Source: Corallococcus sp. AS-1-6
GTDB taxonomy: Bacteria > Myxococcota > Myxococcia > Myxococcales > Myxococcaceae
Assembly: GCF_020037015.1 (NCBI RefSeq)
Contig: NZ_JAIQDE010000021.1
Location: 1 to 64,000, forward strand
Reading direction: 5' to 3'
Length of the DNA: 64,000 bases
Shown: positions 1 to 64,000 of the stretch, piece by piece
How the letters are laid out: each line of letters opens with the position of its first letter
Numbering within the stretch: the stretch's first letter is position 1
Notes under the pieces: generated by a model
Database searches by the model: none
What the model saw: only the letters and a program-made list of their open reading frames with translations
Told to the model about the DNA's origin: nothing
Position numbers and translations under genes: made by a program

Positions 1-300
1 TCCGTACCCGTCCCGCAGCAGGAACCCGAACCCCAGGTCCAACTGCGCCCCCTTCTTCGCCACCGCGCGCACCACCTCCGGCGCCCGCACCGTCAGCGGG
101 ACCTCCAATAACAGCCGCGCCAGCGCCTCCTCGAACTCCCGAGCACTGACCGGCACCCTCCGGTCCCACGTGACCGGGGCGTACGTCCGCGTCCCCTGCT
201 CCGTGCGCAGCCGCACCGTGGGCCCGCTGGCGCAGCCCGTGAGCAGCACGAACAACACCATCCACACGCCGGCCTTGTGCGCACGCATGCCGTGCAGCAT
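1..300 (-). CDS. SitA5-family polymorphic toxin lipoprotein, N-terminal part (cut by window edge)
   Basis: The reading frame is open from the start codon to the window edge, giving 100 codons. It opens with a short basic segment, a hydrophobic stretch and a lipobox (LLTGC, Cys at about residue 21), so a lipoprotein is expected. The mature start (PTVRLRTEQG, then EFEEALARLLLEVPL) resembles the N-terminal region I know from myxobacterial SitA5-type lipoproteins, which pass between kin cells by outer-membrane exchange and carry C-terminal toxin domains. The toxin part and any immunity gene lie outside the window. A second ATG at 288 is equally possible; neither has a strong ribosome site. Family assignment comes from memory of the motif pattern, without a search. 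Confidence 0.6.
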   Translation of the reverse strand, partial: MLHGMRAHKAGVWMVLFVLLTGCASGPTVRLRTEQGTRTYAPVTWDRRVPVSAREFEEALARLLLEVPLTVRAPEVVRAVAKKGAQLDLGFGFLLRDGYG

Positions 301-316
301 GCGCTTCAAAGACAAC

Positions 317-349
317 GGGGCGGAAGGCCCGTGGAGGACCCTCCGCCCC
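317..349 (-). terminator. Hairpin terminator downstream of the haem/Ig-domain gene
   Basis: An 8-bp perfect GC stem (GGGGCGGA paired with TCCGCCCC) with a 17-nt loop lies just past the stop of the gene ending at 379, followed in the minus direction by a short T-containing stretch (GTTGTCTTT). It separates that gene from the lipoprotein gene downstream. The T-tract is weak. Confidence 0.5.
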
Positions 350-378
350 GCAGGGGCACCGCCGTCAATGACAGACGG

Positions 379-3228
379 CTAGTTGTTCTTCACCGTGAAG
401 CTGAAGCTCTGGATGACGAAGTTGTCCACCGCGTCCGTCATCCACACGTCCACCGTGTGCGTGCCATCCAGCAGCTCGCGCGTGTCCAGCTCCGCGGTCC
501 AGTTGCCGTTCGACTGGAGCGTGCCGGCGCGGATGCCCGACCCGTCCCGCGTGAACGCCACGTTCTTGATGCTGCTCAGCGCATCCGTCACCCGCGCCGT
601 CAGCGTCACCACGCCGCCCACCGTGCTGCCCGGGGCCGGCGTCAGCAGCGTCGCCGTGGGCGCCTGCGTGTCGTAGCGCACCGTGCGCGTCACGCGCGTC
701 GTGCGGCCGGCCTCGTTCGTCGCGTCGATGGTCAGCGTGTTCACGCCCGACGCCAGCGTCACCGACGTCTGGATTTCACCGCCGCCGCGCGGCAACTGGA
801 ACTGCTGCGCGCCCAGCTTCACCGTCGTGGCCGACACGGACGACACGCGAATCACATACGGCAGCGAGTGGTTCGCGCGCGGCCCGAACGTGGCCCCGTC
901 CGCGGGGTCCGTCGTCACCGTGGGCGTGCCCGGCTCCACGAACACGTGCACCACCGCCTCCGTCACGTTGTTCGCCGAGTCCGTGGCGCGCACCAGGATG
1001 CCCTGCTCGCCGAAGTTCGGCAGGCTCACCGGGTGCGTCACCGAACCGGTGCCGAACTCCAGCAGCGTGGTGTTCACCCACTGCGTCTCCACGCGCGTCG
1101 GCGTCTGCTCGTCAATCTGGCTGATGACGTCCACCAGGCTCCCCACCACCTGGCCCTGCACCGGCGACTGGATGGTGATGACCGGCGGCACGCGGTCCAC
1201 CGTCAGGTTGATCTGCTTCGTGGTGACACCGCCCAGGTTGTCGCGGCCCGTGAGCTGGATGATGTTCGGCCCCTCCACCAGCTCCACCGGCACGTAGACC
1301 AGACCGCCGCTCAGCTCGGGGTTCACCACCACCGGGGCGCCGCCGTTCACGATGAAGGCCGCGTAGGTGATGACCGCGCCGTTGGTGGCCGGCTTCACGA
1401 AGCCCCACGCGTTCAGCGTCGTCTCGCGGAGGAACGCGGGCTGGTTGCCCATGATGACCTCCGGCGGCGTGAACGGATAGGCGTTGATGTTCAGCGTCTG
1501 CGCCGCCGTGCTGCCTAGCAGGTTCTGGCTGTTCGGCTGCAGCGTCACGCCGGAGTACACCGCGCGGTAGTCCTGCGCGCCCGTGGCCGTCCACGAGTCC
1601 GTCGCGATGCTCCACGGCAGGGAGAACACGCCGTCGCCGTCCGCGTCGTCATCCGCGCCAATCGCCACGCCCGCCACGAAGAAGGTCACCACGCCCTTCA
1701 GCGGCCCCGTCACCACCGCGTTGGTGGACGCGTTGCGCACGCGCGCGGACAGGAGCGTCGCCTGGCCAATGGTCACGCTCGCGTTCGCCGCCGGCGTGAG
1801 GATGGCCGTCGTCGTCGCCAGGCCCGTCACCGGAGGAGGCGGCGGCGTATACGTCTTCGCGCGAGCGGAGGCCGAAACGCCCGGCGCGCCACCCGAGGCC
1901 GCCGTCACCGTGACCTCCGACAGGAGCGACGGCAGCAGGTTCGCCGGAGCGCGCACCGTCAGCGTCACCGTGGACTCCGCGCCGGAGGCCAGGAACACCG
2001 TGGGCCGGCTCAGCGTGGCCGTCCAGCCCGGCAGGCCGCCCGCGGCGCTCAGCGTGTACGTGTCCGCCTGGTAGCCGTGGTTCTTCACCTTGAACGTGTA
2101 GGTCGTCTCCGACGCGGCCGGGTCGTAGATGGGGAACATCTTCGTGTCCTCGCCCACCACGGACACCTCCACGCTGAAGTCGCCGAAGCACGCCAGGCCC
2201 AGCGACGCGAACGTCGTCGGGATGTCCGGCGTCGCCGTGCCCGAGCCCCAGCTCCCGTCCGCCGCCTGGCGGGACTTCAGCCACTCAATCGCGTTGAACA
2301 GGCGCGCGTTGCTCGCCGGCTCCTTGCCCGCGAGGCACAGCGCGTACACGCCAATGCCCGTGGCGAAGTCGTTGGACGCGTCCGAGGGCAGGTTGCCCCA
2401 GCCCTTGCCGCTCACCGCCGGCATCGCGATGAGCTGGTTGGCCAGCGTCTGGATGGCGTTGGCGTTCACGTCGTTCAGGCCCGGGCCCGCGGCCTTCAGG
2501 CCCACGATGGCCCACGACTTCTGGAACGTGTACGGCATGCCGTCGCCCGCGCCGGACGTGTCGTTGTTGTTGAGGTTCGCGCGCAGGTACGCGGCCGCCT
2601 TGTCGATGGCCGCCTGGTACTGCGCCGCCTTCGCCGGGTCCACGCGCTGCTTCGCCTGCGACAGCGTCACCAGGAAGCGCGCCGTCAGCGGCACGCTGCC
2701 GTGGTCCACCGGGAAGTTGATGTGGTCCTCCGGCCACCGGCCGCTGGCCTGCTGCACGCTCACGGCCCAGTTGGCCGCCATCACCAGCGCGCTGCTGTAC
2801 TGCGTGGACACGTACTGGTCGAAGCCCGCCAGGCCGAACGACGCCCAGCTCGTCTTCTCATTGGGGTACAGCGTGCCCTCGTGCAGCCAGTTGCCCGCGG
2901 GCTTCTGGTCCGTCTTGATGCGCGCGCCCAGCAGGTCCAGGTTGCCCTGGATGGTGCGGCCGTTGGAGGTGGCCTGCGCCATGTTGTAGCCATTGGCCTT
3001 GGCGCTCGACAGGCCGAACACCGCCGCGCCCTGGCGGTGGCACGCGATGCAGTTCTGCGACGTGGTCCAGTTGGCCACGTCCGCGCTCAGGAACTGGATG
3101 GCCTTCTGCGTGGCCTCCGTGTTGGTGGCCGCGACGGCCGGCACGCTGAAGGCGGACAACAACACCGCCGCGAACATGAGGAGTCTCGCCGCCCAACGGG
3201 GCGACGAACGGGAGACGGCTGATGACAT
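379..3228 (-). CDS. Secreted protein with haem-c motif, prenyltransferase-like repeats and Ig-like domains
   Basis: 949 residues. A signal peptide is visible (SPRWAARLLMFAAVLLSAF, ending PAVAA). A single haem-binding CIACH motif at about residue 60 is followed by about 300 residues with repeated Trp/Gly-rich helical units (SSALVMAANWAVS, GKGWGNLPSDASNDFATGIG, ADGSWGSGT) reminiscent of the alpha-toroid of prenyltransferases and squalene cyclases. The rest consists of beta-rich Ig-like repeats. I took ATG 3228 because the signal peptide follows directly; a longer frame starts at 3330. It sits downstream of epsA on the same strand but has its own likely promoter. Function unknown; an envelope or extracellular redox or adhesion role is only a guess. 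Confidence 0.8.
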   Translation of the reverse strand: MSSAVSRSSPRWAARLLMFAAVLLSAFSVPAVAATNTEATQKAIQFLSADVANWTTSQNCIACHRQGAAVFGLSSAKANGYNMAQATSNGRTIQGNLDLLGARIKTDQKPAGNWLHEGTLYPNEKTSWASFGLAGFDQYVSTQYSSALVMAANWAVSVQQASGRWPEDHINFPVDHGSVPLTARFLVTLSQAKQRVDPAKAAQYQAAIDKAAAYLRANLNNNDTSGAGDGMPYTFQKSWAIVGLKAAGPGLNDVNANAIQTLANQLIAMPAVSGKGWGNLPSDASNDFATGIGVYALCLAGKEPASNARLFNAIEWLKSRQAADGSWGSGTATPDIPTTFASLGLACFGDFSVEVSVVGEDTKMFPIYDPAASETTYTFKVKNHGYQADTYTLSAAGGLPGWTATLSRPTVFLASGAESTVTLTVRAPANLLPSLLSEVTVTAASGGAPGVSASARAKTYTPPPPPVTGLATTTAILTPAANASVTIGQATLLSARVRNASTNAVVTGPLKGVVTFFVAGVAIGADDDADGDGVFSLPWSIATDSWTATGAQDYRAVYSGVTLQPNSQNLLGSTAAQTLNINAYPFTPPEVIMGNQPAFLRETTLNAWGFVKPATNGAVITYAAFIVNGGAPVVVNPELSGGLVYVPVELVEGPNIIQLTGRDNLGGVTTKQINLTVDRVPPVITIQSPVQGQVVGSLVDVISQIDEQTPTRVETQWVNTTLLEFGTGSVTHPVSLPNFGEQGILVRATDSANNVTEAVVHVFVEPGTPTVTTDPADGATFGPRANHSLPYVIRVSSVSATTVKLGAQQFQLPRGGGEIQTSVTLASGVNTLTIDATNEAGRTTRVTRTVRYDTQAPTATLLTPAPGSTVGGVVTLTARVTDALSSIKNVAFTRDGSGIRAGTLQSNGNWTAELDTRELLDGTHTVDVWMTDAVDNFVIQSFSFTVKNN

Positions 3229-3319
3229 GAGGGCACGTCCAGGGGCCTGCGGGTGGGCACACCCGGACGCGAGGCTCAGGCACCATGGCCCGTGCACCCC
3301 GCGAAAGGCGTGCGGGGCA

Positions 3320-3349
3320 AGAATACTCAAGTTTGGCTGTAACTGTCCA
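3320..3349 (-). promoter_or_regulatory. Possible sigma-70-type promoter of the haem/Ig-domain gene
   Basis: Minus strand TGGACA (3349-3344), an 18-nt spacer, then TATTCT (3325-3320), in a locally AT-richer gap about 90 nt upstream of the chosen start. Read by eye. Confidence 0.3.
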
Positions 3350-3417
3350 GGGAGGGGAAAAGCACCCGAGCCTTAGAAATCAAGGACATGCAGCCAGTCA
3401 GGCGAGTCCTTTGAGAC

Positions 3418-4218
3418 TCAGCCTTCCTGTGAACCCCGGGTGCGCTTCCACAGCTCGCGCAGGAGAATCACGCCGAACTGGGAGTCGTTGAGGATGTACC
3501 GGCGCCACAGGCGCTTGGGCTCGTGGGTGAGGCGGTAGAGCCACTCGAAGCCGGCCCTGGCGATCCACTCCGGGGCGCGCTTGGCGGTGCCGGCGATGAA
3601 GTCGAACCCCGCGCCGATGCCGATGGCCACCGTGGGCCCCAGCTTCTGGGCCACCTGGGAAATCCACACCTCCTGCTTGGGGCTGCCCAGCGCGACGAAG
3701 AGCAGGTGCGGGTCCTTCTCCCGGATGCGCGCGACGATGGGGTCGTTCTGCGCGTCGCCCGCGTCCAGGTTCACCATGGGCGAGTCCCAGCCCACGACCT
3801 CGATGCCGGGGTACTGCGCCTGGAACTGCTTGCCCACCTTCTCCGCGACGCCGGGGCCCGCGCCCAGCAGGAAGATGCGCCACTTGCGCTCGGCGCCCAG
3901 CTTCACCAGCGGGAGGATGAGGTCGGAGCCCGCGATGCGCTCCGGCAGGGACACGTCCAGCATGCGCGACGCCCAGACGATGGGCATGCCGTCCACCACG
4001 GAGATGGTGGCCTTGGCGTACGCGTCGCGGAAGCGCGTGTTCGTCTCCGCGAGGACGACGTGGTCCACGTTGGCGGTGAAGACGTAGCCGCCCTGGTGCG
4101 CGTCCACCAGCTCGCCAATGGCCGTGACGGCCTCCGGGAAGGTGAGCTGGTCGATGGTGAGCTGGCCGATGTTCAGGCGCGGGCGGGGAGAGGTGGCGGG
4201 GGCGTGTGCGGTGGTCAA
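3418..4218 (-). CDS. epsA: EpsA, WecG/TagA/CpsF-family glycosyltransferase
   Basis: 266 residues, the usual size for glycosyltransferase family 26. Family signatures are present: TANVDHVVLA near residue 49, DGMPIVWASR near 76, LGSPKQEVWI near 180 and the C-terminal GFDFIAGTAKRAPEW block. Enzymes of this family add a sugar to a polyprenyl-diphosphate-linked acceptor at the inner membrane. It is the last gene of the run epsD-epsC-epsB-epsA, 10 bases past the epsB stop, so probably co-transcribed. The identity as EpsA rests on family plus the order matching M. xanthus. Confidence 0.92.
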   Translation of the reverse strand: MTTAHAPATSPRPRLNIGQLTIDQLTFPEAVTAIGELVDAHQGGYVFTANVDHVVLAETNTRFRDAYAKATISVVDGMPIVWASRMLDVSLPERIAGSDLILPLVKLGAERKWRIFLLGAGPGVAEKVGKQFQAQYPGIEVVGWDSPMVNLDAGDAQNDPIVARIREKDPHLLFVALGSPKQEVWISQVAQKLGPTVAIGIGAGFDFIAGTAKRAPEWIARAGFEWLYRLTHEPKRLWRRYILNDSQFGVILLRELWKRTRGSQEG

Positions 4219-4228
4219 GGCGTCGTCT

Positions 4229-6367
4229 TCACTTCACCGTGAGGTCCAGCACGGTGATGGAGTAGGGGGGAAGGCGCTGCGACAGGGTCTGCTCGGCCTT
4301 GGTGCCGGTGGCCTGTTCGGTGAAACCGCCCGGCGCGCCCGAGTACCCCATGACGCGCACGGTGTTGAGCGAGCCGCAGCCCTTGAACTCCACCTGGGCC
4401 TGGGCGGCCTGCTCGGGGTCGAAGTTGAGCAGCACGGCGGTGAGCTTCTTGCCGGACGCGTCGCGGGACGCGAAGAGGCTGGTGCCCTCCGCCGCGGTGG
4501 TGGACAGGGCGTTGTCCTGGAAGCGGCCACCGCGCCCGTCGAAGTCGCGGTACGCGCGGAACGCCCAGAACGTGGGGCTGTTCTCCGCGGGGTACTGCCA
4601 GAAGAACGCGGACGTGAGCCCCTGCTGCCCGAAGCGGCCCAGGGCCTCCGCCTGCGCGAGTCCCCCGCTCATGTGCTTCATGGCGCCGAAGTTGTACTCG
4701 CCAATGGACATGCCCCGGCCGGGGTAGTTCTCCGAAATCCACTGCTTCACGCGTGGAATCAACTGGATGGGCTCGGAGATCCACGACTCGTCCTTGTACG
4801 TCGGGTCCCACAGCGCGCGGGTGGAGCGGATCCGCCGCGCGTTGGTCTCCGGGTCGGTGGCGCCCTCCAGGCCCAGGCCCACGTTGGACTGCGGGTAGAA
4901 GTGCACGTCCACCACGTCCAGCAGGCGCACGCCGGTCTTCTTCTCGTGGTCGCGCAGCTCGCGCAGGTACCAGGCCAGCAGCGGCACGTCGCCGTGCGCG
5001 CGGCGGTCCGTGTACGGCGGGCGGCCGGGGGCGAAGTCCGCGGCGGACCAGAAGTAGTTCGTCCAGCCCCACTCGGCGGGACCGGCGATGACGGCTTCCG
5101 GATCCGCCTTCCGCACGGCGGTGCCGTACTCGATGGTGCGCTTGAGCAGCTCGTCGTAGGTGAGCGGCTCGGGGTGCACGTCCCGGTGCGTGGAGCTCCA
5201 GAGGGCGGGCTCGTTGTCCAGGATGTACATGTTCACGCCGCGCCTGGCGGCCTTGAGCGACTTCACCCACTCGGCGATGAACTCCGGCGGGGCCTGCACG
5301 CTGGTGGTGGTGGGCGCGCCGGGGACCAGGGGCGTGCCGTCGCGGCGCACGCCGTTGCCGCCCGCGGGCTCCGTGTCGTCCTGGGCCTGCTGCGGGCCGA
5401 AGGAGGACACCGGGAAGCCCACGGAGGACGTGTCCTTGGCCACCCAGCCGATGAGCGGCAGCGTGAGCGCGGACTGGACGTTGTTCTTCCGGTTGGACTC
5501 CAGGAAGTCATCCGCGCCGAAGCCGAGCTGCACGTTGCGGAAGTACCAGTCGTTGCCGGTGTTCCACGCGCGGCCCAGCTTCCAGTTGTAGCGGGAAGTG
5601 GGGTTGCCGCCCCAGCGGCGGATGGTGGCGCCCAGCTTCCACTGGTGCGTGTCCGTGGTCTCCTTGTTGCCGTCCAGCGCGATGCCGTAGATGAGCGGGC
5701 TGATGGGCCTGGACGGCGCGGTGCAGTCGATGACCATCTTCGACTCGCGGCCGTCACCCCGGCCCATGCGTCCACCGCCCGCGGCGCGCGCGGCGGCCAC
5801 GTCCGGAGACAGCGGCACCAGGGCCACCTTGTCGAAGAGGACCCAGTCCCGGCCCACCTCCTTCGACGCGCGCAGCACCAGGCGGTCGAAGGGCTCACTG
5901 CGCGGGTTGAGGACCTCCATGGGCACGACGACCTCCGCCCACTCGCGGTCCTTCTTGACGATGAACTCCGGGCTGATGCGCACGTGCGGGAACGTGGCGG
6001 CGCCGGGCGCGTCCAGGCGCACGTCCAGGAACTCGCCGTAGGACTCCGGCGCGGTGAAGCGGAAGCTCAGCGCGCCGTACGCGCCCTGGAGCTTGGGCCG
6101 GTAGAGGATCCACCCGCCGTAGTTGAACATCCGCAGGCGCGCGGGCGCGCCCCGGGGCAGCTCGCGAGGCGCCCAGCCGATGTCCTTCCATCCGGCCTGG
6201 AGGCCCCCGTCGTACACGGCCACCACGTCCGTGGCGGCGGGCTGCGCGGCGGGCACGGCGTCCTTCGAGGCGCCTTGCTGCGCCATCGCCACGCCCGCGC
6301 CGCCGCCCAGCACCGCGCAGGTGAGGATGACGGTCCGCTTCCACCGGCCGTGCTTCGTCTCTGCCAT
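4229..6367 (-). CDS. epsB: EpsB, GH44-type glycoside hydrolase
   Basis: 712 residues with a signal peptide (KRTVILTCAVLGGG...GVAMAQQ). Residues about 45-185 form a beta-rich carbohydrate-binding-like module; the rest matches glycoside hydrolase family 44: RRWGGNPTSRYNWKLGRAWN, a DNEP acid/base motif near residue 384, VDVHFYPQ, and SIGEYNFG with the likely nucleophile Glu near 556. It would act on beta-glucan-like polymer outside the inner membrane; in an EPS locus it may trim or release the product. ATG 6367 is chosen because GGAAGG lies just upstream and the signal peptide follows; the frame itself opens farther upstream. Confidence 0.9.
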   Translation of the reverse strand: MAETKHGRWKRTVILTCAVLGGGAGVAMAQQGASKDAVPAAQPAATDVVAVYDGGLQAGWKDIGWAPRELPRGAPARLRMFNYGGWILYRPKLQGAYGALSFRFTAPESYGEFLDVRLDAPGAATFPHVRISPEFIVKKDREWAEVVVPMEVLNPRSEPFDRLVLRASKEVGRDWVLFDKVALVPLSPDVAAARAAGGGRMGRGDGRESKMVIDCTAPSRPISPLIYGIALDGNKETTDTHQWKLGATIRRWGGNPTSRYNWKLGRAWNTGNDWYFRNVQLGFGADDFLESNRKNNVQSALTLPLIGWVAKDTSSVGFPVSSFGPQQAQDDTEPAGGNGVRRDGTPLVPGAPTTTSVQAPPEFIAEWVKSLKAARRGVNMYILDNEPALWSSTHRDVHPEPLTYDELLKRTIEYGTAVRKADPEAVIAGPAEWGWTNYFWSAADFAPGRPPYTDRRAHGDVPLLAWYLRELRDHEKKTGVRLLDVVDVHFYPQSNVGLGLEGATDPETNARRIRSTRALWDPTYKDESWISEPIQLIPRVKQWISENYPGRGMSIGEYNFGAMKHMSGGLAQAEALGRFGQQGLTSAFFWQYPAENSPTFWAFRAYRDFDGRGGRFQDNALSTTAAEGTSLFASRDASGKKLTAVLLNFDPEQAAQAQVEFKGCGSLNTVRVMGYSGAPGGFTEQATGTKAEQTLSQRLPPYSITVLDLTVK

Positions 6368-6428
6368 GACCTTCCTCAACGCATCCCCCGGAACGAACCC
6401 GGCACAGCGGATCAGCAAGCGACAGCGG

Positions 6429-6974
6429 CTACAGCGGGACCTCGTCCAGGTCCTTGCGCGGGAAGATGCGCGCGGGGATGCCCACCGCGACGCTGTCCGG
6501 CGGCACGTCCTGGAGCACCACGGCGTTCGCGCCAATGCGAGACCGGGCGCCGATGCGCACGGGCCCCAGGATGCGGGCGCCCGCGCCAATCCAGACGTCG
6601 TCCTCGATGGTGGGGTAGCCGTTGTCCTTGGCGGTGCCCACGGTGTTGTTGCCGTAGAAGCGCACGCGGTCGCCGATGCGCGCGTCCCCGCCGATGACGA
6701 CGCCCAGGCTGTGCACGAAGTACACGCCCTTGCCCAGCGTCACGTCCTTGCCGATTTCAATGCCCATCACCGCCGTCTGGGCCACGCGCAGCACGTGGTT
6801 CACCAGCGGGATGTGGAAGGCCAGCGCCGCCTCCCGCGCGCGGTTGAGCGCGGTGATGCGGTACGAGTCGCTGGTCAGCACCACCTTGGCGATGGACTTC
6901 GCGTCCGACGTCCCGGTGGCCGCCTTGGCCATCTCCAACGCGTCCGAGATGAGGGCTCCGAACATGGCTTTCAT
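6429..6974 (-). CDS. epsC: EpsC, serine O-acetyltransferase-like hexapeptide acyltransferase
   Basis: 181 residues. The C-terminal half is a left-handed beta-helix built of hexapeptide repeats (IGKDVTLGKGVYFVHSLGVV, IGGDARIGDRVRFYGNN, IGAGARILGPVRIGARSRIG), as in CysE-like acetyltransferases. In an EPS locus it likely acetylates a sugar residue rather than serine. The start ATG overlaps the epsD stop (ATGA), implying translational coupling; an internal ATG at 6965 is less likely. Confidence 0.88.
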   Translation of the reverse strand: MKAMFGALISDALEMAKAATGTSDAKSIAKVVLTSDSYRITALNRAREAALAFHIPLVNHVLRVAQTAVMGIEIGKDVTLGKGVYFVHSLGVVIGGDARIGDRVRFYGNNTVGTAKDNGYPTIEDDVWIGAGARILGPVRIGARSRIGANAVVLQDVPPDSVAVGIPARIFPRKDLDEVPL

Positions 6975-8008
6975 CCTTGGGGATTTCCCCGGCCCTGCAG
7001 GTAGCGAGCGAGCCCCTTGGCGACGCCCACCCAGCCGCCGGCCTCCGTGCGGGCACCGCGCAGGTACTCCATGCCGTACGCCACGGACGTGCCCGCGAAC
7101 GCGGCGCCCGTGAGCCCCAGCTTGTCCGCCACGGTGGAGGCCTTCACCACGGCCTCCGTCAGCTTGCGCGACGCCTCCGGCGCCACCACCGCCGAGGCGA
7201 GCAGCGGGCGGGACAGCAGGTTGGTCTCGAAGAAGAGGCGCCAGGGGTTCACGCCCTTCACGTCCGGGTGCTTCACGGAGACGTGGGTGTCGAACATGCC
7301 GTAGCGGTGGGCGCGGCGGATCCACTTCTCGAAGCTGACGTGGTCGCTGCCGTGCAGCACGTACGCGTCCGGCGCGAAGAGGAACGCGCAGCCGGCCTTC
7401 TCCAGCCGCACGCCCAACTCCACGTCCTCCGACTGGCCCAGCGTCTTGTCGAAGCCGCCCACGCTCACGTAGTCCGCGCGGGGGAAGGACACGTTGCCCG
7501 TGTAGAGGTGGTTGCCGCGCGCCTTCACGCCGGGGACGGACAGCTCCTCGGCCATGCGGTTGTTGAGGTGCGCGTACCAGCGCTCGAAGAGGGGCATCTC
7601 CCCGATTTCGGGGTCCGGCCGGATGCGGCCCAGCACCACGTTGCGCGAGCCGGGCGGGTGGTGGGCCAGGTGGCGCGCGAGGAAGTCGGAGGCCACCTGC
7701 ATGTCGTCATCCGTGACGAGCACCGTGGGGGCCCGCGCGGCCAGCACGCCCCGGTGCCGCGCGGCGGCGGCGCCCGCGTTCTGCTGCACCTCCACGCGCA
7801 GGGTGTAGGGCAGCTTGAGCGCGGACAGCGGGCCCTTCACGTCGGAGGCGGAGCCGTCGTCCACCACCACCACCTCGAAGTCCTCGGGCGGCAGCGTCTG
7901 GCCGGCCAACTGCTGGAGCAGGCGGGTGATGAGGGGCAGCCGGTTGTACGTGGCGATGACGACGCTGAGCCGGGGGGCCGGGGCAGCGGGGGAGTCGGAA
8001 GGGCTCAT
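6971..8008 (-). CDS. epsD: EpsD, family 2 glycosyltransferase
   Basis: 345 residues, GT-A fold. N-terminal LSVVIATYNRLPL, then FEVVVVDDGS near residue 45, the metal-binding DDD (VLVTDDDMQ) near 97, and GQSEDVELGVRLEKAG near 195, all typical of GT2. No membrane segment, so it should act on the cytoplasmic face, adding one sugar to the lipid-linked EPS repeat unit. Start overlaps the stop of the upstream Wze-like gene (ATGA) and its stop overlaps the epsC start. Confidence 0.92.
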   Translation of the reverse strand: MSPSDSPAAPAPRLSVVIATYNRLPLITRLLQQLAGQTLPPEDFEVVVVDDGSASDVKGPLSALKLPYTLRVEVQQNAGAAAARHRGVLAARAPTVLVTDDDMQVASDFLARHLAHHPPGSRNVVLGRIRPDPEIGEMPLFERWYAHLNNRMAEELSVPGVKARGNHLYTGNVSFPRADYVSVGGFDKTLGQSEDVELGVRLEKAGCAFLFAPDAYVLHGSDHVSFEKWIRRAHRYGMFDTHVSVKHPDVKGVNPWRLFFETNLLSRPLLASAVVAPEASRKLTEAVVKASTVADKLGLTGAAFAGTSVAYGMEYLRGARTEAGGWVGVAKGLARYLQGRGNPQG

Positions 8009-8526
8009 GGCTTCTTCTTCTTGGCCGCGTCGGCGCGCTTCTGCTTCTTCGTGGGACGCGGGAAGGTGACGCTGCCGGCGAAGCGGTCCTCGCCCACCAG
8101 CTTGAGGGTCTTTTGCGCGGAGCCGAAGTCCGTCTCGCCCAGGGTGACGACCAGCAGGGCGGTGTCCGCGGCCAGGGCCAGCGGGAGGCTCGCGGGGTGG
8201 GTGACGAGCGAGTCGATGACCACGATGACCCGCTCGCCCTGCTCCACGCGGCGGCGCACCTCCTGGACCATGCGCGGGGCGCCGGCGGGCTCGATGCCGG
8301 TGGCGTCCACCAGGCGCAGGGGCGGCTCCGGGTAGGGCGCGCCGGCCTCCATCAGGGCCTGGCCCGCGTCCTGCGCGGGGGCGCCGGGGTGGGCGGGGAC
8401 GACGACCAGGTAGCTCCAGGCGCGGCGGTCCAGCGCGAACCACAGCCGCGACAGCTCCGGCGAGGGCACGGCGCTGGCGGGCGGGGTCTCCTCGGCGGGT
8501 GACGGGGGGCTCGAATCGGCGGACAT
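8005..8526 (-). CDS. Wze-like tyrosine-kinase-fold protein lacking a P-loop
   Basis: 173 residues, first gene of the run leading to epsD-C-B-A. The centre resembles the second half of a bacterial tyrosine-kinase/ParA fold: a Walker-B-like strand (RVIVVIDSLV) and a following LAADTALLVVTLGETDFGSA segment, as in Wze/CapB proteins. No Walker A motif (GxxxxGKS/T) is visible; the position where it would stand reads PAHPGAPAQDAGQA. The C-terminus is strongly basic (KKQKRADAAKKKK) with no tyrosine cluster. I infer a non-catalytic partner for the chain-length protein EpsV, which itself lacks a kinase domain. The fold assignment is moderate; function is inferred. Confidence 0.7.
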   Translation of the reverse strand: MSADSSPPSPAEETPPASAVPSPELSRLWFALDRRAWSYLVVVPAHPGAPAQDAGQALMEAGAPYPEPPLRLVDATGIEPAGAPRMVQEVRRRVEQGERVIVVIDSLVTHPASLPLALAADTALLVVTLGETDFGSAQKTLKLVGEDRFAGSVTFPRPTKKQKRADAAKKKKP

Positions 8527-8539
8527 GGGAGCGCGGACG

Positions 8540-8568
8540 GTATAACGCAATGAGGCGTCATGACCCAA
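8540..8568 (-). promoter_or_regulatory. Possible promoter for the epsD-C-B-A run
   Basis: In the 160-bp divergent gap, the minus strand reads TTGGGT (8568-8563), a 17-nt spacer and TTATAC (8545-8540), ending 14 nt before the Wze-like start. Visual match only. Confidence 0.35.
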
Positions 8569-8687
8569 CGACCCGGGCGGGCGGGCAGGCGAAGGAGCGC
8601 GCCACCGGTCTGCTGTCACGGCTGACCCCCTCTGGACGCGGCCCGGGCACGGGGAGCCTGGGGGACGCGGCGTGTTATGGAAGAGGG

Positions 8688-9902
8688 GTGCAGAAGATCG
8701 GCTACCTGATTCCCGAGTTCCCCGGACAGACCCACATCTTCTTCTGGCGCGAGCTGCAGGCGCTGCAGGGGAAGGGCGTGTCGCCGGAGCTGGTGTCCAC
8801 CCGTCCGCCGCCCGCGCGCATCATCAGCCACAGTTGGGCGCGCGAGGCCATGTCGCGCACGGAGTACCTGGCGCCGCCGCCTCCGCTGGGCGTGCTGCGG
8901 GCCGCGCTGGAGATTGCCCGGGCCCTGCCCACGGGCTGGGCGCGGGTGCTGGCCTCCATCGCCCGGGCGGAGGGCCTGGACGCGAAGGGCCGCGCGCAGT
9001 TGGTGGCGTTCGCGGTGATGGGCGGCCGGCTGGCGTCGCTGGCGCGCGAGCGCGGCTGGACGCACGTGCACGTGCACTCCTGCGCCAACGCGGCGCACGT
9101 GGCCATGTTCGCGCACCTGTTGTCCGGGCTCACGTACAGCATGACGCTGCACGGGCCGCTGGACGACTACGGGCCGAACCAGCGGGAGAAGTGGCGGCAC
9201 GCGAAGTTCGCCTTCGTCATCACGAAGAAGCTGCTGGCCGAAGTGCGCCAGGAGCTGGCGGGGAGCCTGCCGGAGCGCATCGAGCTGGCGCCCATGGGCG
9301 TGGAGCTGTCGCGCTTCCAGCGCACGGTGCCCTACGAGCCGTGGTCCGGGGAGGGGCCCCTGCGGCTGTTCGCGTGCGGCCGGCTGAACCCGTGCAAGGG
9401 GCACGCGGACCTCATCGACGCGGTGGGGATGCTGCGCAAGAAGGGCATCGACGCGCGGCTGTCCATCGCGGGCGAGGACGAGGCGGGCGGCACCACGTAC
9501 CGCAAGGTGCTGGAGGCGAAGCTCGCGCAGGACGGCCTCACGGACGCGGTGACGCTCCTGGGCGCGGTGAGCGAGGACGTGGTGAAGGACGGCATCCAGC
9601 GCTCGCACCTGTTCGCGCTGGCGAGCCTCCAGGAGCCGCTGGGCGTGGCCATCATGGAGGCCATGGCCATGCGCGCGCCGGTGGTGGTGACGGGCGCGGG
9701 CGGCGTGAAGGAGCTGGTGGACGACGGCGTGGACGGCGTGCTGGTGCCGCCGCAGGCCCCCGCGGTGCTGGCGGAGAAGCTGGAGAAGCTGGCGCGCGAC
9801 CCCGCCGAGGCGGTGCGGCTGGGCGAGGCCGGCCGCCGCAAGGTGGAGGAGCAGTTCAGCAGCGAGCGCAGCGCGGACATGCTGGCGCGGATGCTCGCGT
9901 AG
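8688..9902 (+). CDS. epsE: EpsE-like family 4 glycosyltransferase
   Basis: 404 residues, GT-B fold. The C-terminal nucleotide-sugar half shows PLRLFACGRLNPCKGHADLI near residue 220, LSIAGEDEAGG, and the E-x7-E block EPLGVAIMEAMAMRAPVVVT near 317, standard for GT4. The start is the GTG at 8688 with GGAAGAGG directly upstream; the frame continues farther upstream but that part is low-quality protein. It is divergent from the epsD run and convergent with the next gene. The symbol follows the M. xanthus order and is less certain than the family. Confidence 0.85.
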   Translation: MQKIGYLIPEFPGQTHIFFWRELQALQGKGVSPELVSTRPPPARIISHSWAREAMSRTEYLAPPPPLGVLRAALEIARALPTGWARVLASIARAEGLDAKGRAQLVAFAVMGGRLASLARERGWTHVHVHSCANAAHVAMFAHLLSGLTYSMTLHGPLDDYGPNQREKWRHAKFAFVITKKLLAEVRQELAGSLPERIELAPMGVELSRFQRTVPYEPWSGEGPLRLFACGRLNPCKGHADLIDAVGMLRKKGIDARLSIAGEDEAGGTTYRKVLEAKLAQDGLTDAVTLLGAVSEDVVKDGIQRSHLFALASLQEPLGVAIMEAMAMRAPVVVTGAGGVKELVDDGVDGVLVPPQAPAVLAEKLEKLARDPAEAVRLGEAGRRKVEEQFSSERSADMLARMLA

Positions 9903-9905
9903 CCG

Positions 9906-10598
9906 TCAGCGCACGGCCTTCCAGAAGAACAGGGCGGTGGCGCGCTTGCTGCGCTTGTCGCCCTGTCCGAAGTACGCGGTCGCCGAGTGCACGAAGTCGG
10001 CCCGGTAGACGATGAGGCGGTTGAAGACGTTCTCCACCTCCACGTCCTGGGTCCACGCGTTGGCGGGCAGCTTCGTCACGCCGAAGGCCTGGGTGAGGTT
10101 GACGCAGCCGGGAGGGCAGGTGTTGCCGCCCAGGCCGCCGCCGGGCATGCGCAGCCGGTAGAAGGACGTGCCCACGTGCTTCACGGGCGGCTTGGGGTGC
10201 AGGTAGATGACGCCCGCGAAGTCGCACAGCGCCAGCGAGTCCACGTGCGGCTTCGCGGTGGACTCCTTCTCCCCCACGAGCTGCACGTGGTTGTGGGACA
10301 GCGAGCCCTGCGCCGGGGCCTCCTGCTTGAGGGCGCGCACGCCGGTCTGTGCGCAGATCCATTGCTCGATGGGGGCCAGCTCCGCGGGGGTGAGCGCGTG
10401 GGGCGCGCGGATGCCGGGCCAGATTTCGGGCTTCCACGGGGCGCCCAGGGTCCAGTCCTCGCGGGCCAGGTTGCGCTCGTAGACCTCCAGCGCGTTGGGC
10501 AGGGCGTTGTCCTTGATCCAGTAGTCCCGTCCCAGCTTCGGCTTCCGGTAGGGGAGCACGTCGCGGACGGCCGACTCCGGGCGCCGTGTGTCGAGCAT
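9906..10598 (-). CDS. DUF6445-like 2-oxoglutarate/Fe(II) oxygenase-fold protein
   Basis: 230 residues. A possible iron-binding facial triad is seen: KPHVDSLALCDFAGVIYLHP around residue 118 (His-x-Asp) and NRLIVYRADFVHSATAYFG around 200 (distal His). A PPGCVNLTQAFG segment lies between. This matches my memory of DUF6445, a family of putative 2OG-Fe(II) hydroxylases. It ends 3 bp from the epsE stop (convergent). It may modify a polysaccharide or peptide; the substrate is unknown. Confidence 0.72.
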   Translation of the reverse strand: MLDTRRPESAVRDVLPYRKPKLGRDYWIKDNALPNALEVYERNLAREDWTLGAPWKPEIWPGIRAPHALTPAELAPIEQWICAQTGVRALKQEAPAQGSLSHNHVQLVGEKESTAKPHVDSLALCDFAGVIYLHPKPPVKHVGTSFYRLRMPGGGLGGNTCPPGCVNLTQAFGVTKLPANAWTQDVEVENVFNRLIVYRADFVHSATAYFGQGDKRSKRATALFFWKAVR

Positions 10599-10991
10599 GG
10601 AGGGCGTGTCAGCAAGAACCCTGCCGTGTCTTCACCGGTGTTTCACACAACGGGCCGGGGCGTTCTGCCCCATCCCACCGGGGGACTCGCCACACCGGGG
10701 CGTTTTGCCCCGGGGTCAATCACCCCGGAGGGCCTTCGTCGTGCGCCTTCGCCGGGGATGACGACTGCTGATCACCCCGGTGTGCTTCTGTCGGAAACCC
10801 AGGCGCACCTGCCCTGGATGGACACCCGAAAGACAGACAGTGGATGCATTCGGGACGTTGGAGGTGGAAATCGCCGGGTGGGATGGGATTTCCAGACACT
10901 CTGGGTAATTCATGGATAGTTTGCTCTGTCCGGCTTGGCTGGCTTGGTCATGATGGCCCTGCACGGAAACAGGGCTCGGGGGGGCACTTCC
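10599..10991. other. Intergenic region with several GC-rich inverted repeats
   Basis: No gene seen. Two near-identical 15-bp palindromes, GGGGCGTTCTGCCCC (10657-10671) and GGGGCGTTTTGCCCC (10697-10711), start 40 bp apart. They are followed by GGGGTCAATCACCCC (10712-10726) and a wider pair CCGGGG/CCCCGG (10752-10757 and 10775-10780). The part nearest the sigma-factor gene is AT-richer and probably holds its promoter. Confidence 0.5.
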
Positions 10992-11543
10992 ATGGCTGAC
11001 AAAGAGATGCAGACGTTCGCGGCGCTGGTCATCCAGTTCCGCTCAGGGCTCTTGAAGCACGCCCAGCGCATCCTGGGGAACGCGGCGGACGCGGAGGACC
11101 TGGTGCAGCACGCGCTGGACGAGGCGTGGAAGGAGCGGCTGCACCTCCAGGGGCCGGAGGCCTTCCGGGCGTGGACGGGGCGGGTCATCAACACGCGGGC
11201 CATCAGCCTCTTGCGCCACCACCGCGCGGAGCAGCGCAAGGCGGTGAACGCGGGCTGGGTGACGGTGCTGGCGGACGACCCCGAGGAGGTGGAGGCCGGC
11301 GAGCTCTGGACGTTCATCCAGGAGAAGGACCTGCGCGAAGCGGTGGCGCGCCTCCCGCCGCAGCAGCGGGAGGTCTTCCACCTGCGAGCGCAGGGGCGCT
11401 CCTACGTGAGCATCGGCGCCCAGGTGGGCCGCTCCACGGGCACGGTGGGCTGGTGGCTGCACCAGGTGCGCGAACAACTGCGCGAGCGGCTCCAGCCCAT
11501 CGCGGAGGAGCGCCGGCTCTCCTCCGTGGGGACGTGGCACTGA
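10992..11543 (+). CDS. ECF-type RNA polymerase sigma factor
   Basis: 183 residues. Region 2 is visible at about residues 14-45 (LLKHAQRILGNAADAEDLVQ), region 4 at about 117-165 (RLPPQQREVFHLRAQGRSYV, then a helix-turn-helix ending in GTVGWWLHQVREQLRE). No anti-sigma gene lies next to it. ATG 10992 is favoured because MADKEMQTF leads straight into region 2; an in-frame ATG at 10935 exists. Its regulon cannot be read from the window; the palindromes upstream are candidates for control sites. Confidence 0.85.
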   Translation: MADKEMQTFAALVIQFRSGLLKHAQRILGNAADAEDLVQHALDEAWKERLHLQGPEAFRAWTGRVINTRAISLLRHHRAEQRKAVNAGWVTVLADDPEEVEAGELWTFIQEKDLREAVARLPPQQREVFHLRAQGRSYVSIGAQVGRSTGTVGWWLHQVREQLRERLQPIAEERRLSSVGTWH

Positions 11544-11651
11544 GTCCCTCGAAAGGGGGATGACGGGTCCCTCTTCAGGGGCATGGTTCGCGAGCCAGAC
11601 CCTGGGTTGAGTCGGTGTTCCTCACTTCGAGGATCACCGGTAGGGCTCCCC

Positions 11652-13205
11652 ATGAATCTGACGGTCTACCTGCTTCGCGACGTCGTCTCTGAACTCGGCC
11701 AGCTTCAGCGCAAAGAGGGGTATCGTGAACTGAAGCCCAACGAGGCGCTCCCGTTCCCCTGTGTCGCGTGGGTCCAGGCCAGCAGGTCGACTCCGCCCAA
11801 ATGGATGCCCTGGCTGGGGACGGCCTTCGACCTGGAAGACCTCCGGTTGAAGAACCAGTCCAACGCTTTTGTGATGTTCCTCCAGGTGGACGGGCGCGTC
11901 TTCGCGCTCACGTTCGGATTCGGGCTGGGGGCCATCGATCGGAAGCTCATTGAGCCGGACTTCGGGCTCAAAGTGGTCCTCAACGAAGTGGACCCCGACG
12001 CGCTGGACATGGTGGACACCCGCCGGGTGGACCGGGTGAGCCGTCAGCGCCGGACGCACCTCAACGCGGGGCGGAACGTGGGCGAGTTCGACATCAGCAC
12101 GGAGCTGGATTGGCTCCAGAAGGTCAGCGGCCGCCCGCTTTCCACCGCGCTGACGAAGAAGATGGTAGGGGCGGACTCCCTCAAGCTGTCCATGAAGTGC
12201 ACGGTCGAGGAACTGGGGGCGCACTGCCAGACGTTCCTCACGCAGTACCGGAAGACGCAGTACAAGAAGCACTTCGGCTTCATCGACTACCTTCGGCCGC
12301 TCAAGGCGCGGAACCCGCTCATCCCCGTACTGGAAGAGCACCTGGTGGGGCTCTTGAAGGACCGCTCGCACGAGGAACTCGCCGTGGCGTTCCCGGAGAT
12401 GCCGGACGAGCGCATCACCCGGTGGCGGCTGTCGCAGGGGCATCAGTCCCAGGAGTTCGAGGACCTGGACATCGAAGGGGTCTACGACTTCCTGGAGGCT
12501 CATCCCGAAATCCAGCGGGATCCCCAGAAGATCCGTGTGCGGGGCTTGAACGACGATGGGGAGGTCCTGACGTCGAACGACAACCTCCACCGGTACCTGG
12601 TGGCCCAGGTGGAGCACGCCCACGCGACCTATGTGCTGTCCCTGGGACAATGGTTCCGCGTCGACACGGACTACATCTCGAAGGTGCGTGAGCGCGTGCG
12701 ACAAATCGCTGACGTCACGGCGAAGTTGCAGCTCCCGAAGTGGAGCCAGACCTTCAAGAAGGAGGGGGCGTACAACAAGCACGTGGGCAAGACGAAGAAC
12801 TGGCTGGTGCTGGACGCGAAGCCCTTCTACCCGGATGGCCACACAGGGAAGATGGAGGTCTGCGACCTGCTGAGCCCCAACAGGGACTTCATCCATGTGA
12901 AGAGCATGAAGGACTCCGCCACGCTGAGCCACCTGTTCGGCCAGGGCAGCGTGTCCGCGCGCCTGTTCCGCTCAGTGCCCGCGCATGCGGACAAGGTCCG
13001 GAAGTTCTTCCATGACCACTACGGGAGCGCGAAGGACTTCGACGGGATGAAGGGCTCGCCGCGCGTTGTCTATGCCATCGCGACCCGGAAGCAGGGGGCG
13101 CTTGCGGACACACTCTTCTTCTTCAGCGTCGTCAATCTGCTGGAGCACGTGAAGACCGTTCGTCTCGCGGGCTTCGACGTCGCGCTATGCCGGATTGAAC
13201 GGTAG
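11652..13205 (+). CDS. TIGR04141 / DUF6119-family sporadically distributed protein
   Basis: 517 residues, no signal peptide or membrane span. The N-terminus (MNLTVYLLRDVV) and blocks such as VFALTFGFGLGAIDRKLIEP, KTKNWLVLDAKPFYP and LLSPNRDFIHVKSMKDSATL match my memory of TIGR04141, a patchily distributed family often found near restriction and other defence genes. GC content looks lower than in the flanking eps genes, suggesting transfer. No obvious partner gene: the neighbours are an ECF sigma factor and, beyond a terminator, an MscS channel. Activity unknown. Confidence 0.78.
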   Translation: MNLTVYLLRDVVSELGQLQRKEGYRELKPNEALPFPCVAWVQASRSTPPKWMPWLGTAFDLEDLRLKNQSNAFVMFLQVDGRVFALTFGFGLGAIDRKLIEPDFGLKVVLNEVDPDALDMVDTRRVDRVSRQRRTHLNAGRNVGEFDISTELDWLQKVSGRPLSTALTKKMVGADSLKLSMKCTVEELGAHCQTFLTQYRKTQYKKHFGFIDYLRPLKARNPLIPVLEEHLVGLLKDRSHEELAVAFPEMPDERITRWRLSQGHQSQEFEDLDIEGVYDFLEAHPEIQRDPQKIRVRGLNDDGEVLTSNDNLHRYLVAQVEHAHATYVLSLGQWFRVDTDYISKVRERVRQIADVTAKLQLPKWSQTFKKEGAYNKHVGKTKNWLVLDAKPFYPDGHTGKMEVCDLLSPNRDFIHVKSMKDSATLSHLFGQGSVSARLFRSVPAHADKVRKFFHDHYGSAKDFDGMKGSPRVVYAIATRKQGALADTLFFFSVVNLLEHVKTVRLAGFDVALCRIER

Positions 13206-13209
13206 GGAC

Positions 13210-13236
13210 ACACGCTCCTGGGCCGCGGGAGCGTGC
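13210..13236. terminator. Bidirectional hairpin between convergent genes
   Basis: A perfect 8-bp stem CACGCTCC/GGAGCGTG with a 9-nt GC-rich loop, extendable by mismatched flanks, centred between the convergent stops at 13205 and 13256. Confidence 0.5.
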
Positions 13237-13255
13237 GCCTGCTCCAAACTTCAAT

Positions 13256-14902
13256 TCAGCGCTGCGGTTCCACCCGGGCCTTGTTGCCCGCATGCGCGGC
13301 CAGCAGCGCCGGTCCCGCGGCCTTCTCCTCCGGGAAGGGCAGGGGCGTGGCCTCCGCGCGCAGCAGCGGCAGTCCGTGCGGCTGGGCCTGGAGGTAGGCC
13401 ACCAGCTTCTCTCGCACCAGGCAGCGCAGGTCGAAGGCCTTGCCGGAGTCCGCCGCGCTCACCAGGGCGCGCAGCTTCATGGTGCGCTCGCTCAGGTCCG
13501 TCACCTGGAGCCCCTGCACCTTTCCGTCCCACAGCCCCTTGGACTCCTGCTCCAGGATGCGCTTGAGCTCCGCGCGCACCGCCGGCACGTCCGTGCGGAA
13601 GTCCACGTACAGCTCCGCCGTGCCCAATATCTCCGGCGACACCTTGCTCCAGTTCTGGAACGGCTTCTCCAGGAACTGCGTGATGGGGATGACCAGCCGG
13701 CGCAGGTCCCACACCTTCACCACGACGTAGGTGAGGGTGATCTCCTCGATCCACCCCCACTCGTTCTCGATGATGACCGTGTCGCCAATGCGCATGGGCT
13801 GCGTGATGGACAACTGGATGCCCGCGAACAGCGTGGACAGCGACTTCTGCGCGGCCAGGCCAATGGCCAGACCCGCGATGCCCGCGGACGCCAGCAGCGA
13901 CACGCCCACGTTGCGCACCGCCTCGAACTGGAGGAGCAACAGCGACGCGGCCACCAGCACCACCGCCACCTCCACCACGCGCCGCAGGATGGCCAACTGC
14001 GTGCGCAGCCCGCGCACCCGCGCCACGTCCGTGCCCTCCGGCGACTTCGCGACCTTGTCCTCCAGGAAGCGCGCGGCCCGGGTGAGGAAGCGCAGCACGA
14101 ACAGCGCCACCGCCACGATGATCACCGAGCGCGCCGCCAGGTCCACCGTCTCCTGCGCGGGCGGAGGCAGCTTGAGGAAGCGCGCCCCCGCCGCCGCCAG
14201 CATGCCCGCCAGCACGAAGCGGATGCTCCCCTTGCCCGCGGCCAGCAGCTCGTCATCCCAGCCGGACTTCGTCAGCCCCGCGGCCCGGGCACCCACCCGC
14301 AGCGCCACCGCCTCCACCAGCCGCCCCATCGCCCACGCCCCCACGAGCACGACCCCCAACCCCAGCCACTGCCACGTCTCCAGCACCCACAGCGGGCGCG
14401 TGAAGAACACCGGCGGCAGCATCTCCAGCAGCGGCGACCCGTGCTCCTGGAACAGCGTGTCGATGGCGCCCACCGTGTCCGCGCTGAAGACCCACACCGG
14501 GCCCCCTTCCGCGTCCACCCGCTCCAGCACGATGTCCTGGGGGCCTCGCGACGTGGCCACCTGGCCCAGCACCTCGCGGCGCGCGCGCTCCCCGGGGCCC
14601 GCCGGCTCCCTGCCGATGCGCGCGAAGTCCAGCCACAGCGTCCGGTCCATCACCACCACCAGCCGCCGCGCCAGCTTCAGCCCCTCCTCCGCCTGCGTCT
14701 CCGGAGGCAGCCGCGACAGGTCCAGGTAGTGCGGCGCCCGCAACCCGTCCCGGGCATGCGCCGCGTCCAGGAACCCCGCCGCCGTCGCCGTGGGCGTGCT
14801 CCGGTCCACCTCCGGCGGAGGCGGAGGCAGCCCCGCGTTCAACGCGAAGGCCCCCACCGGCCCCAACAGCAGCAACACCCACAGCGGCACGAAACGGCGC
14901 AC
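13256..14902 (-). CDS. MscS-family mechanosensitive channel
   Basis: 548 residues. Signal peptide or first membrane segment at the start, a soluble periplasmic domain of about 165 residues, then four or five membrane segments (WLGLGVVLVGAWAMG, SIRFVLAGMLAAAGA, SVIIVAVALFVLRF, VVEVAVVLVAASLLLL). The pore helix SLLASAGIAGLAIGLAAQKS and the following beta domain (MRIGDTVIIENEWGWIEEIT) identify MscS. It should release solutes under hypo-osmotic stress. The start is GTG 14902, with GGAGAG six bases upstream; an ATG at 14941 gives a poorer N-terminus. Confidence 0.9.
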   Translation of the reverse strand: MRRFVPLWVLLLLGPVGAFALNAGLPPPPPEVDRSTPTATAAGFLDAAHARDGLRAPHYLDLSRLPPETQAEEGLKLARRLVVVMDRTLWLDFARIGREPAGPGERARREVLGQVATSRGPQDIVLERVDAEGGPVWVFSADTVGAIDTLFQEHGSPLLEMLPPVFFTRPLWVLETWQWLGLGVVLVGAWAMGRLVEAVALRVGARAAGLTKSGWDDELLAAGKGSIRFVLAGMLAAAGARFLKLPPPAQETVDLAARSVIIVAVALFVLRFLTRAARFLEDKVAKSPEGTDVARVRGLRTQLAILRRVVEVAVVLVAASLLLLQFEAVRNVGVSLLASAGIAGLAIGLAAQKSLSTLFAGIQLSITQPMRIGDTVIIENEWGWIEEITLTYVVVKVWDLRRLVIPITQFLEKPFQNWSKVSPEILGTAELYVDFRTDVPAVRAELKRILEQESKGLWDGKVQGLQVTDLSERTMKLRALVSAADSGKAFDLRCLVREKLVAYLQAQPHGLPLLRAEATPLPFPEEKAAGPALLAAHAGNKARVEPQR

Positions 14903-15064
14903 GGCACTCTCCTGATTTGTATGTAATTTGAGAACAAACAATCACCCCGGGCGGGGGCTGTCCAGCGGGGATGACGCGGACGGCCAAGGCCCGGACGCGG
15001 TGCGGACGGGCGGGAGGGCGACGGCCCTGTCGCGTCATGGCGTCATGGTAGGTTTCGCACCTCC

Positions 15065-16225
15065 ATGTCTGCTCCTGCTTCGTCGCTCAAGGCCGTCATC
15101 GCCGCGCTGTCCGGCAATGTGTTGGTCACGCTCATCAAGTTCATCGCCTTCTTCCTGTCGGGGTCGGGGGCGATGTTGTCGGAGGCGATCCACTCGGCGG
15201 CGGATACGGGCAACCAGGTGTTGTTGTTCCTGGGGTTGAAGCGGGCGGCGCGCGTGGAGGACGACTCGCACCCGTACGGCTACGGAGGCGAGCGCTTCAT
15301 CTTCGGCATCCTGTCCGCGTCCGGCATCTTCTTCGTGGGCTGCGGCGTGACGGTCTACCACGGCATCCAGTCGCTGCTGCACCCGCACGTGGCGGAGACG
15401 GGGCCGGTGACGTTCGCGGTGCTGGGGTTGTCGTTCCTCATCGAGGGCGGCGTGTTGTTGTTCGCGGTGCGGGGGCTGCTGACGCAGGCGGCGGGCGAGC
15501 CCTTCTTCCGCTTCGTGCGGACGAAGGCCGACCCGGCGTCGGTGGCCATCCTGTTGGAGGACGGCGCGGCGGTGCTGGGCCTGGTGCTGGCGACGGCGGG
15601 CATCGGGCTGGCGCACGTGACGGGCAACCCGGTGTGGGACGCGCTGGCGTCGCTCACGGTGGGGGTGTTGCTGGGGCTCATCGCGCTGTACCTGATGGTG
15701 GAGAACCGGGAGCTGTTGCTGGGCCGGTCGGTGCCCTCGGACGTGGAGCAGCGCTTCGAGGACCTGCTGCGCGCGCGCGCAAGCCTGGCGGACCTGCACG
15801 ACGTGAAGACGCGGCAGCTCACGCCGGAGTCCTACCAGTTCAAGGCGGAGCTGCGCTTCAGCGAGAGCTTCGTGGCGGCCCGGCTGGCGGAGGCCCTGCC
15901 CGCGCAGGGGCTGCCCCCGGTGGGAGCGGAGCGGGAGCGCGCGTTGACGGACGCGGCCCGGCACCTCATCCGCACGCTGAGCGAGGAGATCGACGCCATC
16001 GAAGCGGAGGTCCGCCGCGCCATCCCGCAGGCGAAGCACATCGACCTGGAGCTGGAGCACCTGACCGCCGCCGCCGCCGAGGCCGCGGAGCTCCGCGCCC
16101 GGGTGAGCCTGGGAGGACCGCTGGGGTCAGCTAAGCCATTGGACCCTGAACGTCCAATTCGACAGGGCAAGTCTGGCTTGCTTCCTCAAGAGGACACGGG
16201 CTTCATCACTCCCGTGGAGGAATAG
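15065..16225 (+). CDS. Cation diffusion facilitator (CDF) family transporter
   Basis: 386 residues with six membrane segments in the first 220. Family marks: HSAADTGNQVLLFLGL in TM2 (HxxxD), HPYGYGGERF after it, LLEDGAAVLGL in TM5 and VWDALASLTVGVLLG in TM6. The C-terminal cytoplasmic domain has a helical extension (LIRTLSEEIDAIEAEVRRAI). It would export divalent metals such as Zn, Mn or Fe in exchange for protons; the metal cannot be read. The TM5 motif departs from the classical HxxxD, which may affect selectivity. The next gene starts immediately after its stop. Confidence 0.88.
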   Translation: MSAPASSLKAVIAALSGNVLVTLIKFIAFFLSGSGAMLSEAIHSAADTGNQVLLFLGLKRAARVEDDSHPYGYGGERFIFGILSASGIFFVGCGVTVYHGIQSLLHPHVAETGPVTFAVLGLSFLIEGGVLLFAVRGLLTQAAGEPFFRFVRTKADPASVAILLEDGAAVLGLVLATAGIGLAHVTGNPVWDALASLTVGVLLGLIALYLMVENRELLLGRSVPSDVEQRFEDLLRARASLADLHDVKTRQLTPESYQFKAELRFSESFVAARLAEALPAQGLPPVGAERERALTDAARHLIRTLSEEIDAIEAEVRRAIPQAKHIDLELEHLTAAAAEAAELRARVSLGGPLGSAKPLDPERPIRQGKSGLLPQEDTGFITPVEE

Positions 16226-16675
16226 ATGGGGCGCCAGGGGTCGTCAGGGCTGTTCGTGAAACGCGGGCTCGTGGCGCTGCTGGCGTTGCCCCTCTGCGGC
16301 TGCGTCCTCTTCGGGCGGCCCATCCGCCCGCCGCGCGCCTCCGACGCGGAGATGGCCCGCTTCCAGTTCCCGTTGGATCTGCCCGCGGACGGGCGCGCGC
16401 AGACGCCCGCCCTGGTGGCGGTGGCGACGCAGTTGGCGATGGATGACTTCCGACCGCTGGACCTCAAGCCACACAAGGGCGCGACCGCGGACGAGCTGTG
16501 CCTCTACCGGCGGGACTCCTTCGACGTGTGGACGTCGCCCGGCCCGGAGGGCGTGATGTTCGTGCGCTTCGTGCCCCGGCAGGATGCCTGCAACTCCGAA
16601 GGGCCCGTGACGGACGCGAGCGCCACGTACGCCATCGACACGCGCCAGTGGCGCATCCTCGGCATCCAGCGCTGA
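16226..16675 (+). CDS. Small lipoprotein of unknown function
   Basis: 149 residues. A lipobox (LLALPLCGC, Cys near residue 27) follows a short basic segment, so it is probably lipidated. No recognised domain; the mature part is acidic and globular with two further cysteines. ATG 16226 follows GGAGG by five bases and abuts the CDF stop, so the two are likely co-transcribed. Confidence 0.72.
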   Translation: MGRQGSSGLFVKRGLVALLALPLCGCVLFGRPIRPPRASDAEMARFQFPLDLPADGRAQTPALVAVATQLAMDDFRPLDLKPHKGATADELCLYRRDSFDVWTSPGPEGVMFVRFVPRQDACNSEGPVTDASATYAIDTRQWRILGIQR

Positions 16676-16709
16676 CTCCCTGGTCGCCTGACCGTGGAGA
16701 ACAGGCTCG

Positions 16710-17414
16710 TCACCGGAGGATCGCGGCATCTTCAGGCCGGATACGCCCCTGGCGACGCATCTCTCGGACCAGGAATGGGGCTCGCCTTTCAAGGAACCAC
16801 AGCGGGAGCGGCTGAGAAGGTACTTGGGGCCTCCAGTAGGCCTCGAACCAGGTGCGATGGGTGTTGCTGACATCCCTTGAGGCGAGCCCCAAGCGGGTGA
16901 TGGTGGCATCCACCTGTTGCTTCAACGGCTCCTCAAGGCCTTCCGCCGCTTCGACCTGGAAGGTGGCCAGATTGAGCGTGAACCAGCCGTCCTGGATGAA
17001 GAAGGGGTCGAGTACATCCGGGAACTGGTTCTTGGCCGCATTCATCAGCGAGCACGCCAGCCGGTAGTTGTCCCACTCGTAGGCCTGCGGCGCCCCCGTG
17101 CGTGAAAGGGCGACGAAGTGGTCGACCGTGGGCCCGCAGAGGGGCTCCATGTAGAAGCACGAATAGGCGCAGATGCCTCGATAGGCATCGTGCATGGCAT
17201 CGAGCGCCCGCGTCCAATAGGGGTAGTCGCGCAGATCGTCGTGCGTCAGGTCCTCGACCCGGGATGCCCGTTGTTGAATGCGTGGCCCTGGGCGCGTGAC
17301 CGTTGGAGATTGGCCAGTAAGTTCGGCCAGTGCGCTAAGCCCCGGCTGGCGCACCCGGTTGTCGAAGTCGAAGCCGGGCGGTCGCGGTTCGGGTTGTTTC
17401 TCGACCCGGATCAT
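16710..17414 (-). CDS. HNH-endonuclease-like protein, partner of the adjacent ATPase (PtuB-like)
   Basis: 234 residues. The central region has an HNH/zinc-finger layout: C82-x3-C86 and C93, VDHF with His99, then YEWDNYRLACSLMNAAKNQF (Asn116, Asn125, Lys128). The pattern cysteines - (V/I)(D/E)HF - Y.W.NYRLAC...N..K is that of HNH proteins paired with ATPases, such as Septu PtuB and TIGR02646 proteins. The start ATG 17414 overlaps the ATPase stop (ATGA). I infer a nuclease effector gated by the ATPase; phage defence is likely but unproven. Confidence 0.75.
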   Translation of the reverse strand: MIRVEKQPEPRPPGFDFDNRVRQPGLSALAELTGQSPTVTRPGPRIQQRASRVEDLTHDDLRDYPYWTRALDAMHDAYRGICAYSCFYMEPLCGPTVDHFVALSRTGAPQAYEWDNYRLACSLMNAAKNQFPDVLDPFFIQDGWFTLNLATFQVEAAEGLEEPLKQQVDATITRLGLASRDVSNTHRTWFEAYWRPQVPSQPLPLWFLERRAPFLVREMRRQGRIRPEDAAILR

Positions 17415-18673
17415 TTCTGGAGTCCCGCCTCCTGCGCCCAGAAGCCCCAGTGCAGCCAGAACGGATCCACGTCCGAAAGACTGGCCCGGAGCTTCTGACG
17501 GACTTCGTTGAACTCCTCGTGTGTGACGCCCTTGCGGCTCATGAGGGCCCTGGCCTGCTGGAGGGCCTCCTCCGCCTCCAAAGAGCGGGGCTCCGTCAGG
17601 TCGAACACGTCCGAGGTGAGCCACGAGTTCGCGTCACCCCGGCGCCGCCAGGGCTCCTTCTTCAGGACCACCGACTGGTCCTCCAGATCCAGGTTCCAGA
17701 GAGCATCCTTCGCGGGGTCGAACAGCGGTTCCAACGAGGCGAGCAGCAGCGGTGAGTGAGTCACCGAGAGCACCTGGACCGCGACCTTTTCGCGGGTCAG
17801 CGCGCCCATGACGCCCAGGATCGAGCGAAGGATGGTCCGCTGCCAGCGGGGATGTAGGTGGGATTCGAGCTCATCGATGAGGAAGATGATCTGCCGCGTC
17901 ACGCCCTGGTGGAGCAGACGGTTCGCCTGGACATGCTCCTGCCACGACCAGACCAGGAGATATGCCAGGGCGATGATGCGTTTGACTCCCGCAGAGGCAT
18001 GAACCACTGGAACCTCCTGTCCATAGGAGGTCCGAAGCGTCGGCATATCGCGAACGTCTTCCAGGCTGATCCGGGTCAGCTCTCCGGGAGCCAACCGTTC
18101 TCGCTCGGAGGGCGACAGCACCTCCAGGGCCCGTAGCAGATGATGGAAGGGCACGTCGTTCCGCCCCTGCCAGGTGGCCCAGTCACGAACCAGGCCATTG
18201 CAGAGCACCTTCCCATCCGGCTCCAGTCCATCCCAGACCTGCTGGGGCGCGAAATGATACGCGCTCTGTGGAGGTGGCGTGCCGGGCCAGGTTGAGTGCG
18301 GCCGCTGGCTGTTCCTCAGCGGGTCCCAGACCGAGAAGGAACCGTCGATGCGGGCATAGATGACAAGGCTGGAGTTCTTCGAGGCTTTCTGGGGAGGGCT
18401 CCAGAACTGGCTGCTGAAGTCGTATGCGCTGGTGGAGTCGAAGGCGCCTTGATCATTCTTGAGGCGGAAAGAGATGGTCGGAGTGAGGTGCTCCCCGCGG
18501 TGAGGCGACGCGGGATAGCCCGCCCAGGTCTGGGTCAAGGCCCACCAGGCCACGTCCAGGATGAAGGTCTTCCCCAGCCCGTTGTCACCCGTAAGGAGGT
18601 TCAGTCGTGGGGCCAGCTCGAATTCGAGCTGGGAGGCCGGTCCGACATGATGGAGTTCCAGCCGTTTGAGCAT
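17411..18673 (-). CDS. AAA/SMC-like ATPase of a two-gene Septu-like system (PtuA-like)
   Basis: 420 residues. Walker A GDNGLGKT at 29-36 in an N-terminal strand typical of RecF/OLD-like ATPases; ABC-signature-like HASAGVKRIIALAYLL at about 225-240; Walker B IIFLIDELE at 262-270 with HLHPRW following; switch histidine in VTHSP (His306). No C-terminal TOPRIM domain, unlike OLD. GGAGAAG lies just before the ATG at 18673; an upstream ATG at 18769 is rejected. It lies 125 bp downstream of wzy on the same strand and is coupled to the HNH gene. Similar pairs act as anti-phage systems. Confidence 0.82.
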   Translation of the reverse strand: MLKRLELHHVGPASQLEFELAPRLNLLTGDNGLGKTFILDVAWWALTQTWAGYPASPHRGEHLTPTISFRLKNDQGAFDSTSAYDFSSQFWSPPQKASKNSSLVIYARIDGSFSVWDPLRNSQRPHSTWPGTPPPQSAYHFAPQQVWDGLEPDGKVLCNGLVRDWATWQGRNDVPFHHLLRALEVLSPSERERLAPGELTRISLEDVRDMPTLRTSYGQEVPVVHASAGVKRIIALAYLLVWSWQEHVQANRLLHQGVTRQIIFLIDELESHLHPRWQRTILRSILGVMGALTREKVAVQVLSVTHSPLLLASLEPLFDPAKDALWNLDLEDQSVVLKKEPWRRRGDANSWLTSDVFDLTEPRSLEAEEALQQARALMSRKGVTHEEFNEVRQKLRASLSDVDPFWLHWGFWAQEAGLQK

Positions 18674-18797
18674 GTCTTCTCCGGGTACGGGGCCCCGTCC
18701 TGGGCGCGGGTATAGGTCAGGTCGAAAGACGTGACAAACGTCGGTCTCGTCCCTGGTCGTCCTTATCACTCCAGGACGCGGGCCCGCCGAAAGCCGT

Positions 18798-20363
18798 TCA
18801 GGCCGCCGTCGCTCCCGAGGGCGGCGCCTCTTCCGGTGCCGCGCGCGTCAGGCCCAGCACCTTCTCCCGCTGCGGCCACGGCCACGCGCCGGTGACCATG
18901 GCCAGCTTGCCCGCGAGGATGGAGCACACCGCCACCTGGAACGTGCAGATGTACGAGATGATGCCCATGTCTCCGAACACCTGGTTCAGGTAGGACGCCA
19001 CCACGCCCACGATGACCAGGCACGCGGTTCGATGCTCCGCCGAGTACGCCCGGTGGTACGCGCGCGCCGCCAGGTACACCGTCACCACCAGGTACATCCA
19101 CACGCCCGTGAACCCGAACCACCCGCCGAAGGCCAACAGGCCCAGCAGCGAGTTGTGCGGATGGAAGCGGTACGTGGGGAACACGAACGCGATGTTGGGC
19201 AGCGGGTAGGGCTCCAGGAACTCGTGCCCGTAGCCCGTGCCGAACACGGGGTTCGTGTTCCACGTCGCGATGAGGTTGAGGTTCTCGATGTCGCGGTAGT
19301 CCAGCTCTCCTTCGGCGTGCTGCCCCTCGATGATGGACTTGAAGGTCTGCACCGGCTTGAACGCGCCGCTGCTGGAGTTCCACCCCACCAGGACGTACAC
19401 GACCAGCAGCGGCGAGCACGCGATGAGCCCCCGCGTGACGAGCTTCTTCAGCGGCGTCCACGGGTTGAACAGGTACGCCGCCGCCAGACCGCCCACGAGG
19501 CTCACGTACGCGAGCCGGCGGTCGTTGAAGAACATCCCGATGAACACCAGGAGGATGATGAGCAGGCCCCGGATGGCGTGGCCCGACTTGGGCCGCTCCA
19601 GCCACCGCGCGATGCACACGGTGATGGCGAAGATGAACGTCATCGAGTCCGAGTGGCAGGTCGTGTACTCCACCTCCAGGTGCTGGGACGGGATGATGAC
19701 CAGCGCGAAGTACGTGCTCACCGCCGACTTGGTCAGCGCCGCCGCGATGATGGTCTTCGCCACCACCGGCCAGTCCTCCGGCCCTCGCAGGCTGTAGTGG
19801 TACATCATCCCCACCAGCGGGAGCACCGCCGCCTGGTGCCACTGCCAGAGCGAGTTCTTGATGTCCCCGCCCCGCGCGATGCCCCACACCTCCATCCACA
19901 TGATGGAGAAGAACGACAGCGTCAGCACCACCACCAGCGGCCGGGGGATGGGCACCACCGGCGGATCAATCGTCGACTTCGTGGCCCGCCGGTAGATGCC
20001 CAGCGCGATGGACCCCACGATGAGCCCGTCGATGAGCGGGAAGCGCAGGGCGCCAATGCCCACCAGCTCATGCATCTGCGTGAAGAGCAGCTTCCCCAGG
20101 GGGAACAGCGGGGAGGGCCAGAACATCGACTGGGGCCGCTCGGGGGTGTAGTCCACCGCCAGCACCAGGTAGAGCACCGTGAGCGTCAGGTAGCGCAGCG
20201 GCACCTTCAGGATGACCCACACCACGGTGACGGCCAGCACGGGCGCCAGGGTGACGATGGGGTCCCCGTTACCCACGGCGGCCGCCCCCAGGGTGACGGC
20301 GCCCAGGCCCACGACCATGACGATGTACTGGAGCCAGGCGGCGAGCGAGGGTTTGAAGGCCAT
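18798..20363 (-). CDS. wzy: Wzy, EPS repeat-unit polymerase (O-antigen polymerase/ligase fold)
   Basis: 521 residues, about 11-12 predicted membrane segments spread over the whole length and a larger loop near residues 320-385 that ends in the HPHNSLLGLLAFGGWFG segment, typical of the O-antigen ligase/Wzy superfamily. It would join lipid-linked repeat units at the periplasmic face after Wzx flips them. It is divergent from the GT4 gene at 20420, and separated from the rest of the minus-strand eps genes by unrelated genes on both sides. Confidence 0.9.
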   Translation of the reverse strand: MAFKPSLAAWLQYIVMVVGLGAVTLGAAAVGNGDPIVTLAPVLAVTVVWVILKVPLRYLTLTVLYLVLAVDYTPERPQSMFWPSPLFPLGKLLFTQMHELVGIGALRFPLIDGLIVGSIALGIYRRATKSTIDPPVVPIPRPLVVVLTLSFFSIMWMEVWGIARGGDIKNSLWQWHQAAVLPLVGMMYHYSLRGPEDWPVVAKTIIAAALTKSAVSTYFALVIIPSQHLEVEYTTCHSDSMTFIFAITVCIARWLERPKSGHAIRGLLIILLVFIGMFFNDRRLAYVSLVGGLAAAYLFNPWTPLKKLVTRGLIACSPLLVVYVLVGWNSSSGAFKPVQTFKSIIEGQHAEGELDYRDIENLNLIATWNTNPVFGTGYGHEFLEPYPLPNIAFVFPTYRFHPHNSLLGLLAFGGWFGFTGVWMYLVVTVYLAARAYHRAYSAEHRTACLVIVGVVASYLNQVFGDMGIISYICTFQVAVCSILAGKLAMVTGAWPWPQREKVLGLTRAAPEEAPPSGATAA

Positions 20364-20419
20364 TCGAGCGAGGGGGAGGCTATATCCCGGGCCCGGGTTG
20401 GGATAGATGCGGAAGGCGT

Positions 20420-21730
20420 ATGGCTGGCACCCGACCCCGCGTCCTCCTGATTGCTGAGCTGTGCAACCCAGACTGGGTGAGCGTCCCCCTGGAGGGCTGG
20501 TCCCTGGCCAGGGCGCTCTCCGAGGTGGCGGACGTGCACCTGGTCACCCAGGTCCGCAACCGCGAGAACATCCTCAAGCAGGGGCTGGTGGAGGGCCGGG
20601 ACTTCACGGCCCTGGACTCCACGCCCGTGGAGCGCCCGCTGGAGAAGGTGGGCGAGGTGCTGCGCGGCAAGGCGGGCGTGGGCTGGACGACGGCCACGGC
20701 GCTGAGCGTGCTGCCGTACTACTACTTCGAGGAGCTGCTCTGGCGGCGCTTCGGGGACCGCATCCGCGCGAAGGAGTTCGACGTGGTGCACCGCTACACG
20801 CCCATCAGCCCCACGACGCCCAGCACGCTGGCGGCGCGGTGCGCGGACGCGGGGGTGCCCTTCATCATGGGCCCCATGAACGGCGGCCTGCCGTGGCCCA
20901 AGGGCTTCGGGGACGCGCGCCTGCGCGAGCGCGAGTGGCTGAGCTACATCCGGGACGTCTACAAGCTGATGCCCTTCTACCAGTCGACGCGGAAGAACGC
21001 GGCGGCGCTGATGATGGGCTCGCGGGCGACGCGGGCGCAGTTGTCGCGGGAGTACCAGGACAAGGTGGTCTACATCCCGGAGAACGCCATCGACGTGCGG
21101 CGCTTCGGGTCCGCGAAGGCGGAGCCGCCGAAGCCGGGGGAGCCGCTGCGGGTGGCGTTCGTGGGGCGCTTCGTGCCGTACAAGGGCATGGCGATGCTCA
21201 TCGACGCGGCGGCGCCGCTGGTGCGCGAGGGCAAGGTGCAGGTGGAGCTCATCGGCGACGGCGCGGAGATGCAGAACCTGCGCGCGCAGGTGGCCAGGGG
21301 CGGCCTGGAGAAGGGCGTGACGTTCGCGGGCTGGGTGAAGCACCAGGAGCTGCAGGGCCGCCTGTCGAAGAACCACATCTTCGGCTTCCCGAGCGTGCGC
21401 GAGTTCGGCGGCGCGGTGGTGGCGGAGGCGATGGCGCTGGGGCTGGTGCCCATCGTGATGGACTACGGCGGTCCGGGTGAAATCGTCAGTCCGACCACGG
21501 GCTTCGCCATCCCCATGGGCAGCCCGCAGGAGATCGTCGAGCGCGTGCGAGGCGTCCTGGAGAAGCTGGTCGCGGATCCGTCCGTCATCGGCCCCATGGG
21601 CGAGCGCGCGCGGGCGCGCATCTTCAAGCACTTCACGTGGAAGGCGAAGGCGGAGCAGGTGCTGGAGGTGTATCGCTGGGTGTCCGGCGAGCGCGGCCAG
21701 CCGGACTTCGGCATGCCGCTGGCGGACTGA
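20420..21730 (+). CDS. epsH: EpsH-like family 4 glycosyltransferase
   Basis: 436 residues, GT-B fold. C-terminal half: LRVAFVGRFVPYKGMAMLID near residue 240, VELIGDGAEMQNL, and SVREFGGAVVAEAMALGLVP near 326 with the GT4 E-x7-E pattern. No membrane span. It likely adds a sugar to the EPS repeat unit. It shares a 56-bp divergent gap with wzy; GGAAGG precedes the ATG. The symbol follows the M. xanthus order and is tentative. Confidence 0.84.
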   Translation: MAGTRPRVLLIAELCNPDWVSVPLEGWSLARALSEVADVHLVTQVRNRENILKQGLVEGRDFTALDSTPVERPLEKVGEVLRGKAGVGWTTATALSVLPYYYFEELLWRRFGDRIRAKEFDVVHRYTPISPTTPSTLAARCADAGVPFIMGPMNGGLPWPKGFGDARLREREWLSYIRDVYKLMPFYQSTRKNAAALMMGSRATRAQLSREYQDKVVYIPENAIDVRRFGSAKAEPPKPGEPLRVAFVGRFVPYKGMAMLIDAAAPLVREGKVQVELIGDGAEMQNLRAQVARGGLEKGVTFAGWVKHQELQGRLSKNHIFGFPSVREFGGAVVAEAMALGLVPIVMDYGGPGEIVSPTTGFAIPMGSPQEIVERVRGVLEKLVADPSVIGPMGERARARIFKHFTWKAKAEQVLEVYRWVSGERGQPDFGMPLAD

Positions 21731-21742
21731 GGTCCGCGGGAA

Positions 21743-22446
21743 GTGGCTGTCGTGCGCAGGTGGGCGCTGGGGCTCCTCGCGGAGCCCTCGGGTGTGCGTC
21801 TTCGGGGGCGCCGCCCGTGGGGGCTCCCCTCCAGGTCTGGGCGCGGGCGGAAGTCGGACAGGGCTGCGAGCCGGACGCAGAGGACCGCTGTGTCGCCACG
21901 CTCTGCACCGAGGCGGAGTGCGCGCTCTTCTTCTGTGAAGCCCTCGCACCCGCTGGGATCGTCCGCGCTCGCGCAAGTGCCCCCGTGTTCGTGGCACCTG
22001 GGAGCACCGCGCAGCGGAATTGGGGCGGTGCCCAGGAACTGCCGGGAGACCGGCAGCCGGTCATGGTGTTCCGCTGGTATCCGCGCGAGCGCCTTCCGAG
22101 CGAAGTGCGCCGCCAGCAGGCCATGGAGGAATGGGCGCGGCGTCCCAAGGAGAAACACCACCTCTTCCCCCAGCAGTACACGGCGTACTTCCTCTCCAAG
22201 GGCATCAACGTGCATGACTACGTCATGGCCATCGACAAGGACCTGCACTCGCGGATCCACCGGGGCCCTGATGGCGGCCCCTGGAATGGCGAGTGGCGCA
22301 TGTTCTTCTCGAGGACCTACGGCCGGGCGACCAAGCCTCAGCACTTCGAGCAGGCCTCGAAGATGATCCAGCAGTTCGGCCTGTTCGGGCTGACGACGAC
22401 CTACTGGCAGAGCATCGAGCTGGGGCCGTTTCCCAGGGACGACTGA
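21743..22446 (+). CDS. SitA6-family (TIGR02269) toxin lipoprotein, apparently frameshifted in the signal peptide
   Basis: The main frame encodes a mature lipoprotein with paired cysteines (RCVATLCTEAECALFFCEAL) and a C-terminal HNH-like toxin region (KEKHHLFPQQYTAYF, GINVHDYV, DLHSRIHRGPDGGPWN), matching TIGR02269/SitA6 proteins that move between kin by outer-membrane exchange. The lipobox (ALGCASSG) has no signal peptide in its own frame. A GTG-initiated basic-hydrophobic segment (VAVVRRWALGLLA) in the overlapping frame ends at 21781. Restoring one G near 21780-21782 would join them as VAVVRRWALGLLAGALGC, an ideal lipoprotein signal. It is therefore a frameshifted gene or a sequencing error. 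The stop overlaps the immunity start. Confidence 0.75.
21776..21786 (+). other. Probable single-base deletion in the sitA6-like signal peptide
   Basis: In ...CTCCTCGCGGAGCCCTC the frame with the hydrophobic signal and the frame with the lipobox differ by one base. One extra G in the GCGG run would make a continuous reading frame from the GTG at 21743. Confidence 0.6.
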
Positions 22447-23162
22447 TGCGCTACTTCGAACTGTGCACGCCGCACTACGCCGCGCCTCGTGTGTGGACGG
22501 GGACCTATCAAGCGGAGGCGCGTTGGATGCTGCCAGGCGTGGAGTGCCCCACCTGCGGTGAGACCTGGAGCGGCATCGCACTGGCGTACCCCTCCGTGGA
22601 CCTGTCCCAGCACCCGCTGCGGACGGAACTCAAGACGCCGCGCCTTGAACCCTTCGAGCGTTACGCACGGCTTCTGGAGCACGTGCGACCGCTGTTGCCA
22701 CCTGGGGCTCAGGTGGAGCCCGGAACGACTTTCGGTCCACTGGTGGGAACCGCTGAAGGGACGTTCGGCCCCCTCGTCCTGAGGGACCCCTGGAAGCTTC
22801 TGGTTCAGGACGATGCCCTGGCCGCGCTACGGGCCGCCGGCCTTCAAGGCCTGGTGCCGGTGAGAGCGGAGCTGACCTCAAGCGGCGCATCGATTCCGGC
22901 GCTCCATGAACTGGAGCTCGCGGCCCGTGGGCAGTTGTTCCCATTGGGGCCGCCACCCTGTGCGACTTGTGGCCGGGTCGATGCGGACGTGCCGGAGGAA
23001 TGCCGGCTGGAGGGCGCGTCGTTGCCAACGGACCTGGATGTGTTCCGGCTGACGGATGCCGTGACGTTGATTGTCGCGACCGAGCGTTTCGTGGAGGTGG
23101 CGCGCGGCCTTGGCCCCATGGACGTCCTCTTCAAGGAGATTCCCGTGGGCGGCGGGGGATAG
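22446..23162 (+). CDS. SitI6-family double-CXXCG immunity protein (TIGR02264)
   Basis: 238 residues, cytoplasmic. It has the two diagnostic motifs, CPTCGE near residue 36 and CATCGR near 178, and the family N-terminus MRYFELCTPHY. Its ATG overlaps the toxin stop (TGATG), so the pair is translationally coupled. In known Sit systems the cognate immunity protein protects cells that receive the toxin by outer-membrane exchange. It is intact even though the toxin gene looks frameshifted. Confidence 0.9.
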   Translation: MRYFELCTPHYAAPRVWTGTYQAEARWMLPGVECPTCGETWSGIALAYPSVDLSQHPLRTELKTPRLEPFERYARLLEHVRPLLPPGAQVEPGTTFGPLVGTAEGTFGPLVLRDPWKLLVQDDALAALRAAGLQGLVPVRAELTSSGASIPALHELELAARGQLFPLGPPPCATCGRVDADVPEECRLEGASLPTDLDVFRLTDAVTLIVATERFVEVARGLGPMDVLFKEIPVGGGG

Positions 23163-23172
23163 CCTTCCCGGC

Positions 23173-23592
23173 ATGAACTCCGCCCTGCTCCCCCGCGCGG
23201 TCCGTGGCTTCGCGGTGTACGACCTGTGCGTCACGCTCCCGTTCGCCACGCCGTGGACCGCGGACGCGATGCTGGGCGTCATGCGCTGGGCTCACGAGGG
23301 CCTGGCGCTGGGCGGTGAGTCCACGCCGGCCTTCACGCCCACGCACCTGTTCTTCGTCGCCCTCTTCGGCGTGCTCGCCGTCATCTGGGCGCTGGTCCGC
23401 GTGCTCCAGCCCACGGCGCTGCATGGCGCCATCGACACGGTGGGCCGGGGGCTCGTCTCCGCGTGGATGGTGCTGGCGCTCGCGCAGGGGGCATCCCAGG
23501 TGCTCGGCGTGTTCCTCGTGATGGAGGTCGCGGGCATGGTCGTGCAGGGCGCGCTCCTGCTCGGCGCACGGCGGGTCGCCGCGCCCGCTTGA
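23173..23592 (+). CDS. Small integral membrane protein, first of a tandem pair
   Basis: 139 residues with about four membrane segments. Strikingly similar to the next gene: AVYDLCVTLPFATPWTADA here against ALYDFVVTVPFATPWTAEA there, and HLFFVALFG in both. No recognised family. It starts 11 bases past the SitI6 stop and may be read through with it. Confidence 0.75.
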   Translation: MNSALLPRAVRGFAVYDLCVTLPFATPWTADAMLGVMRWAHEGLALGGESTPAFTPTHLFFVALFGVLAVIWALVRVLQPTALHGAIDTVGRGLVSAWMVLALAQGASQVLGVFLVMEVAGMVVQGALLLGARRVAAPA

Positions 23593-23643
23593 ACAAGAGG
23601 GCCCTTGCCTCTGCACCAAGGTGCAGGGGTTAGCGTCCTTCGC

Positions 23644-24084
23644 ATGAACCCTGAACCGTCCCTGCTTCGCCGTGTCGTCTTCGCCAGCGCGCTGTACGAC
23701 TTCGTCGTCACCGTCCCCTTCGCCACGCCGTGGACCGCGGAGGCCGTGCTCGCGAGCATCCGGTCCGCGCACCTCGCGCTGGGCTTGGGCGGTGAGCCGC
23801 TCCCCGCGTTCACGTCCACGCACCTGTTCTTCGTGGCCCTGTTCGGCACCATCGTGACGCTGTGGTCCGTGGTGCGGCTCGTGCACCCCACCGCGTTCAA
23901 CGGCGCCGTGGACACCGCGGGCCGGGCGCTGTTCTCCACCTGGATGGCGTGGTCGCTCACCCAGGGCGCGACGCGGGTGCTCGTCGTCTTCCTCGTGCTG
24001 GAGCTGGCGTGGATGTTCGCCCAGGGCGGTGTCATCCTCGGCGCCAGGAGGTGGCGTGGTGGCATCCCCGCGACGGCCCGCTGA
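23644..24084 (+). CDS. Small integral membrane protein, second of a tandem pair
   Basis: 146 residues, about four membrane segments, clear paralogue of the preceding gene along its full length, so a local duplication. The MerR-type regulator gene begins inside its 3' end, suggesting that the regulator controls this pair. Function unknown. Confidence 0.75.
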   Translation: MNPEPSLLRRVVFASALYDFVVTVPFATPWTAEAVLASIRSAHLALGLGGEPLPAFTSTHLFFVALFGTIVTLWSVVRLVHPTAFNGAVDTAGRALFSTWMAWSLTQGATRVLVVFLVLELAWMFAQGGVILGARRWRGGIPATAR

Positions 24085-24514
24085 AGCAGCCCCCTTGCGC
24101 ATCGGCGCGCTCGCCCGGGAGTCCGGCGTGAAGCTGTCCACGCTGCGCTTCTACGAGCGCCGCAAGCTGCTGCTGCCCCTGGACCGCAGCGAGAGCGGCC
24201 AGCGCCTCTACGGCCCGGACGCCGCCATCCGCGTGCGCTTCATCCGCCGCTCCCAGGAGCTGGGCTTCACGCTGAAGGAGGTGGCCGCCGTGCTCGCCCT
24301 CACGGACCGGCGCGGCACCCCCACCCGCGACGTCACCCGCTTCGCCGAGGCGAAGGTCCAGGCCATCGACGCGCGCATCGACGACCTGCGCCGCATGCGC
24401 CGCGCCATCACCACGCTGATGGCCGAGGGCTTCTGCCCGCCGGACACCGTGTGCCCCATCCAGGCGTCGCTCGGAGCGCCGAAGCCTCCGCCGAAGCGGA
24501 AGCCCCGCGCCTGA
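24059..24514 (+). CDS. MerR-family transcriptional regulator
   Basis: 151 residues. Winged helix at residues about 14-80: RIGALARESGVKLSTLRFYE, then SGQRLYGPDAAIRVRFIRRS and LGFTLKEVAAVLAL, followed by a dimerisation helix (IDARIDDLRRMRRAITTLM). A C-terminal FCPPDTVC gives two cysteines that could sense metal or redox, but the classical MerR metal loop is not obvious. AGGAGG at 24046 decides the GTG start at 24059, which overlaps the upstream gene by 26 bases in another frame. Convergent with epsU. Confidence 0.85.
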   Translation: MASPRRPAEAAPLRIGALARESGVKLSTLRFYERRKLLLPLDRSESGQRLYGPDAAIRVRFIRRSQELGFTLKEVAAVLALTDRRGTPTRDVTRFAEAKVQAIDARIDDLRRMRRAITTLMAEGFCPPDTVCPIQASLGAPKPPPKRKPRA

Positions 24515-24517
24515 GCG

Positions 24518-25729
24518 CTACCGCCGCTCCGCCTCGCGGGTGGTGCGCACCCACTCGCCGCGCTTCTCCGCGCCGGGGCCGCGCACCATCAGCCACACCT
24601 TCCACACCACGTAGATGGGCGCCCACGCCAGGTCCAAGAGGCCGCGCGGCCCCACGCCGGACACCCACCAGCCGCGCAGCACGTACAGCGCCAGCGACAT
24701 CAGCCCGAACGACGCCAGCGCGGACGCCGCCACCGCCGTGCCGCCGGACAGCCACGCCACCCCGGCCGCCAGCACCGAGCCCGCCACCGTCGCCAGCACC
24801 AACTGGCTCAGCGGCGGCACCAGCACGTCCATGGACAAATCCAGCAGCAGCCCGCTCTTCTGCTTCAGCGCGTCGCTCAGGAGCGGCCACCCGTGCAGCT
24901 TGCGCATCTGCGCGCGGCCGCCCTCCCAGCGCTGGCGCTGCGAGCGGCTCTGCTTCTCCGCCGTGACCATCTCCCCCAGCACCTCCGCCTCCCAGGCGTA
25001 GTGCACGCGGTGCCCCGCGCGCGCCAGGCGGATGCCGTACTCCAGGTCCTCCACCACGCTGAACGCGTCGTGCGGCACCTGCTTCAGCACCGCGTGCGTG
25101 AAGCACATGCCGTTGCCGCGCAGGCCGCAGGACACGCCCATCCGCTCGCGCCCCATGGAGCGCACGCGGTGGAACATCCCCAGCGCGATGGTCATCAGCC
25201 GCGTGCGCCACGACGCCGTGGGGTTCATCACGCCGTAGTGCGCCTGCACGCCGTGCGCCCCGTCCTCGATGCGCCGGGAGAACGCGTGCAGCAGGTTCGC
25301 GGACACCACCGTGTCCGCGTCCACCACCACCACCGCGTCCGCGAAGCCGTCCCGCTGGCTGTGCTCGAAGGCGTGCGCCAGCGCGTAGCCCTTGCCGCGC
25401 TTCTCCGCGTCCTGGCGCTCCAGCACCGTGGCGCCCGCCTCGCGCGCCTTCTGGGCCGTGGCGTCGGAGCAGTTGTCCGCCACCACGATGATGCGCCGCA
25501 GGTGCGCCGGGTAGTCCACCGCGGACAGGTTCGCCACCGTCCGGGCAATGCCCAGCTCCTCGTTGTGCGAGGGGATGATGACGTCGAACTTCCGCGCCGC
25601 CGGCGACGGCGGCACCGGCGCCGCCTTGCGCCCCGACATCAGCGTCAGCAGCAGCAGGTAGCCGCAGCCCACCACCACCGGCAGCAGTCCCACGCACAGC
25701 GCCACGTCCACCCAGGTCCAGACCGTCAC
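24518..25729 (-). CDS. epsU: EpsU, membrane-bound family 2 glycosyltransferase
   Basis: 403 residues. An N-terminal membrane helix, a GT2 catalytic domain (FDVIIPSHNEELGIA, VVVVDADTV as the DxD, VVEDLEYGIRLARAG, and QRQRWEGGR as the QxxRW motif), then two or three C-terminal membrane helices. This is the layout of processive or lipid-acceptor GT2 enzymes. Start is GTG 25729 with GGGGGT upstream. It follows epsV on the same strand after a 56-bp gap and is the last gene of the epsZ-to-epsU run. Confidence 0.88.
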   Translation of the reverse strand: MTVWTWVDVALCVGLLPVVVGCGYLLLLTLMSGRKAAPVPPSPAARKFDVIIPSHNEELGIARTVANLSAVDYPAHLRRIIVVADNCSDATAQKAREAGATVLERQDAEKRGKGYALAHAFEHSQRDGFADAVVVVDADTVVSANLLHAFSRRIEDGAHGVQAHYGVMNPTASWRTRLMTIALGMFHRVRSMGRERMGVSCGLRGNGMCFTHAVLKQVPHDAFSVVEDLEYGIRLARAGHRVHYAWEAEVLGEMVTAEKQSRSQRQRWEGGRAQMRKLHGWPLLSDALKQKSGLLLDLSMDVLVPPLSQLVLATVAGSVLAAGVAWLSGGTAVAASALASFGLMSLALYVLRGWWVSGVGPRGLLDLAWAPIYVVWKVWLMVRGPGAEKRGEWVRTTREAERR

Positions 25730-25785
25730 GACAGTGTCACCCCCGCGCTCGCGCCATCACCCAGGACGGCCAAACGCATGAACCT

Positions 25786-27288
25786 TCAGCGCCGCTCCAG
25801 CTCCGCCAGCACCGGCAACTTGAGCAGCCGCTCCACCTGCCACTTCTCCAGGACCCGGCGGCGCAGGATGTCCAGCGCCACCGCCGCGAACACCGCCAGC
25901 GCCACCCCGCCCACCACGCCCGCGATGGCGATGAGCTTCGGGTTCGGCTTGGACGGCTTCTCCGGGAAGAGCGCCGGCAACAGCACGCTGTAGCGGTGCT
26001 TCATGGAGACCTTCGAAATCTCCAGCTCCGTCTGCGCCTGGTCCAACCGGCGCAGCTTCTCCTGGTGCCGCATCACCACCATGCGCATCCGGTCCGTGGC
26101 CACCGCCACCTCCGGATCATCCGGCGTGCCCAGCATCGCGCCCGCCAGGGGCTGCCCGAAGCCCGCCGCCAGGCTGGTGCCCTCCGTCGCGGAGTCCACG
26201 TCCGTGCCGCCCATGCGCAGGTACTCCTGGATGAGCGACTGCTCCTCGGCGCGCAGGGACGTCAGTTGCGGCGAGTCCGCCTGCATCGTCGCCACGCGCT
26301 GCTCCAGGTCCACGATCACCGGGTGCTGCGGGGAGAAGACGACGCGCTGCTCGGCCAACTGCGCGCGCAGCTCCGTGAGGCGGCGGCCGCGGAACTCCTC
26401 CACGTCGCGGATGGCGCGGCGCTTGGCCTGCACCAGGAACTTCAACTGCGCGAGCGCGTGGTCCGTCTGGAGCAGCGCCTGCCGCGCGCTGGCCTGCTTG
26501 GGGTCCGCTTCCTTCTTCTTGCGGCGCGCGTCCGCGGCCCGCACCGCGCGCTCCAGGTCCGCGATGGCCTGCTTGATGTTCGCGGCCTCGTTGGCCACCT
26601 GGCCCTGGAGGATGTTCACGGACTCGGAGATGGCGCCCATCTCCGACTCGTGGCGCATGTCCAGGAAGTTCTGCGCCGCGGCCTCCACGATGTTGAAGGC
26701 CATCTGCGGGTCGCTCCAGTCCACCCCGATGGTGACCGTGCCGCTGCCGCCCTCCGCCATCACGATGAGGCTGGTCTCCAGCATCGCGATGAGCGCCTCC
26801 TCCTTCTCCTCGTCCGTCAGGGGAGGCGGCGCCTTCTTCAGGTACTGCTCCTTCAGGCGGCTCAAGGGGGACCGCATGTGGTCCCAGTACTCGATGAGCT
26901 TCGCGTTCTTCACCACGGACTTGAGGTTGCCGCGGCTGAGCACCATCTCCCACGCGGCGCGCGTGGGTTGATCCGCCTCCACCGGGATGGACCGGCCCGG
27001 GTTCACCAGCGAGGAGATGATGAGGTTGCGGTACGTCAGCATCCGCGTCTCGACGTGGTACTTGCGCGGCATCAGCTTCGCCGCCGCCGACCCCAGCCCC
27101 GCCATCACCGCGATGATGCACAGCCCCAGGAACCAGTGCCGGAAGATGGCCCTGCGCACGAAGCCCAGCCCGTCGAACAGGAAGCCCCAGTCGATGAGGT
27201 CCGCCGGCGCGTTCGTCTCCTCGCGCTCGGGGACATACGGCGGCGGGGGCGGGGCGGAGCGCGGCGTGCGCGGGGCGGGCGTGGTCAC
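25786..27288 (-). CDS. epsV: EpsV, Wzc-like polysaccharide co-polymerase without kinase domain
   Basis: 500 residues. A proline-rich cytoplasmic N-terminus, TM1 near residue 50 (HWFLGLCIIAVMAGLGSAAA), a long periplasmic region with two coiled-coil stretches (NEAANIKQAIADLERAVRAA), the Pro-rich motif FPEKPSKPNPK before TM2 (LIAIAGVVGGVALAVFAAV), and a tail of about 25 residues. No P-loop kinase domain follows, so this is a split-type chain-length regulator; the Wze-like gene at 8005 may supply the missing part. The GTG start overlaps the epsW stop (GTGA). Confidence 0.9.
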   Translation of the reverse strand: MTTPAPRTPRSAPPPPPYVPEREETNAPADLIDWGFLFDGLGFVRRAIFRHWFLGLCIIAVMAGLGSAAAKLMPRKYHVETRMLTYRNLIISSLVNPGRSIPVEADQPTRAAWEMVLSRGNLKSVVKNAKLIEYWDHMRSPLSRLKEQYLKKAPPPLTDEEKEEALIAMLETSLIVMAEGGSGTVTIGVDWSDPQMAFNIVEAAAQNFLDMRHESEMGAISESVNILQGQVANEAANIKQAIADLERAVRAADARRKKKEADPKQASARQALLQTDHALAQLKFLVQAKRRAIRDVEEFRGRRLTELRAQLAEQRVVFSPQHPVIVDLEQRVATMQADSPQLTSLRAEEQSLIQEYLRMGGTDVDSATEGTSLAAGFGQPLAGAMLGTPDDPEVAVATDRMRMVVMRHQEKLRRLDQAQTELEISKVSMKHRYSVLLPALFPEKPSKPNPKLIAIAGVVGGVALAVFAAVALDILRRRVLEKWQVERLLKLPVLAELERR

Positions 27289-27692
27289 GCGCTGCCCCGG
27301 GGCATGGCGGCCTTGAGCACCTGCCGCACGCGCTTCTCCAGCTCCTCGGGCGTGAAGGGCTTGCCCAGGTAGCCGTTGGCGCCGGCCTCCTCCGCGTAGG
27401 CCTTGTCCTCCGGCAGGTTGCGCGCGGACACCATCAGCACCGGCACGTGCGCGATGGCGGGCGTGCGGCGGATGTGCTCGCAGACGTCGTAGCCGGACAC
27501 GTCCGGCAACGTCAGGTCCAGGCACACGAGGTCCGGCTTGGGCTCGCCGGCCGCGAGGTACTCCATGGCGGCCTTGCCGTTGGGCTGCTCCACCACGTTC
27601 TTCACGCCCATCTGCTGGAGCATGTCACGCAGCATGACGCGGAACATCGGAGAGTCCTCCACGAGGAGGACGGTGAGCTGTTGGAGCTCCAT
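27285..27692 (-). CDS. epsW: EpsW, single-domain response regulator
   Basis: 135 residues, receiver domain only: LLVEDSPMFR (acidic pocket near residue 11), phospho-acceptor Asp in LVCLDLTLPD near 57, VLMVSARN, and the conserved Lys in LGKPFTPEEL near 110. No output domain and no neighbouring histidine kinase. It is coupled to epsV through overlapping stop and start, which suggests a direct role in controlling EPS assembly rather than transcription. Start ATG 27692; an adjoining GTG is possible. Confidence 0.9.
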   Translation of the reverse strand: MELQQLTVLLVEDSPMFRVMLRDMLQQMGVKNVVEQPNGKAAMEYLAAGEPKPDLVCLDLTLPDVSGYDVCEHIRRTPAIAHVPVLMVSARNLPEDKAYAEEAGANGYLGKPFTPEELEKRVRQVLKAAMPRGSA

Positions 27693-27715
27693 CACGTCTG
27701 ACGCCTTTCCTTCCC

Positions 27716-27892
27716 TCACCCGAACCCGTACCTGGGCACGAGGACGAGCACGCCATATGCGTACGCCATGTTGAAGAGGGCCACCCACAGGATGGCCTTC
27801 TTCATCCCCCGCCAGGGATGCGGGTCGCGCGCGGCCGCTCCGGGCAGCGCGATGGTCGCAATCAGGACGGACAGGAGGATGAGCTTCGCCAT
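27716..27892 (-). CDS. 58-residue two-helix membrane protein in the EPS export operon
   Basis: A small gene between epsX and epsW. It encodes MAKLILLSVLIATIALPG, a short basic/aromatic loop (ARDPHPWRGMKK), then a second hydrophobic helix (AILWVALFNMAYAYGVLVLV) and ends RYGFG. The ATG at 27892 is 11 bases past the epsX stop with GGAGG-like sequence (CCTCCCGCC on the plus strand). Third-position GC, spacing and position all support a real gene. Function unknown; it may be a small inner-membrane accessory of the export machine. Confidence 0.72.
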   Translation of the reverse strand: MAKLILLSVLIATIALPGAAARDPHPWRGMKKAILWVALFNMAYAYGVLVLVPRYGFG

Positions 27893-27902
27893 GGCGGGAG
27901 GC

Positions 27903-29210
27903 TCAGAGGATACCCGTTTTCTGGACCGTCAGTCCCAGCGTCGCGGACCACGCCGTGCGGGCCGCCTCCACGTCGGGCGAGCGAGTCCAGGCCGCGCGCG
28001 TATCCACCTCCAGGGTGACCCACCGGTTCACCGTCCAACCCGCGCCCACACCGCCCACCACCTGCCGGTCCCCCACCGCCCCACCCACCGCGAAGGCGCC
28101 GCCGCCCGTCCCGGAGAACCGGAATCGCGGACTCAGCGCCCAGGTGCCGTTCAACGTCAGGTCCGCGCGCGGGTAGACGAGCCCCGTCAGCCGGTCCACG
28201 AAGGGCGTCACCCGCGCGGCCAGCCGGCCGTTGAAGTCCGCCGTCCGCGACGGCACCCGGTGGGACACCGCCAGCGTCAGGTCCGGGAGCAGCTCCAGGC
28301 GCTGCGCCGGGTCCTCCACCGGAGCGCCCCCGACCTGGAGGGTCGTCAGCCGCCGGCCACCTGACGGGGTGGCGTCCGGGGCGTCCGGGGTGTCCTCCGC
28401 GGTCGCGCGCACGGAGTACGCCACGCCCACGCCCACCCCGGCCTCCACCGACGTGCGCCGGTCCAGCCGGTGGGTCCAGCCGCCGGTGAACGTGGTCACG
28501 GAGGCGCGCGCCCCGGTGGAGAAGCGCGAGTCCGAGAAGGCCAGCGTGGTGGAGAGGGTGTTCCGGGGCGCGGGGGAGTGGCCCAGGGACAACTGCGCCC
28601 GAGGCCCGTACTGGAAGGGCACCGCCGCCTTCGCCGTGTCGTCCAGGCCGCCGCTGGCGGAGAAGCCCAGGCTGCCCGAGAGCCGCCAGCCCGGGCCCAG
28701 CCACACCGTCTCCGCCGCCAGCGTCGTCAGCGAGGACAGGAAGAACACCGTGTCCACGCCCTCCGGCAGCGGCTGGATGGGGATGTCCGTGGCCGGCGTG
28801 TCCCCGGGCGCCGTCGGGTCGTCGTCCAGGCTGCCGCCCAGGGGCAGGTTGGTGAAGAGGTTCACCTGGCCCAGCACGAACTCCTGGGTGCCGTGCAGGG
28901 TGAGCCCGCGCGAGGGGCGCCAGTCCCCCAACAGCCGCCCCACGTGCTGCACCTCCGTGCGGGGGGCGGTGGTGGCCTCGCGGAAGGAGATGCGCGGCGC
29001 GTACTGCACCTGCGCCACCGCGCTGCCGTCGTCGTACTTCAGGCCCACCGTGGGGACGATGTCCATGTCCGCCGCCAGGGGGGCCACGGGCCCGCCGGTG
29101 GCCTGGGCGTCCATGGAGCGCGCGCGGGTGTCCACGCGGGCCGCGGCGCCGTACGTCACGGAGGCGGCGGCCACCTCCAGCCACACGCTCGCCAGGGCCG
29201 CGTCCAGCAT
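27903..29210 (-). CDS. epsX: EpsX, outer-membrane beta-barrel partner of EpsY
   Basis: 435 residues made almost entirely of alternating amphipathic strands with Gly/Thr turns (RVDTRARSMDA, DGSAVAQVQYAPRISFRE, WRLSGSLGFSASG, RTSVEAGVGVGVAYSVR), ending in a strand close to the C-terminus, as in outer-membrane barrels; about 18 strands can be counted. In M. xanthus a barrel at this place pairs with the short OPX protein that lacks its own membrane pore. No clear cleavable signal is seen at this start, which is odd; an upstream start is blocked by the epsY stop 5 bases before. Confidence 0.82.
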   Translation of the reverse strand: MLDAALASVWLEVAAASVTYGAAARVDTRARSMDAQATGGPVAPLAADMDIVPTVGLKYDDGSAVAQVQYAPRISFREATTAPRTEVQHVGRLLGDWRPSRGLTLHGTQEFVLGQVNLFTNLPLGGSLDDDPTAPGDTPATDIPIQPLPEGVDTVFFLSSLTTLAAETVWLGPGWRLSGSLGFSASGGLDDTAKAAVPFQYGPRAQLSLGHSPAPRNTLSTTLAFSDSRFSTGARASVTTFTGGWTHRLDRRTSVEAGVGVGVAYSVRATAEDTPDAPDATPSGGRRLTTLQVGGAPVEDPAQRLELLPDLTLAVSHRVPSRTADFNGRLAARVTPFVDRLTGLVYPRADLTLNGTWALSPRFRFSGTGGGAFAVGGAVGDRQVVGGVGAGWTVNRWVTLEVDTRAAWTRSPDVEAARTAWSATLGLTVQKTGIL

Positions 29211-29214
29211 CCGG

Positions 29215-29850
29215 TTACTCCACCACCACCACGTCGCCGGGGCGCAGGCGGAAGGCGGCAGCGCGGCCCTCGCCGCGGATGATGTCCTCGTAGCGCACGC
29301 GGATGCGCGTGGGCTGCTCCGCCTGCGGGTCGTCCCGGCGCAGCACGAAGATGCGGTCGCGGTGGGCGTAGTCGGTGAAGCTGCCGGCGGCGCCCAGCGC
29401 CTGGAGCAGCGTCGCGCCCGGGTCCAGCACGTGCGCGCCCACGTTGGCCACCTCGCCCAGCATGGTCACGGACATGGGGCGCGCCTCCTCCAGCGACACG
29501 GTGACGACGGGGTGGTTGATGAAGTCCTTGAGCCGCGTCTGGATCTGCTGCGCCAGCAGGGCCGGCGTGTGGCCCGCGGCCTCCACGTCGTCCAGGAAGG
29601 TGAGGCTGATGTGGCCGTCCTCGCGCACCCTGGCGCGCGTGGTGAGCGCCTCCTGGCCGAAGACCTTCACGTTGAGCACGTCGCCGGGGACGATGCGGTA
29701 GGCCTCGTCCGAGGCGACGGGCTTCTCCTGGTAGTCGTTCACCCAGGTGTACTTGCCCAGGCCGCCGCACGCGGGGAGGAGGAGCAGCAGCCCGGCGCAC
29801 GCGAGCGCGCGGGAGACGGGACCGCGGAATCGGGAAGGGCGGGAAGGCAT
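29215..29850 (-). CDS. epsY: EpsY, Wza-like outer-membrane polysaccharide export (OPX) lipoprotein
   Basis: 211 residues. Signal peptide and lipobox (LLLLLPACGG). Polysaccharide-export domain at about 45-125 (YRIVPGDVLNVKVFGQEALT, VREDGHISLTFLDDV, HPVVTVSLEEA), then one SLBB-like domain (MTMLGEV-type start, GATLLQALGAAGSFTDYAHR, RLRPGDVVVVE). It stops right after the SLBB domain, so it lacks the C-terminal helix that forms the pore in E. coli Wza; this fits its pairing with the barrel EpsX encoded next. ATG 29850 is chosen, six codons inside the longer frame. Confidence 0.92.
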   Translation of the reverse strand: MPSRPSRFRGPVSRALACAGLLLLLPACGGLGKYTWVNDYQEKPVASDEAYRIVPGDVLNVKVFGQEALTTRARVREDGHISLTFLDDVEAAGHTPALLAQQIQTRLKDFINHPVVTVSLEEARPMSVTMLGEVANVGAHVLDPGATLLQALGAAGSFTDYAHRDRIFVLRRDDPQAEQPTRIRVRYEDIIRGEGRAAAFRLRPGDVVVVE

Positions 29851-29864
29851 GGGCTGGAGGCTCC

Positions 29865-31418
29865 TCACGCGGCGGGGGCGGCCGGCACGGCCACCTGCGC
29901 ACCATTACCACCGCGCTGCTTCGCCATGCGCACCACCTGGAGCAGCTCCGAGGGGCGCACGGCGCCGGTGCCCAGCACGCCCACCACGTAGGCGGTCGCT
30001 GTCAGCCCCAGCCGGGGCCACGCCTGCACGCCCGCGCCCGCGAGCACCCGGTCCAGCACCACGCAGCCCACGCACACCCCGGCCGTCTTCGCCACCATGA
30101 GGAGGGAACGCCGGTCGAAGGAGTTCCTTCCCATGCGGCCGAGGAAGAGCACCGTGACGATGACCTCCGTGAGGAACATGGAGAGCGCCGTGGCGGTGGC
30201 GCCGCCGGACGGGCCGATGCGGCCGTACAGCCACGGGATGAGCGCCAGGTTCAGCAGCGGGTTCACCACCGCGCCCATGGTGGCCGCCAGCGTCACCCAC
30301 CACTCCTTGTTGGACATGGTCAGCCAGATGCTGCTGACCATGGTGACGTAGGCCATCACGAAGATGGGGGACAGCACGCGCAGGGGCAGCGCCGCGGGCT
30401 CGAAGCCGGGGCCGCACATCAGGCGCACCCACAGGTCCGCGCCCAGCACCATGGCCATCATCACCGGCACGGTGAACGCGAGCACGCCCTCCAGCGAGCG
30501 GCGCGTCAGGTGCGACAGCTCCTCCGGGGACCGGGCCGCCGCGCGCGACATCATGGGCATCAGCACCCAGCCGAAGATGGGGGAGATGAGGAACGTGAGC
30601 CCCGCGATGCTGAACGCGCCGCCGTACCAGCCCACCTCCTCCTTCGACGCGAGCTTGCCCAACAGCGACATGTCCGTGCGCCCGTTGCACGCCAGCGCCG
30701 CCGCGGTGAGGAAGAACGGCAGGCACGCCTTCATCACCTTCTTCGTCTCGCCCAGGTCGATGCGGAACTTCAGCCCCAGGTGCTCCTTCGCCAGCTTCCA
30801 ACTGATGATGAGCTTCACCGCCTCCGACAGCACCATGGGCACGGCCAGCCACTGCAGGCCCACGCCGAACGCGGCCATCAGCGCCAGGCCGCCGCCCCAC
30901 ACAATCTTGGTGATGACGTTGGAGACGGACAGGCCCGCGACCTTGCCCTTGGAGTGCAGCAGCGCGGCCATGGACGCGTTGATGACGATGAGCGACTGGG
31001 CCACCGCGAACCACTGCACCAGGTGCTGCACCTCCGGGGGCTCCCCGGTGTGGTGGAGCACCAGCGCCAGCGCCACCATCAGGATGAGCGTCATCCCCAG
31101 GCGCAGCAGCATGGTGGTGCCGAAGAAGTCGCTCGCGTGATCCGGGCGGACGGGCACCTCCTTGCGGATGTACGTCTCCAGGCCCAGGTTCGTGGCCACG
31201 AAGAACGTGGCGGCGAACGCCTCCGACCAGTTGAAGTAACCGAACGCCTCCGGCCCCAGGTAGCGCGGCATCAGCGCGCGGATGCCCAGCGCGATGGCGT
31301 ACGTCACCATCAGCGAGCCACCGAGCTGCAGGGTGCTGCGGACCGCGCCGCGCACTTCGTTCGCACGGGCGCCGTCGTCGGCTTCAGCGGAGGGGGTGTT
31401 CGGACTGTTCACGGTCAT
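29865..31418 (-). CDS. wzx: Wzx, EPS repeat-unit flippase
   Basis: 517 residues with about 14 membrane segments, MOP/PST superfamily. Typical N-terminus (ALMPRYLGPEAFGYFNWSEA) and central GWYGGAFSIAGLTFLISPIF segment. It flips lipid-linked EPS units across the inner membrane. ATG 31418 gives a 25-residue polar N-terminus before TM1; the frame extends to 31472 without support. It lies between epsZ and epsY, 15 bases before epsY. Confidence 0.92.
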   Translation of the reverse strand: MTVNSPNTPSAEADDGARANEVRGAVRSTLQLGGSLMVTYAIALGIRALMPRYLGPEAFGYFNWSEAFAATFFVATNLGLETYIRKEVPVRPDHASDFFGTTMLLRLGMTLILMVALALVLHHTGEPPEVQHLVQWFAVAQSLIVINASMAALLHSKGKVAGLSVSNVITKIVWGGGLALMAAFGVGLQWLAVPMVLSEAVKLIISWKLAKEHLGLKFRIDLGETKKVMKACLPFFLTAAALACNGRTDMSLLGKLASKEEVGWYGGAFSIAGLTFLISPIFGWVLMPMMSRAAARSPEELSHLTRRSLEGVLAFTVPVMMAMVLGADLWVRLMCGPGFEPAALPLRVLSPIFVMAYVTMVSSIWLTMSNKEWWVTLAATMGAVVNPLLNLALIPWLYGRIGPSGGATATALSMFLTEVIVTVLFLGRMGRNSFDRRSLLMVAKTAGVCVGCVVLDRVLAGAGVQAWPRLGLTATAYVVGVLGTGAVRPSELLQVVRMAKQRGGNGAQVAVPAAPAA

Positions 31419-31528
31419 GGATGATGCGGGCCTTCGGGGCTGCGCACGCCAGGGGAGGAAGGCCCGCCCCATGGAAAGACGAACGGGCCCGGCGCGTCAA
31501 CGCCGGGCCCGCGAGCGGATGCCGGTTG

Positions 31529-32992
31529 CTAGCTTGCCCCGCGGCCGGTGATGACCACCGGGACCGTCTGCAGGAGCAGCCGCAGGTCGCCGGTCAGGCT
31601 CCAGTGGTCGATGTACTGCATGTCCAGGTACATCCACTGCTCGAAGGAGATTTGATTGCGGCCGGACACCTGCCAGATGCAGGTGAGGCCCGGGCGCACG
31701 GACAGGCGGCGGCGCTGCCACGTCTCGTACTTCGCCACCTCGCTGGGCACCGGCGGGCGCGGGCCCACGATGCTCATCTCACCCCGGAGCACGTTGAGGA
31801 ACTGGGGCAGCTCGTCGATGGAGAACTTGCGGATGAAACGACCGATGCCGGTGATGCGCGGGTCGTTCTTCATCTTGAAGACGGGGCCGGTCTGCTCGTT
31901 CTGCGCGGCCAGCCGCTCCTTGAGCTCCTCCGCGTTCACCACCATGGAGCGGAACTTCAGCATGTAGAACGGCTTGCCGTGCTGACCGGTGCGGAGCTGC
32001 TTGAAGAAGATGGGGCCGCGCGAGGTGAGCTTGATGGCCGCCGCCACCACCGCGAACAGCGGCAGGAGCGCCCACAGCGCCACCGCGGACACGGCGATGT
32101 CGAACAGGCGCTTCATGGCCATCTGGTGCGGCTTGGGCGCCACCGCGGCGAAGTGCAGGTAGCCGTCCGCCACCGCGCGGGACTCCACCGGGCGGGCGCG
32201 GTCCAGGCGGAACGAGTGCGCCGGCAGCGCGAACGGCACGCCGAAGCGCTCCGCCAGCTTGATGGCCGCCTGCATGGACTCGCCCTGCTTGAGCGTGTTG
32301 CCCGCGATGTAGACCTCGCTGACGGGCAGCGTGCGCAACAGGCGCTCCAGCTCGTCCGCGGGCCCCAGCACGTCCGCCGGCAGGCTGTCGCCGGAGGCGT
32401 GGTCCTCCGGGAAGCGCACGTAGCCCAAAATCTTGTGACGGCCGCGCTTGAGCAGGTCCTCGCCCGTGTAGCGGCCCATGGCGCCGGTGCCCACGATGAG
32501 CACCTCCTCCGTGGGGGCCTCCTGCGAGGCCACCTGCCGGAACACGCCCAGGCGCAGCAGCAGCGCCACCGGCCAGAAGATGAAGAGCAGCGGCGCCAGG
32601 CCCACGTGGGCCGCCATGGGCATCGCCAGCTCCAGCACCGCCTGGATGGTCACCACCGCCAGCGTGGTGACGGACACCAGCGCCACGTGGTCCAGCTTGC
32701 TGCGCTCCGCGAAGCGCGAGTCATACAGGCACAGCGCCGTGCCGGTGATCAGCCACACCAGCACCGCCGTCACCACCATGCTGGGCAGCTCCCAGCTCAT
32801 GGGGAACGTCAGCCCGCCGCGCATCCAGGCGGAGCCCAGCAGCACCGCCACCAGCAGCGCCACGTCCACGGTGAGGTTCAGCTTCGCCGCGAAGCCAGGG
32901 GCCAGGCGCGGCGGATCGGTGACCTCGGCCGCGGCCGTCACCCCCGTCGCCCCGGAAGCCTTGACCTCGGCGCTTGCAGTCGCACTGCTCAT
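31529..32992 (-). CDS. epsZ: EpsZ, polyprenyl-phosphate hexose-1-phosphate transferase
   Basis: 487 residues. Four or five N-terminal membrane segments, a Rossmann-like CoA-binding domain (EVLIVGTGAMGRYTGEDLLK near residue 170), a membrane hairpin (RLFDIAVSAVALWALLPLFA) and the bacterial sugar transferase core: KFRSMVVNAEELK, FSIDELPQFLNVLRGEMSIV, GPRPP and RPGLTCIWQVSGRN. It starts EPS synthesis by loading a sugar phosphate onto undecaprenyl phosphate. GGGGGG eight bases before ATG 32992 decides the start over the GTG at 33001. First gene of the minus-strand run to epsU. Confidence 0.93.
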   Translation of the reverse strand: MSSATASAEVKASGATGVTAAAEVTDPPRLAPGFAAKLNLTVDVALLVAVLLGSAWMRGGLTFPMSWELPSMVVTAVLVWLITGTALCLYDSRFAERSKLDHVALVSVTTLAVVTIQAVLELAMPMAAHVGLAPLLFIFWPVALLLRLGVFRQVASQEAPTEEVLIVGTGAMGRYTGEDLLKRGRHKILGYVRFPEDHASGDSLPADVLGPADELERLLRTLPVSEVYIAGNTLKQGESMQAAIKLAERFGVPFALPAHSFRLDRARPVESRAVADGYLHFAAVAPKPHQMAMKRLFDIAVSAVALWALLPLFAVVAAAIKLTSRGPIFFKQLRTGQHGKPFYMLKFRSMVVNAEELKERLAAQNEQTGPVFKMKNDPRITGIGRFIRKFSIDELPQFLNVLRGEMSIVGPRPPVPSEVAKYETWQRRRLSVRPGLTCIWQVSGRNQISFEQWMYLDMQYIDHWSLTGDLRLLLQTVPVVITGRGAS

Positions 32993-33303
32993 CGTGTCCA
33001 CCCCCCTCTGCTCACGTCCGGCTCTTGCAGAGGATACCGTCTAGACTAGAAAAGTTTAACCAGGAGGAAATGAAAGATTGCCAAATAGTGCGTCGCGGCG
33101 CAACCACTGCTCAGCAAGAAATACATGACAACAGGTGAAAACTTGGACACCCATCCCAGCCGTCGGGTGTGAGTTCCCGTGCGTGGACATTGAAGTCGGA
33201 CGGGGTCATTGGATCCCCCCTGGCCCCCCACATGACCCGGCGGGGCCGCCGACTGCATGTACGATGCCGGTCTGACAGGCGGCTGGCTGCCCCTTCACCG
33301 GGC
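32993..33303. other. Intergenic region upstream of epsZ, AT-rich
   Basis: About 310 bases without a credible gene, less GC-rich than the rest of the window, between epsZ and the 3' end of the MobB-FdhD gene. It contains a perfect 11-bp palindrome TCTAGACTAGA (33040-33050). It should hold the main eps promoter, but I could not place a convincing -35/-10 or -24/-12 element. Confidence 0.5.
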
Positions 33304-34752
33304 TCAGTCATGGCGGAAGTCATGAGGAATTCCCGAGGGTTGGGGGTGTGGCTCCAGGCGTTCTGTCGCCGTGTAGACGTTGCAGCGGCCGTTCCTTGAG
33401 AACGCGGCGAGCGTTACGCCGGCACGCAGGGCCAGGTCGATGGCCAGGGAGCTGGCGGCGGACACGCTGACCACGACGGGGATGCGGGCGCGGGCGGCCT
33501 TCTGGACGATTTCGAAGCTGGCGCGGCCGCTGACGGCGAGCACCGTGGGGGCGGCGGGGAAGGGCGGTGTGGGCAACCGGCGCGGGGCGCGCACGGCGCC
33601 GGCCAGCACCAGGGCGCCCACCACCTTGTCCACGGCGTTGTGGCGGCCCACGTCCTCGTGGGCGGCGAGCAGTTGGCCGTGGGCGTCCAGCGCGGCGGCG
33701 GCGTGCACTCCGCCGGTGAGCTCGAAGGTGTGCTGGAGGGCGCGCAGTTGTTCGGTGGCGCGGGCCACGGTGCGGGCGGAGAGGACGGGGCCGGGGGCGA
33801 CGCTCGCGCAGGTGGCCATCAGGTCGTCCACGTTTCGGCGGCCGCACACGCCGCACGCGGAGGTGGTGAGGGTGCCGCGGCGGGTGGCCTCCACGCGCTC
33901 CAGGTCGAGCACGGCACCTGCGGCGGGGACGACCTCCAGCACGTTGCCGTAGCCCTCCTCGCCGGGGTGGCCGCAGTGGAAGAGGCTGCCCAGGTCGTCG
34001 CGGTCATCGAGGATGCCCTCGGCGAAGAGGAAGCCGACCGCCAGCTCGCGATCATTCCCGGGGGTTCGCATGGTGGTGGCGACGGGGTCGCCATTCACGC
34101 GGATCTCCAGGGGCTCCTCCACGGCCACGCGGTCATCCTCGGTCGCACGGAGCGTGTCTCCGTCGAAGCGGCGCACGGCGCGGTGGGTGACGCCGCGAGG
34201 TTCAGGGAGAGGAGGCCTCGTGGGGGCGTTCGATGCATGCGCGTCCGGCCGCGCGGCGGCTTCGCCCAGCCAGCGGGTGAGGAAGTCCGCGACGGCGGGG
34301 GCGGTGGCCGGCACGCGCGGGCGCGAGGCGACGGCGGCGGGCAGCGCGGGCGCGTCCGTCACCAGCGCCAGGACGTCGGGGCGCGAGGCCGCGAGCGGGG
34401 CCTCCAGGCCCTCGCGCCACACCTCCAGCTTCGGGAGGGGGCCGTCCTTCCAGCCCTCCACGAGCACCAGGTCCACGCGGTCCGCGTCGCGCGCGAGGAG
34501 CGCGGGGGACAGGGGCCGCCGGGTGGTGAGCTGCGTGCCGTCCGGCGTGGCGAAGCCGGTGAGGACGGCGCCCGCGGCGTCCAGGCGCGCGGTGTCGCTG
34601 CCCGGGCGGTGGAGCGGGTGCGCATCCGAGGAGTGCTTCACGAACGCGACGCGCAGGCCGCGCGAGGCCAGCTCCGGCAGCAGGCGCTCCAGGAGCGTCG
34701 TCTTGCCGGCGCCGGAGTGGCCGACGAGGGCCATCGCGGGAGGAGGCTTCAC
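33304..34752 (-). CDS. MobB-FdhD fusion: molybdopterin-guanine dinucleotide protein plus formate dehydrogenase sulfurtransferase
   Basis: 482 residues, two domains normally encoded separately. Residues about 1-165: MobB GTPase, with P-loop VGHSGAGKTTLLERLLPELA and VDLVLVEGWKDGPLPKLEVW. Residues about 205-475: FdhD, with RTPGNDRELAVGFLFAEGIL, the sulfur-transfer motif SACGVCG near 320 and GGVHAAAALDAHGQLLAAHE, EDVGRHNAVDKVVGALVL. FdhD passes sulfur to the molybdenum cofactor of formate dehydrogenase, whose genes lie 6 kb away. GTG start (34752) overlaps the moeA stop with GGAGG before it; ATG 34734 is the alternative. The linker is Pro-rich. Confidence 0.9.
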   Translation of the reverse strand: MKPPPAMALVGHSGAGKTTLLERLLPELASRGLRVAFVKHSSDAHPLHRPGSDTARLDAAGAVLTGFATPDGTQLTTRRPLSPALLARDADRVDLVLVEGWKDGPLPKLEVWREGLEAPLAASRPDVLALVTDAPALPAAVASRPRVPATAPAVADFLTRWLGEAAARPDAHASNAPTRPPLPEPRGVTHRAVRRFDGDTLRATEDDRVAVEEPLEIRVNGDPVATTMRTPGNDRELAVGFLFAEGILDDRDDLGSLFHCGHPGEEGYGNVLEVVPAAGAVLDLERVEATRRGTLTTSACGVCGRRNVDDLMATCASVAPGPVLSARTVARATEQLRALQHTFELTGGVHAAAALDAHGQLLAAHEDVGRHNAVDKVVGALVLAGAVRAPRRLPTPPFPAAPTVLAVSGRASFEIVQKAARARIPVVVSVSAASSLAIDLALRAGVTLAAFSRNGRCNVYTATERLEPHPQPSGIPHDFRHD

Positions 34753-36002
34753 CCGGCCTCCACGGCGTGGAAGTCCGGCGAGTCGAAGCGCTGCACGTCC
34801 ACGGACTCGCCCTGGGCGAAGTCGGCGCGGCCGGCGGGGAGCACGGCCCAGCCCCGGGCCGCCACGTTCTGGAGGATTTGTCCGGCGCCCTGGGGGCGCA
34901 GGCGGGCCCACGGCTCGGCGCTGTCCTCGCGCGGCTCGAGCGCCGCGACGGTGACCAGGTAGGTGAGGCCGGCCTGCTTGTGGCGGGGTTCGGAGAGGCG
35001 GGCGCGGGTGACGCGGCGCTGTTCGATGACGCCCTGGTGCTTGAAGAGGAGGGGACGCGCGAGCTGGTCGAACGCGACGGTGGCGGCGCCGGGGTTGCCG
35101 GGCAGCACGACGACGGCGGTGGAGCCCAGGCGGGCCACGGCCACGGGCTTGCCGGGCTTGAGCGCGACGCCGTCCACGAGGAAGCGCGCGCCCATCCGGG
35201 TGAGGACGCGCTTCACGCAGTCCTTGTCGCCCACGGACGCGCCGCCGGTGGTGATGAGCACGTCGACCTGGGGCGCCAGCGTCTCCAGCCGGGCGAGCAG
35301 CTCCGCTTCGTCATCGCGCGAGCGGGCCAGGTGCGTGACGTCCGCGCCGGCCTCCCGGGCGAGGGCGGCCACGAGGACGCGGTTGCTCTCGAAGACCTGG
35401 TGGGGCGCCGCGGGCTGGCCGGGGGGGACGAGCTCATCCCCGGTGGCGACGACGGCGACGCGCGGCGCGGGGCGCACGAGCGCGGTGGACTCGCCCAGCG
35501 ACGCGAGCACGCCGAGCACGGTGGCGTCCACGCGCTGGCCGGCGGGGAACAGCGGCGTGCCGGGCATCACCTCTTCGCCGGCGCGGCGCAGGTCATGGCC
35601 GGGGTCGACGGAGACGAAGACGTCCACGTGGGCGCCGTCCGGGGTGGGGCGCGCGGCCTCCTGGCGGACGACGGCGTCGGCGCCGGGGGAGAGGGGGGCG
35701 CCGGTGAAGACGCGCGCGGCCTCGCCGGGCTGGAGGGCGCGGCGCGGGAGGTGGCCGGCGTAGACGGTGTCGACGATGCGCAGGCGCGCGGGGCGGTCGC
35801 GGTTGGCGCCCCGGGTCTCTCCGGCGCGCACGGCCCAGCCGTCCATGGCGGAGTTGTCGCAGCCGGGCAGCGCGCGTGACGCGACGATGCCAGCGGCGAG
35901 GAACCGGCCATGGGCTTCCATCAAGGGAAGGCGGGCGGGCGCTGCGGGCGCGATGGCGTCGAGCGCGGCCAGTCGCGCGGCGGGGAGGGGAGTCAGCGGC
36001 AT
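34749..36002 (-). CDS. moeA: MoeA, molybdopterin molybdotransferase
   Basis: 417 residues, full family length. Motifs: LPGCDNSAMDGWAVRAGE near residue 46, VFTGAPLSPGADAVVRQEA near 98, GEEVMPGTPLFPAG-like segment near 140, TGDELVPPGQ near 180, TTGGASVGDKDCVKRVLTRM near 250 and VVVLPGNPGAATVAFDQLA near 296. It inserts molybdenum into molybdopterin in the cytoplasm. Translationally coupled to the MobB-FdhD gene and divergent from mobA. Confidence 0.95.
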   Translation of the reverse strand: MPLTPLPAARLAALDAIAPAAPARLPLMEAHGRFLAAGIVASRALPGCDNSAMDGWAVRAGETRGANRDRPARLRIVDTVYAGHLPRRALQPGEAARVFTGAPLSPGADAVVRQEAARPTPDGAHVDVFVSVDPGHDLRRAGEEVMPGTPLFPAGQRVDATVLGVLASLGESTALVRPAPRVAVVATGDELVPPGQPAAPHQVFESNRVLVAALAREAGADVTHLARSRDDEAELLARLETLAPQVDVLITTGGASVGDKDCVKRVLTRMGARFLVDGVALKPGKPVAVARLGSTAVVVLPGNPGAATVAFDQLARPLLFKHQGVIEQRRVTRARLSEPRHKQAGLTYLVTVAALEPREDSAEPWARLRPQGAGQILQNVAARGWAVLPAGRADFAQGESVDVQRFDSPDFHAVEAG

Positions 36003-36158
36003 GCGTCCAGGAGGGGAGGCCGGACTCTACGACGGGGTGCGCGTGCCTTGTCCACGGGGGGCGTGGGGTGGGCGGTTGCTCCCTCCCCCTGGGGCTTGGC
36101 GAAATCCGGGATGTGGAGCGTTTTCCGGGAGGATGAGAGGTGTGTAGGGTCGGCGGAC

Positions 36159-36770
36159 ATGGACGGATCCGCGACCTTTCCCGACGTGACGCTGGCCATC
36201 CTGGCAGGGGGGCAGGGGACCCGGTTGGGAGGCGTGGCCAAGGGGCTGTTGAGCGTGGAGGGCCTCACGACCCTGGAACGGCTGCGGGCGTTCGGGTCGC
36301 ATTTCGAGGACGTGTTGCTGGTGGCGAATGTTCCGGAACCGTACGACCGCTTCGGGCTTCGCACGGTGGCGGACGTCGTGAAGGGGAAGGGGGCGCCTGG
36401 GGGTGTCCATGCGGCGTTGAGCGCGGCCCGAACGCCGTGGGTGTTCGCGGTGGCGTGCGACATGCCGTTCGTGACGGAGCCCGCGGCGCGGGTGGTGCTG
36501 GACGCGCGGAGTGGGGACGTGGACGCGGTGTGCATCGAGCGGGACGGACGGTGGGAGCCGCTGTTCGCCGCGTATCGTACGGACCTGATGTCACGCTGGG
36601 GTGAAGCCTTGGTGGAGGATCCGTCTCTGCGGCGGCTGCTGATGCGGTTCCGCACGCGGGTGCTGCCCGTGGACGCACTGCGCGCGGTGGATCCGGAGCT
36701 GCGGGCCCTGGCGAACGTGAACACGCCGGAGGACCTGGTCCGCTACGGCGTCACGCTGCCGGAGCGGTGA
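36159..36770 (+). CDS. mobA: MobA, molybdenum cofactor guanylyltransferase
   Basis: 203 residues. Nucleotidyltransferase signature LAILAGGQGTRLGGVAKGLL near residue 11, DVVKGKGAPGGVHAAL near 74, CDMPFVT near 102 and NVNTPEDL near the end. It attaches GMP to molybdopterin, giving the bis-MGD cofactor needed by the formate dehydrogenase downstream. The frame extends 249 bases upstream but homology starts at this ATG. Shares a 156-bp divergent region with moeA. Confidence 0.93.
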   Translation: MDGSATFPDVTLAILAGGQGTRLGGVAKGLLSVEGLTTLERLRAFGSHFEDVLLVANVPEPYDRFGLRTVADVVKGKGAPGGVHAALSAARTPWVFAVACDMPFVTEPAARVVLDARSGDVDAVCIERDGRWEPLFAAYRTDLMSRWGEALVEDPSLRRLLMRFRTRVLPVDALRAVDPELRALANVNTPEDLVRYGVTLPER

Positions 36771-37009
36771 GTCCGGGACGTGGGGCAGGATGCTCCGAGG
36801 GCGCCGCTGTCGAGCCATCTGGCTGTGTTGGGGGCGCCGCGTGCCAGAGAGGCCGCGACCGGGCGGATCCTGGATGGGGCGTTGGCGCAGTGGATCCCCC
36901 AGCCGCCTCGGGCACTGGGCCTGGATGCCCAGGTGTTGCATTCGTCGTAGCGTTCACCAGTGCTTCATCAACAGGCACTTGTACCTGTGCTTGAGGCACT
37001 GAGAGCATC

Positions 37010-38272
37010 ATGCTCAAGTCGCACGGCATGAGGCCGCTCCTCGAACTTTCCGCGAAGAACTACAAGAGCCTGCGGGCTGTCACCGTGCGGTTGGGGCCGT
37101 TGAATGTCCTGGTGGGCCCCAATGGAAGCGGCAAGACCAACTTGCTGGACCTCATCCAGTTCCTGGGGGACTCGGTGCGAGAGGACCTGGGGCCAGCGCT
37201 GGATAAACGAGGGGGACTAGAGCAGGTCTGCTTCCGAGGGAGGGACGCGGCGAGCCCTCCTTTTGGCCCGCGCATCCGCATCCATGTGAAGGCCAATGTG
37301 ACCACTCATTCGCATGAGGATGCTCCAGACGAGTACGTCCTCAATATCTCTAGCGTTGGTGGAAAGCGCGTCAGGACTCGTGAGGGCTCAGGCACCCAAC
37401 CGCGATACATCGTGCGCCGAAGTGAGCAGTTCACTTTCAAGCGGGTCAAAGGCCGGGGACGGCGCATCACCATCAACGGCTCCAAGGTGGACTTGAGCGA
37501 GACCCGTGGAGAGAAGATAACCACGAAGAGTGGGCCCTCCCTCCGCAGTGACTCGCTCGGCCTATCCACCCTCCCGCGCTTGGCAGCCTCCTCCGGAGGC
37601 GACGAGGTGCGAAAGGTCGCGGAACTGTTCTCTACTTTCCGTGTCTTCGATGTGGATACACGCGCCGCGAGGCTCCCCTCGCCAGTGAACTCCGCTCCGA
37701 CTCTGCAGGCGGATGCCAGCAATCTCGCTGCATTTCTCAATTACCTGAGCCAGGACGAGGAGCGCTTCGAGCGTCTCCAGGAAGACGCTCGGGCCATCGT
37801 CCCCGGTCTCGTGCGTATCCATTTCCGCAAGGTGGCTGGAGCCGAGGAGGCAGTGGCGGTCGAACTAGAGGAGTCGGGGCTGAGAGGACACACTTCCCTG
37901 GCCGAAGCTTCTTTTGGCACCGTGCGTGCGCTGGCGCTCCTCGCACTGCTCTACGACCCTCAACCTCCCATGCTCACCTGCGTGGAGGAGATTGACCACG
38001 GCTTCCATCCCTACGTATTCGATCGGCTCGTGGAGCGCCTGCGGATGGCCTCGGAACGCACGCAACTCCTCATCGCGACCCATTCCCCCTCTCTCGTCAA
38101 CAGGCTGAGCGCGGATGAACTCATTGTCTGTGAGCGCGACACGGCGACCGGAGCATCCATCATTCCTGCCGCGGATCCGGAGGATGTCCGGGCCATGGAG
38201 GAAAGGGCCGATGGCCGGATGGGATTGGGAGAGCTGTGGTTCACCGGTTCTCTGGGTGGTGTTCCCCGGTGA
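37010..38272 (+). CDS. AAA (AAA_21/OLD-like) ATPase of a two-gene ATPase-TOPRIM system
   Basis: 420 residues. Walker A VGPNGSGKT at 35-43 after the RecF-type strand FSAKNYKSLRAVTVRLGP-like start; an ABC-signature-like ASFGTVRALALLALL at 300-314; Walker B LTCVEEIDHGFHP at 322-334; switch His358 in ATHSPSL. No nuclease domain in the chain. GC is visibly lower than in the flanking mobA and fdh genes, suggesting transfer. The next gene starts within its stop (GTGA). ATG 37010 or 37028 both possible; the ribosome site is weak. Confidence 0.82.
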   Translation: MLKSHGMRPLLELSAKNYKSLRAVTVRLGPLNVLVGPNGSGKTNLLDLIQFLGDSVREDLGPALDKRGGLEQVCFRGRDAASPPFGPRIRIHVKANVTTHSHEDAPDEYVLNISSVGGKRVRTREGSGTQPRYIVRRSEQFTFKRVKGRGRRITINGSKVDLSETRGEKITTKSGPSLRSDSLGLSTLPRLAASSGGDEVRKVAELFSTFRVFDVDTRAARLPSPVNSAPTLQADASNLAAFLNYLSQDEERFERLQEDARAIVPGLVRIHFRKVAGAEEAVAVELEESGLRGHTSLAEASFGTVRALALLALLYDPQPPMLTCVEEIDHGFHPYVFDRLVERLRMASERTQLLIATHSPSLVNRLSADELIVCERDTATGASIIPAADPEDVRAMEERADGRMGLGELWFTGSLGGVPR

Positions 38273-38958
38273 GCCGCAAGAATGATTCTCGTCAAACGGC
38301 CAAGGGGAAGCGGCCTCAGCAGGTACTGGTATTCGGTGAGAGCGAGAACGACACGAAGTCGCTCAAGGAACTCATCGTGGCCCTTCGAGGGAACCTCGCT
38401 GGCAAGGTCCAGACTCGAAGAGAACCTCTGGTCCTCATCAAGAACGCAAGGCCCGAGGACGTCCCGGAGCGCGCGAAGAGAATCGCGGACGCCGTGGATA
38501 TCGGCCGAGCCACTCACGACATTGTCTGCGTCTTCGCTCACGAGGACTGCGACGACTTCGAGCCAAAGCATGAGGGGGCTTGCAGGAAAATAGAGGAGGC
38601 AATGAATCAGGCAGGCTGCCCGGCGCACGCCGTTGTCCCTGCGTGGGAACTGGAGGCGTGGTGGTTCATGTGGCCTGCTGCTGTCCAGGCTGTCCGCCCC
38701 AAGAGCTGGCGCGCTCCTGACGACTACGTCGGCAAGGACGTGGGAAGGATCAAGGACGCCAAGGAGCAGCTCCAGAAGCGGGTGGTTCCCAAGGACAACA
38801 AGCCGGACAAGCGCAAGAACTTCCAGACCTACCAGGAGTCAGACTCACCAGCGATTGCCCAGAAGGTGCGTGAGATGGGACTGGCGCGAAAGCCCGCGGC
38901 GAAGAGCGGTTCCTATACGCGCTTCGTGGCGAGCGTCGAGCAATGCGAAGTGGAGTGA
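38269..38958 (+). CDS. TOPRIM-like (DUF4276/RloB/AriB-type) partner of the ATPase
   Basis: 229 residues. TOPRIM-like layout: strand plus glutamate VLVFGESENDTKSLKELI (Glu24), strand plus acidic pair VCVFAHEDCDDFE (Asp93, Asp95/96), and the later PAWELEAWWF (Glu127) that is common in DUF4276-like proteins. The rest is charged and lysine-rich. ATPase plus separate TOPRIM protein is the arrangement of PARIS and RloAB-type defence systems, so I infer a nuclease effector held by the ATPase. GTG start overlaps the ATPase stop. Subfamily not settled. Confidence 0.7.
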   Translation: MSRKNDSRQTAKGKRPQQVLVFGESENDTKSLKELIVALRGNLAGKVQTRREPLVLIKNARPEDVPERAKRIADAVDIGRATHDIVCVFAHEDCDDFEPKHEGACRKIEEAMNQAGCPAHAVVPAWELEAWWFMWPAAVQAVRPKSWRAPDDYVGKDVGRIKDAKEQLQKRVVPKDNKPDKRKNFQTYQESDSPAIAQKVREMGLARKPAAKSGSYTRFVASVEQCEVE

Positions 38959-39017
38959 GGCCGGCTGGCATCGCCTTACTCATGCTTCGCACGTAGCGGA
39001 CAAGGCAAGGCGCGGCG

Positions 39018-40223
39018 TCACGGCTCCGGCCGAGTCGCCATGAACCGCGCGTAGGGCATGCCGGCCCGTGGCGCCGAGCCCTGACCCAGCACGGGCAAAG
39101 GGAAGCTCAGGGGCTTTCCGTCCGACGCCTCCGTGTTCCCCTCCACCTGGGCCGCGCCCAGCCCCTGCCGCTGTCCCTGGAACGTGGCCTGCGGGTTCCT
39201 GGCGGAGGCCTTGCCCGCCTGGATGACGGCGTATCTCGCGGTCACCGCGCCCACCGTGGTCAGCGCGTCCGCCGTCACCTGCTTCCACCTCGCCCGTCCC
39301 GGCAGCACGTCCATCACCAGGCCCGCCAGGGAGCATGTCCGCGACAGCGCCCACAGCGCTCCCGATGCACCCGTGCGCAGCGGCTTCCCCACCTCCGCCA
39401 CCTGCCGCGCCTCCAGCTCCACGGCTTCGCGCGTGAACGCCTCCGCCACCTTGCCCGCGATGCGGAAGCGGCGCAGCACGCGCTCCTCCGCGTCCGTGTG
39501 CGGGAACAGGGACAACAGACTCCCGGCGCTCGCCGTCGCGGAGGCCATGAAGAACAGCGGCAGCGTGCGCCCCACCTGCTGCCACAGCGGCACCGCCGTG
39601 TTGCTCACCAGCACCGCCGTGTACCCCGCTAGCGGCAAGCCCAGCACCGCGCCCATCCACCCCGCTGCGCGCCCCATGACTCCCAGCGCGCCGGGCATCC
39701 GCCGCAGCACGAAGGCCGCCGTGTTCACCGCGCCCGAACCGGCCAGCACCCACGAACCCATGCTCATGGGCGACGTGGGCCGGAACACGCGCAGCATGTT
39801 CAGGAAGCGCGACGGCCGGCCCAGGTCGTGGATCAACAGCCCCGCGCTCACCATGTCTCCCGCCGTGGCCACCGCGTGGCAGCGCTCCGCCAGCCGCTCC
39901 AGCCTCCGTACCCCCAGGTGCTCCAGCGCCACCCCGAGCACGCTCGCCGCGCCCGCCACCCCGCCCACGTAGAAGTACGCCGGGACCGTCCAGATCCACA
40001 GCGGCTCCTTCAACACCGGCAGGCCGTAGTAGCTCGGAGCTCCCGCGCTGTCCGGCCCGGACCGCGATGGCACCGTGGTCAGCACGCCCATCCCCTGCCG
40101 CGCGGGCTCCGGATCCTTCACCCGCTGCTGTGCACCCTCGCCCTCCAGGATGCCCGCGCGCGGGTCGATGTTCCGCCCGTCCGCCTTGCGCTGGAGCCGA
40201 TCCAACAGCGTGTCGTCGCTCAT
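39018..40223 (-). CDS. NrfD/PsrC-like membrane subunit of formate dehydrogenase
   Basis: 401 residues with a polar N-terminus of about 60 residues and eight or more membrane segments (IWTVPAYFYVGGVAGAASVL near 80, HDLGRPSRFLNMLRVFRPTS near 135 as the NrfD-type loop, LGLPLAGYTAVLVSNTAVPL near 195). NrfD proteins bind quinone and carry no haem, so this complex would pass formate electrons to menaquinone. ATG overlaps the beta subunit stop (ATGA). The C-terminal 90 residues are soluble and unusual in length. Confidence 0.9.
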   Translation of the reverse strand: MSDDTLLDRLQRKADGRNIDPRAGILEGEGAQQRVKDPEPARQGMGVLTTVPSRSGPDSAGAPSYYGLPVLKEPLWIWTVPAYFYVGGVAGAASVLGVALEHLGVRRLERLAERCHAVATAGDMVSAGLLIHDLGRPSRFLNMLRVFRPTSPMSMGSWVLAGSGAVNTAAFVLRRMPGALGVMGRAAGWMGAVLGLPLAGYTAVLVSNTAVPLWQQVGRTLPLFFMASATASAGSLLSLFPHTDAEERVLRRFRIAGKVAEAFTREAVELEARQVAEVGKPLRTGASGALWALSRTCSLAGLVMDVLPGRARWKQVTADALTTVGAVTARYAVIQAGKASARNPQATFQGQRQGLGAAQVEGNTEASDGKPLSFPLPVLGQGSAPRAGMPYARFMATRPEP

Positions 40224-41020
40224 CCGCGCCCCTCCCGGCCGAACGCCACCGCGCCCAGCGCCACCGCCACCATGCCCACCGCGCCCATCGCCACCGAGGC
40301 CCACGAGCGCAGCGCCTTCTTCGTCGGCACCACCGGATCCGGCGGCAGGTTGTAGACCTCCGGCCTGTCCAGCAGCAGGAAGAACGCGTTGAGCCCGCCC
40401 GTGCCCGGCTGGGCTTGCGCGTCCTTCCCATACAGGTACGCGTCCGTCATGCCTCGCTGATGCAGGTCGCGCACCCGCGACTCCGCTCTCGCGTGCAGCT
40501 CGTCCAGGTCGCCGTACTGGATGGACGCCGTGGGGCACGCCTTCGCGCACGCGGGCGTCTGGTCGTCACCAATGCGGTCGTAGCAGAGCGTGCACTTCCA
40601 CGCGCGCCCGTCATCCTCGCGCCGGTCAATCACCCCGAACGGACACGCCGACACGCAGTAGCCGCAGCCGTTGCACACGTCCGGCTGCACGTAGACCGTG
40701 TCGAACTCCGTGCGCACGATGGCGCCCGTGGGACACGCCTCCAGGCACCCCGCGCGCTGGCAGTGCTTGCACACGTCCGACATCATCAGCCACGAGAAGT
40801 CCCCCGCGCCCGACGTCTGCCCCTGCAACGGCACCGGCCGCTCCACGAACGCCACGTGCCGCCACGTCGACGCGCCCAGGTGCGCCGTGTGGTCGTAGGA
40901 CATCCCCGTGAAGTGGAAGCCGTCGTCCGGGAGCTGGTTCCACTGCTTGCACGCGACCTCGCACGCCTTGCAGCCGATGCAGAGCGTCGTGTCCGTGAAG
41001 AACCCCTTGCGGCTCCCCAT
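40220..41020 (-). CDS. Formate dehydrogenase beta subunit, four [4Fe-4S] ferredoxin
   Basis: 266 residues. Four cysteine groups for four [4Fe-4S] clusters: CIGCKACEVACKQWN near residue 15, CKHCQRAGCLEACPTG near 90, CNGCGYCVSACPFGV near 122 and CTLCYDRIGDDQTPACAKAC near 148. There is one hydrophobic stretch near the C-terminus (SWASVAMGAVGMVAVALGAV) that may anchor it, as in FdnH. It carries electrons from the alpha subunit to the NrfD subunit. Starts 4 bases past the alpha stop. Confidence 0.93.
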   Translation of the reverse strand: MGSRKGFFTDTTLCIGCKACEVACKQWNQLPDDGFHFTGMSYDHTAHLGASTWRHVAFVERPVPLQGQTSGAGDFSWLMMSDVCKHCQRAGCLEACPTGAIVRTEFDTVYVQPDVCNGCGYCVSACPFGVIDRREDDGRAWKCTLCYDRIGDDQTPACAKACPTASIQYGDLDELHARAESRVRDLHQRGMTDAYLYGKDAQAQPGTGGLNAFFLLLDRPEVYNLPPDPVVPTKKALRSWASVAMGAVGMVAVALGAVAFGREGRG

Positions 41021-41024
41021 GCGC

Positions 41025-44000
41025 CTATCCCTTCCCCTCGGGTTCCTGCGTCTCCGCGTGGTCCGCCTGGGGCGTCACGTCGCGCGGCACCTCCGGCACC
41101 GTGAGCGCAGGCGGCGCCGCTCCCGCCGCGGCCCGCTCCCCCGAGCGCATCCGCCCCGCCCGCAGGTCCGCCGTGAACGCCTTCGACTCCTGGATGTCCA
41201 CGTTCTGATCCGCGACGAACGCGGTCAGCTCGTTGGCCCCCTCGCCGCGCACGCGCCCCGTGACGCCCCAGTGGTACGGCAGGCCAATCTGGTGCACCTG
41301 GCGCCCCTTCACCCTCAGCGGGCGGATGCGCTCCGTGACGAGCGCCCGGCACTCCAGGTCCCCGCGCGCCGTGGCCAGCGTGCACCAGTCCCCGTTCTTC
41401 AGCCCCTTCTCGCGCGCCAGCTCCGGGGAGATTTCGCAGAACATCTCCGGCTGCAGCTCGCTCAGCCAGGACAGCCAGCGCGACATGCCGCCCGCGGTGT
41501 GGTGCTCGGTGAGCCGGTACGTGGTGACCAGGTACGGATAGCGCGGGTCGCCCCAGGCCCGGTGATAGGGATTGTCCTTGCGCCGCCACTCCTCGCGCGT
41601 GGGGCTGCACTGCTGCGCGTAGAGCGGGTTGGGCACCACCGACTCCATGGGCTCGTAGTGCGTGGGCAGCGGCCCGTCCATCATCCCGCTGGGCGCGAAG
41701 AGCCAGCCCTTGCCGTCCGCCTGCATCAGGAACGGATCATTGCCCGCGAGGGTCGCCAGCCCCGTCGCGCCCTCGGGCGGCCGGTACTCCGGCGGCCGGT
41801 CCGCGATGAAGTCCGGCACGTCCTCGCCGGTCCACTTCTTCTCTTCCGCGTCCCACCACACGTAGCGCTTGCGCTCGCTCCAGGGCCTGCCGCTCGCGTC
41901 CGCGGACGCGCGGTTGTAGAGGATGCGCCGGTTGGACGGCCACGCCCAGCCCCACTCCGGCGCCACCCACGTCTGCTGCTGCCCCGGCTTGCGCCGCGCC
42001 GTCTGGTTGACGCCGTCCTTGTAGCAGCCCGAGTAGATCCAACAGCCGCACGCCGTGGAGCCGTCGTCCTTCAGCGCCGTGAAGCCGTCCACCGGCCTGC
42101 CGTCCGCCACCGTGTAGCCGTTGACCTCCTTCAGCACCGCCTCCGCGGAGGGCTCCGCGTGCGGCCCGTGCGTGGGGTAGTCCCACGTCAAATCCAGCAG
42201 CGGCGCGTCCTTCGGGTCCGTGGATCCCGCGTAGCGCTCCCGCAGCTTGCGCCCCAGGTGGTAGACGAAGTGCAACTCGCTGCGCGTGTCCCCCGCCGGC
42301 TCCACCGCCTTGTGATGCCATTGCAGCAGCCGCTGCGTGTTGGTGAAGCTGCCGTCCTTCTCCGTGTGCGCGGCGGCGGGGAAGAAGAAGACCTCCGTCG
42401 GGATGTCCTCCGGCCGCACCTGCCCGGCCTGGACCTCCGGCGCCGTGCGCCAGAACTCCGCGGTCTCGATGAGGGTGAAGTCGCGCACCACCAGCCAGTC
42501 CAGGTGGCGCAGCCCCTTGCGCTGGAGCGCCCCGTTCATGCTGCCCACGGCGGGGTTCTCCCCCATGACGAAGTAGCCCTGGAGCTTCCCGTCCGCCATG
42601 TCCGCCACCGTCTGCATGTGCGAGTGATTGCCCGTCAGCCGGGGCAGGTGGCGGAACAGGTAGCCGTTGTCCTGCGTGGCCTTGTCCCCGAACCACGCCT
42701 TGAGCAGCGACACCGCGTACTTGGGGAACTCCGACCACCAGCCGCTGCCGGATTTGTTGTTCCGGAGGTAGTGCTCCAGGCCGTCCGCGGGCGCGTTCGA
42801 ACGCGGCATGGGCAGGTAGCCGGGCAGCAGGTTGTAGAGCGTGGGGATGTCCGTGGAGCCCTGGATGGACGCGTGCCCGCGCAGGGCGAGGATGCCGCCG
42901 CCGGGCCGGCCGATGTTGCCCAGCAGCAACTGGAGGATGGCCGCCGTGCGGATGTACTGCACGCCCACCGAGTGCTGCGTCCAGCCCACCGCGTAGCAGA
43001 ACGCGCTGGTGCGCTCCGGGTTGGAGTTGTCACACAGCGTCCGGGCCACCTGGAGGAACAGCGCCTCGTCCACGCCACACACCTGCGACACCACCTTCGG
43101 CGTGTAGCGGGAGAAGTGGCGCTTCAGGAGCTGGAACACGCACCGGGGATGCTGGAGCGTCTCGTCGCGGTGCTCGTCGTGCACGTCCACGCGGTGGTCG
43201 TGCCCGCCGCCGCCCGCGCCCGGCTCGTCCGTCAGCTCCTTGTGGCCCGCCGCCGGGATGGCGCCCGCCGCGCCCTGGTACTGCCAGGACGCGATGTCAT
43301 AGCGGTTGTCCTCCGGCTGGTAGCCGCTGAAGAGCCCCTCCAGGTCCTCCGTGTCCTGGAAGCCCTCGCGGATGAGCGTGGCCGCGTTGGTGTACTGCAC
43401 CACGTAGTCACGGAAGTAGCGCTCGTGCTCCAGCACGTAGTGGATGAGCCCGCCCAGGAACGCGATGTCCGTGCCCGCGCGGATGGGCGCGTACACGTCC
43501 GCCACCGCGCTGGTGCGCGTGTAGCGCGGATCCACGTGGATGACCTTCGCGCCCCGGGCCTTCGCCTCCATCACCCACTGGAAGCCCACCGGATGGCACT
43601 CGGCCATGTTGGACCCCTGGATGAGGATGCAGTCCGAGTGCTGCAGGTCCTGCTGGAACGTCGTGGCTCCGCCGCGGCCGAACGTGATGCCCAGACCGGG
43701 CACCGTGGACGCGTGTCATATTCGAGCCTGGTTCTCCACCTGCACGACGCCCAGCGCGCTGAAGAGCTTCTTGAGGAGGTAGTTCTCCTCGTTGTCCAGC
43801 GTCGCCCCGCCCAGGTGCGCCATCCCCAGCGTCCGGTTCACCCACTGGCCCTTCGCGTCCGTCACCTCGAACGTCGCGTCGCGCGTGCGCTTCACGCGCT
43901 CGGCCACCTTGTCCATCGCCTCTTCCAGGGGGATGGGCTCCCACTCCGTGCCGCCGGGGCGGCGGTAGAGGACCTGCCGCACGCGTTGCGTGCCCGTGAC

Positions 44001-44285
44001 CCACTGGAAGGTCGCGGCCCCCTTGGGACACAGCCGGCCGCGGGAGATGGGCGAGTGCGGGTCCCCCTCGATGTCGAGGATGCGCCCGTCGCGCACGTGC
44101 ACCTCCTGCCCGCAGCCCACCGCGCAGTACGGACAGATGGACTTCACGATGGCATCAGCGGACTTCGTGCGCGGAGCCAGCGAGCGGCTTCGCGCCGACA
44201 TCGCCGTGTCGCCCAGCGCCCGGCCATCTCCCCGGGCGAACTGACGCAGCACCGGCCAGCCATTCAACAGGTCGCGGAACTTCAA
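41025..44285 (-). CDS. fdhA: Formate dehydrogenase alpha subunit, selenocysteine-containing (FdnG-like)
   Basis: 1086 residues if the TGA at 43718-43716 is read as selenocysteine (residue 190). Upstream: CPYCAVGCG [4Fe-4S] motif near 53 and GRLCPKGA. Around the TGA: NQARI-U-HASTVPGLGITFGRG, aligning with the E. coli FdnG context NQARV-U-H. Downstream in the same frame: GSNMAECHPVGFQWVMEAKA, VIHVDPRYTRTSAVADVYAP, AVGWTQHSVGVQYIRTAAIL and ILALRGHASIQGSTD. No twin-arginine signal, so it likely faces the cytoplasm. Start is TTG 44285 with GAGAGGAG five bases upstream, fitting a normal N-terminus (KFRDLLNGW); no ATG fits. Confidence 0.93.
43686..43718 (-). promoter_or_regulatory. bSECIS-like hairpin directing UGA recoding in fdhA
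   Basis: In the mRNA the UGA is followed by exactly 11 nt (CACGCGUCCAC), then GGUGCCC, loop GGUCU, and GGGCAUC. All seven stem positions pair (one G-U). Spacing and the GGUC loop match the E. coli fdhF/fdnG SECIS, although the bulged U of E. coli is not evident here. Confidence 0.85.
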
Positions 44286-44591
44286 GGCCGCTCCTCTCGC
44301 AGGACGCGCACGCGTCTCCCCAGGCTGAAGATGGGGACGCGCGGCGGCGAGGGCCAGTGCCGCCGGCCCCGTGGCCACGTCCAGTAGCGGACGCGAGAGC
44401 AGGCGGGCAGGCACGAAAACGCGCGGTGAAAGAAATCAGGCCGGGGGGTTCGAGCCGTTATTGCTCCACGGCGCCAATGCCTCTTCCTGCTCCTCCCCCC
44501 CCGCGGACCTCCGGGTCTCCAGGCGGAGCCGGAATCCCCACACAGCCACGCGACGGCCGGATGCGTGGCGGAAAGCGAGTGGAGAAACCGC
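44286..44591. other. Divergent intergenic region, fdhA / response regulator
   Basis: About 300 bases; short frames here have atypical protein and no homology I recognise. It should hold the divergent promoters. I saw no convincing sigma-54 element. Confidence 0.4.
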
Positions 44592-44984
44592 ATGACGGAC
44601 AGTGCCCCTCTCATCCTGTTGATCGAGGACGAAGAAGACCTCCGGGATGCGGTCGCGACGCTGTTGGAGCTGGAAGGTTATCGCGTCGCGCAGTGCATCC
44701 ACGGTGCGGATGCCTGGAGCTGGCTGAAGTCCCACCCGCGTCCGGGACTGGTCCTGCTGGACCTGATGATGCCGGTGATGGACGGACAGGCCTTCCTCGC
44801 GAGGCTGTCCCAGGAGCGCATGCTGGACGGCGTGCCCATCATCGTGCTGTCCGGCAGCCCCTTCCATCCGCCGGGCGCGGCGGCCTACCTGCGCAAACCC
44901 GTGTCGGTGGCGTCGCTGATGGAGGTGGTGCGCCACTTCCTTCCGCCATCCGGGGAAGGCCAGCAAGGACCTCACACGTCGTGA
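44592..44984 (+). CDS. Single-domain response regulator
   Basis: 130 residues, receiver domain only: ILLIEDEEDLRDAVATLLEL (acidic pocket), Asp in LVLLDLMMPVMDG near residue 55, IIVLSGSP and the conserved Lys in YLRKPVSV near 104. GGAG seven bases before ATG 44592 decides the start. No kinase beside it, as is common in myxobacteria. Divergent from fdhA; any link to formate metabolism is unproven. Confidence 0.9.
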   Translation: MTDSAPLILLIEDEEDLRDAVATLLELEGYRVAQCIHGADAWSWLKSHPRPGLVLLDLMMPVMDGQAFLARLSQERMLDGVPIIVLSGSPFHPPGAAAYLRKPVSVASLMEVVRHFLPPSGEGQQGPHTS

Positions 44985-45108
44985 AACATGTGTCGCGTGG
45001 CGCGGCGCGTGCGCATCGAGGACTCGCGATGGAGCGGGACCTGTGGAATCCTCGCGCCCCGTCAGGTCCCCGCCTGGTCCATTCCCCCTCATTCAAAGGA
45101 CGACGCAG

Positions 45109-45720
45109 ATGCCGGCTGGCACGCTGAATCTACCCGAGGACGTCGCCCGCGACCTGGAAGCGCGTCTGGCCGCGACGGCGCCGGAGGAGACGAGCCGGGG
45201 CCTGTTCTTCCTGGGCGTGCTGGACGCGGTGCGCTTCCTGGGCGGGCCGGACGCGGTGAAGCGCTGTCTGGAGCTGGTGGAGGAGACGGCGGACTTCATC
45301 CCCATGCAGACCTATCCGTTCCCGCGCTTCCTGCGGCTGTCCTACGTGGCGGCGGAGCAGTTGTCGCCGCTCGTCGGCGGCCATGATGCGGCGCAGCGGC
45401 AGATTGGCACGCAGGCGATGCTGGACTTCCTCAACTCCATGTTCGCGCGCGACTTCGTGCAGCAGGCGGGCGGTGACCCGAAGCGGCTGCTGGAGCTGAT
45501 GCACTCCGGCTACCGCACGGCGCTGAACTTCGGCGAGCGCTCCGTGGAGTGGACGGGCCCCACGTCGGGCCGGGTCATCATGAAGCGCTCGCTGATGCCG
45601 GTGCCCTACAACGAGGGCATCCTCCAGTCCGCGCTGGAGGTGACGGGCGTGCACGACGTGCAGGTGCGCGGGTACGCCCAGTCCCTGGTGGACGCCTACT
45701 ACGACGTCTCCTGGTCGTAG
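45109..45720 (+). CDS. TIGR02265 (DUF2378) family protein
   Basis: 203 residues, no signal or membrane span. The central pattern SRGLFFLGVLDAVRFLGGPD, YPFPRFLRLSYVAAEQL and LLELMHSGYRTALNFGERSV, ending in YDVSW, matches the TIGR02265 family known mainly from Myxococcales, sometimes fused to kinases. Molecular function unknown. ATG 45109 follows GACGCAG; an in-frame start at 45043 adds 22 low-quality residues. Confidence 0.82.
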   Translation: MPAGTLNLPEDVARDLEARLAATAPEETSRGLFFLGVLDAVRFLGGPDAVKRCLELVEETADFIPMQTYPFPRFLRLSYVAAEQLSPLVGGHDAAQRQIGTQAMLDFLNSMFARDFVQQAGGDPKRLLELMHSGYRTALNFGERSVEWTGPTSGRVIMKRSLMPVPYNEGILQSALEVTGVHDVQVRGYAQSLVDAYYDVSWS

Positions 45721-45843
45721 GCGGCGGCTCCCTGGCCGGAGGACGGCCGTGCGAGCGGGCGGGGACGCGGAGGATTCCGCTGGCTTGCCTCGTGCGAAGC
45801 CAGGGCGGAAGGCCCACCTCTGGCCGAGGAGGGGCGAAAGCGC

Positions 45844-46842
45844 ATGGCGCGTCACGAGGACTTGAGGGGACAGGTGGCCATCGTCACGGGCGCGTCGAGC
45901 GGCGTGGGGTGGCAGTCCGCGCTGCGGCTGGCGGAGGCCGGGGTGCGGCTGTGCGTGACCGCCCGGCGCCAGTCGGCCCTGGAGCGGCTGCGCGTGGAGG
46001 TGCTCCAGCGCGGCGGTGAGTGCCTGGTGAGCGACGGCGACGTGACGGTGGCCGAGGACGTGGAGCGCGTGGTGCGCGAGTGCGTGGCGCACTACGGCCG
46101 CGTGGACCTGCTGGTGAACGCGGCGGCGGTGCAGTCCTACGGCTACTTCGACCAGTTGCCCTGGGAGCACATCACGCGCGTGTTCGACGTGTCGTGCTTC
46201 GGCTACTTCCGCTTCGCGCGCGCGGTGCTGCCGCACTTCCGGAAGCAGGGCCACGGCCACGTGCTCAACGTGCAGTCCATGCTGGCGGCGGGGGCCGCGC
46301 CGCTGCTGTCCGCGTATGCGTCCGCGAAGCACGCGACGCTGGGGTGGGCGCAGGCGCTGGAGATGGAGCTGGCCGGCACGGGCATCCACGTCTCCAACGT
46401 GATGGTGCCGTCCGTGTCCACGCCCATGTTCGACCACGCGCCCACGATGCTGGGCAAGAAGCCCGTGCCGGTGCCCCCCACGTACGACGTGGACCTGGTG
46501 GCCCGCGCGGTGGTGCGGCTGGCGAAGCGGCCGGGCCGCACGTCCGTGCCGGCGTTCCTCCAGGGGCGGCTGATGCTGTGGCTCAACGGCGTGGCGCCCT
46601 CCGTGGGCAAGGCGGTGCTGTCCCGCTTCGGCGTGCGGATGCAGACGACGGACACCCCGCTGGACCGGCCCGAGGGCAACCTCTTCACCCCCGTGACCGC
46701 GGGCGTGGGGCCCCGGGGCAGCGTGCCGCCGACGCCCGCGTGGAAGCGCTTCACCGCGACGCTGGGACTGGCCGCGCTCACGGGCGGGGTGGTGGGCGGC
46801 GCGGTGCTGGGCACGCGCGGCCTGATGCGCGCGGTCCGCTGA
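45844..46842 (+). CDS. Short-chain dehydrogenase/reductase with C-terminal membrane helix
   Basis: 332 residues. Classical SDR: cofactor motif TGASSGVG near residue 18, NAAAV near 94, and catalytic Ser plus YASAK near 155-159 (LLSAYASAKHATLGWAQALE). After residue 260 an extension ends in a hydrophobic helix (LGLAALTGGVVGGAVLGTRG), so it may be membrane-anchored. NADPH is more likely than NADH (Arg after the second strand: TARRQS). Substrate unknown. GAGGGG precedes the ATG. Confidence 0.9.
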   Translation: MARHEDLRGQVAIVTGASSGVGWQSALRLAEAGVRLCVTARRQSALERLRVEVLQRGGECLVSDGDVTVAEDVERVVRECVAHYGRVDLLVNAAAVQSYGYFDQLPWEHITRVFDVSCFGYFRFARAVLPHFRKQGHGHVLNVQSMLAAGAAPLLSAYASAKHATLGWAQALEMELAGTGIHVSNVMVPSVSTPMFDHAPTMLGKKPVPVPPTYDVDLVARAVVRLAKRPGRTSVPAFLQGRLMLWLNGVAPSVGKAVLSRFGVRMQTTDTPLDRPEGNLFTPVTAGVGPRGSVPPTPAWKRFTATLGLAALTGGVVGGAVLGTRGLMRAVR

Positions 46843-47041
46843 GACAGGCCGCGATCAGACGTCACCGGCGCCGGAGGGGCCGCGATCAGGATTTTTCCGT
46901 TCGCGGCGCTGATGGTGTCGTGTCAACGAAGTGTTGGGTGGGTCGGAAAACATCCTCGCGTTGCGGCGGGCTTTGGCTAGAAGAGGCCCCGCATGCGCTC
47001 CGGGAAGGGTCGGCCGGGCGCGAACGAGGGGAGCAACATCG

Positions 47042-47641
47042 ATGCGTGGAAACAGCAAGTGGACGGGTCTTGCGGTCGCGGCGGGTCTCGCGGTGTCGGT
47101 GCCGGCGATGGCGGCCGAGGAGCCGAACCTGAACGCGAACCCGGGCCGGTCGTCGTCGTTCGGCCAGGCGGGCCAGATGGTCATCAGCCAGGACCTCAAC
47201 GGCTTCCTGGGCTACAACACCGCCTCCGAGGTGTTCCTGATCCGCCTGGAGCCCTCCGCGGACTACTTCCTCCAGCAGAACCTGTCGGTGGGCGCGTCCG
47301 CGCTGGTGGCCTTCGGCTTCGGTGACAGCACCGTCGTGGGCCTGGGCGTGCTGGGCCGCGTGGGCTACCACCTGCCGCTCGCCGAGCGCGTGTCGCTCTG
47401 GCCCAAGGCGGGCTTCGGCGTGCAGTTCGCCCACGTGCCGGGCGCCAGCGACGTGAACTTCGTCCTGGACTTCAACGCCCCCGTGCTCTTCCACCTCACG
47501 CCGAACTTCTTCATCGGCGCGGGTCCGCAGGTGCGCGCCATCATCAGCCAGGACGTGGGCAGCCTGGGCTCGGAGCAGGGCTACTTCGCGGGCAACGACG
47601 TGACGCTGGGCATCACCACCACGGTCGGCGGCTACTTCTAG
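47042..47641 (+). CDS. Predicted outer-membrane beta-barrel protein
   Basis: 199 residues with a signal peptide (KWTGLAVAAGLAVSVPAMAA). The mature part alternates amphipathic strands (FLGYNTASEVFLIRLEPSAD, LSVGASALVAFGFG, VGYHLPLAERVSLWPKAGFG) and ends in an aromatic residue (TTTVGGYF), the C-terminal Phe signature for outer-membrane insertion. Small porin-like or OmpW-like barrel, family not identified. Followed by a strong terminator, so monocistronic. Confidence 0.8.
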   Translation: MRGNSKWTGLAVAAGLAVSVPAMAAEEPNLNANPGRSSSFGQAGQMVISQDLNGFLGYNTASEVFLIRLEPSADYFLQQNLSVGASALVAFGFGDSTVVGLGVLGRVGYHLPLAERVSLWPKAGFGVQFAHVPGASDVNFVLDFNAPVLFHLTPNFFIGAGPQVRAIISQDVGSLGSEQGYFAGNDVTLGITTTVGGYF

Positions 47642-47650
47642 TCTCGGGCC

Positions 47651-47690
47651 TTCCCCGGCACCCCGGGCCGTGTGCCCGGGTGTCGGGGAA
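47651..47690 (+). terminator. Strong hairpin terminator
   Basis: Thirteen-base stem TTCCCCGGCACCC with GGGTGTCGGGGAA, one G-U pair and a 14-nt loop, 10 bases after the barrel gene stop. No long T-run. Confidence 0.6.
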
Positions 47691-47759
47691 TGCAGGACCC
47701 GTGACGTAGGGCGCCATGCGTTGACGTCACGGGTTGGATGTGTTGGGTTGGAGGTTGCC

Positions 47760-48716
47760 ATGTCCGTGCTTCCGTTCGCCACCCGGCTGCCCGCGTTCGC
47801 CCCCCTGCATCCGCTGGGGAGGGGGCCGCTGGGCGAGTGGGTGTCCCTGGTGTGGCCGCTGGAGCCGGACGCTTCGGACGCGCGCCCGCTGGTGGTGAAG
47901 ACGTTCCTGCTGGCGTCGGGCCTGGCGCCGGAGACGCGGCGTCCGCTGGAGGAGGCGCTGGCGCGCGCGCTGCCGCTGCGGCACCCGGGCATCGCGAGGC
48001 TCCATGGCTTCCAGGTGGACGTGCGCGACACGCTGACGGTGGTGTCGGACTACGTCCCGGGCTGTTCGCTGGCCACGGCGCGCCGGCGGGTGCTGGGGCG
48101 GGGCGGGCGGCCGTCGGAGGCGTTCGTGTGTCACGTGGGCGCGGAGGTGGCGGGGGCGCTGCAGGCCGCGCATGGCGCGCGCGTGGTGCACGGGGACGTG
48201 CATGCGCACCGCGTCCGCGTGGGGCCGCGCGGTGAGGTGACGCTGACGGACTTCGGGCTCGGGCCCGCGCGTCCGCTGCTGCGCCGCTTCATGTCGCCGA
48301 CGCGGCCGGACGGGGTGGAGCCGCCGGTGCGCGAGGGCGCGGGGGGCTCGCCGGGGGAGGCGCGGGAGGACCTGCGCGCGCTGGGGCGGGTGTTGGTGGA
48401 GCTGGTCTGCGGGAACACGGTGGTCCCCGAGGACGCGGCGGGCGTGGACGCGGCGCTGGGTGGGGTGTCGCCCGCGCTGCGGGACGTGCTGCGCGGGGTG
48501 CTGGAGGCGCGCGGGGCGGACTCCGCCGTGGGGCTCCAGGGGGCGCTGCGCGACTGCCTGGGGCACGGCGTGGAGTGCCACGGGCGGGACTCGGTGGTGC
48601 GCGAGCTGGCGGCGCTGCCGGGCTCCGGGCCGCTGTCTCCGGTGGACGTGTACGTGGGCGCGGCGTCGGTGATGACGGCCTCCGCGTCCGTGCGCGGGCG
48701 CACGCTGCCGTCCTGA
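47760..48716 (+). CDS. Serine/threonine protein kinase-like protein with atypical catalytic loop
   Basis: 318 residues. Kinase-fold landmarks: glycine-rich segment LGRGPLGEW at 19-27, VVK with Lys47, catalytic loop VHGDVHAHRV at 142-151 and TDFGLG at 162-167. The loop reads HGD rather than HRD, and the metal-binding Asn five residues after Asp is replaced (Arg150), so it may be weakly active or a pseudokinase. The C-lobe is short and there is no membrane helix or sensor domain. GAGGTT lies before the ATG at 47760. Confidence 0.8.
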   Translation: MSVLPFATRLPAFAPLHPLGRGPLGEWVSLVWPLEPDASDARPLVVKTFLLASGLAPETRRPLEEALARALPLRHPGIARLHGFQVDVRDTLTVVSDYVPGCSLATARRRVLGRGGRPSEAFVCHVGAEVAGALQAAHGARVVHGDVHAHRVRVGPRGEVTLTDFGLGPARPLLRRFMSPTRPDGVEPPVREGAGGSPGEAREDLRALGRVLVELVCGNTVVPEDAAGVDAALGGVSPALRDVLRGVLEARGADSAVGLQGALRDCLGHGVECHGRDSVVRELAALPGSGPLSPVDVYVGAASVMTASASVRGRTLPS

Positions 48717-49405
48717 GGCGCGGGGCCGCTCAGCGCGCGGCTGTCGTGGACTTGGAAGGGAGCCTCTTCATCTGGAGAGGAGGCTCAACTCTTGTCAGGC
48801 ACTCAAGCCTGGGTGTCGTCGCCAATCACGCCACTGGTCCAAGCGCGGGTGTGGCTCATGCCCCGCCAAGAAGGTGATCGTCCTTCTTGCAGATGAAGTG
48901 GATGGAAGCCATGGGCCAGAGCATGGGCCGGGTGCGCGTCCTGCCGCGGACGAGAGCCGCCTGGTTTGCAAACGCAGTCGTCCTGGCCGGAGGGTCCGGG
49001 CGCAAGAGCGAAGACACCATTGGCCAACATGACCATGGCTGTCCATGCCATGCACGGTATGCGACGGGCAGGGAGGCGTGACGAAGCGCGCTTCGAGCAG
49101 GCGCTGAACGCGTCGCTGAGCGAGGTCGCCTCCACCGTGGAGACACGTCCCCGGAGGGATTTCTATCAGGCGCTCCCGGGCGCGTGCGGACGTCGCGCCT
49201 GGGGGCTTGCTCGCGAGCACCGGCATCGCGCGCTGTACGTGGGGACAGCCCTGCTGTGGGCTGGAGAACGCCGCGCGCCCTGGCCGTGTGAAACGCGACG
49301 GGACGCGAACGGGAGGCTGGTGGCCGCCATGCGGCCGCGCCCACTGTCGCGCGCGCCTCCGGCCCGTGCATCCGCGGAGGCCCCACGCTGCATGGGGGGA
49401 GGGGC
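48717..49405. other. Long intergenic stretch upstream of the act operon
   Basis: About 690 bases without a gene I can defend. A frame at about 49035-49180 shows codon use like real genes (many G/C third positions, DEARFEQALNASLSEVAST) but then loses it and has no recognisable family, so it may be a gene remnant. The act promoter presumably lies in the last part. Confidence 0.4.
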
Positions 49406-50056
49406 ATGGCTCCGCTGTTTCGCCCGGGGACTGACTCGGTGCTGCGGGCGTTCATCGCCCTGGCCCTGGGTGTGCCCGCGGCGTCGCTGGCGGGGCTGCT
49501 GCTGCTCGCGCGCAACCCGCTGGGGCGCGGCTCGTTCACGCCTCACGAGCAGCCGCTCCCGTTCGACCACCGGCACCACGTGGGGGACGAGGGCATCCCG
49601 TGCGGCTACTGCCATGAGGGTGCGTGGCGCTCGCCGGTGGCGGGAGTGCCGCCCACGCAGCGCTGCCTGGGGTGCCATGCGCAGGTGTGGAACGAGAGCG
49701 AGCGGCTGGAGCCGGTGCGCGCCAGCGGCTTCGACGGGACGGCGCTGCCGTGGAACCGGGTGCACGCGCTGCCGGACTACGTCTGGTTCAGCCATCAAAT
49801 CCACGTGAACAAGGGCGTGGGCTGCGTGACCTGCCACGGCCGCGTGGACACGATGCCGGCGGTGCAGCAGGTGGCGCCGCTCACCATGGGCTGGTGCCTG
49901 GACTGTCACCGCGACCCGGCGCCGTGGCTGCGCCCCGTGTCCGAGGTCGCGAACCTCACGTGGCGTCCCCCCGGAGACCCGAGGGAGACGGGCCGCGCGG
50001 TGCAGGCCGCGCTCGACGTGAACCCGAGGACGGATTGCAACACATGCCACTTCTGA
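49406..50056 (+). CDS. actA: ActA, pentahaem cytochrome c of alternative complex III
   Basis: 216 residues. One N-terminal membrane helix (FIALALGVPAASLAGLLLLA) and five haem-binding motifs: CGYCH, CLGCH, CVTCH, CLDCH and CNTCH, the last at the very C-terminus. Extra histidines (FDHRHH, FSHQIHV) can serve as distal ligands. This fits ActA, the periplasmic multihaem subunit that takes electrons from ActB. First gene of the operon; the actB start lies inside its 3' end. Confidence 0.93.
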   Translation: MAPLFRPGTDSVLRAFIALALGVPAASLAGLLLLARNPLGRGSFTPHEQPLPFDHRHHVGDEGIPCGYCHEGAWRSPVAGVPPTQRCLGCHAQVWNESERLEPVRASGFDGTALPWNRVHALPDYVWFSHQIHVNKGVGCVTCHGRVDTMPAVQQVAPLTMGWCLDCHRDPAPWLRPVSEVANLTWRPPGDPRETGRAVQAALDVNPRTDCNTCHF

Positions 50057-53000
50057 CCGACCCCGCACGGACGGATGTCCTCGACACGCCCGGCGCTGAC
50101 GGGACGGAGCCGGTGCGCGCGTGGAGGAGCCTGGAGGAGTGGCACGCGGGAGGGCCCGGACGCGAGGCCCTGTCGCGCGAGCATCCCCCCGGCGCGATGC
50201 TCCCGCCGGAGGGCGTGGCGCGGCGTACGTTCCTGCAGCTCGCGACGGCGTCACTGGCGGCGGCGGGCTTCAGCGGGTGCTTCCGTCAGCCGCCGGAGAA
50301 GATCCTCCCGTACTCGACGCCGCCGGAGGGGCTGACGCCGGGGGTGCCGCTGCACTTCGCCACGGGGCTGGAGTGGGGCGGCCGCACGGTGGGGCTGGTG
50401 GTGGAGAGCCACGAGGGGCGGCCCACGAAGGTGGAGGGCAACCCGCTGCACCCGGCGAGCCTGGGCGCGGCGGGGGTGTTCGAGCAGGCGGCACTCTTGG
50501 GGCTCTATGACCCCGCGAGGGCGAAGACCGCGCGGTTGCAGGGCGTGGAGGCCGCGTGGAGCACCGTGAGGGATGCGCTGCGCAAGCAAGCCGAGCGCGA
50601 CGACCAGGGCGCGGGGCTGCGCTTCCTGGTGGAGCCCACGAGCAGCCCGCTGGTGCAGGCGCTGTACGCGCGCATCCAGCAGCGCTTCCCGTCCGCGCGC
50701 ATCATCCCCTGTGGCGCGGCCCTGGCGGACGGGCGCCGCGAGGGCACCCGGTTGGCATACGGCAGGGTGCTGGACGTGGTGCACGACGTCGGGCGCGCGG
50801 TGGTGGTGGCGGTGGACGACGACTTCCTCGCGACGACGCAGCCCGGGAACCTGCGCGCGGCGCGCGACTTCGTGAACGCGCGCAAGCCGGAGGCGATGAA
50901 CCGGCTGTGGGTCGCGGAGTGCACGTTGACCGTCACGGGCGGCTTCGCCGACGAACGGCTGCGGCTGCGTCCGTCGCAGGGCATCGCGCTGATGCTCGCG
51001 CTGGCGGCGGAGGTGGGCGCGGGGTTGAGCGGAGCTGCGCCAGCGGGGCAGGGCGCCGACATGCAAGCACCCTCAGCGCCCGCGCCTGAACCGCGTGCTC
51101 CAACAGCGCCCGCGCAAGGCTCCGCCGATGCAGGCAGCGCGAACGCACGCCACAGGAACGCTGATGGAAGGGGCTCGAATGCACGCGCTCCATCAGCGTC
51201 CGCGCCCGGCCCCTCCGCGGAAGGCGGGCCGCGTCCGCGTGTCTCCCCCGCGTTGGCCTCGGGACTCGCGGGCCTGCGCGTTCCACCGACCGCGCTCACG
51301 GATGCACAGCGCGCCTGGGTGCGCGGCGCGGCGAGCGACCTGCTCGCGCATCGGGGGCAGGGCCGGGTGACGGTGGGTCCGCGCCAGCCTCCGCTGGTGC
51401 ATGCGCTGGCGTTCGCGCTGGACGAGGCGCTGGGCAACACACCCCGGCTGCTCGAACCCGTGGCGCTCCCGGACGGAGACCCGGAGGCGCTGAACTCGCT
51501 CCTGGGCGAGCTGTCCGACGGACGGGTGGACACGCTGATCATCACGGCGTGGAACCCGGCCTGGACGGCGGCGGTGGACTCGGACTTCACGCGCCGTCTG
51601 GAGCGTGTCCCCTTCCGCCTGTACCACGGCCTCCACGAGGACGAGACCGCGGCGCGCTGCCCCACCTTCGTCCCCGCGACGCATCCCTTCGAGTCCTGGC
51701 GCGACGGCCAGGCCCCCGACGGCACCGCGTCCGTGCTGCAACCGCTCATCGCGCCCCTGTTTCCTGGCGCGGTCTCCGAGGCGGAACTCCTGTCCGTCTT
51801 CGCGGGCCTGGAGTCCCAAAGCCCGTACGACCTGCTCAAGTCCCTGTGGCGTGAACGCTCCGGCTCACCGCCGGACTTCGAGGCGCGCTGGGAAGAGTGG
51901 CTCGCGGACGGCGTCATCCCCGGCACCCAGGCCCCGCCCGCGCGCGTCGCGCTGGATGAGGCCGCGGTGATGAAGGGCGCGCGGGAGCGCACGGGACCGG
52001 AAGCGCCCCAGGGACTGGAGCTGTCCCTGGTGCTGGACTCGCGGCTGTATGACGGCCGCTTCGCGGGAAACGCGTGGCTCCAGGAGCTGCCGGACCCGGT
52101 GACGAAGCTCACCTGGGACAACGCGGCGCTGCTCTCCCCGGCCACCGCGCGGGCCCTGTCGCTGGAGAAGGGCGACGTCGCGCGCATCGAGGTGCGCGGC
52201 CAGGGGGTGGACGTGTCCGTGCTGGTGCTGCCCGGCCAGCCGGACGACACGGTGACGCTGGCGCTGGGCCACGGCCGCGAGCGCGTGGGCCCGGTGGGCC
52301 AGGGCGTCGGCGTCAACGCGTACGCGCTGCGCTTCCAGGACCGCCCGTGGGCCGTCGGCACTCCGACCGTCACCCGCACGGGCCGGCACCACGCGCTGGC
52401 GCTCACGCAGGAGCACTGGAGCATGGAGGGCCGCCAACTGGCGCTCCAGCTCCCGCAGGCGTCCTTCCACGCGAAGCCCCAGGCGCTCCACGCACTCCAG
52501 GAGGACGGCGAGCGGCTCTATCCGCCAGGCGCGCTGCTGAAGAGCGACCGCCACCAGTGGGCCATGGCCATCGACCTGCACCGGTGCACGGGGTGCAGCG
52601 CGTGCATGGTGGCCTGCCAGTCGGAGAACAACGTACCGGTGGTGGGGCGTGACGGGGTGCTGCGCAGCCGGGAGATGCACTGGCTGCGAATCGACCGCTA
52701 CTTCCTGGGCGACCCGGACGACCCGGGCTTCATCACCCAGCCCGTGGCGTGCGTGCACTGCGAGGCCGCGCCCTGCGAATACGTGTGCCCGGTGAACGCC
52801 ACCGTCCACTCGGACGAGGGCCTCAACCAGATGGTCTACAACCGCTGCATCGGCACGCGGTACTGCTCCAACAACTGCCCCTACAAGGTCCGCCGCTTCA
52901 ACTACCTGGAGTACCAGCGGCGAGAACCCCTCGCGCGCCTGCGCCAGAACCCGGACGTGACGGTGCGCTCGCGCGGGGTGATGGAGAAGTGCACGTACTG

Positions 53001-53259
53001 CGTGCAGCGCATCGAACGGGCGCGCACCGTCGCGCGCTCGGAGCACCGGGACGTGCGTGAAGGCGAGGTCCACACCGCCTGCCAGCAGGCCTGCCCCACG
53101 GAGGCCATCACCTTCGGGGACCTGCGCGCGCCGGAGTCGCGCGTGCGCCGCGAGCACGAGGACCCGAGGCACTACAAGCTGCTCAACTCGCTGGGCACCC
53201 GGCCGCGCACGGTGCACCTGGTGCGCCTGAAGAACCCGGCGCCGAAGGGAGGCGCATGA
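50044..53259 (+). CDS. actB: ActB, molybdopterin-like plus four-cluster iron-sulfur subunit of alternative complex III
   Basis: 1071 residues. Twin-arginine and lipobox-like start ([20 protein letters not shown] near residue 60), a molybdopterin oxidoreductase-like B1 domain without cofactor residues I could identify, and a ferredoxin B2 domain: [14 protein letters not shown] near 850, [19 protein letters not shown] near 903, [16 protein letters not shown] near 940, CTYCVQRI near 985 and CQQACPTEA near 1015. Residues about 328-400 are an Ala/Pro/Ser-rich low-complexity insert not expected in the family. Overlaps actA by 13 bases; its stop overlaps the actC start. Confidence 0.93.
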
Positions 53260-54680
53260 GCACCGCCGACCCGCAGGTGCCCGCGCCCGGCGACCCGCTC
53301 ACCGAGCACCCGCTGCTGGAGGGGCGCCACTCCGACCGCGCCTACAGCGAGTCGCTGCTGGCCTACGTGCACCGCCCCGCGGGCCGGACCTGGTGGACGC
53401 TGCTGGGGCTGGGGCTCGCGGGGACGGCGCTGCTGGCGGTGGCGGTGGGCGTCACGCTCTTCGTGGGCGTGGGGACGTGGGGCAACAACATCCCGGTGGC
53501 GTGGGCGTTCGGCATCACCAACTTCGTGTGGTGGATTGGAATTGGCCACGCGGGGACGCTCATCAGCGCCATCCTGCTGTTGTTCCAGGAGAAGTGGCGC
53601 GGGTCCATCAACCGCTTCGCGGAGGCGATGACGCTCTTCGCGGTGACGTGCGCGGGGCTCTTTCCGCTGCTGCACCTGGGGCGGCCGTGGAAGTTCTACT
53701 GGCTGGTGCCCTATCCCAGCAGCCTGCGGGCGTGGCCGCAGTTCCGCTCGCCGCTCACGTGGGACATCGCGGCGGTGGGGACGTACCTCACGGTGTCGCT
53801 GCTGTTCTGGTTCGTGGGGCTGATTCCGGACCTGGCCACGGCGCGCGACACGGCGAGGACGCCCCGGGCGCGCTTCTGGTACGGGCTGGCGAGCCTGGGG
53901 TGGCGGGGCTCCGCGAAGCACTGGCGGCAGTGGCGCACGGGCTACCTGCTGCTGGCGGGGCTTGCCACGCCGCTGGTGGTGAGCGTGCACACCATCGTGT
54001 CCTTCGACTTCGCGGTGGCGCAGTTGCCGGGCTGGCACACGACCATCTTCCCGCCGTACTTCGTCGCGGGCGCGGTGTTCAGCGGCTTCGCGCTGGTGCT
54101 CACGCTGCTCATCCCCGCGCGCAAGGCGCTGGGCATCGAGCACGTGGTGACGCCGCTGCACCTGGACAACATGGCGAAGGTGCTGATGGCCACGGGGTGG
54201 ATGGTGGCCTACGGCTACATCCAGGAGCACTTCTTCGCCTGGTTCAGCGGCAACCCCTTCGAGATGCACGCCACGCAGGCGGAGTTCTCCGGACCCTACG
54301 CGCCGCTGTTCTGGATGCAGGTGTTCTGCAACGTGGGGGTGCCGCAGGTGTTCTGGTTCTCCCGGCTGCGCACGAACGTGGCGGTGCTGTGGGTGGCGGC
54401 GCTGCTCATCAACGTGGGGATGTGGACGGAGCGCTTCCTCATCGTGGTGGCGTCGTTGAGCATGGACTTCCTGCCGTCGTCCTGGGCGGCGTACCGGCCC
54501 ACGTGGGTGGACTGGAGCCTGCTGGGCGGCACGGTGGCGTTCTTCGGCACGGCGTTCCTGCTGTTCCTGAAGTTCGTGCCGCCCGTGTCCGTGAGCGAGA
54601 TGAAGGAGCTCCAGCGCGAGGTGGACGCGTCGCTCGAGTTCCGGCGCGAGCAGGGCACACCGCCAGGCGGTGCGCCATGA
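53256..54680 (+). CDS. actC: ActC, NrfD-like quinol-binding membrane subunit
   Basis: 474 residues with about ten membrane helices. NrfD/PsrC features: AWAFGITNFVWWIGIGHAGT near residue 80, FPLLHLGRPWKFYWLVPYPS near 137, and a His-containing helix VVSVHTIVSFDFAVAQLPGW near 240. It oxidises menaquinol in alternative complex III together with ActF. ATG overlaps the actB stop (ATGA). Confidence 0.94.
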   Translation: MSTADPQVPAPGDPLTEHPLLEGRHSDRAYSESLLAYVHRPAGRTWWTLLGLGLAGTALLAVAVGVTLFVGVGTWGNNIPVAWAFGITNFVWWIGIGHAGTLISAILLLFQEKWRGSINRFAEAMTLFAVTCAGLFPLLHLGRPWKFYWLVPYPSSLRAWPQFRSPLTWDIAAVGTYLTVSLLFWFVGLIPDLATARDTARTPRARFWYGLASLGWRGSAKHWRQWRTGYLLLAGLATPLVVSVHTIVSFDFAVAQLPGWHTTIFPPYFVAGAVFSGFALVLTLLIPARKALGIEHVVTPLHLDNMAKVLMATGWMVAYGYIQEHFFAWFSGNPFEMHATQAEFSGPYAPLFWMQVFCNVGVPQVFWFSRLRTNVAVLWVAALLINVGMWTERFLIVVASLSMDFLPSSWAAYRPTWVDWSLLGGTVAFFGTAFLLFLKFVPPVSVSEMKELQREVDASLEFRREQGTPPGGAP

Positions 54681-55207
54681 GCCGCCACTGGGTGCTGGGA
54701 GAGTTCGCGTCCAGCGACGCGCTGGTGGCCGCGCTGAGGGACCTGCGGGCCAGGGGCTTCGCGCAACTGGACGCGCACACGCCGTTCCCGGTGGAGGAGA
54801 CGTTCGAGGCGCTGGGGCTGAAGCGCTCGTGGCTGCCGGTGCTGACCCTGGGGGCGGGGCTGGGAGGGGCGGTGTTCGCGTACGTGACCCAGTGGTTCAC
54901 GAACGCGGTGGACTATCCGTTGGACGTGGGAGGACGGCCGCTGCACAGCGTGCCCACGAACCTGCCCATCACGTTCGAGCTGGGCGTGCTGAGCGCGGCG
55001 CTGACCATCTTCGGCGCGCTGATGGTGCTCTTCGGCTTCCCGCACGTGACGCACCCGGTGTTCGACGTGGAGTCCTTCCGCAGCGCCTCCGTGGACGGCT
55101 TCTGGGCGAGCGTGGCGGTGGACGGCGAGGACGCGCCGAAGGTGGAGGCGGCGCTGCTCGAGCTGGGAGCGCGGCAGGTGTCGGTGGTGGAGGAGGGCGC
55201 GCGATGA
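54677..55207 (+). CDS. actD: ActD, DUF3341 membrane subunit
   Basis: 176 residues. A soluble N-terminus (VLGEFASSDALVAALRDLRA), two membrane helices (LPVLTLGAGLGGAVFAYVTQ and LGVLSAALTIFGALMVLFGF) joined by a loop with VGGRPLHSVPTNLPI, and a short C-terminal domain. This is the DUF3341 pattern of ActD. ATG overlaps the actC stop, and the actE start overlaps its own stop. Confidence 0.92.
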   Translation: MSRHWVLGEFASSDALVAALRDLRARGFAQLDAHTPFPVEETFEALGLKRSWLPVLTLGAGLGGAVFAYVTQWFTNAVDYPLDVGGRPLHSVPTNLPITFELGVLSAALTIFGALMVLFGFPHVTHPVFDVESFRSASVDGFWASVAVDGEDAPKVEAALLELGARQVSVVEEGAR

Positions 55208-56133
55208 AGCGCTGGGCGCTCATGGTGCTGCTGGGCGGAGTGGCCGCGTGCGACGACACGGACCCCATGGCGTCGCAGCCGCGAGCGCAGGCGTTCAAGG
55301 CGAGCACGTTCTTCGACGACGGCCGGGCCATGCGGCCCCTGGTGCCGGGGACGGTGGCCCGGGAGTGGCGCGCGCGTGGGGACACGCGGGAGCTCACGGC
55401 GGACGGGCGATGGCTCCAGGCCGTGCCGGTGCCGGTGACGCGGAGGCTGCTGGAGGAGGGGCGCACGGCCTATGAGACCTGGTGCGCGGTGTGCCACGGG
55501 CTGACGGGAGACGGGGACGCCATCGTGGCCAGGAAGATGCAGCAGCGCCGGCCGCCCGGGCTGTTCGTGCCGCACGACCACGCGAGCCAGGTGGTCTACG
55601 GGGTCGTGGAGGGCGAAGCCCCATACACGGGGACGCAGGCCGTGACCGCGAGGGTGGGCCCAGGGGCCTTCCCGCTGCCCCAAAGGGTGGACGGGTGGGG
55701 CGCCGTGAGGGAGACGGCCGATGCAGGGCGGCCCGGAGCCGAGGTCGCGTGGACGAGCGATGCAGGCTGGCCCCGAGCGTGGGCGACGTCCGGTGTGGCT
55801 CCGGAGTCCGGGAGCGAGCAGGTGGCGGTGAGTGACGCGGGCACGGCAAGGGCCCGGCAGGCGGCGCTAGTGGGGCCGAGGGGCCTCGCGATGGAGGGGC
55901 GTCTCAACGAGCCCTCCACGACGGGAGACCTGCCGCACCCGCCGGGCTTCTACTTCGCGGTCATCTCCCACGGCTTCGGCGTGATGCCCGCATACGGCCC
56001 GCAGCTCACGCCGCATGAACGCTGGGCCGTGGTCGCGTACCTGCGAGCCCTGGGCCGCAGCCAGCGCGCACCGCTCACCGTCGCGCCATCCGACGTGCAG
56101 GCACGGCTGCGCCAGGAGGTCGGAGCAAGATGA
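55204..56133 (+). CDS. actE: ActE, monohaem cytochrome c lipoprotein
   Basis: 309 residues, longer than usual for ActE. Lipobox GGVAAC near residue 16, CAVCH haem site near 97, and the axial Met segment SHGFGVMPAYGPQLTP near 265. About residues 170-227, between haem site and Met ligand, are low-complexity Ala/Gly/Ser-rich sequence (ADAGRPGAEVAWTSDAGWP). This looks like an insertion. The stop overlaps an ATG at 56130 that has a good AGGAGG site but leads into the palindrome array. Confidence 0.9.
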   Translation: MKRWALMVLLGGVAACDDTDPMASQPRAQAFKASTFFDDGRAMRPLVPGTVAREWRARGDTRELTADGRWLQAVPVPVTRRLLEEGRTAYETWCAVCHGLTGDGDAIVARKMQQRRPPGLFVPHDHASQVVYGVVEGEAPYTGTQAVTARVGPGAFPLPQRVDGWGAVRETADAGRPGAEVAWTSDAGWPRAWATSGVAPESGSEQVAVSDAGTARARQAALVGPRGLAMEGRLNEPSTTGDLPHPPGFYFAVISHGFGVMPAYGPQLTPHERWAVVAYLRALGRSQRAPLTVAPSDVQARLRQEVGAR

Positions 56134-57018
56134 CGACCCCCATTTCGTACACCCCCGGTCCGACACAGCGGTCCAAACCTGTCGGACAGTCGGACAGGCT
56201 CTCAAGGCGTAGGTGGAGCAGCCGCCCCCGCGACCGAAGCGGTCCAAACCTGTCGGACAGTCGGACAGGTTCTCAAGGCGCAGATGGGGCAGCAGCCCCC
56301 GTCCAGCGCAGCGGTCCAAACCTGTCCGACAGTCGGACAGGCCACCGCGGCCTGAGCGAGGCGACAGCTCCCGTACGGCACGAGGATGCAAACCTGTCCG
56401 ACAGTCGGACAGGTTTCCGAGGCGCAGATGGGGCAGCAGTCCCCGCCCAGCGTAGCGGTCCAAACCTGTCGGACAGTCGGACAGTCCTCTGTGGCCTGAG
56501 CGGGGCGACAGCTCCCGTACGACACGAGGATGCAAACCTGTCCGACAGTCGGACAGGTTCTCGCGGAGCACCGCTGTCGGGGCGCCCCCGCCGGGTTCCC
56601 ACGTTCGCATCGGCAACGCAGTGGGAGCACTTGTCGGACAGTCGGACCGGCTTTCGCGGCATGTCACGAACGGCGAGTGCCAACCAGGTTCCGCGCGCTG
56701 CATCGTCAGCGCAGGCGGGCTGCCTGTCTTCTTCAAACCTGTCCGACAGTCGGACAGGTTTCAGGGCCGTGCCGCCGGAGGGGCGCCTCAACTGGGTTCC
56801 CACCTTCGCGCCTTCAGCGCAGGCGGGCTGCTCGTCTTCTTCAAACCTGTCGGACAGTCGGACAGGTTTCAGGGCCACGCCGCCGGAGGGGGGGGGCCTG
56901 GCGGGACTCTCAGCTTCTCACTCATGAAGACTGTTTTCAGGTCGGAAGGGCTGGGGGCCTCGACCTCTGCGCGCGCCACCCTCCGTGTGCGGTTCGGCCA
57001 TGAGGAGGTTCGCGCGCG
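56134..57018. other. Repeat-filled gap inside the act operon
   Basis: About 885 bases between actE and actF, in an operon where nearly all other genes overlap. It holds nine palindromes. Several frames stay open in it because the repeat unit lacks stop codons; I do not accept any of them as a gene. Confidence 0.7.
56178..56866. repeat. Array of nine 21-bp palindromes (CCTGTCSGACAGTCGGACAGG)
   Basis: Copies start at 56178, 56249, 56321, 56393, 56465, 56537, 56630, 56738 and 56846. Steps are 71, 72, 72, 72, 72, 93, 108 and 108. Four copies (56321, 56393, 56537, 56738) are perfect palindromes around a central A; the others carry TCGGACAG twice as a direct repeat; the copy at 56630 is the most degenerate. 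Most are preceded by AAA. The sequences between them are themselves related: two alternating types (CGCAGATGGGGCAGCAG... and ...CGACAGCTCCCGTACG...CACGAGGATG) in the first half, another duplicated type in the second. Confidence 0.92.
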
Positions 57019-58209
57019 ATGACTCCTCCCGTGCTCCCACGCTTCGAAGGCGGACGGCGTGCGCTGCTCATCAGCGCGGCGCTGGGTGTCGTGGGGCTCG
57101 CCGCCACCGCCGTCGGTGCTGTCCTCGACCTGCGTCAGGCGTTGGCGGGCTACCTCTTCGGCTTCACCTATTGGCTGGGCCTGTGCCTGGGCGCGCTGCT
57201 GCTGCTCGCCTCCTTCCACGCGTCGAAGGCGCGCTGGCCCGTGGTGCTGCGCCGCGCGCTGGAGGTCTGCTCCGCCACCGCGCCGCTGTTCCTCGTGCTG
57301 TTCGTGCCGCTCGCGCTGGGGATGCGGCACCTGTATCCGTGGGTCGCTCCGTCCGCGGACCTGGGCGAACACACGCTGCATGTGCTCGAACACCGGCGGC
57401 TCTACAACAACGTGCCCTTCTTCCTGGTGCGCGCGGCGCTGTACTTCCTCGTCTGGGGAGGCGTGGGCCTCCTGCTGCACCGCTGGTCCGTGAGCCAGGA
57501 CGCGACGGGCGACCTGCGCTGGACGGTGTGGCAGCGGCGGCTGGGCGGCGGCTCGCTGCCCGCGCTGGGACTCACGTTCTCCTTCATGACGCTGGACTGG
57601 ATGATGTCGCTGGAGGCGACGTGGCAGTCCACCGTCTACGCCGTCCACGTCTTCTCCGGCGCGTTCGTGGGCGCGCTGGCCTTGATGATCATCGCGGGCG
57701 CGGCCACGCGCGACACCCAGCACTTCGGCAGCCTGCTGTCCCCCGGCCACTACCACCGGCTGGGCACGCTGCTGTTCGCCTTCGTCTGCTTCTGGGCCTA
57801 CATCGCCTATTCGCAGCTCATGCTCATGTGGATCGCCGGCCTGCCCGAGGAGGTGAGCTGGTACCGCGTCCGCCTGGAGGGCGGCTGGGGCGTGCTGTCG
57901 CTCGTGCTGCTGCTGGGCCACTTCGTCCTCCCCTTCGCGCTCCTCCTGTCACGCGAGCTCAAGGCGCGCCCCCGGCTGCTGGGGGCCGTGTCGCTGTGGA
58001 TGCTCGCGATGCACGCCGTGGACGTGGCGTGGCTGCTGTTCCCCTCGCTCTACCCGGAGGCCGTCGTCATCCCGTGGACGGCGCTCACCGCGTGGGTGGG
58101 CGTGGGCGGGATGTCTGTCGCGGCGGCCCTCTGGCTCGCGCGTGGCACCTACCCCGTGCCCGTGTCGGATCCGTATCTCGTCCACTCGCTCCAGGTGCGC
58201 CCGCCATGA
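57019..58209 (+). CDS. actF: ActF, second NrfD-like subunit of alternative complex III
   Basis: 396 residues with about ten membrane helices (FTYWLGLCLGALLLLASFHA near 55, LYFLVWGGVGLLLHRWSV near 145, LTFSFMTLDWMMSLEATW near 185). NrfD-superfamily shape, as expected for ActF. GAGGAGG lies 11-12 bases before the ATG, a long spacing. Unlike its neighbours it is not coupled to actE, because the palindrome array intervenes. Its stop overlaps the next start. Confidence 0.92.
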   Translation: MTPPVLPRFEGGRRALLISAALGVVGLAATAVGAVLDLRQALAGYLFGFTYWLGLCLGALLLLASFHASKARWPVVLRRALEVCSATAPLFLVLFVPLALGMRHLYPWVAPSADLGEHTLHVLEHRRLYNNVPFFLVRAALYFLVWGGVGLLLHRWSVSQDATGDLRWTVWQRRLGGGSLPALGLTFSFMTLDWMMSLEATWQSTVYAVHVFSGAFVGALALMIIAGAATRDTQHFGSLLSPGHYHRLGTLLFAFVCFWAYIAYSQLMLMWIAGLPEEVSWYRVRLEGGWGVLSLVLLLGHFVLPFALLLSRELKARPRLLGAVSLWMLAMHAVDVAWLLFPSLYPEAVVIPWTALTAWVGVGGMSVAAALWLARGTYPVPVSDPYLVHSLQVRPP

Positions 58210-58565
58210 GCGAACCCCGTCCACCGCCTCCGGAGCTGGAGCGGCTGCCCACCGCGTGGCTGCTGCGCGTCGGCGCCGTGGCGCTGGCGCTGCTCGCGGC
58301 GGCCAGCGTCGCGGCGTGGGCGCTGTGGGTCCTCTGGCGTCCCGGCACCGAGCGTCCCCTCCCGGTGCCCGCGAGCACCCAGCAGATCGGCATGATTGAT
58401 CAGCCCCCCTTCTCGCTGGACCGGAGAGCGGACGCGCTGAAGGCCCGGCAGCGCGAGCAACTGGAGGGCTACGGCTGGGTGGACGTGGACGCGGGCGTCA
58501 TCCACCAGCCCATCGACGCGGCCATGCGGCAGGTGCTCTCCGAGGGTGAAGGGGGCGCGCGATGA
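58206..58565 (+). CDS. Small single-helix protein of the act-cox operon
   Basis: 119 residues: one membrane helix at about 20-45 (RVGAVALALLAAASVAAWAL) and a periplasmic tail ending in YGWVDVDAGVIHQPIDAAM. The same kind of ending (G-[VI]-x2-PID-x-AM) recurs in small proteins next to cytochrome oxidase genes in other bacteria, as far as I remember. Possibly a structural or assembly subunit (ActG position). Overlaps both neighbours by 4 bases. Confidence 0.82.
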   Translation: MSEPRPPPPELERLPTAWLLRVGAVALALLAAASVAAWALWVLWRPGTERPLPVPASTQQIGMIDQPPFSLDRRADALKARQREQLEGYGWVDVDAGVIHQPIDAAMRQVLSEGEGGAR

Positions 58566-59573
58566 ACGAGCTGCTGCGACGCCTGTTCTTCCTCCCGGAG
58601 CAGGGCTCCACCTTCGCCGTGAAGGTGGACCACCTGCACTACGTCCTGCTGCTCACCACGTTCGCGGTGGCGGTGGGCATTGGCGCCGTCGGCATCTTCT
58701 TCCTCGTGCGCTACCACCGGCGCACGGCGTCGGACCCCACGCCGCGCGTGGTGGCCGCACCGTGGATGGAGGCGCTGTTCATCGGCGTGCCGCTGTCGCT
58801 GTTCCTGCTCTGGTTCGTCCTGGGCTTCAAGCAGTTCGTCTGGGTGATGAGCCCGCCCCAGGACTCGCTGGACGTGTACGTCACCGGCAAGCAGTGGATG
58901 TGGAAGTTCACCTATCCCGGAGGCCCCAGCGCCATCGACAGGCTGGTGGTGCCCGCGGGCCGGCCCGTGCGGCTGCTGCTCACCTCGCGGGACGTCATCC
59001 ACTCGTTCTACGTGCCGGACTTCCGCATGAAGCGGGACGCGATCCCCGGCCGCTACACCGACCTCTGGTTCGAAGCACCCAGGCCCGGCCGCCACCTGGT
59101 GCTGTGCGCCGAGTACTGCGGGCTGGACCACTCCCAGATGCGCGGCGAGGTGGTGGTGCTGCCGCCCGCGGACTTCGAGGCGTGGCAGGATGCGCAGCGC
59201 CGCAACCTCCCCGTGGCCGCGCTGCCGGGCGCCCGCACCCCGGAGTCCATGGCCGTGCGGGGAGAGCGCGTCGCCGCCGCGCAGGGCTGCCTGCAATGCC
59301 ACACGGTGACGGGCGCGCCGCACATCGGTCCCACGTGGCTGGGGTTGTACGGCCGGAAGGAGCCGCTGGAGGGCGGCGGCGTGGTGCTCGCGGACGAGGC
59401 GTACCTCACCGAGTCCATGATGGACCCCTTGGCGAAGGTGGTGGCCGGCTACGCGCCCGTGATGCCGGGCTACCACGGCCGGCTGAGCGCGGAGGACTCC
59501 GGCGCGCTCGTGGAGTTCATCAAGTCCCTGCGTCCCCCACGCCCGGGTGTCACCGCGGCCGAGGAGCCCGTCT

Positions 59574-59593
<20 letters not shown>
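58562..59593 (+). CDS. coxB: Cytochrome c oxidase subunit II with fused cytochrome c (caa3-type)
   Basis: 343 residues. Two N-terminal membrane helices (VLLLTTFAVAVGIGAVGIFF and MEALFIGVPLSLFLLWFVLG), the CuA domain (HSFYVPDFRMKRDAIPGRY, then CAEYCGLDHSQM) and a C-terminal cytochrome c domain with CLQCH near 245 and Met ligand in APVMPGY. Electrons enter at CuA, probably from ActE-type cytochrome. Overlaps coxA by 20 bases. Confidence 0.95.
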
Positions 59594-61170
<1,577 letters not shown>

Positions 61171-61181
<11 letters not shown>

Positions 61182-61800
61182 GGCCGTGACCGAGCACTGG
61201 GGCTCCGAGGACGCGCGCAAGCAGGCGGCGTACCTGGGCATGTGGGTCTTCATCGCGACGGAGGTGTTGCTGTTCGCGGGGCTGTTCACGGCCTATGGCG
61301 TGTATCGCTCGGTGTACCCGGAGGCGTTCCGCGCCGCGCAGCTCACGATGGAGGTGGGGCTGGGCACGCTGAACACGTTCATCCTGGTGACGAGCAGCAT
61401 CGTGGTGGCGCTCGCGGTGCACGCGGTGCGAGGCAACCGGCCGGGGCTGGGCGGGGCGTTGCTGCTGGTGGCGGCGCTGCTGGGCGTGGTGTTCCTGGTC
61501 GTGAAGGGCGTGGAGTACGCGCACCACGTGGAGGACGGGGGATTGCCGGGGGACGCGTACCGGTTCACGGAGGTGCCGCGCGTGGGCGCGAGCCTCTTCT
61601 TCACGCTGTACTACCTGCTGACGGGCTTCCACGCGCTGCACGTGACGGTGGGCGTGAGCGTGCTGACGGTGCTGGGCGTGCGGTCCGCGTCAGGGACGTT
61701 CGGCGCGGGGTACGCGACGCCGGTGGAGCTGGGCGGCATGTACTGGCACCTGGTGGATGTCATCTGGTTGTTCGTCTACCCCATCCTGTACCTGTCATGA
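61171..61800 (+). CDS. coxC: Cytochrome c oxidase subunit III
   Basis: 209 residues, five membrane helices. Family blocks: YLGMWVFIATEVLLFAGLF near residue 18, FTLYYLLTGFHALHVTVGV near 140 and the terminal YWHLVDVIWLFVYPILYL. Overlaps coxA by 11 bases; its stop overlaps the coxD start. Confidence 0.95.
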
Positions 61801-62216
61801 GGAGCGGGCCCGTGGCCGAGGACGCGGTGGAGAAGCCGGAGCGCCAGTTGGGCGTGGCCGGCGTGCTCATCGTGGGCGGGGTGCTGCTCGCGTTGACGGC
61901 GCTGACGTACGGGCTGCACAAGCTGCCGCACGGCGCGTGGTCGCTGCCGGTGGCGCTGCTCATCGCGGCGGCGAAGGGGCTGCTCATCGCCCTGTTCTAC
62001 ATGCACCTGCGCGAGCAGCGCGCGAGCAACGGGCTGGTGTTGATCACCTCGGTGGTGTTCGTGGCGGTGCTGCTGGCGGTGTGCGTGCTGGAGGTGCGCA
62101 CGCGCTTCCGGCCCACGATTCCGCCGGGTCCGTTCCCGGTGGAGGCCCTGCCGGGCGCGATGAACGACCCGAGGAGCGCGAGGCCTCCGGAGCCGGCGGG
62201 GCCGCTGAACCCGTAG
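61797..62216 (+). CDS. coxD: Cytochrome c oxidase subunit IV (CtaF-like)
   Basis: 139 residues, three membrane helices (VAGVLIVGGVLLALTALTYG, SLPVALLIAAAKGLLIALFY, NGLVLITSVVFVAVLLAVCV) and the AKGLLIALFYMHLR motif of the small subunit IV family. Pro-rich tail. Last gene of the operon; starts by ATGA overlap with coxC and is convergent with the DUF2254 gene 3 bases away. Confidence 0.93.
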   Translation: MRSGPVAEDAVEKPERQLGVAGVLIVGGVLLALTALTYGLHKLPHGAWSLPVALLIAAAKGLLIALFYMHLREQRASNGLVLITSVVFVAVLLAVCVLEVRTRFRPTIPPGPFPVEALPGAMNDPRSARPPEPAGPLNP

Positions 62217-62219
62217 GGC

Positions 62220-63551
62220 TCAGCGCGGGCCGTGGCCCTGGGCGCTGGGGCGGCGGGCCATGGCGGCGTCGCGTTCGTCCTGGAAGGACCGGTCGATGCT
62301 GGCGTCCAGCAGGCGCAGTTGCCGCTCCAGCTCCTCGCGCCGGAAGGCCGGGGCCACGCTGAGCAGGTCCGTCACCAGGAAGCGCAGGCGCCGGGACACC
62401 TGGAGGTCCCCCGCGCCGAAGAGGCGGACCTCATCCACGGTGAGCCGCACGTAGGTGTCCCAGTCCGGCCGGGGACACAGCAGCCGGAGCGCGCCGGTGT
62501 CGTCCTGGCGTGACGGGGACGGGAAGCGCCGGTGGACCATGCGGCGCAGCAGGTCGTGGAGCGGGTCGATGGCCTGCACCGCCGTGGTGGGGTCGTTGAT
62601 GCCGGGAGACAGGGCCCGCTCCGCCACGTCCACGAGCTGGCGGAAGCCGAAGGCGGTGTCCTGCTGGAGCGTGCGCTCCCGCCCCGTGCCCACCGCGTCG
62701 GTCAGGTCCTTCACGTCGAGCTTCGCGCCGTCGCCCCAGACCTCGAAGAGGGGCGCGCCGTGCGGCACGAAGTCGCCCATCATCGGGACCAGCCCCACCA
62801 GTACGCCGGCCTTCTTCGCGCAGGCCAGCAGCCGCTCCTCGTCCACGGTGACGAGCACGCCGGAGGAGCCCCCGTGGGGCACCACCAGCGACGGCGGGGC
62901 CTGGGGCCGCTGGAGGGCCGGGTCGTGCGCGTCCTGGCCCACGCCCTCCGGGTACATCCGCTCCAGCGTGGCGCACGTCTCCTCGCGGATGCGATCCAGG
63001 ATGACCACGGCGCGGATGGACTGGGCGACGTGGTGGATGAAGAAGATGAACGCGCCCACGCACGCGAGCACCAGCACCAGGGCCAGCCAGACGGACAACG
63101 ACGGCACGTGGGCCTGGATGTGCAGCTCCTCGGAGGTGCCCCGCACGCTCCGCAGGGTCAGCAGGGCATAGACGAAGGTGCCCACGAAGATGCCCAGGGT
63201 GAGCTGGCTCTGCCGGTCGCTCAGGAACGTGCGCAGGATGCGCGGCGAGTACTGGTTGCTGGCCTGCTGGAGCACGAGGATGGTGACGGAGAAGACCAGG
63301 CCGGAGAACGTCATCATCGAAGAGGCCACGGCGCTGAGCACCGAGCGCGCCCCCTCCGGTCCGCCGCGGAAGAGGTACCAGGCCGACTCCCGCTGCACCA
63401 GCCGCGCGTCGAGCGCCTCGGCGCCGGAGGACAGGGCGACGGCCGCCGCCACGCAGAAGGCGGGGATGAGCCAGTAGCTCGTGCCCAGCTTCTCCGCGAG
63501 ACGTGTGGTGCGCAGCCGGGTGAGGGCGCGCGGGACCACTCCTTGGCTCAT
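62220..63551 (-). CDS. DUF2254 membrane protein
   Basis: 443 residues. Four N-terminal membrane helices (SYWLIPAFCVAAAVALSSGA, SMMTFSGLVFSVTILVLQQA, LTLGIFVGTFVYALLTL, LALVLVLACVGAFIFFIHHV) and a large cytoplasmic part with ALSPGINDPTTAVQAIDPLH near residue 310, the hallmark of DUF2254. The QYSPRILRTFLSDRQSQ loop is also typical. Function unknown. Confidence 0.9.
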   Translation of the reverse strand: MSQGVVPRALTRLRTTRLAEKLGTSYWLIPAFCVAAAVALSSGAEALDARLVQRESAWYLFRGGPEGARSVLSAVASSMMTFSGLVFSVTILVLQQASNQYSPRILRTFLSDRQSQLTLGIFVGTFVYALLTLRSVRGTSEELHIQAHVPSLSVWLALVLVLACVGAFIFFIHHVAQSIRAVVILDRIREETCATLERMYPEGVGQDAHDPALQRPQAPPSLVVPHGGSSGVLVTVDEERLLACAKKAGVLVGLVPMMGDFVPHGAPLFEVWGDGAKLDVKDLTDAVGTGRERTLQQDTAFGFRQLVDVAERALSPGINDPTTAVQAIDPLHDLLRRMVHRRFPSPSRQDDTGALRLLCPRPDWDTYVRLTVDEVRLFGAGDLQVSRRLRFLVTDLLSVAPAFRREELERQLRLLDASIDRSFQDERDAAMARRPSAQGHGPR

Positions 63552-63627
63552 AGGAGGACGTTATGCACGCCGGGCGTCCGTCACGCGCGGGGAGCGGCTG
63601 CCTGCCTGGTGGCTCGGGACGCGCGGC

Positions 63628-64000
63628 TCAGGCCTCGTGCTTCAAGAGCCGGAGCTGACGGCGCAGCCGGTCTATGCGGGTGAGGACGTCGCGTGCGGCG
63701 GGCACCGTGCCCAGCGCCGCGCCGAAGGCGATGTGCAGGAGGAACAGCATCGACGTCGGGGCCGCGCGCGAGAGCGGGGGGGATGAGAAGGGAATCATCA
63801 ACCAGGTCATCACCGTCCACAGGCCCATGCCGTAGAGCACTCCCAGGCAGAGCGCCGCGACGGCGGTCCCCCGGCGTGGCAGCAGCAGCGCGAAGCCCGT
63901 GGCCAGTCCGCCCGCCACGGCGAAGTGGATGAACAGGCCGAGCACCACGGCGAAGACCCCGTGGGCCGCGCCATCGCGGAAGAACAGCCCCGCCACGAGG
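63628..64000 (-). CDS. Integral membrane protein, 5' end beyond the window
   Basis: About 124 codons visible, running off the window edge. Four hydrophobic segments (GVFAVVLGLFIHFAVAGGLA, TAVAALCLGVLYGMGLWTVM, MLFLLHIAFGAALGTV) and a short basic C-terminal tail (IDRLRRQLRLLKHEA). The first in-frame start, GTG 63996, is probably internal. Family not recognised. Confidence 0.7.
   Translation of the reverse strand, partial: LVAGLFFRDGAAHGVFAVVLGLFIHFAVAGGLATGFALLLPRRGTAVAALCLGVLYGMGLWTVMTWLMIPFSSPPLSRAAPTSMLFLLHIAFGAALGTVPAARDVLTRIDRLRRQLRLLKHEA

Follow-up and report, generated by a model that had tools for sequence, protein, structure and literature searches.

The window analysed here is a 64,000-nucleotide stretch of the Corallococcus sp. 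AS-1-6 genome, and the gene under study encodes a 517-amino-acid protein that matches two family profiles from end to end (Table 1). It covers positions 1–524 of 524 in DUF6119 (PF19614; Pfam, E = 5.1e-143) and 1–516 of 516 in TIGR04141 (NCBIfam, E = 3.2e-126), and its scores of 421.8 bits against a cut-off of 35 and 477.9 bits against 27 place the full-length protein in the TIGR04141/DUF6119 family. A longer in-frame reading frame opens at 11583; in the divergent Corallococcus genome G002, the first in-frame start past the preceding stop is the position matching 11652, which supports the start given here. A whole-genome search found a single copy in the 9.5-Mb genome. Upstream lies an ECF-type sigma factor gene, recognised by Sigma70_r2 (2.3e-10), Sigma70_r4_2 (2.3e-9) and TIGR02937 (74.6 bits; cut-off 42.9) and taken as the part that aligns from the first residue in relatives, beginning at the ATG at 10992. 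These matches bear out an earlier note, made from the letters alone, that had placed a TIGR04141 protein beside an ECF sigma factor.

Table 1. Features of the locus, in window coordinates
Feature	Position	Strand	Basis
ECF-type sigma factor gene, conserved neighbour outside the insertion	10992..11543	+	Pfam/NCBIfam, site comparison
Spacer, 108 bp, sigma stop to TIGR04141 start	11544..11651	+	Alignment with homologous spacers in G010, G004 and divergent G002; absent at empty sites
TIGR04141/DUF6119 gene, 517 aa	11652..13205	+	Family matches, AlphaFold models, fold comparison
Codons 371–431, putative active site (E371, E402, D405, H415-x-K417, S426-H427-L428-F429, Q431)	12762..12944	+	Conservation in 22 aligned members
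Spacer, 50 bp, with stem-loop, between convergent TIGR04141 and MscS genes	13206..13255	.	Folding, terminator scan
MscS-type channel gene, conserved neighbour; stop 1–10 bp from sigma stop at empty sites	13256..14941	-	Pfam, site comparison
ptuA-ptuB (Septu-like) pair, separate insertion between 149-aa gene and wzy	16710..18769	-	PADLOC, site comparison
ptuB	16710-17414	-	PADLOC PtuB1 (PDLC00348), 5.1e-60
ptuA	17411-18769	-	PADLOC PtuA1 (PDLC00307), 2.6e-171

Neither Pfam nor NCBIfam assigns the family a function; the window protein carries the family's invariant residues along its full length, and this copy differs in standing without a restriction-modification (RM) partner. A literature search for TIGR04141, also as 'sporadically distributed protein', returned no paper naming the family, and the sole match for DUF6119 concerns, by its listing, wheat MADS-box genes. 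No PADLOC model fits any of 22 family members, which gave one weak AbiEi match (E = 0.0091) and otherwise nothing at E ≤ 0.1. In PHROGs, one family matches, phrog_18579, and it has no assigned function.

Downstream, the gene order runs from an MscS-type channel in the opposite direction through a cation exporter, a 149-amino-acid gene and a ptuA/ptuB-like pair to a Wzy-type polymerase. The stem-loop 3' of the TIGR04141 gene recurs in all three occupied sites that keep MscS (folding z −2.7, −6.7 and −4.6); lacking a T-run, it is not a classical intrinsic terminator by our scan. Scans of 10.6–13.4 kb for sigma-70 promoters and T-run terminators found none, and an Rfam scan of 8–21 kb gave no match. 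Pfam likewise found no anti-sigma or DNA-modification family among nine neighbouring ORFs, and none of the genome's five N6_Mtase matches is on the window's contig, so the observation that the sigma factor stands without an anti-sigma factor and the TIGR04141 gene without a modification partner holds. A type I RM accessory gene would share an operon with hsdM, hsdS and hsdR; the direct neighbours here are the sigma factor and MscS genes.

The locus was compared across 16 genomes of the genus, the window genome (G000) included; 13 were scored, and G005, G009 and G015 were left out. The TIGR04141 gene occupies the sigma/MscS site in four of the 16, the site is empty in nine, and three are the unscored genomes. 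In the window genome, G010 and G004 it lies between sigma and MscS, with 1712–1713 bp from stop to stop; in G002 it follows the sigma gene, and MscS and the exporter were not found. At the nine empty sites (G006, G008, G003, G013, G011, G001, G007, G012 and G014), the sigma and MscS genes end 1–10 bp apart. The TIGR04141 gene is thus accessory in the genus. The sigma factor, by comparison, occurs in each of the 12 other scored genomes at 88–97% identity, with or without TIGR04141, and MscS in 11 of the 12. Ten other genomes have a contig that extends to Wzy; all ten have Wzy itself, nine the 149-amino-acid gene and seven the cation exporter, so the exporter is itself variable in the locus. Because the sigma factor is present at empty sites, we reject it as an obligate regulator or partner of the TIGR04141 gene.

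Two separate insertions, the TIGR04141 gene (1.7 kb) and ptuAB (~2.1 kb), therefore sit at this locus, each at a convergent junction of a conserved gene order. The earlier note had read 10.6–18.8 kb as an acquired block and 10.9–18.7 kb as a single small defence island. With the sigma factor in 13 of 13 scored genomes and MscS, the 149-amino-acid gene and Wzy nearly constant, the two insertions are separated and flanked by genes that most or all relatives have, and synteny across the scored genus genomes leads us to reject the one-island reading. The pattern that the note had set as its own refutation, the whole gene set kept in order in every eps locus, is complete for the sigma factor and nearly so for MscS, the 149-amino-acid gene and Wzy; it does not extend to TIGR04141 or ptuAB.

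The ATPase/HNH pair that the note had placed 4 kb away proved to be a ptuA/ptuB-like pair, a catalogued defence combination, 3.5 kb from the TIGR04141 gene. A PtuA ATPase gene followed by a gene for the HNH-type PtuB is the Septu arrangement, and both components match their PADLOC models, with the two genes overlapping by ATGA. The ptuB start is most likely the ATG at 17414, which overlaps the ptuA stop, and not the upstream GTG at 17624 of the mechanical ORF. Pfam detects no domain in the PtuB ORF, and the NCBIfam PtuA equivalog of the retron Ec78 type scores 61.7 bits, far under its cut-off of 500. No other genome with both genes of the 149-aa/Wzy junction on one contig carries ptuAB there (0 of 9); the nearest other PtuA proteins, 66–69% identical, come from G022, which belongs to another genus, and from G015 and G005, the G005 copy on a different contig from Wzy. 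The Septu-like pair is a separate insertion, and no result of this analysis ties it functionally to TIGR04141.

Other parts of the locus also vary. The window's cation exporter (15065–16225, + strand) has ~40 extra C-terminal residues ending TGFITPVEE. This end resembles that of a separate gene with a JAMM-like HSHPWFP...D stretch. In G010 that gene stands between the exporter and the 149-amino-acid gene and contains an in-frame stop; in G002 it precedes the 149-amino-acid gene. A ~0.7-kb deletion probably fused the two genes in the window. At the DUF6445/sigma junction, G002 (L058:2181-3764) and G011 (L056) carry ~1–1.6 kb more DNA than the window, in G002 with a 527-amino-acid ORF that has no Pfam match; the junction is perhaps another cargo site. 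Away from the locus, G005 has a divergent TIGR04141 gene (L062; 30% identity) with an internal stop, and G022 has a copy in pieces (L066). These broken copies suggest decay.

The spacer upstream of the TIGR04141 gene, 97–109 bp long, aligns among the window genome, G010, G004 and the divergent G002. Because homology extends to G002, the sequences point to one old insertion at the site, and on the same ground a recent acquisition in the window strain alone is rejected. All six pairs of the four copies have dN/dS values of 0.11–0.22; the gene is therefore under purifying selection. Between the window genome and G002, its dS is 0.86, against 0.28–0.34 for the sigma, DUF6445 and Wzy genes. This 2.5- to 3-fold excess runs counter to a simple vertical story and possibly reflects exchange of alleles or a codon regime that differs. 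On an rpoB-region tree of 15 genomes, of which 12 were scored, the pattern of occupied and empty sites requires four changes, at least three on well-supported branches, which is no fewer than with shuffled labels (mean 3.5), so the gene has been lost or exchanged repeatedly. GC content is 63.1% in TIGR04141 and 63.7% in ptuBA, compared with 67–73% in the other genes.

AlphaFold models the 517-amino-acid protein with a pLDDT of 85.1 and a pTM of 0.77, as a predicted RdgC/RexA-like N-terminal domain (1–204), a small beta domain (235–312) and a PD-(D/E)XK-like nuclease domain (362–517). In VIA-align comparisons, where every fold Z-score is below 8, the range in which the tool warns of chance, residues 1–204 best match RdgC (Z 6.5, rmsd 4.2, 164 aligned), followed by Iml3 (Z 5.0). 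The match to RexA itself is poor (Z 3.4, rmsd 12.9; Z 3.4–3.6 and rmsd >12 across comparisons), and RnlA matches residues 1–102 weakly (Z 2.8). Folding the N-terminal 312 residues alone (pLDDT 84.3) again gave RdgC (Z 6.6, rmsd 4.1, 162 aligned); nine of the first ten rows are RdgC, Iml3, CCAN chain L (which we take to be CENP-L) or RexA, with Z at most 6.6. Within this model the middle part, 205–312, returned weak rows only, fibronectin-III-like ones among them (Z no higher than 4.0). In a viral structure library, a phage exonuclease ranks first (probability 0.99, TM 0.22), and three phage RdgC-type proteins appear at 0.82, 0.66 and 0.18. Membership of this fold group would mean a globular plus dimerisation/base-domain topology and a dimer or ring that binds DNA non-specifically. 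RdgC, RexA and Iml3–CENP-L proteins are not known to have a nuclease domain. PMC11077077 describes RexA as a phage-exclusion protein that binds DNA non-specifically and is structurally homologous to RdgC, and RexA, RdgC and IML3/CHL4 as DNA-binding proteins of common fold; our N-terminal matches fall into the same grouping.

Residues 362–517 match FokI (Z 6.7, rmsd 3.3, 123 aligned), whose likeness is to its cleavage domain, and EndoMS (Z 6.2, rmsd 3.3, 99 aligned), then CdiA-CT toxins, EcoT38I, BglII and PspGI. Eight of the first 11 rows are, by our assignment, PD-(D/E)XK superfamily proteins, two EndoMS and two CdiA-CT entries among them. Superfamily members thus lead the list for the alpha-beta-beta-beta-alpha-beta core, with Z no higher than 6.7, and Foldseek alone gave nothing significant: its search of the PDB returned no match at E ≤ 0.001. 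Sequence-profile searches for solved relatives returned nothing credible and no similarity to PD-(D/E)XK nucleases. The fold case rests on two separate regions that each match one coherent group, together with the conserved residues.

Across 22 aligned family members, 26 of 517 positions are invariant, 12 of them within 369–436, and E371, E402, D405, K417 and Q431 are identical in all 22. In the predicted secondary structure, E371 opens a helix, H415–K417 lie in a strand and Q431 is in the next helix, a helix/strand/helix placing found in PD-(D/E)XK enzymes. The likeness to that superfamily (FokI, EndoMS, EcoT38I, BglII, XPF) thus comprises the predicted fold, a conserved Glu at a helix start, a Glu/Asp before and a Lys within a strand, and a Gln in the following helix; acidic residues followed by Lys in the next strand are present in sequence as E371, E402, D405 and K417. 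It differs in the residue two before the Lys, which is His in 21 of the 22 members and Ala in one, never Asp or Glu, and the Z-scores are moderate. Because the usual Asp/Glu of (D/E)xK is absent, we use the label PD-(D/E)XK-like and stop short of placing the domain in the superfamily, membership of which would also entail metal-dependent DNA cleavage.

We lean, by a modest degree, towards reading the TIGR04141 gene as orphan single-gene defence cargo, a stand-alone DNA-binding nuclease acting against phage or plasmid DNA. The computations show its family, accessory status and insertion site, the purifying selection on it, its conserved residues and predicted folds, and the association of its relatives with RM systems, plasmids and prophages; DNA binding, cleavage, dimerisation and defence are inferred. 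The N-terminal RdgC/RexA/Iml3-fold domain would bind DNA, likely as a dimer by analogy with solved proteins, and the PD-(D/E)XK-like domain would cut it through E371, E402, D405 and K417, with His415 at the usual acidic position. The target would be phage or plasmid DNA, perhaps intermediates of replication or recombination of the kind recognised by RdgC-like folds, and the outcome could be either destruction of the invader or killing of the cell. We regard it as a good candidate for a defence nuclease of an uncharacterised family.

The relatives are scattered and keep defence-associated company, as the earlier note had said. The family is present in 5 of 16 genus genomes, 23 of 195 phylum genomes and 0 of 14 control genomes. 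It occurs in 32 of 72,556 plasmid records, 16 of them predicted conjugative, in 1 of 50,697 phage records and on four viral contigs, three of which carry the phage record's two integrases. Genomic context was read for 11 of the 32 plasmid rows, picked by hand, for the one phage row, for 24 genome loci among the matches listed (the G004 and G002 copies included) and for 20 myxobacterial loci besides the four at the window site. HsdM-like genes flank (within up to ~8 kb) 6 of the 11 hand-picked plasmid loci and 12 of the 24 genome loci among the matches listed, several of these near-copies, in Elusimicrobiota, Pseudomonadota and Actinomycetota. They flank 1 of the 20 myxobacterial loci and 0 of the 5 phage and viral loci, where some flanks are short and end with the contig. 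By chance, ~0.4% of flanks would match, judging by the 63 N6_Mtase matches counted across 23 myxobacterial genomes; this estimate may be low for denser phyla. On the family tree, loci with RM company group together (9 changes, compared with 15.8 after shuffling), and the 18 RM loci therefore represent far fewer than 18 independent events. With RM genes at 1 of 20 myxobacterial loci, no general RM link was found in myxobacteria. In other phyla, type I restriction operons often include the same protein as a module; at the myxobacterial loci compared it mostly stands outside such operons.

In alphaproteobacterial operons, the gene lies between hsdS and hsdR in overlapping or abutting frames and is followed by SprT; SprT accompanies many of the RM-embedded relatives, from which the window differs in that its contig has no N6_Mtase match. 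Elsewhere the family occurs beside AbiH, near an AAA–S8 peptidase pair, between two integrases of a Pseudomonas phage and, in some cases, without an obvious defence gene. The AAA ATPase and S8 peptidase pair was seen on a Paracoccus plasmid (L068:2886-6254) and a Clostridia contig (L104:778-4048). Five loci (L068:6520-7860, L086, L087, L089 and L091) have a 446-amino-acid gene with no Pfam match directly upstream of TIGR04141, where other operons have hsdS, and in L068, L086 and L087 it overlaps TIGR04141 by 4 bp; it is possibly a divergent specificity subunit. Up to 4 kb on each side, flanking DNA of 18 myxobacterial loci is common to one pair (G117/G116) and, at ~68–80% identity, to a group of five; the other 11 have none in common.

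This company raises an unlikely alternative, that the window gene is a stranded or repurposed accessory subunit of type I restriction, one that works only with HsdS, HsdM and HsdR and has lost its partner here. The placing between hsdS and hsdR speaks for it, as do the nearest relatives found outside the genus, an Elusimicrobia bacterium copy (L085, 38%) and one from G145 (L138, 37%), both in type I RM loci. These two, L140 and the Corallococcus copies tentatively form one seven-row tree group (SH-aLRT 91 in a quick tree with long branches), distinct from the main cluster of 15 myxobacterial sequences. That the Corallococcus copies have no visible partner counts against a stand-alone nuclease. 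Set against a stranded subunit are the retention of the putative catalytic residues, the low dN/dS and the flanks of 19 of 20 myxobacterial loci and of all 5 loci from phages and viral contigs, where no hsd match was found; the protein therefore occurs without RM. In RM operons, a neighbouring HsdS may steer the protein.

We think it distinctly improbable that the protein is a host recombination or repair factor, an RdgC-type DNA clamp with a nuclease and no role in defence. RdgC is the best N-terminal fold match, and among the best C-terminal matches is EndoMS, a mismatch-specific endonuclease; the patchy distribution, with its plasmids, prophages and RM operons, is at odds with such a housekeeping role. 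More doubtful again is an RNA-cleaving or toxin-like effector that, like RnlA, would cut RNA and thereby kill an infected cell: the RnlA match and the CdiA-CT toxins hint at it, but the best C-terminal matches are DNA endonucleases, and the RnlA match may reflect just a common fold. Hardly any weight is left to a single acquired defence island with TIGR04141 under sigma-factor control, a reading that synteny has already largely refuted; the two genes are on the same strand 108 bp apart, with the spacer homologous in four occupied sites, so read-through transcription is possible, but the sigma factor is in all nine empty-site genomes, ptuAB is absent from all nine comparable junctions, and the sigma protein matched only 2 of 60 TIGR04141 loci, both Corallococcus (a distant sigma factor could be missed), which makes a general functional pair unlikely.

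The defence-nuclease reading has a parallel in the nuclease–protease pairs that PMC12799240 reports as acquired by unrelated immune systems. As there, a nuclease module recurs across immune contexts, and several TIGR04141 relatives have a nearby protease gene, SprT or S8. The nuclease of those pairs is described as MBL-type and activated by a trypsin-like protease, whereas TIGR04141 has another predicted fold and no protease among the window neighbours scanned.

Two libraries hold this family under no better name than 'sporadically distributed' or 'of unknown function', and a DNA-binding clamp joined to a nuclease with named catalytic residues is a specific, testable architecture from one gene. 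At the level of the locus, the empty-site comparison indicates that defence cargo can settle where convergent genes meet at their 3' ends within a conserved locus for surface polysaccharide, leaving those genes uninterrupted. More broadly, and tentatively enough that we would not yet bet on it, TIGR04141/DUF6119 proteins may be widespread, unrecognised immune effectors in which an RdgC/RexA-type clamp is fused to a nuclease, alone in myxobacteria and prophages and an exchangeable module in type I restriction operons elsewhere. The RdgC/RexA link, if true, would tie TIGR04141 to lambda Rex exclusion, and the lambda RexA fold would then be part of a broader phage-exclusion family in which some proteins carry their own DNA-cutting domain.
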